Assembly: GCA_020722085.1 (NCBI GenBank)
Contig: DYLN01000022.1
Coordinates: forward strand, 1-33,664
Direction: 5' to 3'
DNA length: 33,664 nucleotides
Source of the DNA: Melioribacter roseus
GTDB lineage: Bacteria; Bacteroidota; Ignavibacteria; Ignavibacteriales; Melioribacteraceae
Positions 1 to 33,664 of the stretch are shown piece by piece. Below the pieces are notes generated by a model, which saw only the letters and a program-made list of their open reading frames with translations, was not told the origin of the DNA and did not search any database. Numbering within the stretch: position 1 is the first letter of the stretch; each line of letters starts with the position of its first letter. The translations under genes were made by a program, and so were the position numbers.

Positions 1-6
1 TATTGA

Positions 7-60
7 TTATTGAGAATTTATTCGTAGTTTACCTTTAATATCTCCTTTTACGTCTTCCAT
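7..60 (-). other. 17-codon ORF after sufE, probably not a gene
   Basis: Two bases after the sufE stop, an ATG at 60 opens a frame of only 17 codons ending at a TAA at 7-9. A GGAG sequence lies inside it. It could be a translated leader or the remains of a gene, or simply intergenic sequence. Nothing in it is recognisable and the window ends here. Confidence 0.12.
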
Positions 61-62
61 AA

Positions 63-503
63 TCATCCATCTTCCAACCTATATTCTTTAACCTGTCTTT
101 TCATCATTTGTAAAATTCCGATTAAACCCAGGTTCTTACCCATAGATAAACTTTGTCCGAAAATTTTAAATATAACATCGTTGTCAATTGCGAAAATACT
201 TTCTGCAGATTCACCATTTAAGCTTTCCGAAAAAATTGCACAGAGTGCCTTCGCAGAAACTCCCTGCGGATTTTCAACATAAAAATAAAAATCAAATGTG
301 CCGTCTGAATTTTTTTTAGTCCATACATAAGCACCTGATTCACAGTACTGAACTTTATTTTCAGGATTATAAGGCCCGGCAGCAATCTCAGCCGGCACAG
401 GTTTAAATCTTTCGGCATACTCAATCAGCACATTTATCTTTTCGGCTTGATCCGGCAGAGAATTCAGAAACGAAATTATCTCTTGCAATTTTTTCGGAAT
501 CAT
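63..503 (-). CDS. sufE: SufE-like cysteine desulfurase activator
   Basis: SufE-family protein of 146 aa. The family accepts persulfide sulfur from the cysteine desulfurase SufS on one cysteine and passes it to the SUF scaffold for Fe-S cluster assembly in the cytosol. The acceptor cysteine is probably C54 in KVQYCESGAYVW, which matches the family's V-x-x-C-x-S-x-V-W motif but with two extra residues before VW. The second conserved block, SAKALCAIF around C88, is also present. Length is typical. The start ATG follows a purine-rich AGAAAG. It lies 131 bp downstream of the rhodanese gene on the same strand, so both may serve sulfur transfer. No SUF scaffold genes are visible in the window. Confidence 0.88.
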   Translation of the reverse strand: MIPKKLQEIISFLNSLPDQAEKINVLIEYAERFKPVPAEIAAGPYNPENKVQYCESGAYVWTKKNSDGTFDFYFYVENPQGVSAKALCAIFSESLNGESAESIFAIDNDVIFKIFGQSLSMGKNLGLIGILQMMKRQVKEYRLEDG

Positions 504-634
504 AATTTTTCTTTCTAACTACCGTAAATTCGCTAATGACAGTGATAAAATTTAAGTTTTTCTCCTGAAGGAACATTCAGTTCCACGACACTCCTTACGG
601 AGGATCCCCACAATTTTATGTTCGGAACTTATCT
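504..634 (-). other. intergenic region with small hairpins, possible REP remnant
   Basis: Between the rhodanese gene and sufE the minus strand can fold into short stems: CTCC-GTAA-GGAG, then GGAAC-TGAAT-GTTCC, followed downstream by a short A-rich stretch. They could slow or end transcription after the rhodanese gene, or be a worn repetitive extragenic palindrome. There is no clear T-run, so a terminator call is weak. Confidence 0.25.
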
Positions 635-1498
635 CTATTTTTGAATCGGGACCCCAACGGAATTTCCCCATTCGGTCCAGCTCCCGTCATAATTCTTAAC
701 ATTTTTGTATCCGAGTAAATAAGTAAGGACGAACCATGTGTGACTGCTCCTTTCCCCGATCCTACAGTACGCAATGATTTCATCTTCAGGTCTAAGATGA
801 TTATCAACTTCGTAGATTTTTTTCAACTCGCCTGCAGTTTTAAAAGTACCGTCATCGGCATTAATTGCTTTTGCCCATGGGACATTAACAGCTCCGGGGA
901 TATGTCCGCCGCGTAATGCACCTTCGTTAGGATAATCCGGCATGTGAAGTCTTTGCCCGGAAAATTCCTCTGGACTTCTAACATCAACGAGCGGCATTCC
1001 TTGACGGACATGGTTCAAGACTTCATCTCTAAAAGCTCTTATATCATGATCATTTCTTTGGGGTGCTGTATAACTTGTTGAAGGATAGCTCGGAACATCT
1101 TTCACCAATGGCCTTCCTTCCTTTTCCCATTTTAATCTGCCGCCGTCCATAATTACTGCTTTGGTATGATTGAAAAGCTGAAAAATCCAGAAAGCATAAC
1201 AAGCCCACCAATTATTTTTATCGCCGTAAAAAACTACAGTAGTATCATTAGAGATTCCGTTTTTAGACATCAATTTTTCGAATCCTTTTTTATCGAGGTA
1301 ATCTCTAATAATCTGGTCGTTCAAATCGGTTGTCCAGTCAATTTGGACTGCGCCGGGTATATGTCCCGACGAATATAAAAGCGGGTCTTCATTGGATTCC
1401 ACAATTCTAATTTTGGGATCTTTAAGATGCTGAGATACCCAATCAGTAGAAACCAATTTTGCCGCAGAGGCGTAACCTCGTTCATCTATGTTTTTCAT
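635..1498 (-). CDS. sseA: two-domain rhodanese-type sulfurtransferase
   Basis: Sulfurtransferase of 287 aa with two rhodanese domains, an inactive N-terminal copy (about residues 14-135) and a catalytic C-terminal copy (about 155-285). The active-site loop is CRIGERS, with catalytic C245, followed by the conserved SSHTWFVL. A CRxGxR[ST] loop is typical of thiosulfate:cyanide sulfurtransferases, as opposed to the CG[SA]GVTA loop of 3-mercaptopyruvate sulfurtransferases, so thiosulfate is the likelier donor. Length is normal for tandem-domain enzymes. The start follows a good AAGGAAG ribosome binding site. It is divergent from the EamA transporter and upstream of sufE. Confidence 0.9.
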
Positions 1499-1617
1499 AT
1501 TACTTCCTTTCTTAAAAGTTATTAAATCTATCGGCAGGTTATGAACAAATGAGTTTAATTTATATCTTTGCGGTCAATTTACTCTTGTTAATATAAAAAA
1601 GTTAGAAAGAAAAGCAA

Positions 1618-2532
1618 ATGAACAGAACGGCGCCTATTTTTGTAGCAGCCGCAGCAGCATTATGGGGTGTAGATGGAGTTGTTTTAAGACCTTCATTATA
1701 TAATTTGCCGGTAGTTTTAGTTGTATTTTTAGAAAGCACTATTGTAGCATTAATGCTTTCACCCATTTTCTTTAAAAGACTCCCGCTGTTAAAAAACCTT
1801 ACTAGGAATGACTGGGCAGCTTTTGCAGCGGTGGGACTTTTCGGCGGTGCTATCGGAACGCTGGCTATTACAAAAGCGCTGTTCTATGTCAACTTTGTAA
1901 ATCTTTCTGTAGTAATTCTTATTCAAAAACTGCAGCCGGTTTTCGCATTAATACTTGCTGCCGTAATGCTGAAAGAGCGTCTTCCGGCTGTATTTTTTTT
2001 GTGGGCTGCACTGGCAGTTACTGGTGCTTACTTCATGACTTTCGGAGCAGCACTTCCAAATTTTAATACTGGCGATAAGACAACAGTTGCGGCTGTTTTA
2101 TCACTCACAGCCGCTGTTAGCTTTGGTTCTTCTACAGTATTCAGCAAACGTGCGCTGAGAAATGTCAGCTTTGAACTCGGCACTTACTTACGATTTCTTT
2201 TCGCATCAATTATTATGCTGATATTTGTTCTTGGCTCTATGGAAGCCGGTTCAATTGCAGATGTTTCTGTAAAGCAATGGTTTACTTTCTTTTTGATTGC
2301 ATTTACTACCGGCGGTGCCGCAATATTTTTGTACTATTACGGACTGAAAAAAATTACCGCTTCAGTATCAACAATTTGTGAGTTAGCTTTCCCAATGACT
2401 GCGATTATACTCGATTATTTTTTGCATGGCAGTATGCTGAATTTTGTTCAATGGACAGGTTTAATTGTTCTTATAATAAGCATTATAAAAGTCAGCGGTA
2501 TAAAATTAAATGACGCCAAAACAAAAGATTAA
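1618..2532 (+). CDS. DMT-superfamily (EamA) transporter
   Basis: Inner-membrane protein of 304 aa with two EamA repeats and about ten hydrophobic segments, as in drug/metabolite transporters. The N-terminal A-A-A-L-W-G-x-x-G motif and the late segment with SVSTICELAFPMTAIILDY fit the family. The substrate cannot be told from sequence; relatives export amino acids, metabolites or drugs. The ribosome binding site is a weak GAAAG. The gene converges with the antiporter gene, and their stop codons share the palindrome TTAA at 2529-2532. Confidence 0.85.
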   Translation: MNRTAPIFVAAAAALWGVDGVVLRPSLYNLPVVLVVFLESTIVALMLSPIFFKRLPLLKNLTRNDWAAFAAVGLFGGAIGTLAITKALFYVNFVNLSVVILIQKLQPVFALILAAVMLKERLPAVFFLWAALAVTGAYFMTFGAALPNFNTGDKTTVAAVLSLTAAVSFGSSTVFSKRALRNVSFELGTYLRFLFASIIMLIFVLGSMEAGSIADVSVKQWFTFFLIAFTTGGAAIFLYYYGLKKITASVSTICELAFPMTAIILDYFLHGSMLNFVQWTGLIVLIISIIKVSGIKLNDAKTKD

Positions 2533-4211
2533 GAAAATTGTTTTAGAGTGGTGATAAATTCGGAAGCGTCGGTTAATTCTACAAGTTTCCCTATCCTCTC
2601 AGCATCACCAAGTGTTGTTGAAATTTCAGCTAATAACCTAAGCTGAAGTTCCGGATCGTTTAGTGGTGTAATCAGTAAAACAATAATTTTGGCAGGCAGC
2701 CCGTCAAGTGAATCAAAATCAATTCCGTTTTTATGTACTCCTAAAGCAACTATTGGATTTTGAATATTCATTTTGGCATGCGGAATTGCAAGATGTTTCT
2801 CTAAGCCTGTTGAGATCAGTTCCTCTCTTGCCATAACCTCACTTATCAACTTTTCGCTGTTTAGTTTATATTGATTCGATATAGACAGGCACAACTCTTT
2901 TATCACTTCTTGTTTTGAAGATGCATTGGTGAAAAAAATATTTTCAGGCTTTAGCAGTCCTATAAAATTTAACAGTTGTTTGCTTCTTTTCAGGAAAAAG
3001 TTCATTAATTGTGCACTGGTAATTGAAGTAAATAAAGCCATAATAACAAGTGCCACGAAAACTTTAGGCTGTATTAAATTGTTCTGGAGTGCAATAGTTC
3101 CCAAAATAATTTCCATAGCACCGTGAGCATTCAGCCCTAAACCTATTATAATTGAATTCTCTCTCCCAATGCCACCTAGTTTTGCACCTAATAAGCTTCC
3201 TAACATCTTACCTGTAACCGACATCAATAAGAAAGCAGCAACCAGCAAAAAATTAAAGTTCTCTATGAAGTTAACCCTGAGACCTATTGAAACAAAAAAA
3301 ATAGGGGCAAAAATATTAGTAACAAACTGCTGAACAATTTCGCGTGTATCCTCTTTGAGATGAACGGAATCGCCAATAGCAATACCAATTATAAATGCCC
3401 CGAAAATTGCATGAACTCCTATGAATTCAGTGAATGCCGCACAGAATAAGCCAAGTACAAAAATGAAATTCAGTATTCCGCCGGGATAAGAAGCATGTTT
3501 TTCTAATTTTGGAATAACATAATTAATTATTTTTCTTCCAATCAACAAAATCACGCCTACAAAAACAGCAAGTGTTATCAGAAGCCAGTGCAGTTCCAGA
3601 CTATGAGTGCTGTATCCCAGCATTCCAATTATAATTGAAAAGACTATCCAGCCAATTAAATCGTTAAACATTGCCGATGTAATTATAAGCATGCCGATCT
3701 CGGTTTTAAAAATGTTGAGGTCCATTAAAGCTTTTGCTGCAACGGGAAGGGCAGTTATTGAAAGTGCAGTACCAACAAACAAAGAGAAAGGCAGTCGCAT
3801 TGCATAGTCTTTGATTCCCATTTCCAGAGGGAAAAAGTATGCAACAATAAATCCTATACTGAAAGGAAAAACAACACCGAGGATACTTACTAAAGAAGCT
3901 CTCTTCCCCTGAGTTAATGCCAGACTTAAATCTATTTCGAGACCAAGCACAAGCAATAAAAGTACAAGGCTCAGCTCAGTTATTCCATTAAAAGCAAAGT
4001 TTATTGTCGGTGAGTAGTTAAAAAGTAAATCGTATAAATCTTTGAAGATAGAGCCAAATATGGTGGGGCCCAAAATAATTCCAGCAAGTATTTCACCGAT
4101 AATAATCGGCTGCTTAAATTTTCTTAAAAGTTCGCCAACTCCTCTTCCGACAAATAAGATGATTCCTATACTTAGCAGAAAGTATACTATTTCAATAGAG
4201 TTTAAAACCAT
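2529..4211 (-). CDS. CPA2-type cation/proton antiporter with C-terminal PTS EIIA-like domain
   Basis: Membrane protein of 560 aa. Residues about 5-400 form a Na+/H+ exchanger (CPA2, KefB/NapA-like) domain with about 12 hydrophobic segments, including an N-terminal IGEILAGIILGPTIFG block. Residues about 415-558 match a fructose/mannitol-type PTS EIIA (PtsN-like) domain. H478, in AIPHAKM, sits where the phosphorylated histidine lies in that family. The fusion suggests that monovalent cation exchange is controlled by PTS-type phosphorylation or protein contacts. The start ATG follows AGGGA and lies 9 bp after the universal stress protein stop, so the two are probably one transcript. No EI or HPr is present here. 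Confidence 0.87.
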   Translation of the reverse strand: MVLNSIEIVYFLLSIGIILFVGRGVGELLRKFKQPIIIGEILAGIILGPTIFGSIFKDLYDLLFNYSPTINFAFNGITELSLVLLLLVLGLEIDLSLALTQGKRASLVSILGVVFPFSIGFIVAYFFPLEMGIKDYAMRLPFSLFVGTALSITALPVAAKALMDLNIFKTEIGMLIITSAMFNDLIGWIVFSIIIGMLGYSTHSLELHWLLITLAVFVGVILLIGRKIINYVIPKLEKHASYPGGILNFIFVLGLFCAAFTEFIGVHAIFGAFIIGIAIGDSVHLKEDTREIVQQFVTNIFAPIFFVSIGLRVNFIENFNFLLVAAFLLMSVTGKMLGSLLGAKLGGIGRENSIIIGLGLNAHGAMEIILGTIALQNNLIQPKVFVALVIMALFTSITSAQLMNFFLKRSKQLLNFIGLLKPENIFFTNASSKQEVIKELCLSISNQYKLNSEKLISEVMAREELISTGLEKHLAIPHAKMNIQNPIVALGVHKNGIDFDSLDGLPAKIIVLLITPLNDPELQLRLLAEISTTLGDAERIGKLVELTDASEFITTLKQFS

Positions 4212-4220
4212 ACATCCCTG

Positions 4221-5066
4221 TTAATTGTGGTCTTCTCTAATAATTAGTAATGCGCAAGGAAGCTGCTTAAACACAAACTCGATATCATGCTGAAAAATTC
4301 TATCGAAGAGTTTTAATTTTTTTTGAGGTGAAGGGACTACAAGCAAATCACCACCGCATTCTCTTACATAATTACTTGATACCCAGCCCTGTTTGCCGTA
4401 CAAACAAACTGTCTTTAATTCCACACCTGAGAGGTTAAGCTCTTTTGCAAAAACATCAAGTTTTAATTCTTCTTCTCTTTGCCAGTAAGCCCTTTTTCTT
4501 TCAGTTTCCTGCATTGAACCGGTGTCCGAAATTGTTATTGCCAGACCCGGTATTTCAAACTCTTTTATTAAAACAAATTCATCTGCCTTTTCAAGTTTTG
4601 CAAATTCATACGCCTTTCTGATTGCATATTCGCCTAATGAATTATATTGAACTGATGCACAGAATTTTTTGAATGGTTTCTCTCCTGTTGAAGTATGAGT
4701 TAGTATCAGAATAGAACAGGGCGATTCTCTCATAATATTTCGTGCGACCGACCCAATATAATATTTCAAAATGCTCTCTTTTTCGAGTGCACCGGCAATC
4801 AGCAAATCAACATTTCGTGCTTTGCAGGCATTAATAATAACTTTAGAAGGATCGCCCTCCTGCCAGATTAACTCATAAGAATTTTTTTCTATATCCGTTT
4901 GGCGAAGAAGATCCTGCATAAGTTTTTCTGTTTCAATGCTCTTCCCGCCGGCATGTATCAAAAGCAGCTCCGATCCAAATAAATTTTGCAGCCGTTTTGC
5001 TGTTTTAAGCAGAGAAACAGCGTTGGGTGAAAATGTAACAGCTAATCCAAGTTTTTGAAAGACCAT
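4221..5066 (-). CDS. tandem universal stress protein
   Basis: Cytosolic protein of 281 aa with two Usp domains (about 1-140 and 150-280). The first keeps the nucleotide-binding pattern: GALEKES..., then GSVARNIMRESPCSILIL, as in ATP-binding UspA-like proteins. The second ends in a similar strand (LPCALLIIRE) but has lost the glycine-rich loop, so it is probably not ATP-binding. It lies just upstream of the antiporter-EIIA gene. Usp genes beside CPA antiporters are common, and the pairing suggests a role in ion or pH stress. The ribosome binding site is poor. Confidence 0.85.
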   Translation of the reverse strand: MVFQKLGLAVTFSPNAVSLLKTAKRLQNLFGSELLLIHAGGKSIETEKLMQDLLRQTDIEKNSYELIWQEGDPSKVIINACKARNVDLLIAGALEKESILKYYIGSVARNIMRESPCSILILTHTSTGEKPFKKFCASVQYNSLGEYAIRKAYEFAKLEKADEFVLIKEFEIPGLAITISDTGSMQETERKRAYWQREEELKLDVFAKELNLSGVELKTVCLYGKQGWVSSNYVRECGGDLLVVPSPQKKLKLFDRIFQHDIEFVFKQLPCALLIIREDHN

Positions 5067-5122
5067 TTTTTAAATGCAGGTTATTTTTATTTTACAATTT
5101 ACAAAAAGGGTTCTTGTAAAAA

Positions 5123-5256
5123 AAAGATGAGGGTGACCAAAAAGTAAGAATCAACAAAATAATTCGAGAAAATTCTCCATAAAATACACGGGACAAGCTG
5201 CACAATTCGCGGTTATTGTTCTATTAAAAAGTTACTTTTTGGTCAGTCTCATCTTT
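5123..5256. repeat. MITE-like element A (134 bp) with 25-bp terminal inverted repeats
   Basis: The ends 5123-5147 and 5232-5256 are inverted repeats matching at 23 of 25 positions; the core is TTACTTTTTGGTCA. A second copy of the same family, in opposite orientation, lies at 24851-24947. Both copies also share an internal AATTCGCGG segment. There is no coding capacity. Read on the minus strand after msrB, the arms form a long stem followed by eight Ts at 5118-5125, so this copy may also end msrB transcription. It behaves like a miniature mobile element, but no target-site duplication is clear. Confidence 0.6.
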
Positions 5257-5288
5257 AATTCATTGAAGTGCAGCATAGAAAGAAATTG

Positions 5289-5912
5289 TTATTTACCTTC
5301 TTTAACGCTGTCTGCCCTTTCAAAACCCAAAGCGACTGAGTTAATACAATATCTCAATCCGGTAGGATCAGGACCATCATCAAAAACATGTCCTAAATGC
5401 GAGCCGCACTTTGCGCACAAAACTTCTGTACGTACCATTCCGTAACTTGTATCTCTTTGATAAACTACCGCACTGTCACTAATTGGCTTAAAATAACTAG
5501 GCCAGCCGCAGCCGGAGTCAAATTTTGTGTCAGACTTAAACAATTCATTGCCGCAGGCTGCACAAACGTAAGTTCCGTTTTCGTTTAGTTTATAGTACTT
5601 GCCTGTAAACGGTCGTTCAGTTCCTTTTTCACGCAAAACATGAAATTGTTCGGGAGTTAATTCTTTCTTCCATTCCTCTTCAGATTTTACAACTTTAAAT
5701 TTCATTTTAACTCCTTTCTTTTGAATTGTCTTGTTGGAATCAACTTGCTCCGCCGTATTTTGGCGAGCCTGCTCCGCCGTACTTTGGCGAGCTTGCTCCA
5801 CCGGATTTTGGCGAGCTTGCTCCACCGGATCTAAGTGAGCACTTTGTAGGTAAAAAGAAACGGATATCAGTAATATTAGACCTGCTGCAATTAATATCAA
5901 TTTTGTTTTCAT
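5289..5912 (-). CDS. msrB: peptide-methionine (R)-S-oxide reductase MsrB with N-terminal signal anchor
   Basis: MsrB reduces methionine-R-sulfoxide in proteins. The catalytic domain is the last 138 aa. Counting from its internal Met, it has zinc cysteines 48/51 (CAAC) and 97/100 (CAKC), [14 protein letters not shown] and catalytic C120 in RYCINSVAL. Before it lies a hydrophobic segment ([14 protein letters not shown]) and a linker of 8-residue EQARQNPV-like repeats, all in one open frame, so the long form (207 aa) should be membrane-anchored or exported. I prefer the start at 5912 over 5969, which adds 19 unlikely residues and lacks a ribosome binding site. A strong AAAGGAG precedes an internal ATG at 5705, which would give a cytosolic 138-aa enzyme. 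Confidence 0.88.
5703..5717 (-). promoter_or_regulatory. strong internal ribosome binding site and ATG in msrB
   Basis: On the minus strand the sequence reads AAAGGAG, five bases, then ATG at 5705-5703, followed by [12 protein letters not shown], which is the usual start of the MsrB catalytic domain. It is a better initiation site than the upstream ATG at 5912. It suggests a second, cytosolic product, or that this is the only functional start. Confidence 0.55.
5744..5839 (-). repeat. four tandem 24-bp repeats within msrB
   Basis: Units at 5744-5767, 5768-5791, 5792-5815 and 5816-5839. The first three are near identical (CTTGCTCC...TTTTGGCGAG type) and the fourth is degenerate. As 24 is a multiple of three, each unit encodes eight residues ([16 protein letters not shown] and similar) and copy-number change would keep the frame. 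The repeats form the linker between the membrane anchor and the catalytic domain. Confidence 0.85.
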
Positions 5913-5981
5913 TTTCAGCCTGCTGTTTTTTGTTGGGCGTAACTGAATAAATAAAATAGAAAAATGCAATGAAGAAATTCA

Positions 5982-6021
5982 ATCCGCGAATTTTCGCGGA
6001 TAATTCGCGGATATTAGCGGA
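5982..6021. repeat. palindromic ATCCGCGAA-type repeat cluster
   Basis: A near-perfect palindrome (stem ATCCGCGAA and TTCGCGGAT, 5982-6001) is followed by AATTCGCGGAT and ATTAGCGGAT. It fills the gap between the SPOR gene stop and the msrB start region. The AATTCGCGG word also occurs inside the two MITE-like elements, so this may be a related fragment. It could fold in RNA, but lacks a T-run for a standard terminator. Confidence 0.5.
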
Positions 6022-6999
6022 TCAATTTTTGTTCATAGTTTTCATGTAAGCTTCGGTTTCACGAAGAGAATAAAAATAGCCTATCCGAACTCTGTACCAT
6101 TTCCCGAGATGCGGAATTTCTGCTTCTTGAATAAAAGCATTGTGCCCTTCTCTTTTTAATTTTGCAGCCTCACGTTCAGCTACAGTTAAATTTTTCCATG
6201 AAGAGACCTGAAAACAATATAATTTGCCGTCAGTAAAAATTGTGCCTTTCGGATTTGTTTCTTTCTCGGTATCGTAAATTTCATTACCTGGTGAAAGCTC
6301 GACAGCTGCTACCGGTGGCGTGCTTTTATTTATTGTTTCATCGGAAACATTACTCTTGGAAGTATCCATCATTTCTATTTCATTAAATTTAGCTTCATTG
6401 TCTTTTACAGCATTTCCCATCGATTTTTGTCCTTCGGTAATTGTTTGTTCGGCAACAGTTTTGACTGCAGAAAGTGAATCCTGTTTTGATACAAAAAAAG
6501 TGGAATCGGATGACAGATACTTTTCGACAATAGTATTTAGTGAGTCAAGATTTGAAATTGAAATTTTGGGTAATGTGGTTTTCATAACTTCGAGACATTT
6601 ATTGTAAATTACGGTCATCAAAGGATTCTTTTTAATTGGCACAGAAAAATTTGTTGACGAAATTGCATACGCTGGCAAATTCGATTCGCCAACAATTTTT
6701 GATCTGTTATCGTAATAAAGATTACCGATGACTGTATATTTTTGTGCTTCGGTGTTGAATAGGACTTGTGTTTTTATCGTACTGACATTCTCATTAACGG
6801 AAGACAGTTTTTGCGGTGCAGCATAACTAATTAAACATAAAACTGAAATTTGATTATCAATTGACTTTAGATTCGATGTATCAATAAAAACTGATTGATT
6901 AGATAATTTTAATACATTCAGCCATTTCTGGGCTTTCAAGATACTAACTGAAATAAAAACAAATATGAAGAATATCGGCAAACAATACTTGATTTTCAT
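6022..6999 (-). CDS. secreted SPOR-domain protein
   Basis: Protein of 325 aa with an N-terminal signal peptide (KYCLPIFFIFVFISVSILKA). After it comes a domain starting KWLNVLKLSNQSVFIDTSNL, which resembles the surface-adhesin E fold by eye (weak), a low-complexity acidic middle, and a C-terminal SPOR domain (about residues 255-322: FCFQ/YCFQVSSWKN ... KWYRVRIGYF). SPOR domains bind denuded glycan strands of peptidoglycan, often at division sites, so the protein is probably periplasmic. The ribosome binding site is weak. It is divergent from cydA. Confidence 0.75.
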   Translation of the reverse strand: MKIKYCLPIFFIFVFISVSILKAQKWLNVLKLSNQSVFIDTSNLKSIDNQISVLCLISYAAPQKLSSVNENVSTIKTQVLFNTEAQKYTVIGNLYYDNRSKIVGESNLPAYAISSTNFSVPIKKNPLMTVIYNKCLEVMKTTLPKISISNLDSLNTIVEKYLSSDSTFFVSKQDSLSAVKTVAEQTITEGQKSMGNAVKDNEAKFNEIEMMDTSKSNVSDETINKSTPPVAAVELSPGNEIYDTEKETNPKGTIFTDGKLYCFQVSSWKNLTVAEREAAKLKREGHNAFIQEAEIPHLGKWYRVRIGYFYSLRETEAYMKTMNKN

Positions 7000-7193
7000 T
7001 TGCTGCTTCGACTATGATTATTTTGAAATAAAATTTAATAAAAATATTATAAACAATTGAGTAAACAAAATTTGGTATGATTTTTTTAGTTACAAAAATT
7101 ATCAACAATAATGTAAAATATTGCTTTAATTATAATTTATGAATAATTACTTTTATATTGCTAAATAAAACGTTCATTTGAAGGACTGACCAA

Positions 7194-8576
7194 ATGACAA
7201 CAGAAATCTTAGCCCGCATTCAATTCGCTTTTACAGTTGGATTTCATTATATATACCCGCCGCTCAGCATTGGTCTCGGTGTAATTTTAGTGATGATGGA
7301 AGGAATGTATTTAAAAACAAAAAATCCCCTTTACGAAAAAATGACGAAATTCTGGGTTAAAATATTTGCTCTCACCTTTGCTTTGGGAGTAGCGACAGGC
7401 ATCGTCATGGAATTTGAATTTGGCACTAACTGGGCAACATATTCAAGATATGTCGGAGATGTTTTTGGAAGTGCGCTTGCCGCAGAAGGAATTTTTGCAT
7501 TTTTTCTTGAATCGGGCTTTTTAGCTATTCTCGTTTTTGGCTGGAATAAAGTAAGTCCAAGAACTCATTTTATTTCGACGATTATGGTATCACTTGGCTC
7601 AATGCTAAGTGCTGTTTGGATTGTGGTAGCAAACTCGTGGCAGCAGACGCCGGCAGGATTTCATATTGTAGGGCAAGGTTTGGAAGCAAGGGCTGAAATT
7701 ACTGATTTCTGGGCTATGGTATTTAACCCTTCTTCAGTAGATAGACTTCTTCATGTTTTGTCCGGCTCTTGGCTTGCAGGAAGTTTTTTAGTAATCAGCG
7801 TAAGTGCTTATTATATAATTAGAAAACGTCATTTAGATTTTGCTGAATATTCATTAAAAATTGCACTGCTTTTAGCCGGTTTTGCATCTTTATTCCAGCT
7901 ATTCACAGGACACCAAAGTGCTGTCGGAATAAGTAAAACACAGCCTGCAAAGTTAGCCGCCTTTGAAGCCCACTTTGATTCGCTTGCTCCCGCTCCAATT
8001 TATCTATTTGGATGGGTAAATGAGGAGCAGCAGCAAGTAAAATTCGGAGTGGCAATACCGGGAATGCTGAGTTACTTAATCTACGGGAACACGCAAAAGC
8101 CTGTTACAGGTTTAAATGCATTTTCACCGGAAACCCGACCGCCGGTAAATATAGTTTTTCAAACATACCATTTTATGGTTGCTATCGGTGTATTACTTAT
8201 TATTATAAGCTGGCTTGGAATATTCTTATGGTGGCGCGGAAAACTTTTCCGTCATAAATGGCTTTTATATGTGTTCATTTTCTCTGTCCTCGGCCCACAA
8301 ATAGCTAATCAACTCGGATGGATGTCCGCTGAAATTGGAAGACAACCGTGGATTGTTTACGGATTATTGAAAACTTCCGAGGCATTGTCTAAAGCAGTAA
8401 CAACAGGACAAATTTGGTTCTCACTTATTTTGTTTACTATAATTTATATACTGCTGTTTGTATTGTTTATTTATCTGCTCAACGAAAAAATACAGCATGG
8501 GCCTGAAGAAGCAGATGAAATTCAATCAGAATACGAACATCAGAAATTAGTTCTAGAAAAGAATAAAACTTTTTAG
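7194..8576 (+). CDS. cydA: cytochrome bd quinol oxidase subunit I
   Basis: CydA carries haems b558, b595 and d and oxidises quinol while reducing O2 to water without proton pumping. At 460 aa it is of the short Q-loop type; E. coli CydA is 522. H18, in [17 protein letters not shown], matches the b595 ligand. [13 protein letters not shown] holds the b558 histidine, and [12 protein letters not shown] holds the b558 methionine and the conserved GRQPW. About nine membrane segments are seen. The ribosome binding site is GAAGGA. It is followed after 17 bp by cydB. High O2 affinity points to microaerobic respiration or O2 defence. Confidence 0.97.
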
Positions 8577-8593
8577 AACCGAGCGAGGTAAAA

Positions 8594-9622
8594 ATGGAAT
8601 TTACTTTTGATCTCAATACAATCTGGTTTATATTAATTGGAATTTTATTAGCAGGTTACGCAATACTTGATGGATTTGATTTAGGTGTTGGCTCATTACA
8701 ACTTCTTGTAAAAGATGACCTCGAAAGAAGAATTCTTATAAATTCTATCGGACCGGTATGGGACGGAAACGAAGTCTGGCTTGTAACCGGAGGAGGTGCT
8801 CTCTTTGCCGCATTTCCGCATGTTTATGCAACTGTATTTTCCGGGTTCTATACTGCTTTTATGATTCTTCTCTTTGCTTTAATTTTCCGTGCAGTTGCAA
8901 TTGAATTCCGCAGTAAACAAAACTCAAAAATTTGGCGGCAAAGCTGGGATGCTGCTTTCTGTTTTGCCAGCATTCTGATTGCATTTTTGATGGGTGTTGC
9001 TCTTGGCAATATTGTTCAGGGAATTCCATTAGGACCGGACAAAGAATTTACCGGTACTTTCTGGACTTTGATTTCACCATATACTGTTTTAGTCGGGATA
9101 ACAACCGTCGCCTTATTTATGATGCACGGCTCAATTTATCTGGCAATGAAAACAGAAGGCGAACTCCAAGCTAAAGTAAGTTCATGGATAAACAACACAA
9201 TAATATTTTTTGTTATTTGCTATGTTACAACCACTATGTCAACACTAATTTATTTCCCTCACATGGTTGAACATTTCAAATCTACTCCGATATTATTTCT
9301 TGTAGCCATTTTAAACATGCTCGCAATAGCCAATATTCCGAGAGAAATTCATCATAAAAGAAACTGGCATGCTTTTCTTTCATCGAGTGCAAGCATTCTT
9401 GCTCTGCTTACTCTATTTGCAATTGGATTATTTCCAAATATTGTTTTATCAAATCCTAATCCGGAATACAGCTTAACTATTTATAACGCAGCCTCTTCAC
9501 AAAAAACGTTAATGATAATGCTGATAATAGCAATAATAGGAATACCTCTGGTACTTGCATATACAATTAGCATCTACAGAATCTTTAGAGGAAAAGTAAA
9601 AATAGATACTCATAGTTATTAA
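8594..9622 (+). CDS. cydB: cytochrome bd quinol oxidase subunit II
   Basis: CydB of 342 aa, the structural partner of CydA. It begins with the typical WFILIGILLAGYAILDGFDLG block and the WDGNEVWLVTGGGALFAAFP motif, both diagnostic of the family. About eight membrane segments are visible. The ribosome binding site GAGGT lies six bases before the ATG. It is co-transcribed with cydA. No cydX-like small ORF was evident after it, nor any cydCD genes in the window. Confidence 0.97.
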   Translation: MEFTFDLNTIWFILIGILLAGYAILDGFDLGVGSLQLLVKDDLERRILINSIGPVWDGNEVWLVTGGGALFAAFPHVYATVFSGFYTAFMILLFALIFRAVAIEFRSKQNSKIWRQSWDAAFCFASILIAFLMGVALGNIVQGIPLGPDKEFTGTFWTLISPYTVLVGITTVALFMMHGSIYLAMKTEGELQAKVSSWINNTIIFFVICYVTTTMSTLIYFPHMVEHFKSTPILFLVAILNMLAIANIPREIHHKRNWHAFLSSSASILALLTLFAIGLFPNIVLSNPNPEYSLTIYNAASSQKTLMIMLIIAIIGIPLVLAYTISIYRIFRGKVKIDTHSY

Positions 9623-9681
9623 AAATTTTTCGTTATCAGACATTTAATTCAAGAGTTTAGATTCATCTAATATACGTTTCC

Positions 9682-9710
9682 TTGACATTAAGACAAACAA
9701 GTTTTATTTT
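9682..9710 (+). promoter_or_regulatory. candidate promoter of the nuo operon
   Basis: TTGACA at 9682-9687, a 17-bp spacer, then TATTTT at 9705-9710, lying 24 bp before the nuoA ATG. This fits a housekeeping promoter, so complex I can be transcribed independently of cydAB. It is a pattern match only. Confidence 0.45.
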
Positions 9711-9733
9711 AATCGCAACTTTTTTTACTTATT

Positions 9734-10153
9734 ATGCTTACTGAATTCGGGAAAATTTTCGTCTTTGTTCTGCTCGCAGTTGTATTTGTAGCAATTGTTA
9801 TTTTTTTCGCTAAGCTTATCAGACCAAGTAGAATTACCCACGAAAAAACTAAAATTTACGAATGCGGAGAAGATGCAAAGGGGTCACCGTGGGTTAAGTT
9901 TAACATAAGATTTTACGTAGTAGCCTTAATTTTTTTGATTTTTGATGTTGAAGTTGTTCTATTATTTCCATGGGCTTTAAGTTATAAAGAATACGGCACT
10001 TACGGCTTTTTAGCCGGAATAATTTTTTTATTAATACTCGGTCTGGGCATGGCTTACGAATGGAGAAAGGGCGATTTGGAATGGGCACGTCCCAAAATTA
10101 CTCCTCCCGAATTAAAAAATACTTCTAATAAAACAGAAAAAATTAACAGCTAA
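9734..10153 (+). CDS. nuoA: NADH-quinone oxidoreductase subunit A
   Basis: NuoA of 139 aa, a three-helix membrane subunit of complex I. The typical [20 protein letters not shown] loop and the [17 protein letters not shown] helix are present. The C-terminus has a hydrophilic tail. It is first of the operon and is followed by nuoB after 17 bp. No clear Shine-Dalgarno sequence lies before the ATG (a T-rich stretch), as is frequent in Bacteroidota. Confidence 0.96.
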
Positions 10154-10170
10154 AAAATCCGAAAAAATTA

Positions 10171-10662
10171 ATGGGACTTTTAGATAAAGAATTTTCAGAA
10201 GATAACATTGTAATAGCTAAAGTAGATGATTTAATGAACTGGGCTAGGTTATCTTCAATATGGCAGCTTGGATTTGGACTTGCTTGCTGTGCTATTGAAA
10301 TGATGGCTACTTCAGCTTCACATTATGATTTTGACAGATTCGGAGTAATGCCGCGCAACACGCCCCGTCAAGCAGATGCGATTATTATCTCAGGAACGGT
10401 AACATTAAAAATGGCTTTGAGAATTAAGAGATTGTACGAGCAAATGCCGGATCCGAAATACATTATTTCAATGGGAAGCTGTTCAAATTGCGGCGGTCCT
10501 TACTGGGAACATGGTTATCACGTACTTAAAGGCGTTGATCGCGTTATTCCTGTAGATGTTTATGTACCGGGCTGTCCACCGCGCCCCGAGGCTTTGTTAG
10601 AAGGATTATTAAAACTACAAGAAAAAATTAGAAACGAATCGTTAAGAAAAAAATCCGCATGA
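10171..10662 (+). CDS. nuoB: NADH-quinone oxidoreductase subunit B
   Basis: NuoB of 163 aa holds cluster N2, the last Fe-S centre before quinone. Ligand cysteines are C39/C40 (LACCAIEMM), C104 (GSCSNCGG) and C135 ([15 protein letters not shown]). It lies at the interface of the peripheral and membrane arms. Its stop overlaps the nuoC start by ATGA, indicating translational coupling. Confidence 0.97.
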
Positions 10663-11189
10663 AAACTGCCGACGAAATTTATGAGTTGTTAAAAAAAGAA
10701 TTTGGCGAAGCTATTTTAAGTTTAGATAAAGAAACACCAGTTGAACCAATCATTTCAATAGCTCCTCTTCACACTAATAAAATTGCGCTTTTTCTACGCG
10801 ATAACGAAGAATTAAAATTCGACAGCCTTATGTGTCTTTCCGGCGTAGACGATGCCAACGGAGAAAAAATAAAAGAGGAAGACGGTTCAGAAACAATTAA
10901 AGGTGGTACACTCAGCGTTTATTATCATCTATACTCTATACCGCTAAAACACAAGATAACTTTGAAAGCTTCGGTGCCGAGAGAAAATCCCGAGATAGAA
11001 TCTGTTGAATCAATTTGGCGCACAGCGGATTGGCATGAACGCGAAGCGTATGATTTAATAGGAATAAAATTCTTAAATCATCCCGACTTAAGAAGAATTT
11101 TAATGCCGTACGATTGGGAAGCCGGTCATCCGTTAAGAAAAGATTACAAGAATCCGGAATTTTACCAAGGAATGAAAGTTCCCTATTAG
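10659..11189 (+). CDS. nuoC: NADH-quinone oxidoreductase subunit C
   Basis: NuoC (30-kDa subunit) of 176 aa, not fused to NuoD. The diagnostic block [20 protein letters not shown]...[15 protein letters not shown] is present (here with [10 protein letters not shown]). It is part of the connecting module of the peripheral arm. It overlaps nuoB by four bases. Downstream, a 4HB cassette separates it from nuoD by 443 bp, whereas other genes of this operon are 40 bp apart or less. Confidence 0.95.
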
Positions 11190-11628
11190 ACACAAGATTT
11201 TTAGATTTGAGATAGGAGATTATCAAATGCATAATTTTAAGGAATTAATAGTTTGGCAAAAATCGAGAAAATTTGTTAAACAAATATATAATCTTGTTAA
11301 AAATTTCACTGATGATGAAAAGTCTGCTTTAACATTACAAATGAAAAAAGCGGCGATTTCAATTCCTTCCAACGTTGCTGAAGGAACTGGCCGCCGAACC
11401 GACAAAAATTTTATAAGGTCTTTAGATGTCGCAAATGGTTCTGCTTATGAATTGCAAACACAATTATACCTATCTTACGATTTAGGGTTTATATCATAAG
11501 TAGATTTAGATAATTATTTATCAGAGATATCCGAAATCGAGAAACTTATTTATGGATTTAAAACAAAATTAAAAACCGATCTAAAATCTTGAGTCTAATG
11601 TCTAAAATCTTAAATCTAAAATCTATCC
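11190..11628 (+). mobile_element. 4HB/IVP cassette with TCTAAAATCT-rich flanks inserted in the nuo operon
   Basis: The four-helix-bundle gene is bordered by related inverted sequences: left AGATTTTTAGA (11195-11205, within GACACAAGATTTTTAGATT) and right GATCTAAAATCTTGAGTC (11579-11595), plus two further direct TCTAAAATCT copies at 11601-11610 and 11615-11624. The right arm overlaps the end of the reading frame. The whole unit sits between nuoC and nuoD, which are normally adjacent. The borders suggest a non-autonomous mobile cassette. This is an inference, because no transposase or target duplication is seen. Confidence 0.5.
11227..11592 (+). pseudogene. four-helix-bundle protein (S23/IVP family), interrupted by an in-frame stop
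   Basis: The first 90 codons match the 23S rRNA intervening-sequence (S23) four-helix-bundle family: FKELIVWQKSRKFVKQIY, then MKKAAISIPSNVAEGTGRR and ANGSAYELQTQLYLSYDLGFIS. A TAA at 11497-11499 ends the frame, but translation continues in the same frame for 30 codons (VDLDNYLSEISEIEKLIYGF ...) to a TGA at 11590-11592. That tail looks like the family's fourth helix. The full product would be about 121 aa, the usual size. A single nonsense change therefore appears to have broken the gene. The function of free-standing members is not known; relatives include the DGR accessory protein Avd. Confidence 0.8.
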
Positions 11629-11632
11629 AGTA

Positions 11633-12748
11633 ATGGCTTTAAAAACCGAACATATGGTACTAAACATGGGTCCGCAGCACCCATCTACTCACGGTGTTTT
11701 GCGGCTCGAGCTTGAACTTGAAGGTGAGTTAATCAAAAATGTAATACCTCACATCGGTTATTTGCATAGATGTTTTGAAAAGCATGCCGAAGCAATGACT
11801 TACCCACAGGTAATTCCTTATACCGATCGAATGGATTATTTAGCTTCCATGTATAACAATTTCGGTTATGTTGTAACAGTAGAAAAATTACTTGGAATCG
11901 AAGTACCAGAACGAGTTCAATATATTCGCGTAATTATGGGAGAACTGCAGAGAATTGCATCCCACATGGTCGCACTCGGAACTTACGGTCTGGACCTCGG
12001 TGCTTTTACACCTTTCCTTTATTTATTCCGTGACCGCGAAAAAATATTAAGCCTTTTTGAAATGACATGCGGAGCAAGGTTGCTCTACAACTATATGTGG
12101 GTTGGCGGACTTTCTCACGACATTCATCCTGATTTCATAAGACTAACAAAAGAATTCGTTAATTATTATAAACCCAATATCAAAGAACTCAATGATCTAT
12201 TAACATTCAATAAAATTTTTATAGAAAGAACAGCAAATATCGGCGTCTTACCTCTGGATACGGCGATCAACTATGGTATAACAGGCCCAAATCTTAGAGG
12301 AAGCGGCTTAAAGTTTGACTTACGCAAAGACGACCCGTATTCTATTTATGACCGATTTGATTTTGATATTCCTGTAGGAAAGGGATTAATGGGAACTGTT
12401 GGCGACTGCTGGGATCGTTATTATGTACGCGTTTTGGAGATGGAACAAAGTTTAAGAATTATTGAGCAGGCTATTGACCAAATACCTGAAGGTAATGTTC
12501 AGTCTGCTATACCTAAACGGATTAAACCGCCAAAGGGAACCGTTTACGGACGCGTAGAAAATCCAAGAGGTGAACTTGGATATTTTATAATCAGCGACGG
12601 CTCAACAAGTCCTTTTAGAGTAAAAGTACGCGCACCTTCATTTGTTAATCTTTCTGTGTTGGGAGAATTATGCAAAGGACATCTGGTTTCGGATGTTGTT
12701 GCAATACTCGGCAGTATTGATATAGTTTTAGGAGAAGTGGATAGGTAA
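11633..12748 (+). CDS. nuoD: NADH-quinone oxidoreductase subunit D
   Basis: NuoD (49-kDa subunit) of 371 aa, which with NuoB forms the quinone site. [18 protein letters not shown] is the hallmark N-terminus with the conserved HPSTHG loop. [14 protein letters not shown] and the C-terminal [13 protein letters not shown] are also typical. The start lies 4 bp past the 4HB cassette edge and has only a weak ribosome binding site. Its upstream leader may therefore have been altered by the insertion. The stop overlaps the nuoH start by one base (TAATG). Confidence 0.97.
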
Positions 12749-13821
12749 TGTACGAGATTCTAAATAATATATTCGGCAATCAAGCTGTTGCATGGATAAT
12801 TGCTGCAGCACTTCCATTATTTGTTTTTATTCTTCCATTTGCTCTTTTTGCTGTTTGGCTTGAACGCAAAGTTTCTGCACACATGCAGGATCGTCTCGGT
12901 CCGATGAGAGTCGGTTGGCACGGCGTACTACAGACTATTGCAGATATACTGAAGCTTATCCAAAAAGAAGATATTATTCCTGCCGAAGCAGATAAAAAAT
13001 TATTTAATTTAGCACCGATTCTTGTTTTTGCCGGAAGCTATGCTGCATTTGCCGCAATCCCCTTTTCGAGCAAGTATATTGGTTCAAATGCAGAAGTAGG
13101 AATTTTTTACATCATTGCTGTTTCAAGTTTCGTTGTTGCCGGAATATTAATGGGCGGCTGGGCATCTAACAACAAATACGCACTTCTCGGTGCAATGCGT
13201 TCCGCAGCTCAAATAGTCAGCTATGAAATTCCAAGTGCAATTGTGATTCTAACAATGGTTATGCTTACCGGCACTTTAAGTCTCGATAAATTCAGTCAAA
13301 TCCAGACTGCTTATTTCTGGAACTGGTTTATTTTGGGTGGACCCGGAGACGGACTTACAAAATTTTTATTAATTCCTTTTATGATTATCGGTTTCACTAT
13401 TCTTTACATTAGCACCTTAGCCGAAGTAAACAGAACACCTTTTGATATTCCAGAAGCAGAATCTGAATTAGTTGCCGGATACCATACTGAATATTCAGGA
13501 ATGAAATTCGCTATGTTTTTCCTCGCAGAATACGGCAATATGTTTGCTGTTTCTGCCGTAATTACATTGCTTTTCTTCGGAGGTTATCAATCACCTTTTG
13601 GCTATCTTGGCAATTCCTTTAATATTCCATGGCTTGTTCCAATTGAACAAGTTTTCTGGTTTACGTTCAAAGGAATCATTTTTGTATTTGTTCAAATGTG
13701 GTTAAGATGGACTTTACCGCGCCTCCGCGTAGACCAGCTAATGCATGTCTGCTGGAAATTTTTAATTCCTTATTCATTTGTAAATTTAATTATAGTTGGA
13801 ATAATTACTTTATTCCGTTAA
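12748..13821 (+). CDS. nuoH: NADH-quinone oxidoreductase subunit H
   Basis: NuoH of 357 aa, the membrane subunit forming much of the quinone chamber and the start of the proton path. It has the conserved ERKVSAHMQDRLGPMRVGW block, LIQKEDIIPAEAD, and AEVNRTPFDIPEAESELVAG. Eight membrane segments are expected. It is translationally coupled with nuoD and followed by nuoI after 7 bp. Confidence 0.97.
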   Translation: MYEILNNIFGNQAVAWIIAAALPLFVFILPFALFAVWLERKVSAHMQDRLGPMRVGWHGVLQTIADILKLIQKEDIIPAEADKKLFNLAPILVFAGSYAAFAAIPFSSKYIGSNAEVGIFYIIAVSSFVVAGILMGGWASNNKYALLGAMRSAAQIVSYEIPSAIVILTMVMLTGTLSLDKFSQIQTAYFWNWFILGGPGDGLTKFLLIPFMIIGFTILYISTLAEVNRTPFDIPEAESELVAGYHTEYSGMKFAMFFLAEYGNMFAVSAVITLLFFGGYQSPFGYLGNSFNIPWLVPIEQVFWFTFKGIIFVFVQMWLRWTLPRLRVDQLMHVCWKFLIPYSFVNLIIVGIITLFR

Positions 13822-13828
13822 GTGAAAT

Positions 13829-14428
13829 ATGAACGGTTTGAAACAATATTTTAAAGATACATGGCTGGGAATCTGGACGGTTCTCGTAGGTATGAAAGTT
13901 ACATTCAAACATTTGTTTGTACCTGCCGTTACAATCCAGTACCCGGATGTAAGAGTAAAACTGCCCGAACGAGCTCGAAACCGACTATACGTAAATATGG
14001 ATGACTGCATCGGATGCGATCAGTGTGCACGCGCATGTCCGGTAAGCTGCATTGAAATTGAAACCGTAAAAGCCGTACCCGGCGAAGATCTTGGAACTAC
14101 TTCAAACGGTAAAAAGAAAGCCCTTTGGGTAACAAAATTTGATATTGATATTGCTAAATGCTGCTACTGTCAGCTATGCGTTTTTCCGTGTCCTACCGAA
14201 TGCATTTATATGACTGATGTTTATGAATTTTCAGAATACGAAAGACAAAATCTTGTATATAAATTTGCTACTCTTACAGAAGCAGAAGTAGAAGAAAAGA
14301 AGAAAAATTTTGAGAAGTTCACTGCAGAAAAGGAAGCTCAGAAAGCCGCTGCTCGACAAAATTCGTCAGCGTCTGCGACTGCGAAAGCCAAAGCAGAACA
14401 GAAACCCGAACAACCAAAAACCGAGTAA
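13829..14428 (+). CDS. nuoI: NADH-quinone oxidoreductase subunit I
   Basis: NuoI of 199 aa binds clusters N6a and N6b. Two CxxCxxCxxxC motifs are present: C60/63/66/70 (CIGCDQCARAC) and C111/114/117/121 (CYCQLCVFPC region). After about residue 150 there is a charged, Ala/Lys/Glu-rich tail of roughly 45 residues that is not needed for cluster binding and looks disordered. In a complex I without NuoEFG, NuoI lies near the likely electron entry side. Confidence 0.96.
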   Translation: MNGLKQYFKDTWLGIWTVLVGMKVTFKHLFVPAVTIQYPDVRVKLPERARNRLYVNMDDCIGCDQCARACPVSCIEIETVKAVPGEDLGTTSNGKKKALWVTKFDIDIAKCCYCQLCVFPCPTECIYMTDVYEFSEYERQNLVYKFATLTEAEVEEKKKNFEKFTAEKEAQKAAARQNSSASATAKAKAEQKPEQPKTE

Positions 14429-14434
14429 CAATAG

Positions 14435-14932
14435 ATGAGTTTATACGATATAATATTTTACTTATTCGCCGCTATTACTATTCTTTCGGGATTTATTGTA
14501 GTAACTTCAAAAAATATAGTTTATTCTGCTTTCTCTTTACTTTTTACATTTTTCGGTGTCGCCGGTATTTACGTACTTCTCGGTGCCGACTTCATTGCTA
14601 TAGTACAAATTCTGGTTTATGTCGGCGGAATTCTTATTCTGCTGCTCTTCGGTGTGATGCTCACAAACAAAATTACAAATGTTGATATTAGAACCGGCAC
14701 AATTCATGTTTTACCCGGAGCCGTTGCTGTTGGAGTTTTAATGGGACTGCTTCTTTCGGCAATGGTCTGGACAGAATGGAAGACACAGCCGTCGGAAACA
14801 CCGGTGACTACAACTGTAACTTTAGGAAGATTATTAATAACCGATTATATATTAATTTTTGAACTGCTTGGGATACTGCTTTTAATTGCATTAATAGGAG
14901 CAGCTTCCATTGCAAGAAGAGAACAAGAATAA
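14435..14932 (+). CDS. nuoJ: NADH-quinone oxidoreductase subunit J
   Basis: NuoJ of 165 aa, with about five membrane helices. The segment YVLLGADFIAIVQILVYVGG contains the conserved glycine- and valine-rich helix (the pi-bulge helix of the E-channel), followed by ILLLFGVMLTN. It lies 6 bp after nuoI and 18 bp before nuoK. Confidence 0.96.
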   Translation: MSLYDIIFYLFAAITILSGFIVVTSKNIVYSAFSLLFTFFGVAGIYVLLGADFIAIVQILVYVGGILILLLFGVMLTNKITNVDIRTGTIHVLPGAVAVGVLMGLLLSAMVWTEWKTQPSETPVTTTVTLGRLLITDYILIFELLGILLLIALIGAASIARREQE

Positions 14933-14950
14933 AAAATAAATTATAGAATT

Positions 14951-15262
14951 ATGATCCATGTAGGTTTAACACATTTTCTCGTTGTAAGTGCAATTCTGTT
15001 TTCCTTGGGAATTTATGCAATCGTAACACGAAAAAATGCCATCATGGTTTTGATGGGAGTAGAATTAATTCTCAATTCAGCTAACATAAATTTTGTTGCT
15101 TTTTCAAAGTTCGGAAATTTAGGGTTAGGCGGACAATTAATTGCATTGTTTATCATAATTCTTGCAGCGGCAGAAGCTGCCGTTGCGCTTGCAATTGTGC
15201 TCAACATCTATAAAACATTCACAAACGTCAATATTGATGAAATCGATAACTTAAAAGAATAA
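14951..15262 (+). CDS. nuoK: NADH-quinone oxidoreductase subunit K
   Basis: NuoK of 103 aa with three membrane helices, homologous to MrpC. Conserved features are MGVELILNSANINFVAFS, with the proton-pathway glutamate of helix 2, and LAAAEAAVALAIVLNIY, with the second glutamate in helix 3. The next gene, nuoL, starts 2 bp after its stop. Confidence 0.97.
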   Translation: MIHVGLTHFLVVSAILFSLGIYAIVTRKNAIMVLMGVELILNSANINFVAFSKFGNLGLGGQLIALFIIILAAAEAAVALAIVLNIYKTFTNVNIDEIDNLKE

Positions 15263-15264
15263 AA

Positions 15265-17355
15265 ATGACTGAATACACGATCATACTGCTATCGGTAATT
15301 GCATTATTTATTCCGCTGCTTGGCTTTATAATTACTTTGTTTTCCGGCAAAAAATTTCCTAAGGTCTACTGGTTTGAAGTCGGCGTTACAGGTTTGGGAT
15401 TGTTAATTTCAATTATTATCTGCTTTGCGAAATTAGCTTTTTATAACAATCAAAATATTATCTCTGGCTTTCAATGGTTTTCAATTGGCGCAGCGGATTC
15501 CCCTTCCCGATATTTTATTGAACTGGGAATAAAAATCGACAATGTTGCTGCGTTGATGCTTCTCGTTGTCTACATAATAAGCTTTGTTGTACACTTATTC
15601 TCGGTCGAATATATGCACGGGGATAAAAGGTATAACCGCTACTTCGCTTATTTAGGCATATTTACTTTTTCCATGCTCGGAATTGTTGTTACACATAATT
15701 TTTTGATGATGTACATTTTCTGGGAATTAGTAGGTCTTTCATCATATTTATTAATTGGTTTTTGGTTCGAAAAAAAATCTGCTTCCGATGCAGCCAAAAA
15801 AGCTTTTCTTGTTAACCGGATAGGCGATATAGGAATGTTCATCGGTATTTTAATTCTTTTCTTCACATATAAAACTTTTACATTCGATTCAATTTTTAGT
15901 CAAATTTCACAAGGACATCTGCCTTTCGACAGTACTGCATGGTTAACCGCAGCAGGCATTTTAGTATTTATGGGTGCGGTTGGAAAATCGGCTCAGTTCC
16001 CTCTCCATGTCTGGCTGCCCGATGCAATGGAAGGCCCTACTCCAGTTAGTGCTTTGATTCATGCAGCTACAATGGTTGCAGCCGGCGTTTATCTACTGGT
16101 GAGAATTTTTGTAATGCTTACCGCAGATGCAATGCTTACGATTGCTATAGTCGGTGCTTTTACATCTTTTATTTCTGCAACAATTGCACTCACACAAAAC
16201 GATATCAAAAAAGTTTTAGCTTACTCTACCGTAAGCCAGCTAGGATATATGGTTATGTCGGTCGGCGTTGGTGCTTATGCGTTTGCTTTCTTCCATCTTG
16301 TTACTCATGCATTTTTTAAGGCAAATTTATTTTTAGGTTCCGGCTCGGTTATTCATGCAATGCATCATGAACAGGATATCCGCAATATGGGCGGACTAAG
16401 GAAGAAAATGCCGTTGACTTATCTTACATTTTTAATTTCATCGTTAGCTATCTCTGGAATCCCGTTGACTTCCGGGTTCTTGAGTAAAGACGGAATTCTT
16501 GCCGGCACGCTTGCATTCGGAAAATTAACAGGTCATTGGCTCATTCCGGTTTTTGGTTTTACGGTAGCATTGATGACAGCCTTTTATATGTTCCGATTGG
16601 TAATTCTCACTTTTCACGGTGAACCAAGAGATCGGGAAAAATATGAACATGCCCACGAATCCAAGTTTGTAATGGCTGCACCGCTTGTTATACTGGCTGT
16701 GCTCTCGGTGTTTATCTGGTATACGCCAAATCCATTTTCACCCGATGCCGGTTGGTTTTTATCAAGCTGGGTTAAAACTCCACACACAGTTGTTCCAGCA
16801 GAATCGCAATTCAATTTTATGATTTATAACGCTGCCGGTGAAAGTGCACTTCACGGGGAAATTGTTCATTCGGAACTATACACTGAAACGATTCACTGGG
16901 CACATTATCCCGCAATGCTGTTGTCTCTAATTTTAGCGGGACTTGGAATTCTAATTGCATACGTTATGTATCAATGGAAAAAGATAGATGTTGACAAACT
17001 TACTGAGAAGCTCAAACCGCTTTATAATCTTTCACTCAATAAATGGTATCTTGACGAATTGTATCACGCCACTGCGGTAGCCGGAGTAATCGGTTTGAGC
17101 AAAGTTTTAGCCTGGTTCGATAATATTATTGTTGACGGCATTGTTAACGGTGCAGGGTATTTAACCAAACTAACCTCGAAGCTAAGTGGTCTTTTTGATA
17201 TTTACGTTGTAGATGGATTGGTAAACTTCTCTGCATTTTTCAGCGGGTTTATCGGACTTTCATTTAAGAGAATTCAAACCGGCAAAGTTCAGACATACGT
17301 TGTCTTTGTTGTTTTTTCAGTAATCATTTTGCTTTTAATTTTTAAGTCATTTTAA
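15265..17355 (+). CDS. nuoL: NADH-quinone oxidoreductase subunit L
   Basis: NuoL of 696 aa, the distal antiporter-like proton-pumping subunit. Characteristic blocks are MYIFWELVGLSSYLLIGFW with the TM5 glutamate, FPLHVWLPDAMEGPTPVSAL, and the lateral-helix region near the C-terminus (TSKLSGLFDIYVVDGLVNF). About 16 membrane segments are expected. Length is at the upper end of normal (E. coli 613), with the extra sequence around residues 490-560. Confidence 0.97.
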   Translation: MTEYTIILLSVIALFIPLLGFIITLFSGKKFPKVYWFEVGVTGLGLLISIIICFAKLAFYNNQNIISGFQWFSIGAADSPSRYFIELGIKIDNVAALMLLVVYIISFVVHLFSVEYMHGDKRYNRYFAYLGIFTFSMLGIVVTHNFLMMYIFWELVGLSSYLLIGFWFEKKSASDAAKKAFLVNRIGDIGMFIGILILFFTYKTFTFDSIFSQISQGHLPFDSTAWLTAAGILVFMGAVGKSAQFPLHVWLPDAMEGPTPVSALIHAATMVAAGVYLLVRIFVMLTADAMLTIAIVGAFTSFISATIALTQNDIKKVLAYSTVSQLGYMVMSVGVGAYAFAFFHLVTHAFFKANLFLGSGSVIHAMHHEQDIRNMGGLRKKMPLTYLTFLISSLAISGIPLTSGFLSKDGILAGTLAFGKLTGHWLIPVFGFTVALMTAFYMFRLVILTFHGEPRDREKYEHAHESKFVMAAPLVILAVLSVFIWYTPNPFSPDAGWFLSSWVKTPHTVVPAESQFNFMIYNAAGESALHGEIVHSELYTETIHWAHYPAMLLSLILAGLGILIAYVMYQWKKIDVDKLTEKLKPLYNLSLNKWYLDELYHATAVAGVIGLSKVLAWFDNIIVDGIVNGAGYLTKLTSKLSGLFDIYVVDGLVNFSAFFSGFIGLSFKRIQTGKVQTYVVFVVFSVIILLLIFKSF

Positions 17356-17395
17356 GAAAGATCAAAAAAGTTTTATAAACCATAGGTAGTTGATA

Positions 17396-18997
17396 ATGAA
17401 CGGATTCCCGATACTAACTTTTATAACCTTTCTCCCGATTTTAGGGATGATTGTTATTTTGTTCCTGCCAAAAGACCAGTATAGATCAATCAGGTATACT
17501 GCTTTGATTGTTACTGCAATTCAGGTATTACTTGCTGTTGTATTACTGGCGAATTACAATTATTCGGCAGCCGGCATTTTTGATGCAAAATCATTTCAGT
17601 TTATCGAAAAATTCAGATGGATTGAAATCAGCGGAATTTCCTGGCTCGGCACAATAAAAATTGATTACTTTCTCGGCATAGATGGTATTAGCATGCCGCT
17701 GCTTCTTCTTACGGCTATTATCACTTTAATAGCAACAATCTCATCATGGAATATTGAGAAAGCCGTCAAAGGTTATTTCATAATGTTTCTGCTGCTTGAT
17801 ACCGGCATGATGGGAGTTTTTGTTGCGCTTGATTTTTTCCTCTTCTACATTTTCTGGGAATTGATGCTTCTTCCTATGTACTTTTTAATTGGTATTTGGG
17901 GCGGACCAAGAAAAGAATATGCAGCTATTAAGTTTTTTATTTACACTTTGCTCGGAAGCGTATTTATTCTTTTGGTTATGATTGGACTTTATTTTAGTGC
18001 ACAGGAAACTTTAGCTGACGGATCAAAGGTATTTACATTTAACTTGTTAGCTCTTATGAATCCTCAAAACTTCACCGCAACAGGAATTCTTTCACCGATT
18101 AATCCGCATAATCTAAGGCTTATTGCTTACATTGCACTTTTTGCCGGATTCGCTATTAAAATACCGATGTTCCCTTTTCATACCTGGCTTCCTGATGCTC
18201 ACGTTGAAGCGCCTACACCAATAAGTGTAATACTTGCCGGTGTTCTATTAAAAATGGGAACTTACGGAATACTCAGGGTCAGCTATCCCATTTTTCCAGA
18301 GATTACTCGAGAACTGATGTGGTATATTGGCTTATTCGGAATGATCAACATTGTATACGGTGCTCTTGTTGCGATGGCTCAAAAAGATTTTAAGAAACTT
18401 ATAGCTTATTCTTCTATCTCACACATGGGTTATGTTCTGCTTGGTATGGCTTCTTTAAGTACAACCGGAGTAAATGGTGCGGTACTTCAAATGTTCAACC
18501 ATGGCACTATCACCGCAATGCTCTTTTTAATTGTGGGCGTTGTTTACGACAGAGCTCATACAAGAGGGCTCAACGATTTTGGAGGACTGGCAGTACAGAT
18601 GCCTGCTTACACCGGATTTGTTACTGTAGCTTTTTTTGCTGCAATCGGACTGCCAAGCTTAAGCGGATTTATTTCGGAAGCATTAGTATTTATCGGCGCT
18701 TTCGGCACAGATTCAATCAGAACGTTAACAATCATTTCAACACTTGGAATTTTACTTGGAGCAGGCTACATGCTGTGGACACTGCAAAGAGTTTTTCTCG
18801 GCAAACTGAATGAAAAATGGACTTCCCTTCCGGATTTGGAACCGAGAGAATATGTAATGTTTGTCCCCTTAACAGCAATAATCATTTTCCTTGGTGTTTA
18901 TCCGTCTGCTATGCTCGACATAATGAATACTTCCGTGAATACACTTGTAAATGTTGTTAACAATGGAATTCATACAATAACTTTAGGCGGATTATAA
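17396..18997 (+). CDS. nuoM: NADH-quinone oxidoreductase subunit M
   Basis: NuoM of 533 aa, an antiporter-like proton-pumping subunit. It has FYIFWELMLLPMYFLIGIWG with the TM5 glutamate and FPFHTWLPDAHVEAPTPISV. I start at the ATG at 17396, giving MNGFPILTF, rather than an in-frame TTG six bases upstream. The AGGT at 17384-17387 is better spaced for the ATG. The gap from nuoL is 40 bp, the widest in the operon apart from the 4HB cassette. Confidence 0.96.
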   Translation: MNGFPILTFITFLPILGMIVILFLPKDQYRSIRYTALIVTAIQVLLAVVLLANYNYSAAGIFDAKSFQFIEKFRWIEISGISWLGTIKIDYFLGIDGISMPLLLLTAIITLIATISSWNIEKAVKGYFIMFLLLDTGMMGVFVALDFFLFYIFWELMLLPMYFLIGIWGGPRKEYAAIKFFIYTLLGSVFILLVMIGLYFSAQETLADGSKVFTFNLLALMNPQNFTATGILSPINPHNLRLIAYIALFAGFAIKIPMFPFHTWLPDAHVEAPTPISVILAGVLLKMGTYGILRVSYPIFPEITRELMWYIGLFGMINIVYGALVAMAQKDFKKLIAYSSISHMGYVLLGMASLSTTGVNGAVLQMFNHGTITAMLFLIVGVVYDRAHTRGLNDFGGLAVQMPAYTGFVTVAFFAAIGLPSLSGFISEALVFIGAFGTDSIRTLTIISTLGILLGAGYMLWTLQRVFLGKLNEKWTSLPDLEPREYVMFVPLTAIIIFLGVYPSAMLDIMNTSVNTLVNVVNNGIHTITLGGL

Positions 18998-19003
18998 TAA
19001 AGA

Positions 19004-20518
19004 ATGGAACTTAGTAATCTATCGCACTCACTGAACCTTTTATTACCCGAATTGACTTTGTCAATTGCTCTGCTCGTATTGGTTTTGTTTGATTTAATCT
19101 TTCATCACGATAAAAAGATTATTTCATACGTTGCTTTAATTGGTCTGCTTGCAACCGGATTTTTTGTGATCAACCAATTCTCATTAAGCGGATTTGCGTT
19201 CTCTACGGGAAATGAATCTTATAGAAATTTCGGGATGATTACTATCGATTCATTCGGCAGTTTCTTTAAGCTGATAGTTATTGTCGCATCCGTCATTATT
19301 GTTTTCTTTTCACTTTCTTCCGATGAAATCAAAAAAACATCCGAACGAATCGGCGAATACTATGCATTAATATTTGGAATGATACTCGGAATGCTTTTTA
19401 TGATTTCCGCTACAGATCTGATTTTAATTTATCTTTCTGTTGAATTGTTGTCTTTATCTTCTTACGTGCTTGCCGGTTTCACAAAATTAAGAGAAAGAAA
19501 CAGCGAAGCTTCACTTAAATATATGATTTACGGCTCAGTATCCTCCGGTCTAATGTTATTCGGCATCTCACTTGTTTACGGCATGACAGGGACCACAAAT
19601 CTTTACATGATTAATTCTCTGATTCAAATCCCGCATTTGAATTTGTTTACTTTCTCATTTGCTATGATTTTAATTTTTGCAGGAATAGGTTATAAAATTT
19701 CCTCTGCACCGTTCCATTTCTGGACACCTGATGTTTATGAAGGTGCACCAATTACAATAACTGCATTTCTTTCTGTCGCCAGCAAAGCTGCCGGTTTTGC
19801 ATTATTAATTCGATTTGTAAAAATTACTTTTGTCTCTTACATAGATACATCCGGCTTCTGGCAGTTAATCCATGTCTTCGATTGGAAAACATTGATTGTC
19901 GTAATATCAATTTTTACAATGACACTCGGGAATTTTTCGGCACTTTGGCAGGACAATCTAAAAAGAATGCTGGCATATTCGAGCATTGCTCATGCAGGAT
20001 ACATAATGCTGGGACTAGCTGTTCTTTCAAATCAAGGTTTAACAGCTATGTTAATTTATTTTGCTGTTTATCTGCTGATGAACCTCGGCGCATTTCTTGT
20101 TGTAATGCTGATTGCAAATAAGATCAACTCAGAGGAAATTGATGACTATGACGGTCTCGGTTATTCCTCTCCTTTCCTTGCTGCTTCGCTTGCAATATTT
20201 TTAATTTCGCTTACCGGTTTGCCTCCCACTGCTGGATTTATCGGCAAGCTCTATTTATTCGTAGCTCTTGTAGATGCAAACATGATTGGCTTGGCAGTTG
20301 TTGCACTTCTTAATACTGTTGTCTCTCTCTATTATTACGTGAGAGTACTAAAACATATGTATCTCACAAAACCAGAAACTGCGATACCGGAAATAAAAAC
20401 ATCCAAACCAAATACAATTCTTGTTTTGGTTCTTTTAATACCAATTTTCATTTTTGGAATATATTTTACGCCGCTGGTAGATTTAGCAAAAGGATGTATT
20501 ACTATTTTGGGGTTGTAA
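19004..20518 (+). CDS. nuoN: NADH-quinone oxidoreductase subunit N
   Basis: NuoN of 504 aa, the third antiporter-like subunit and last gene of the cluster. It has LIYLSVELLSLSSYVLAGF with the TM5 glutamate, and SAPFHFWTPDVYEGAPITIT, which is diagnostic for NuoN. About 14 membrane segments are expected. It lies 6 bp after nuoM. No NuoE, F or G gene follows, so this locus encodes only the 11 core subunits of the Q and P modules. Confidence 0.97.
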   Translation: MELSNLSHSLNLLLPELTLSIALLVLVLFDLIFHHDKKIISYVALIGLLATGFFVINQFSLSGFAFSTGNESYRNFGMITIDSFGSFFKLIVIVASVIIVFFSLSSDEIKKTSERIGEYYALIFGMILGMLFMISATDLILIYLSVELLSLSSYVLAGFTKLRERNSEASLKYMIYGSVSSGLMLFGISLVYGMTGTTNLYMINSLIQIPHLNLFTFSFAMILIFAGIGYKISSAPFHFWTPDVYEGAPITITAFLSVASKAAGFALLIRFVKITFVSYIDTSGFWQLIHVFDWKTLIVVISIFTMTLGNFSALWQDNLKRMLAYSSIAHAGYIMLGLAVLSNQGLTAMLIYFAVYLLMNLGAFLVVMLIANKINSEEIDDYDGLGYSSPFLAASLAIFLISLTGLPPTAGFIGKLYLFVALVDANMIGLAVVALLNTVVSLYYYVRVLKHMYLTKPETAIPEIKTSKPNTILVLVLLIPIFIFGIYFTPLVDLAKGCITILGL

Positions 20519-20655
20519 AATACTCTACTGAATAGTTTATGTTAAACTTTATCCTATATTAATTCTTTTTACAATCATAAAACTTCTTGCTTTTAGTTGA
20601 TAAAATTTCCCCTTCTCTAAATTTGCTTTTCTTGCATTGCTTTGTTAGTTTAATT

Positions 20656-20671
20656 CGGACTAAAAAAGTCG
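20656..20671 (+). promoter_or_regulatory. candidate Rrf2 operator upstream of its own gene
   Basis: CGGACTAAAAAAGTCG lies six bases before the regulator's ATG and contains the dyad GACT-N5-AGTC (20658-20670). A/T-centred dyads of this kind are typical of Rrf2/IscR-type sites, and its place just ahead of the coding region would allow autorepression. It is seen as a pattern only. Confidence 0.35.
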
Positions 20672-20676
20672 TATTT

Positions 20677-21087
20677 ATGTTAAAGATTGCAAAATCTGTC
20701 GAATATGCGTTATTTGCAATAAAATACATGTCTGAGAAAGAAAATAAAAAATGCTCAAGCGTAGCGGAAATTTCCGAATCTCAAAATATTCCTTTTGATT
20801 TATTGGCAAAGATAATGCAGAAATTGGCTAAAGGCGGAATAATATTATCCACACAAGGAATTAAAGGCGGCTATGTTTTGAATTGCAGACCGGAACAAAT
20901 TTCGCTGAACAGATTAATAAACATTTTGGATAAAAAAATTCAGTTCACCAACTGCATGGTAGATAATCCGACTACTAATGATTGTCATAGAGTTAAGAAT
21001 TGTTGTATAAGAAATCCAATGCAAAAAATACAAAACAGACTTAATGAACTGTTTGATATAACAACCGTACACGATTTAATTCAATAA
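20677..21087 (+). CDS. Rrf2-family Fe-S transcriptional regulator
   Basis: Winged-helix regulator of 136 aa. MLKIAKSVEYALFAIKYMS is the standard Rrf2 N-terminus, so I start at 20677 rather than at the TTG 90 bases upstream. The helix-turn-helix covers about residues 28-65 (SVAEISESQNIPFDLLAKIM ... GGYVL). Cysteines C93, C103, C109 and C110 lie where IscR-type proteins bind an Fe-S cluster, although the first spacing (x9) is wider than in E. coli IscR (x5). It heads a cassette with an A-type Fe-S carrier and superoxide dismutase, suggesting control by Fe-S or oxidative status. Confidence 0.88.
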   Translation: MLKIAKSVEYALFAIKYMSEKENKKCSSVAEISESQNIPFDLLAKIMQKLAKGGIILSTQGIKGGYVLNCRPEQISLNRLINILDKKIQFTNCMVDNPTTNDCHRVKNCCIRNPMQKIQNRLNELFDITTVHDLIQ

Positions 21088-21088
21088 A

Positions 21089-21400
21089 ATGGGTGAAAAA
21101 GTGAAATACCTGGATATGCTGTTAAGCGATAAAAAAACATTTTTCAAGTTTATGCGGATAAAATATCCGCTCTTCTATAACTCAAATATATTTTTGCGGG
21201 ATGTTCAATATGCAATAAGAAGCTACTTTGAGAAAAAAGATATAGAATTAAAATATCCTGAAGCCGAAAAACTTGCCTTCGAGTTTACCGCCGCTCTTGA
21301 AACAGAAAAAGAATTAATTAATCTTGGCAACAATGCGTGGAAAATAAACTTTTCCATAGACGAAAAAACAATCGTTAAAGAAGAAATTCAGGCAGTATAA
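21089..21400 (+). CDS. unknown small protein in the Rrf2-Fe-S-SOD cassette
   Basis: I do not recognise this 103-aa protein. It is soluble, rich in Lys, Glu and Phe, without cysteine or an obvious signal. The N-terminal half is probably helical ([20 protein letters not shown]) and [20 protein letters not shown] lies mid-protein. It starts one base after the regulator's stop and ends 14 bp before the Fe-S carrier gene, so it is surely co-transcribed with them. An in-frame GTG at 21101 preceded by GGGTGA is an alternative start. The position suggests a role in Fe-S or oxidative-stress handling; no activity can be assigned. Confidence 0.7.
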
Positions 21401-21414
21401 AAGGAGAGACAAAA

Positions 21415-21765
21415 ATGAATGAGCAAATAAATATTTCCGAAATAGATATCACCGAAAAAGCAATCAAACAGGTTTTACGAATTAAAGAGGAAAACAACAT
21501 TCCGGCAGAATATGGTTTGAGAGTCGGAGTAAAAGGCGGCGGCTGCTCCGGACTCACATACCAGCTTGGTTTTGACGGCGAACAAAAAGAAGGTGACACA
21601 GTAATTGAAAAGAACGGTTTAAAATTATTCATTGACGGCAAAAGTCTTTTTTACCTTTCCGGTACTGTTCTTGACTTCAGCGACGGCTTAAACGGGAAAG
21701 GATTTGTTTTCAACAACCCCAATGCTAAAAGAACCTGCGGATGCGGTGAATCGTTCGGAGTATAA
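21415..21765 (+). CDS. A-type iron-sulfur carrier (HesB/IscA/ErpA family)
   Basis: Protein of 116 aa of the HesB/IscA family, which carries Fe-S clusters to target apoproteins. The three cluster ligands are present: C44 in [11 protein letters not shown] and C108/C110 in TCGCGESF. It starts after a strong AAAGGAG ribosome binding site. Family members cannot be separated into IscA, SufA and ErpA by this view. It stands between the unknown 103-aa gene and the superoxide dismutase. Confidence 0.93.
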
Positions 21766-21788
21766 ATCGTTCAGAAAGGAGAAAAACT

Positions 21789-22517
21789 ATGGATCGGAAA
21801 AAATTTCTGTACACTCTCGGCTTTCTTCCGCTTGCCGGAGGAATTTCGAAAGTAGAAGCTTTAACAAAAAAAATAAATTCATCAATAAATAATAGGAGTA
21901 AAATTATTATGCCTAAATTCGAATTACCCAAACTACCATATTCTTTTGATGCTCTCGAACCGCATATTGATGCGAGGACGATGGAAATTCATCATGATAA
22001 ACATCATGGCGGATACGTTACTAATCTGAATAAAGCTGTAGAAGGTACTGAAATGGAAAAGTTGAGTCTGGAAGAATTGCTCAAAAATGTTTCCAAGTAC
22101 TCTGCTGCTGTAAGAAATAACGGAGGCGGACATTATAACCATTCCATGTTCTGGGTAATTATGGGACCTAAAAAAGGCGGAAAGCCAAGCGGAGCTTTAG
22201 CCGATGCTATAAATGGCACATTCGGTTCGTTTGAAAAATTCAAAGAATTATTATCCGCTGCAGCTGCTTCGCGCTTCGGCTCGGGATGGGCATGGCTGGT
22301 TTCTAATAACGGCAAGCTCGAAATCGGCTCTACCCCGAATCAAGATAATCCGCTTATGGATGTTTCCGAACTAAAAGGATTCCCGATTATGGGCATTGAT
22401 GTTTGGGAACATGCCTATTACTTGAAATATCAAAATAGAAGACCTGAGTACATTTCCAATTGGTGGGACGTTGTAAATTGGGATGAGATTGCCAAGAGAT
22501 TTAAAACGATGGGATAA
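21789..22517 (+). CDS. sodA: Mn/Fe superoxide dismutase with N-terminal signal-like extension
   Basis: Converts superoxide to H2O2 and O2. Metal ligands are H68, H118, D204 and H208 ([21 protein letters not shown]). GSGWAWL and [10 protein letters not shown] favour the manganese or cambialistic type. The frame is 242 aa, but the usual SOD start, [16 protein letters not shown], is at residue 41 (ATG 21909). The first 40 residues have a signal-like shape ([17 protein letters not shown]), resembling a Tat signal without the twin arginine. Both starts have ribosome binding sites: AAAGGAG before 21789, and AGGAG ten bases before 21909. Secreted and cytosolic forms are both possible. Confidence 0.92.
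21894..21911 (+). promoter_or_regulatory. internal ribosome binding site and ATG in sod
   Basis: AGGAG at 21894-21898 stands ten bases before the ATG at 21909, which begins MPKFELP, the normal N-terminus of Mn/Fe-SOD. It could give a 202-aa cytosolic enzyme beside the extended form. Confidence 0.45.
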
Positions 22518-22542
22518 ATAATCGGACTTACACACTGCTTAC

Positions 22543-22602
22543 ACCCGGAAGCTTCAGAATTTCGACGTACCATTTTGAACCAAACAAACTTCCGGGTTTT
22601 TT
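22543..22602 (+). terminator. terminator after superoxide dismutase
   Basis: ACCCGGAAG (22543-22551) and CTTCCGGGT (22589-22597) form a perfect 9-bp stem followed by six Ts. The loop is long (37 nt) but the stem is GC-rich and placed 26 bp after the sod stop. Confidence 0.6.
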
Positions 22603-22612
22603 ATATTGTTAA

Positions 22613-22786
22613 CCCAACTTCGACACAATTAAAGGAAAAAACATTGATTCCGTAATTTATTCGCACTTTTATGCTCTCGGTTTTCATTACAGAGCATTTT
22701 AGTATTTCTTTATTCGTTTTTGTTCGATATTTCAGTTTTTGTACTCAACTTTAACCTCGAATTTCTACCATTGTATCAAAGTTGGG
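22613..22786. repeat. 174-bp interval bounded by 17-bp inverted repeats, possible MITE
   Basis: CCCAACTTCGACACAAT (22613-22629) is inverted as ATTGTATCAAAGTTGGG (22770-22786), matching at 15 of 17 positions. The interior is non-coding and A+T-rich. It lies between the convergent sod and atpC genes. It could be a small non-autonomous element or a bidirectional termination structure. Together with the terminator this accounts for most of the 330-bp gap. Confidence 0.4.
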
Positions 22787-22847
22787 CTCGTTGAAAAAAC
22801 AATAGCAATTGAACAAATAATTGCGTTGATGGAAACATTAACTAACA

Positions 22848-23267
22848 TTAAACTGCAGTATATTCACCGGCAAATTTGAGTCTGTTAATTGCTCTTTTCA
22901 ATGAAGCTTCTGCCCTGATAAGATCAATATTTTCTTTATTCCTATTTGCAATTCTTTGCTTTGCTCTTTCCAAAGATTTACGGGCACGTTCAGTATCTAT
23001 CTCATCCTTTAATTCAACACTGTCAGCTAAAACAAGAATAACATTCGAGCGGACTTCAACTGTCCCGCCTCCGGTTGCAAATTCAATCTTACTCCCGTTC
23101 AATTCTTCTACAACTATCTTTCCGATTTCAAATGAACTTAACAAAGGAGCGTGATTAAACAAAACCTGAAAATTTCCGAGCGTTCCAGGAATAAAGACAG
23201 ATTTAACTTTGCCTCTGTATGCGGTTCTGGAAGGGGTAATTATTTCAATATCAATTTCTTTTGTCAT
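22848..23267 (-). CDS. atpC: ATP synthase F1 subunit epsilon
   Basis: Epsilon subunit of 139 aa. The N-terminal beta domain is typical (IITPSRTAYRGKVKSVFIPG, then NHAPLLSSFEIGKI), and the C-terminal helical hairpin is present (ERARKSLERAKQRI ... RAEASLKRAINRL). It couples F1 rotation and restrains ATP hydrolysis. It starts 8 bp after atpD on the same strand. The other ATP synthase genes are not in the window. Confidence 0.95.
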   Translation of the reverse strand: MTKEIDIEIITPSRTAYRGKVKSVFIPGTLGNFQVLFNHAPLLSSFEIGKIVVEELNGSKIEFATGGGTVEVRSNVILVLADSVELKDEIDTERARKSLERAKQRIANRNKENIDLIRAEASLKRAINRLKFAGEYTAV

Positions 23268-23275
23268 GGGAATAA

Positions 23276-24721
<1,446 letters not shown>

Positions 24722-24770
24722 TTAGGAAAGATCGGAGTTAATTCAAAATCTAATGAAAATATTGCTCGAT

Positions 24771-24778
24771 CAAATATA
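24771..24778 (-). promoter_or_regulatory. candidate -7 box for atpDC
   Basis: On the minus strand this reads TATATTTG, a full match to the Bacteroidota -7 element TAnnTTTG, 86 bp before the atpD start. No well-spaced TTG was found upstream, so the call is tentative. Confidence 0.3.
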
Positions 24779-24850
24779 CTCAATCTCACCTTCCAAAAGC
24801 CTATGTGAATTCGATAGAACAACTGATCTATAAAATTGTAGATTTACTCT

Positions 24851-24947
24851 GAGGGTGACTAAAAAGTAATGTTTTTAATATATAAGCCGCGAATTCCGCT
24901 AATTATTTACGAATTTATTGTTGAATAATTATTTTTTGGTCACCCTC
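24851..24947. repeat. MITE-like element B (97 bp), homologous to element A
   Basis: The ends GAGGGTGACTAAAAAGTAAT (24851-24870) and 24928-24947 are inverted repeats matching at 18 of 20 positions. Reverse-complemented, the element aligns with the one at 5123-5256: the same outer GAGGGTGACC-AAAAA arms, an ATTCAACAA stretch near the left arm and AATTCGCGG towards the right. It lies between divergent atpD and a small gene. The two copies differ in length and internal sequence, so the family is old or loosely constrained. Confidence 0.6.
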
Positions 24948-25064
24948 TACAGAACTTTAAAGTGCTATATCGGAATTGAGAAAATATTAAAATGAGTAAT
25001 CTTTTCTTATTCTGAAAAAAGCTTATCTTGCTTCGGGAAATAAAACAATTAGCAAATATCGAAT

Positions 25065-25280
25065 ATGACTGATAAAGAAATATATAAAGCAAGAGTGGAA
25101 GGATTAAATCATATTGTGAAGATGAGGCATAAATATTCATCTAATTCTTTTCTCGAATTATTAAATATAGCGTTCGAAATTTCGTCGAAAAATTCTCCCG
25201 ATTACAAACAGCATCGTAAAAGAAAAATTTTAGAAAAAGCTAAAGTCCGGAAAAGACTAGTTCAATTATATATAAGATGA
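25065..25280 (+). CDS. unknown 71-aa protein ahead of a broken nucleotidyltransferase
   Basis: I do not recognise this small, very basic protein (MTDKEIYKARVEGLNHIV ... HRKRKILEKAKVRKRLVQ). It is probably helical and has no signal or cysteine. Its stop overlaps the next ATG by ATGA at 25277-25280, so the two were translated together. In comparable pairs a small protein precedes an AbiEii/MNT-type nucleotidyltransferase toxin, which makes an antitoxin-like role conceivable but unproven. The ribosome binding site is poor. Confidence 0.5.
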   Translation: MTDKEIYKARVEGLNHIVKMRHKYSSNSFLELLNIAFEISSKNSPDYKQHRKRKILEKAKVRKRLVQLYIR

Positions 25281-25833
25281 ATAATTTCGAGACAGCGCTA
25301 AAAGATATTGATGATTTCTGCCAAACAGAAAAAATTAAATATGCTATAATCGGTGGATTAGAGTTAATTGCACACGATATAAATAAAACAACCGACGATG
25401 TTGATATTAATTTGCTATTGAAACTAGAAGACATGAATATAATCGGTAACAAAATAATCTCAAATTTTAACCTTTCTTTTCTAATCCGTTATCATTTTTT
25501 AATAAGAACTTCGTTCTTCCTGTCATACATAAAAAAACGGGGATAAGTATTGATTTTGCTGCCGGTTTATCAAATTTTGACTACACTGTAGTTAAACGCA
25601 GAAAGGTTAAGGAATTTTATTCGTTAAAACTTCCTTTTGCCACAATAGAAGATTTAATAATATATAAACTTTTTGCTGTGAGAGAAAAAGATATAGTCGA
25701 TTTAAAAGACATAGCAGCAGATTATAAATCTCATATAAATAAAAAATACATTACAATAACACCCAAGGAATTCGAAAAGCTTGAGCGTAAAGACATGCTT
25801 CTCAACTTCCGAAAAATTTTCGGCACCCGATAG
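25277..25833 (+). pseudogene. frameshifted nucleotidyltransferase (AbiEii/MNT-like)
   Basis: The first frame gives YAIIGGLELIAHDINKTTDD followed by VDINLLL, carrying the GG and D-x-D signature of nucleotidyltransferases. It then runs out of register at about 25475-25500. The other frame resumes with NKNFVLPVIHKKTGISIDFA and continues through PFATIEDLIIYKLFAVREKD to LLNFRKIFGTR and a TAG at 25831-25833. The two halves together make one protein of about 185 aa. The break falls in a T-rich stretch (CCTTTCTTTTC), so a one-base indel or a sequencing error are both possible. Confidence 0.7.
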
Positions 25834-25874
25834 ATATTTCTTAATATTTCCTTTCGAAGAGTCCCGCTTCCTCA

Positions 25875-26435
25875 TCAAATATCAACTACAACATTAACCT
25901 TCTCAGCTAGTTCCATTCCTTTTTTTAACGCCTGCTCATTTAAAGGAAGCAAATGATGATACCTGTCAGGCAAAACTTTTTTTAGTCCTTCCAATATAGT
26001 TTCTATTTTTAGTATAGGTTTCTTTTGTAAAAATGCACCAAGAATTATCATATTCATCACTCTATTATTCTTTAGCTTCGTAGCTTCGTTTGCAGCATCG
26101 ACAGGCAAAACATTGATATCCGTTCTTTTAGGCGAATTGATTATTGTGCTTGCTTCATATATTAAAAGTCCATTTTGCTTCACAGAATTTTCGAACTTAT
26201 CAAGCGACGGCTGATTGAGAGCAATCACAGTATCAAATTTTGTTACTATTGGCGAACTAATTTTTTGATCACTAATAATTGTAATACAATTGGCAGTTCC
26301 GCCGCGCATTTCCGGTCCGTAAGAAGGCATCCAGCTCACCTCTTTATTTTCGATAACACCAGCATAGCATAAAGTTTGTCCCAGTGATAAAACACCCTGC
26401 CCGCCGAATCCGGCAATAATTATTTCTTCAGTCAT
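25875..26435 (-). CDS. korC: 2-oxoacid:ferredoxin oxidoreductase, gamma subunit
   Basis: Gamma subunit of 186 aa. It begins EIIIAGFGGQGVLSLGQTL, the family's nucleotide-like GxGGQG motif, and has MPSYGPEMRGGTANCITIIS. It binds the CoA-interacting part of the complex that oxidises a 2-oxoacid to acyl-CoA, CO2 and reduced ferredoxin. It is last of four genes and starts 2 bp after the beta gene. The substrate (2-oxoglutarate or branched-chain 2-oxoacid) is not settled by sequence. Confidence 0.92.
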   Translation of the reverse strand: MTEEIIIAGFGGQGVLSLGQTLCYAGVIENKEVSWMPSYGPEMRGGTANCITIISDQKISSPIVTKFDTVIALNQPSLDKFENSVKQNGLLIYEASTIINSPKRTDINVLPVDAANEATKLKNNRVMNMIILGAFLQKKPILKIETILEGLKKVLPDRYHHLLPLNEQALKKGMELAEKVNVVVDI

Positions 26436-26437
26436 AA

Positions 26438-27253
26438 CTATTCTCCCTTTGCAGCTTTAATTGATTTACCGTCGGGAGATTTCAGGTCCCCGAGCGGATA
26501 GAATGGGAACATATTTTCTTCCAGCCATTTATTTGATTCAAGAGGGGTCATCTTCCAGTTGGAAGGACAATTAGAAACGACCTCAATAAAACACAAACCT
26601 TTTTTCTCTTTCTGATACTGGAAGCTCTTCAGTATTGCTTTTTTTGCTTTTCGAACATTACCAGGTGTATTAACAGCAACACGTGTAGCATAATAAACTC
26701 CCGGTAATTGAGCTATTAAATCGGTAATTTTCAGAGGATGGCCCATTAAAGAAACATTTCTTCCAAATGGTGTTGTCGTAGTTTTCATACCTTCTAAAGT
26801 CGTTGGTGCCATCTGTCCACCGGTCATTCCGTAAATACCGTTATTGATAAACACAATCAAAATATTTTCACCGCGGTTGCAAGTATGCAATGTTTCTCCG
26901 GTTCCGATTGCAGCTAAATCACCATCTCCTTGATAGGAAAAAACATATTTATCAGGCAGAACCCGTTTTATTCCGGTTGCAACAGCAGAAGCTCTGCCAT
27001 GTGCGGCTTCCTGCATATCGATATCGAGATAATTATACGCGAAAACAGAACACCCTACAGGTGCAACACCAATTGTATCTTCTTGAATACCTAATTCATC
27101 AATTGCTTCAGCTAACAGCCTGTGCACTACTCCATGTGCACAGCCAGGACAGTAATGCATTGGTGTATCAAGCAATGTCTTAGGTTTTTCGTAAACAAGA
27201 TTTTCCTGGATACAAATGTTTTCTTCTTCAATTAACATTGTTCTTTCATTCAT
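26438..27253 (-). CDS. korB: 2-oxoacid:ferredoxin oxidoreductase, beta (TPP) subunit
   Basis: Beta subunit of 271 aa holding thiamine pyrophosphate. The TPP and Mg motif is GDGD (109-112) to NNGIYGMTGGQ (137-147). HYCPGCAHGVVHRLL carries the conserved cysteines of the Fe-S cluster region. Its start overlaps the alpha gene's stop by four bases. It acts in the cytosol with subunits alpha, gamma and delta. Confidence 0.94.
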   Translation of the reverse strand: MNERTMLIEEENICIQENLVYEKPKTLLDTPMHYCPGCAHGVVHRLLAEAIDELGIQEDTIGVAPVGCSVFAYNYLDIDMQEAAHGRASAVATGIKRVLPDKYVFSYQGDGDLAAIGTGETLHTCNRGENILIVFINNGIYGMTGGQMAPTTLEGMKTTTTPFGRNVSLMGHPLKITDLIAQLPGVYYATRVAVNTPGNVRKAKKAILKSFQYQKEKKGLCFIEVVSNCPSNWKMTPLESNKWLEENMFPFYPLGDLKSPDGKSIKAAKGE

Positions 27254-28341
27254 ATTAATTCTCCTGCAAATTTTTCTTCTCTAAAGAAGTCCATTCGGAC
27301 AATCTTTTGTAAAATTTCATCCGGTGCAGGAACAATGCCGCCCATTCTTCCGTGAAATTCTACCGGTATTTTTCCTTCGACAGCAAGCCTAACGTCTTCC
27401 ACCATTTGTCCGGCGTTCATTTCTACATCCAGAATCCCCTTTATTTTACCCGAGAGTTTGCTAAGCTGCTTATACGGGAACGGGAATAATGTTATAGGTC
27501 TGAACACTCCTACTTTTATTCCTTTTTCTCTTGCAAGGTCTGCTGATTTTTTACAAATTCTTGCTACCAAACCATATGCAGTAAGAATTACATCGGCATC
27601 ATCGCATTTGTAGGTTTCATATTCAATTTCATTTCCCTGAATTGTTTTGTACTTGGCTTGTAGATGAAGATTGATCTGCTCCATCTTGTCGGGTTCTATA
27701 TGCAATGAAGTCAAAATATTTCTTTCGCGGGTTTTGGGTTTACCTACTGTAGCCCACGGTTCAATATTTGTTTTTCGCGGAATCGGCTCAAACAATTCAA
27801 CTTTTTCCATCATTTGTCCGAGTGCACCGTCAGTCAGTATCATTACAGGGTTTCTGTATTTAAATGCAAGCTCGAAAGCACGGGGGACAAAATCAGCCAT
27901 TTCCTGAACAGTTGAAGGAGCAAGTACAATTAATTTGTAATCACCGTGTCCGCCGCCTTTCACAGCTTGGAAATAATCTCCCTGAGAAGGCTGAATGGTG
28001 CCAAGTCCGGGACCACCCCTAACTACATTAACAATCACACAGGGAATTTCTGCGCATGCTATGTAAGAAATACCTTCCTGCATTAAACTAATGCCGGGAC
28101 TTGAAGAGCTTATCATTACTCTTTTGCCTGTTCCACCGGCACCGTAAATCATATTTATAGCAGCTACTTCGCTTTCAGCCTGAAGAACTAACATGCCGGT
28201 TCTTTGTTCCGCGTATGTACTAAGATATTCGAGGACCTCACTCTGCGGTGTAATAGGGTATCCAAAATAAGCATCACAGCCGGAACGGATAGCGGCTTCT
28301 GCAAGTGCTTCATTCCCTTTCATTAATTTTAGTTCTTTCAT
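27250..28341 (-). CDS. korA: 2-oxoacid:ferredoxin oxidoreductase, alpha subunit (VorB-like)
   Basis: Alpha subunit of 363 aa. LMKGNEALAEAAIRSGCDAY and FGYPITPQSEVLEYLS form the family N-terminus, followed by SSSSPGISLMQEGISY and GGPGLGTIQPSQGDYFQA. The sequence is close in style to proteins named VorB (2-oxoisovalerate), though many relatives are annotated as 2-oxoglutarate enzymes. The choice of kor over vor is thus a label rather than a proof. It overlaps delta and beta by four bases each. Confidence 0.93.
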   Translation of the reverse strand: MKELKLMKGNEALAEAAIRSGCDAYFGYPITPQSEVLEYLSTYAEQRTGMLVLQAESEVAAINMIYGAGGTGKRVMISSSSPGISLMQEGISYIACAEIPCVIVNVVRGGPGLGTIQPSQGDYFQAVKGGGHGDYKLIVLAPSTVQEMADFVPRAFELAFKYRNPVMILTDGALGQMMEKVELFEPIPRKTNIEPWATVGKPKTRERNILTSLHIEPDKMEQINLHLQAKYKTIQGNEIEYETYKCDDADVILTAYGLVARICKKSADLAREKGIKVGVFRPITLFPFPYKQLSKLSGKIKGILDVEMNAGQMVEDVRLAVEGKIPVEFHGRMGGIVPAPDEILQKIVRMDFFREEKFAGELI

Positions 28342-28613
28342 AACTGCACCCCAGCTATATTACTCAATACTTTAGAAATTGTTGCCGCCGGTGTAAGAGT
28401 TTTTCTAAATACTTTGATAATACCCTCCGGACAAACCAAAGCACAATTAATACATCCTGTGCAGTTATCCAGCAGTTTAATTACATAGTGATAGCCTTTA
28501 GAATTCAATTTACTGGAAAGTCCAAGTGTCTTTTGCGGGCAAGCTGCAGTACATAATTCACATCCTTTACATTTTTCGATGTCAATTATAATGTCGCCTT
28601 TTACTTTTGCCAT
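28338..28613 (-). CDS. korD: 2-oxoacid:ferredoxin oxidoreductase, delta (2x[4Fe-4S]) subunit
   Basis: Ferredoxin-like subunit of 91 aa with two complete CxxCxxCxxxC motifs: C15/18/21/25 (CKGCELCTAAC) and C51/54/57/61 (CTGCINCALVC). It passes electrons to external ferredoxin. I start at the ATG at 28613 (MAKVKGDIII), because GAGGT stands five bases before it; the ATG at 28628 adds MTEVV and has no ribosome binding site. First gene of the D-A-B-C operon. A terminator-like hairpin lies only 22 bp upstream. Confidence 0.92.
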   Translation of the reverse strand: MAKVKGDIIIDIEKCKGCELCTAACPQKTLGLSSKLNSKGYHYVIKLLDNCTGCINCALVCPEGIIKVFRKTLTPAATISKVLSNIAGVQL

Positions 28614-28635
28614 AACTACCTCTGTCATTTAAAAC

Positions 28636-28665
28636 AAAAAAGGCTACAATTTTGGGTTGCAGCCT
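28636..28665 (-). terminator. intrinsic terminator in the kor operon leader
   Basis: On the minus strand GGCTGCAA, a 7-nt loop and TTGTAGCC (one mismatch) are followed by six Ts. The hairpin ends 22 bp before the korD start, in the sense direction of the operon. It either ends a short upstream transcript or works as an attenuator of korDABC. Confidence 0.6.
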
Positions 28666-28724
28666 CTTGTTGGGGTTGAGTATAAATAATGATAACAATA
28701 TTTTTTTTAATTAGTGAGAACACT

Positions 28725-28826
28725 TTAAAATCCGCGTCTTTTAATCTCACGCTCTAAAAGAACCATGCCAAAAAATTGATCACTTGCACCACTAAAAATA
28801 CCTAAGAAATTCCAAAAATTCCGCAT
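28725..28826 (-). CDS. possible 33-codon small protein or leader peptide upstream of korDABC
   Basis: The minus strand holds a 33-codon ORF beginning MRNFWNFLGIFSGASDQF, followed by FGMVLLEREIKRRGF. Its composition looks protein-like. A TTGAAA-N17-TTATAT promoter match (28860-28888) lies upstream, followed by AGGAG at 28855-28859. That AGGAG sits close to another ATG at 28851, whose frame (MSILKNFF) would join this ORF if one T were missing from the eight-T run at 28827-28834. Sixty bases downstream is the leader terminator. It may be a short free-standing gene or a regulatory leader peptide. Confidence 0.35.
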   Translation of the reverse strand: MRNFWNFLGIFSGASDQFFGMVLLEREIKRRGF

Positions 28827-28859
28827 AAAAAAAATTTTTTAATATAGACATCAGCTCCT

Positions 28860-28888
28860 ATATAAACGTAATTAAATCAGCTTTTCAA
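28860..28888 (-). promoter_or_regulatory. candidate promoter for the kor leader
   Basis: On the minus strand: TTGAAA (28883-28888), 17-bp spacer, TTATAT (28860-28865). Transcription from it would pass through the small ORF and the terminator before reaching korD. Confidence 0.35.
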
Positions 28889-28974
28889 ACTTGAGAATTT
28901 TATAAAAAGATGTGAGAATTAATCCAAATCCACAGCGAAAAACTATATTAGATTAACCGCACGCTGAAATTGTC

Positions 28975-29003
28975 TTGACTAATTAAGAATTTTATTATAT
29001 AAT
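28975..29003 (+). promoter_or_regulatory. strong promoter P1 upstream of the exported protein gene
   Basis: TTGACT (28975-28980), 17-bp spacer, TATAAT (28998-29003). ATTATTTAGG follows at 29021-29030, and the dyad TTAGGTAA/TTACCTAA spans about 29026-29051. The second amt promoter has the same ATTATTTAGG at nearly the same distance. Confidence 0.55.
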
Positions 29004-29127
29004 TATAGTAGAATTTCTAAATTATTTAGGTAATTATTTAATTTTACCTAATTTTATTATGAGCTATTGAGTTATACTCTAAATTAATGTTATGCGTCTG
29101 AAAATTTTCAAAGGTGAAAGAGAAAAA

Positions 29128-29556
29128 ATGAAATATATATCATTAAGTATAATATTATTGATTTCTATTTCTTTCTCAGCAAAATGTGCACCCAAAACGA
29201 AAAAACAAATTTTCGTAATTAATTTATGCCCCAGTGTTTTAGTTAATGATTACATAAGAGTGGTAAATACTTATCCGCTCCGCAATACAGATAAGATTGA
29301 AGGCACAGAATTTTGTACTTCTTACATAAAATTAAAAAATAATGTTATCTATAAAGATGACAATCAGATAAGTCATAACATTGATATAATCTATTCAAAC
29401 TTATCCGAAAAGTTACAGCATAATTTATCCAAAAAAGTTTTGATGCTTAAGTATTTCAGAGATATTAAAAAACAAGACGGATTTAGTGAAAGGATGTTAA
29501 CGTGTCTTTTGACTGCTGAAAGCACTCTCCAAATCAACCTGCCATCCCTCATTTGA
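29128..29556 (+). CDS. unknown exported protein upstream of amt
   Basis: I do not recognise this protein (142 aa from the preferred start). MKYISLSIILLISISFSAKC is a clear signal peptide, so it is probably periplasmic or outer-membrane facing. The cysteine after it is preceded by lysine, which does not suit a lipobox. I start at 29128, where a GGTGAAAGAG stretch gives a ribosome binding site; the ATG at 29092 adds a charged 12-residue lead that would spoil the signal. It precedes amt by 134 bp on the same strand and shares promoter features with the second amt gene. Confidence 0.6.
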   Translation: MKYISLSIILLISISFSAKCAPKTKKQIFVINLCPSVLVNDYIRVVNTYPLRNTDKIEGTEFCTSYIKLKNNVIYKDDNQISHNIDIIYSNLSEKLQHNLSKKVLMLKYFRDIKKQDGFSERMLTCLLTAESTLQINLPSLI

Positions 29557-29690
29557 TAAAACCACAAAACTGTTGAGCATCACCACATAGAATTTTTTCG
29601 AGTAATTATAAAAAAATAGAATAATTAACTTAAGCTACGTTTACAAAGAAGCAAAACTAATTTCTCAATCAACTAAACAAGGGAGCTGTT

Positions 29691-31256
29691 ATGAAAAATA
29701 AATTATTTAATAGCTATACACTTTCCGCCGTAATAATTATGTTCTTACTTATTATTGCTGTTCCCGGAAGCATTTACAGTCAGATAGATCCAAATGGTGC
29801 CTCCACGGGAACAATAAATAATATACCTTCTGCAATTCCTGGAAAACCAACGCTGCAAGAGATAGGTGACGCAGTTGGACACAACATGATCGCCACAAAT
29901 ATCGTGTGGACACTTATCACAGGTTTTTTAGTTATGTTCATGCAAGCAGGTTTTGCAATGGTCGAAACCGGCTTCACAAGAGCAAAAAATGTTGCTCATA
30001 CAATGGGAATGAATTTCTTGATTTATGGAATCGGTGTTTTAGGATTCTGGTTATGCGGCTTTGCCCTAATGTTCGGGGGTGTAGGAGGAATAGCTAATCT
30101 AGGCGGAACGCCGGGATTAACAAACGAACTTACCATCACCATCTTCGGAAAGACCTTTGGTTTAGCCGGCTTCAAAGGATTCTTTTTAAATCCGCAAGTT
30201 TACGACGTAGGGATTTTTACTCTCTTTCTGTTTCAAATGGTTTTTATGGACACAACAGCAACAATCCCTACGGGTGCTATGGCAGAACGTTGGAAGTTTG
30301 CCTCCTTCATTGTTTACGGCTTTTTTATATCGATGGTTGTCTATCCCCTTTTCGGCAACTGGGTTTGGGGCGGTGGATGGCTTTCTCAGCTAGGAATTAA
30401 CTTCGGTCTTGGTCACGGACATGTTGATTTTGCCGGTTCATCTGTAGTTCATGAAGTTGGCGGCGTTGCCGCATTAGCTGGTGCTATTGTCCTTGGTCCT
30501 AGGATTGGTAAATACAACAAAGACGGATCGTCAAATGCTATACCTGGGCATAACATACCGATGGCAATAATCGGGACATTCATTTTAGCATTCGGCTGGT
30601 TTGGTTTTAATCCAGGTTCTACTCTTTCCGGGAATGATCTAAGAATTGGAATTATTGCCACCAACACAATGTTAGCCTCGGCAAGCGGAGCTTTCGCAGC
30701 AACTATCTATATGTGGCTTAAATACGGAAAACCCGATCCAAGTATGATGGCAAACGGTATGCTCGCCGGACTTGTTGCAATCACAGCCCCCTGTGCATTT
30801 GTCAACGCCCCAGTGGCTGTTTTAATAGGAGCAGTAGCCGGTATCTTAGTTGTAATCTCGGTTTTCTTTTTAGATCACAAAATGAAAATTGACGACCCTG
30901 TTGGAGCCGTAGCTGTTCACGGCGTTAACGGCATTGGGGGAATAATATCACTTGGACTTTTTGCGGACGGAACTTACGGTAACGGCTGGAATGGAGTTGC
31001 CGGGAACGTAAGAGGTTTATTCTATGGAGATGCAGGCCAATTTGTAGCAGAATTAATAGGAGCAGCAGTTTGCTTTGTTTTTGTTTTTACTACAATGTAC
31101 TTATTCTTCAAATTATCCGATAAGATAATCGGTCTGCGTGTTAGTGAGAAAGCGGAAATTGAGGGTCTTGATATGCCTGAGATGGGAATAAATGGTTATG
31201 AAAAGGCAATACCTGGAGGTACCGAATATTTCCCTTCAGTGGAAAAAAGTCAGTGA
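29691..31256 (+). CDS. amt: ammonium transporter (Amt), first copy
   Basis: Amt/MEP/Rh channel of 521 aa that takes up ammonium across the inner membrane. A cleavable-looking signal (about residues 1-30, ending IYSQ) and a 40-residue outside segment precede the 11 membrane segments. The pore twin histidines are H254 (DFAGSSVVHEVGG) and H410 (VGAVAVHGVNG), and DFAG supplies the recruitment-site aspartate. The C-terminal tail has LRVSEKAEIEGLDMPEMG, the usual PII-interaction region. It is about 80 aa longer than the second copy. The ribosome binding site is GGGAG. No glnK/glnB gene is nearby. Confidence 0.95.
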   Translation: MKNKLFNSYTLSAVIIMFLLIIAVPGSIYSQIDPNGASTGTINNIPSAIPGKPTLQEIGDAVGHNMIATNIVWTLITGFLVMFMQAGFAMVETGFTRAKNVAHTMGMNFLIYGIGVLGFWLCGFALMFGGVGGIANLGGTPGLTNELTITIFGKTFGLAGFKGFFLNPQVYDVGIFTLFLFQMVFMDTTATIPTGAMAERWKFASFIVYGFFISMVVYPLFGNWVWGGGWLSQLGINFGLGHGHVDFAGSSVVHEVGGVAALAGAIVLGPRIGKYNKDGSSNAIPGHNIPMAIIGTFILAFGWFGFNPGSTLSGNDLRIGIIATNTMLASASGAFAATIYMWLKYGKPDPSMMANGMLAGLVAITAPCAFVNAPVAVLIGAVAGILVVISVFFLDHKMKIDDPVGAVAVHGVNGIGGIISLGLFADGTYGNGWNGVAGNVRGLFYGDAGQFVAELIGAAVCFVFVFTTMYLFFKLSDKIIGLRVSEKAEIEGLDMPEMGINGYEKAIPGGTEYFPSVEKSQ

Positions 31257-31277
31257 TTCTCTTAAAAAATAAATTGA

Positions 31278-31377
31278 GAGGCTGCTGCAAAAGTTATTAC
31301 CCGATAAAATTTTTCCCTTGCAAATGCTTAAAGCAATACTAAATACTTCTATTTGGTTATTACTTTTGTGGAGCCTC
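31278..31377. repeat. 100-bp interval with inverted GAGGCT...CAAAAGT ends
   Basis: The left end GAGGCTGCTGCAAAAGTTAT (31278-31297) is echoed in inverse by the right end ATTACTTTTGTGGAGCCTC (31359-31377). The ends resemble the GAGGCTGT..CAAAAGT termini common in insertion sequences (from memory). It may be a MITE or, lying just after amt, a structured transcription end. Confidence 0.4.
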
Positions 31378-31403
31378 TTTCTATTAATCCTCCCAAAAGC
31401 ATA

Positions 31404-31450
31404 CACAACTACAGTTGTGCTGAGTGGAACTGAAGAACTCTTAATGTCGA
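31404..31450. repeat. small palindrome and REP-like GTGCTGAGTGGAACTGAAG remnant
   Basis: CACAACT-AC-AGTTGTG (31404-31419) is a perfect 7-bp stem. It runs into GTGCTGAGTGGAACTGAAGA, which resembles the GTCATGCTGAGYG-type repetitive extragenic sequences of many environmental bacteria. Likeness is by eye from memory only. It lies in the 528-bp gap between the two amt genes, where no ORF is convincing. Confidence 0.3.
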
Positions 31451-31548
31451 AAAACAAAATTTTACTTCTCCAATAGGTCTTTCAAAAACATTCCTGCTAA
31501 GTTTTTTTACAGCTAATGACCAAGGTGAAAAAAAAATTTAAATACATC

Positions 31549-31578
31549 TTGACAAAAATAGAAATAAATTTATATTTG
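31549..31578 (+). promoter_or_regulatory. promoter P2 upstream of the second amt
   Basis: TTGACA (31549-31554) and TATATTTG (31571-31578), with 19 bp between TTG and TA as in Bacteroidota housekeeping promoters. Downstream AATTTTCC-N11-GGAAAATT (about 31585-31611) forms a dyad that contains ATTATTTAGG. The leader to the ATG is about 200 nt. Confidence 0.6.
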
Positions 31579-31784
31579 CAAAGTAATTTTCCTTAATTAT
31601 TTAGGAAAATTATTAGATTAACCACATTTATTAAGGGTATGAATAAATGCTAAAAACTTGTGTTTGCATAACGGATATTCATATACAAACTTTTTGCGTT
31701 ATTAAATAAAATTTTCAAGACAAAAAATTTTTAGAATTTCTATTCACTCACATAACTATATCAATAAAAAAGGAGGACTGTGTT

Positions 31785-33110
31785 ATGAAATACCAGAAAA
31801 AGCTCATTTTATTTTTTCTATTTTTCCCCGCATTGCTTTTGGCTCAAGAAGCGGCGCCAACTGTTGAAAGTAATGCAGCAAAGATTGCGGAAGTTCAAAC
31901 ACATGCAGATTATGTTTGGACACTTATTGCTGCATTCCTTGTATTTTTTATGCAAGCCGGTTTTGCTATGGTGGAAGCCGGACTAACGCGAAGTAAAAAT
32001 ACGGTAAATATATTAATGAAAAATCTTATGGACTTTGCTGTCGGCTCAATTGTATTTTGGGCAATTGGTTTCGGAATAATGTTTGGTATAAACACAACAG
32101 GCTGGTTCGGAACATCGGGTTTTCTCTTCTCCGATTTTACAGTCGATGGCGACCAATGGGTTTTCGCATTTTGGATGTTTCAAGTAGTCTTTGCCGCAAC
32201 TTCAGCTACAATTGTTTCCGGTGCAATGGCAGAAAGAACGAAATTTATTTCGTATTTGATTTATTCGGCAGTTATTTCTGCTTTTATATATCCAGTGTTC
32301 GGGTCGTGGGCATGGGGTGGTTTATTCCATGGCGGTGGTTGGCTGGAAAAATTAGGATTTATCGATTTCGCCGGTTCAACCGTTGTCCACTCAATCGGCG
32401 GTTGGTGTTCGTTAGCAGGCGCCATGATTCTTGGGGCAAGAATCGGCAAATACACAAAAGATGGTAAAGTTAAGGCTATACCGGGTCATAACTTGACCTT
32501 GGCTGCACTTGGCACATTTATCCTTTGGTTTGGCTGGTTTGGATTTAACCCCGGCAGCACAACTGCAGCAAACAAAGATATTGCCCTTATTGCTGTCAAT
32601 ACAAATTTAGCAGGTGCAGCAGGTGCATGTGCTGCTATGTTAACCGCATGGATAATTTTTAAGAAACCTGAAGCTACAATGACTTTCAATGGTGCTTTGG
32701 CTGGCTTAGTCGCAATTACTGCCGGTTGTGCAAACGTATCGCCGGCAAGTTCTGTCATAATCGGTGCAACAGCTGGCATCCTTGTAGTATTAAGCGTTTT
32801 ATTCTTTGAAAAGAAAGCAAAAATTGATGACCCGGTAGGAGCCATTTCAGTACATGGTGTATGCGGAGCATGGGGTACTTTGCTTGCCGGCGTCTTTGAT
32901 AAAAACGGTTTTTCATTGTCGGTCGTAGGAGTGCAGGCACTTGGAATAATTGCGGCATTTATCTGGGCTTTTTCGACTGCTTATATACTATTTAAAATTC
33001 TTCAAAAAACAGTGGGATTGCGTGTTAAACCGGAAGAAGAATTGGAAGGATTGGACGTTGGAGAACACGGCTTAGAATGCTATCCAGAATTTGAAAAAGT
33101 ATCACCTTAA
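31785..33110 (+). CDS. amt: ammonium transporter (Amt), second copy
   Basis: Amt channel of 441 aa with a signal peptide (KLILFFLFFPALLLAQ) and 11 membrane segments. Twin histidines are H202 (DFAGSTVVHSIGG) and H357 (VGAISVHGVCG). Shared blocks with the first copy, such as FMQAGFAMVE.G.TR.KN, show they are paralogues, but the loops differ widely, so duplication was not recent. The tail has GLRVKPEEELEGLDVGEHG, the PII-interaction motif. The ribosome binding site AGGAGG is eight bases before the ATG. A porin gene follows after 56 bp. Confidence 0.96.
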   Translation: MKYQKKLILFFLFFPALLLAQEAAPTVESNAAKIAEVQTHADYVWTLIAAFLVFFMQAGFAMVEAGLTRSKNTVNILMKNLMDFAVGSIVFWAIGFGIMFGINTTGWFGTSGFLFSDFTVDGDQWVFAFWMFQVVFAATSATIVSGAMAERTKFISYLIYSAVISAFIYPVFGSWAWGGLFHGGGWLEKLGFIDFAGSTVVHSIGGWCSLAGAMILGARIGKYTKDGKVKAIPGHNLTLAALGTFILWFGWFGFNPGSTTAANKDIALIAVNTNLAGAAGACAAMLTAWIIFKKPEATMTFNGALAGLVAITAGCANVSPASSVIIGATAGILVVLSVLFFEKKAKIDDPVGAISVHGVCGAWGTLLAGVFDKNGFSLSVVGVQALGIIAAFIWAFSTAYILFKILQKTVGLRVKPEEELEGLDVGEHGLECYPEFEKVSP

Positions 33111-33166
33111 ATAGGAATAAGTTATCAAATGTTTGCATAAAAATAATAACAAAAATGGAGACTATA

Positions 33167-33664
33167 ATGAAAAGCAATATCTTAAAAAAAATAAATCTTG
33201 CTTTAACAGTATTTCTACTACCAATAATTAATTCACTCCCACAAAATAGCGGAGCGGCTTTTTCAGGTTACATTGAAACATCATATAATTATAATCTAGC
33301 AAATGGAACAACGAATTCACTTCGTTCTTATGATTCCAGAGCAAATCAGATATTACTCAATAATGTGCACTTTAATATTTCTGGCAACCCATCCGATAAA
33401 GTAAGCTACATGGCTGATGTTGATTTTGGGACTGATGCTGCTGTACACGGTGTTTTGCATCAAACAGCACTTGGCGCGGGACCCGTTGCTGTAGACCTTC
33501 AGGAAGCTACGATTTCCTATTCATTTTCCGATAGACTTAAATTTACAGCCGGTAAATTTGTAACCTTTGAAGGTATCGAAGTAATTGAAGATCCTTCGAA
33601 CCCGACAATCTCGCGAGGTTATCTTTTTGGATTAGCTGAACCATTTACTCATGTTGGCAGCTAT
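33167..33664 (+). CDS. outer-membrane beta-barrel porin (BBP2/OmpL-like), 3' end outside window
   Basis: The first 166 codons of a gene cut off by the window end. It has a signal peptide (KKINLALTVFLLPIINSLPQ) followed by amphipathic strands: FSGYIETSYNYNLANGTTNS, then VSYMADVDFGTD and AVDLQEATISYSF. LKFTAGKFVTFEGIEVIEDP followed by ISRGYLFGLAEPFTHVG is a pattern typical of the BBP2 (putative porin-2) family. A GGAG lies six bases before the ATG. Such porins often follow amt genes in Bacteroidota, probably to admit ammonium or other small nitrogen compounds through the outer membrane. Confidence 0.8.
   Translation, partial: MKSNILKKINLALTVFLLPIINSLPQNSGAAFSGYIETSYNYNLANGTTNSLRSYDSRANQILLNNVHFNISGNPSDKVSYMADVDFGTDAAVHGVLHQTALGAGPVAVDLQEATISYSFSDRLKFTAGKFVTFEGIEVIEDPSNPTISRGYLFGLAEPFTHVGSY

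Follow-up and report, generated by a model that had tools for sequence, protein, structure and literature searches.

A heptad-armed four-helix-bundle gene between nuoC and nuoD of Melioribacter roseus, probably a decayed copy of a mobile cassette that resembles rRNA intervening sequences

Introduction

Why does a gene for a four-helix-bundle (4HB) protein of the S23/IVP family lie between nuoC and nuoD of Melioribacter roseus, and what are the short repeats at its sides? Solitary genes annotated as "four helix bundle protein" are common: in the order to which this genome belongs, PF05635 has 274 matches over 38 genomes (M. roseus included) and is present in 37 of them. The window, as we call the whole stretch of DNA that was analysed, comprises 33,664 nucleotides of contig DYLN01000022.1. 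A first reading of its letters, here called the original prediction, held that the 4HB gene belongs to a mobile cassette, bordered by an array of the word TCTAAAATCT, that spared the operon into which it inserted.

Several parts of the subject are already known, namely the protein family and its folds, the intervening sequences (IVSs) of rRNA genes, the heptamers of the Coxiella IVS, the STRRs of cyanobacteria and the heptamer pairs of Xanthomonas. The available part of Warrier et al. (2016; PMC4990558) describes IVSs with complementary ends, an S23 frame in the loop and cutting by RNase III, and, for the Coxiella IVS, tandem GACAGAT heptamers before the frame in a copy number that varies among strains. 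Insertions in the 16S and 23S rRNA genes of CPR bacteria carry the same domain, according to the accessible text of PMC11270868. GGGAATC repeats have been reported in inverted pairs from Xanthomonas, and STRR-like heptamers as free arrays (accessible part of PMC4692102). Among the papers listed from the open-licence PMC literature, as far as their text was accessible, we found none that joins inverted heptad arrays with solitary 4HB genes.

Results

The nuo cassette has a broken gene and two unequal arms

That a 4HB-family gene lies within the nuo operon is borne out (Table 1): its product matches PF05635 at 121.8 bits when the internal stop is read through and at 108.8 bits for the 90-aa frame, against a cut-off of 33.8. 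The original prediction had passed over the state of the gene, which is not intact; because of the TAA at codon 91, the open frame is only 90 aa long. The gene sits between nuoC and nuoD and not in a 23S rRNA gene, and both neighbours are open frames, in agreement with the idea of an insertion sparing the operon. Profile matches to the solved folds 2gsc (3e-37) and 2rld (7e-17) point to the fold of the protein; 2gsc is an S23 protein whose genus, like that of XCC0516, we take to be Xanthomonas. The nuo genes, which apart from nuoC and nuoD we name by their sequences, appear to run in the order A, B, C, (4HB), D, H, I, J, K, L, M, N from 9734 to 20518, with E, F and G apparently absent from between D and H. 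Elsewhere in the window, by eye, tandem repeats lie near the N-terminus of an MsrB-like protein (minus strand, 5740-5982), and two ammonium-transporter-like genes stand in tandem (29691-33110).

Table 1. Features of the nuoC-nuoD junction in the window
Feature	Coordinates	Strand	Remarks
nuoC (host gene, upstream)	10659..11189	+	open frame, PF00329 match
Left arm, degenerate heptads TAGACAC AAGATTT TTAGATTT GAGATAG GAGATTA	11187..11222	+	third unit 8 nt
4HB gene, PF05635 (23S_rRNA_IVP)	11227..11592	+	full length only via stop read-through; Pfam E 1.8e-35
In-frame TAA, codon 91	11497..11499	+	breaks 4HB gene in M. roseus genome
Right arm, heptad array, reverse complement of left-type word	11578..11627	+	lag-7 identity 29/43 in 11575-11624
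nuoD (host gene, downstream)	11633..12748	+	open frame, 371 aa; Pfam match

The left heptad array opens with the TAG stop of nuoC (11187-11189), and the last codons of the 4HB gene overlap the right one. The direct copies of TCTAAAATCT on the right, predicted from the letters, are real: three are exact (11580, 11601 and 11615) and a fourth, at 11608, has one mismatch. None of 2000 dinucleotide shuffles attained the lag-7 identity of the right array over 11575-11624 (Table 1), and in a ranking of the window's 50-nt stretches by lag 7 the first 12 all begin at 11574-11585. Read on the opposite strand, the words of this arm are TAGATTT, AAGATTT, TAGACAT and TAGACTC. The left arm is weaker, with 13 of 25 positions identical at lag 7 in 11190-11221. 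Its element AGATTTTTAGA (11195-11205) is longer by one T than the reverse complement of TCTAAAATCT, and the two arms match modestly in inverted orientation, with a score of 26 that 42 of 2000 shuffles and 4 of 3144 other pieces of the window also attain. With at most one mismatch allowed, the window contains TCTAAAATCT 9 times, a number close to chance, since 6.35 are expected and 13 of 100 shuffles reach 9; the significance of the arms comes from their periodicity and from comparison with other copies, not from the count of TCTAAAATCT. The TCTAAAATCT copies are parts of a degenerate 7-nt array, and the left flank is its weaker inverted counterpart.

Other 4HB genes share the architecture, each with a word of its own

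The PF05635 profile has 10 matches in the M. roseus genome (G000), which correspond to about nine 4HB genes because two of the matches are pieces of one gene. A pattern built from 11580-11609 and allowing up to three mismatches matched once in the 3.64-Mb genome, in the window itself, and the same pattern read backwards, our control, likewise matched once in 3.64 Mb. By eye, TCTAAAATCT borders are absent from the other 4HB genes; most of these genes have instead a word of their own that is inverted on the two sides, among them GAGTCAG, GAGTGTA, AAATTAC and GTCATTN, and one gene (L009) has no arms. One common border sequence was therefore rejected, as the words differ by copy. The part of the original prediction that made TCTAAAATCT the common border falls, while its array-bordered mobile cassette survives in a stronger form, as private heptad words inverted on two sides.

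The same arrangement was found well beyond this genome. In the order-level set (95 of 105 genes, the 10 with short flanks or partial matches being left out), a left arm scored a median of 30 against the reverse complement of its own right arm and 18 against mismatched partners; 60 of the 95 genes exceeded the 95th percentile of mismatched pairs and 33 the 99th, and in direct orientation 12 of 95 exceeded the 95th percentile of their own control. Among named loci, mostly from Bacteroidota, 53 of 84 cassettes passed the arm test and 13 of 84 did so in direct orientation; these loci are the best 80 of at least 587 confirmed candidates, with 3 of 87 genes left out. Loci on cyanobacterial plasmids gave 8 of 14, and 1 of 14 in direct orientation. 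Across loci L001-L243, an arm score of 28 or more was reached by 105 of 173 4HB ORFs, the remaining 68 (about four in ten) falling below it, against 28 of 875 other ORFs; with those non-4HB ORFs set aside that have flanks in common with a 4HB gene, the count was 11 of 611 (odds ratio 84).

The arms are periodic as well as inverted. Compared with 373 flanks of other genes, they show a marked period of 7 (and of 14 and 21), and 7 was the best lag over both arms in 63 of 97 genes of the order, 66 of 85 at named loci and 12 of 14 on cyanobacterial plasmids. The window copy fits this class of 7-nt inverted arrays, with a strong right arm and a modest left one. The architecture common across copies is thus one 4HB gene between two inverted heptad arrays, and it recurs in the window's order, in named Bacteroidota, on cyanobacterial plasmids and in one 23S rRNA IVS. 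Exceptions occur: an arm pair is lacking at L009 and at L140, and L176 has at most a left array.

Two side observations belong here. L009 and a gene at C2:414430-414830 of the same-genus genome G001 are divergent, armless PF05635 genes beside a NUDIX-like gene, kept in both species of the genus, and are perhaps domesticated copies. At L020 (1-560), part of the beginning of the downstream gene (MEEKMNIPFLDLK) is repeated to the left of the cassette, as if insertion had led to the duplication of some of the target.

The nuoC-nuoD junction is patchily occupied

The original prediction had proposed a search for empty nuoC-nuoD sites in relatives, and many relatives have no 4HB gene there. At the 52 nuoC-nuoD loci (52 of 58 genomes were read at the junction, with relics and arms judged by eye), we found 10 related cassettes, one 4HB gene of another type, four relics (L047, L050, L195 and L201) and 37 junctions with none; in L063, no nuoC match lies next to nuoD, and a trace may be present in L064. 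Internal stops break three of the related cassettes, the window's own and those of L058 and L059. The one of another type, in G027 (L196 444-809), is a distant PF05635 relative (E 6e-11) with other arms, by eye, and marks the junction as a recurrent target. A NuoD tree (51 of the 52 rows, L050 being absent, with bootstrap not settled) shows patchy occupancy only.

G001 has no cassette at nuoC-nuoD. At seven further sites compared between G000 and G001, L002, L003, L006 and L008 are filled in G000 only, with short repeat-like stretches remaining in G001 at L006 and L008; L007 and L009 are filled in both, and L004 is unclear. Five junctions, nuoC-nuoD included, are thus filled in G000 and without a 4HB gene in G001. 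At L007, where both species hold an armed cassette, the arms are altered on both sides.

Patchiness of this kind could also arise if the 4HB gene were an old resident of the nuo operon, inherited vertically and lost many times, its arms being slippage-prone spacer DNA. The relics at the junction, the likeness of several nuo 4HB proteins to each other (up to 81%) and the purifying selection seen where the gene is intact would fit such a history. We nevertheless hold it to be improbable: a distant type with other arms occupies the same junction in G027, arms match privately and in inverted orientation where flanks of other genes do so rarely (the 11 of 611 given above), and empty sites exist on plasmids at 96-99% identity, as described below. 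The nuo 4HB proteins also form no supported clade; FastTree did not resolve them as one, their most recent common ancestor holding 78 of 186 leaves with support 0.66.

Plasmid pairs show filled and empty sites

The clearest comparison comes from conjugative plasmids of Nostocales. The site of L236 is empty in L246, L247 and L248, whose identity to L236 is 98-99% across 1 kb on the left and 96-97% across 700 nt on the right. The sequence of the empty site is AAAAAGTAATTAACAAAT; in the filled one, arms and gene are bounded by AAAAAGTAAT and GTAATTAACAAAT, with GTAAT on both sides as a 5-nt duplication, so that the insert consists of arms and gene and nothing else. Two further plasmid sites, L234/L253 compared with L250, L251, L252 and L254, and L242 compared with L234 and L251, likewise differ by arms and gene, with edges that are less clean and a flank identity lower than at the L236 site. 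The empty sites at 1 (that of L236), 2 and 2b hold no array, and L249 is a decayed copy. These DNA-level empty sites come from cyanobacterial plasmids and not from the window's own lineage. Together with the 37 unoccupied nuoC-nuoD loci, these pairs, whose flanks are near-identical, support the predicted mobility in one respect: the heptad-armed 4HB class is present or absent as a unit at a given site. At the plasmid sites we infer gain rather than precise loss.

By eye, site 1 has a flank duplication of 5 nt, site 2 one of about 4 and site 2b one of 3, and a gene-less insertion in L253 has none; as these lengths differ among sites, they give no clean transposase signature. That gene-less element, of about 185 nt, lies inside the L253 4HB gene (1310-1500) and combines the arm words of the L236 cassette with a common hairpin core. 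L255 and L256 contain it as well, and 43 plasmid records match its sequence at 103 places in all, not every one of which was read. Trichormus variabilis ATCC 29413 carries a 4HB cassette on its plasmid C.

Might the arrays have come first, as STRR-like target sites in whose heptads the 4HB gene lands? The gene-less element with the same arms, sitting inside a 4HB gene, speaks for such an order of events, as do free arrays without a 4HB gene in cyanobacteria: 50-kb stretches of two plasmids (100 kb together) held two arrays with no matching inverted partner, and the sole 4HB gene in them had no array over threshold. Against this stand the array-free empty sites, the prevalence of inverted arms where an array split by insertion would leave direct ones, and the rarity of strong arrays away from 4HB genes. 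A 400-kb sample of two complete relatives contained one strong array, inside a 422-aa ORF and away from 4HB genes, and the single 4HB gene in that sample had no array over the strict threshold, yet its flanks matched in inverted orientation with a score of 43. We give this possibility very little credence.

Gene and arms travel together, and the two arms change together

Arm words were common to 0.7% of 7489 pairs at the lowest protein similarity and to 51.5% of 33 pairs at the highest, the test having been run without pairs of similar host-flank DNA (18,634 of 18,915 pairs kept). After removal of four of those 33 that were judged by protein comparison to lie at the same site, 15 of the 29 most-alike pairs have the same arm words at clearly different host sites. 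Over all pairs, protein similarity and arm-word similarity correlate weakly (rho 0.07; 1 of 200 Mantel permutations as high). The array-free empty sites and the same words at different sites together identify the arms as the ends of the unit, moving with the gene. The proteins of L080, from the window's order, and L236, from the Trichormus plasmid, are identical at 73% of aligned residues and have the left word CAGAATTCAG in common, a likeness that suggests, at the level of sequence, a transfer between phyla.

At a single site, the two arms of one cassette resemble each other more than they resemble those of other cassettes, with match scores of 33.5 within and 20 between cassettes at nuoC-nuoD (p 3e-4) and of 35 and 17.5 at fadB-fadA (p 6e-5); the omf-abc site (n=4) showed no such excess (p 0.31). 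The two arms therefore change together, staying alike though words differ between cassettes, as shown at two of the three sites.

The protein itself is under purifying selection: dN/dS lies at 0.06-0.22 in 18 of the 19 pairs with a value and at 0.86 for the near-identical pair L236/L243. No value was obtained for the remaining 6 of the 25 pairs, and in several pairs dS approaches saturation.

Cassettes lie within operons and may form an RNA stem

Among neighbours within 400 nt, the 4HB gene is co-directional with the upstream one in 143 of 147 cases and with the downstream one in 123 of 130. TAG is the stop codon of the upstream gene in 65 of 143 cases, compared with 77 of 386 for other co-directional genes (p 2e-8), an enrichment from which we conclude that the array often supplies this stop. 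A thiolase starts downstream of 11 Bacteroidota cassettes; we take it to be fadA, and the site to be fadB-fadA, from the sequence. On cyanobacterial plasmids the hosts include CRISPR operons, with the arrangements cas6-4HB-cas4 and cas10-4HB-cmr3 (L230, L233 and L235). Cassettes in cas operons fit, and may explain, the appearance of 23S rRNA IVP among the CRISPR-linked domains of Altae-Tran et al. (2023; PMC10910872, in its accessible part). Hosts in Flavobacterium columnare are the genes for guanylate kinase and nicotinate-nucleotide adenylyltransferase (available text of PMC5524665).

One case outside the order links the cassettes to rRNA IVSs. The 4HB gene of Azospirillum lipoferum 4B plasmid AZO_p2 (L289) lies within a 23S rRNA gene (LSU match, whole 1.7 kb) and has heptad arms, TCAGAGGACGGATGACAGAGGACGGAGGACAG being inverted on the right (arm score 47), with lag-7 identity at 20 of 29 right-arm positions and at 23 of 54 positions of the measured left stretch. 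For the window transcript, an only moderately stable fold is predicted (z -2.25; 1 of 100 shuffles folds as well), in which the arms pair around the 4HB frame, and the orthologue L048 has a predicted fold with z -6.41. Arm pairs contain no excess of G-U over A-C (101 against 92, p 0.56) and so give no indication of selection on the RNA stem itself.

A stem of this kind might serve the host as an inbuilt RNase III site through which nuoC and nuoD are tuned independently of each other. The predicted closing stem, the position inside an operon and the excision of rRNA IVSs by RNase III (PMC4990558, in its available part) are all compatible with a beneficial mRNA module, whereas its absence from the nuo operon in 37 of 52 loci, the stops in the window, L058 and L059 copies and the lack of a G-U excess in the arms make such a role distinctly improbable.

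Discussion

By its predicted fold and its gene, the window cassette seems to be laid out like an IVS placed in a protein operon, although by location it is not a 23S rRNA IVS. With the 23S rRNA IVSs of Coxiella, Leptospira and others it has in common the protein family, a sporadic distribution and a frame in the loop of a stem formed by complementary ends (predicted for the window), and heptads are found both in the arms of the Azospirillum IVS and in the Coxiella IVS (PMC4990558, available text). It differs in standing between protein genes and in having inverted heptad arms whose word varies by cassette. We think it likely that the window holds a decayed copy of a mobile, IVS-like cassette and that rRNA IVSs represent one class of its sites.

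How such a cassette would move is a matter for a more tentative model, which we consider possible rather than probable in its details and in which trimming by RNase III, binding of the arms by the 4HB protein and a trans-acting insertion enzyme are combined. The minimal unit would be one S23/IVP 4HB gene with an array of a 7-nt word on either side, the two arrays being inverted relative to each other. Placed between co-directional genes of an operon, it would be transcribed with its host; in the RNA the arms are predicted to pair into a stem whose loop contains the 4HB frame, and processing by RNase III could limit the damage to the host message. The 4HB protein may bind its own arms and bring the ends together, and insertion would then occur at the level of DNA through an enzyme acting in trans.

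Within the cassettes there is no known recombinase, and candidates for the trans-acting enzyme have to be weighed. A Y1 (HUH, RAYT-like) transposase could read the arms, as for REP, with the 4HB protein as passenger or helper. The numbers of Y1_Tnp and 4HB matches correlate over the 38 genomes of the order (rho 0.42, p 0.008, uncorrected for genome size or kinship), and G004 has neither. Such an enzyme seems unlikely all the same: G016 combines 31 4HB matches with one of Y1_Tnp, four of the five genomes without a Y1_Tnp match (G005, G006, G007 and G028) have 4HB genes, and the arm words do not amount to one sequence for a single enzyme to recognise.

A reverse transcriptase in trans can be envisaged by analogy with Avd of diversity-generating retroelements, Avd and 4HB proteins having the same four-helix fold. 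The window protein indeed has a weak profile match to the bAvd family (1.4e-5, below its cut-off), and the strong co-directional bias with host operons also speaks for it. Retro-mobility is disfavoured, and in our view very improbable, because RVT_1, the polymerase family searched, has no match in 26 of the 38 genomes, namely that of M. roseus and 25 of the other 37, a difference from diversity-generating retroelements. These RVT_1-free genomes hold 201 of the 274 PF05635 matches, including the 31 of G016 and 19 in G036.

Cyanobacterial STRRs are degenerate 7-nt words, usually reported as free arrays. The flanks of 4HB genes at cyanobacterial plasmid loci are period-7 arrays, and they and the right arm of the window are degenerate tandem heptanucleotides in the sense of STRRs, the named STRR classes being a separate matter; the inverted, gene-bearing arrangement differs from the usual free array, and free arrays exist in the cyanobacterial plasmids here too. 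MITEs and other short dispersed repeats of Nostocales are short, have inverted ends and occur in many copies, much as the gene-less element does, whereas the 4HB cassette carries a gene that is under purifying selection. Nor do the cassettes look like a classical DDE IS or MITE, for they have no fixed terminal inverted repeat and no target duplication of fixed length. The intergenic TAACTGA direct heptamers of Beggiatoaceae and others, spread over scattered phyla, differ in using one fixed word, mostly before start codons (PMC4679880, accessible text); the terms "four helix" and "S23" do not occur in the main text of that paper.

There is a broader proposal, on which our own judgment falls a little short of even: that there exists a cosmopolitan minimal mobile element, consisting of a 4HB gene between inverted arrays of a self-chosen 7-nt word, and that 23S rRNA IVSs, the solitary S23/4HB genes of operons and many cyanobacterial STRR heptads all represent it, at different sites and in different stages of decay. 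Such an element would move as DNA with neither a transposase nor a reverse transcriptase of its own, and its arms would be rewritten together, so that its ends would be set by repetition and mirror symmetry and not by a fixed sequence.

If this reading of the cassette is true, solitary 4HB genes, the heptamers known from cyanobacteria and from Xanthomonas, and the question of where 23S rRNA IVSs come from would become one subject. A role for the 4HB protein, the binding of its own arms, would become testable, and movement with neither a fixed end sequence nor a known recombinase would become a concrete problem, with model strains at hand.
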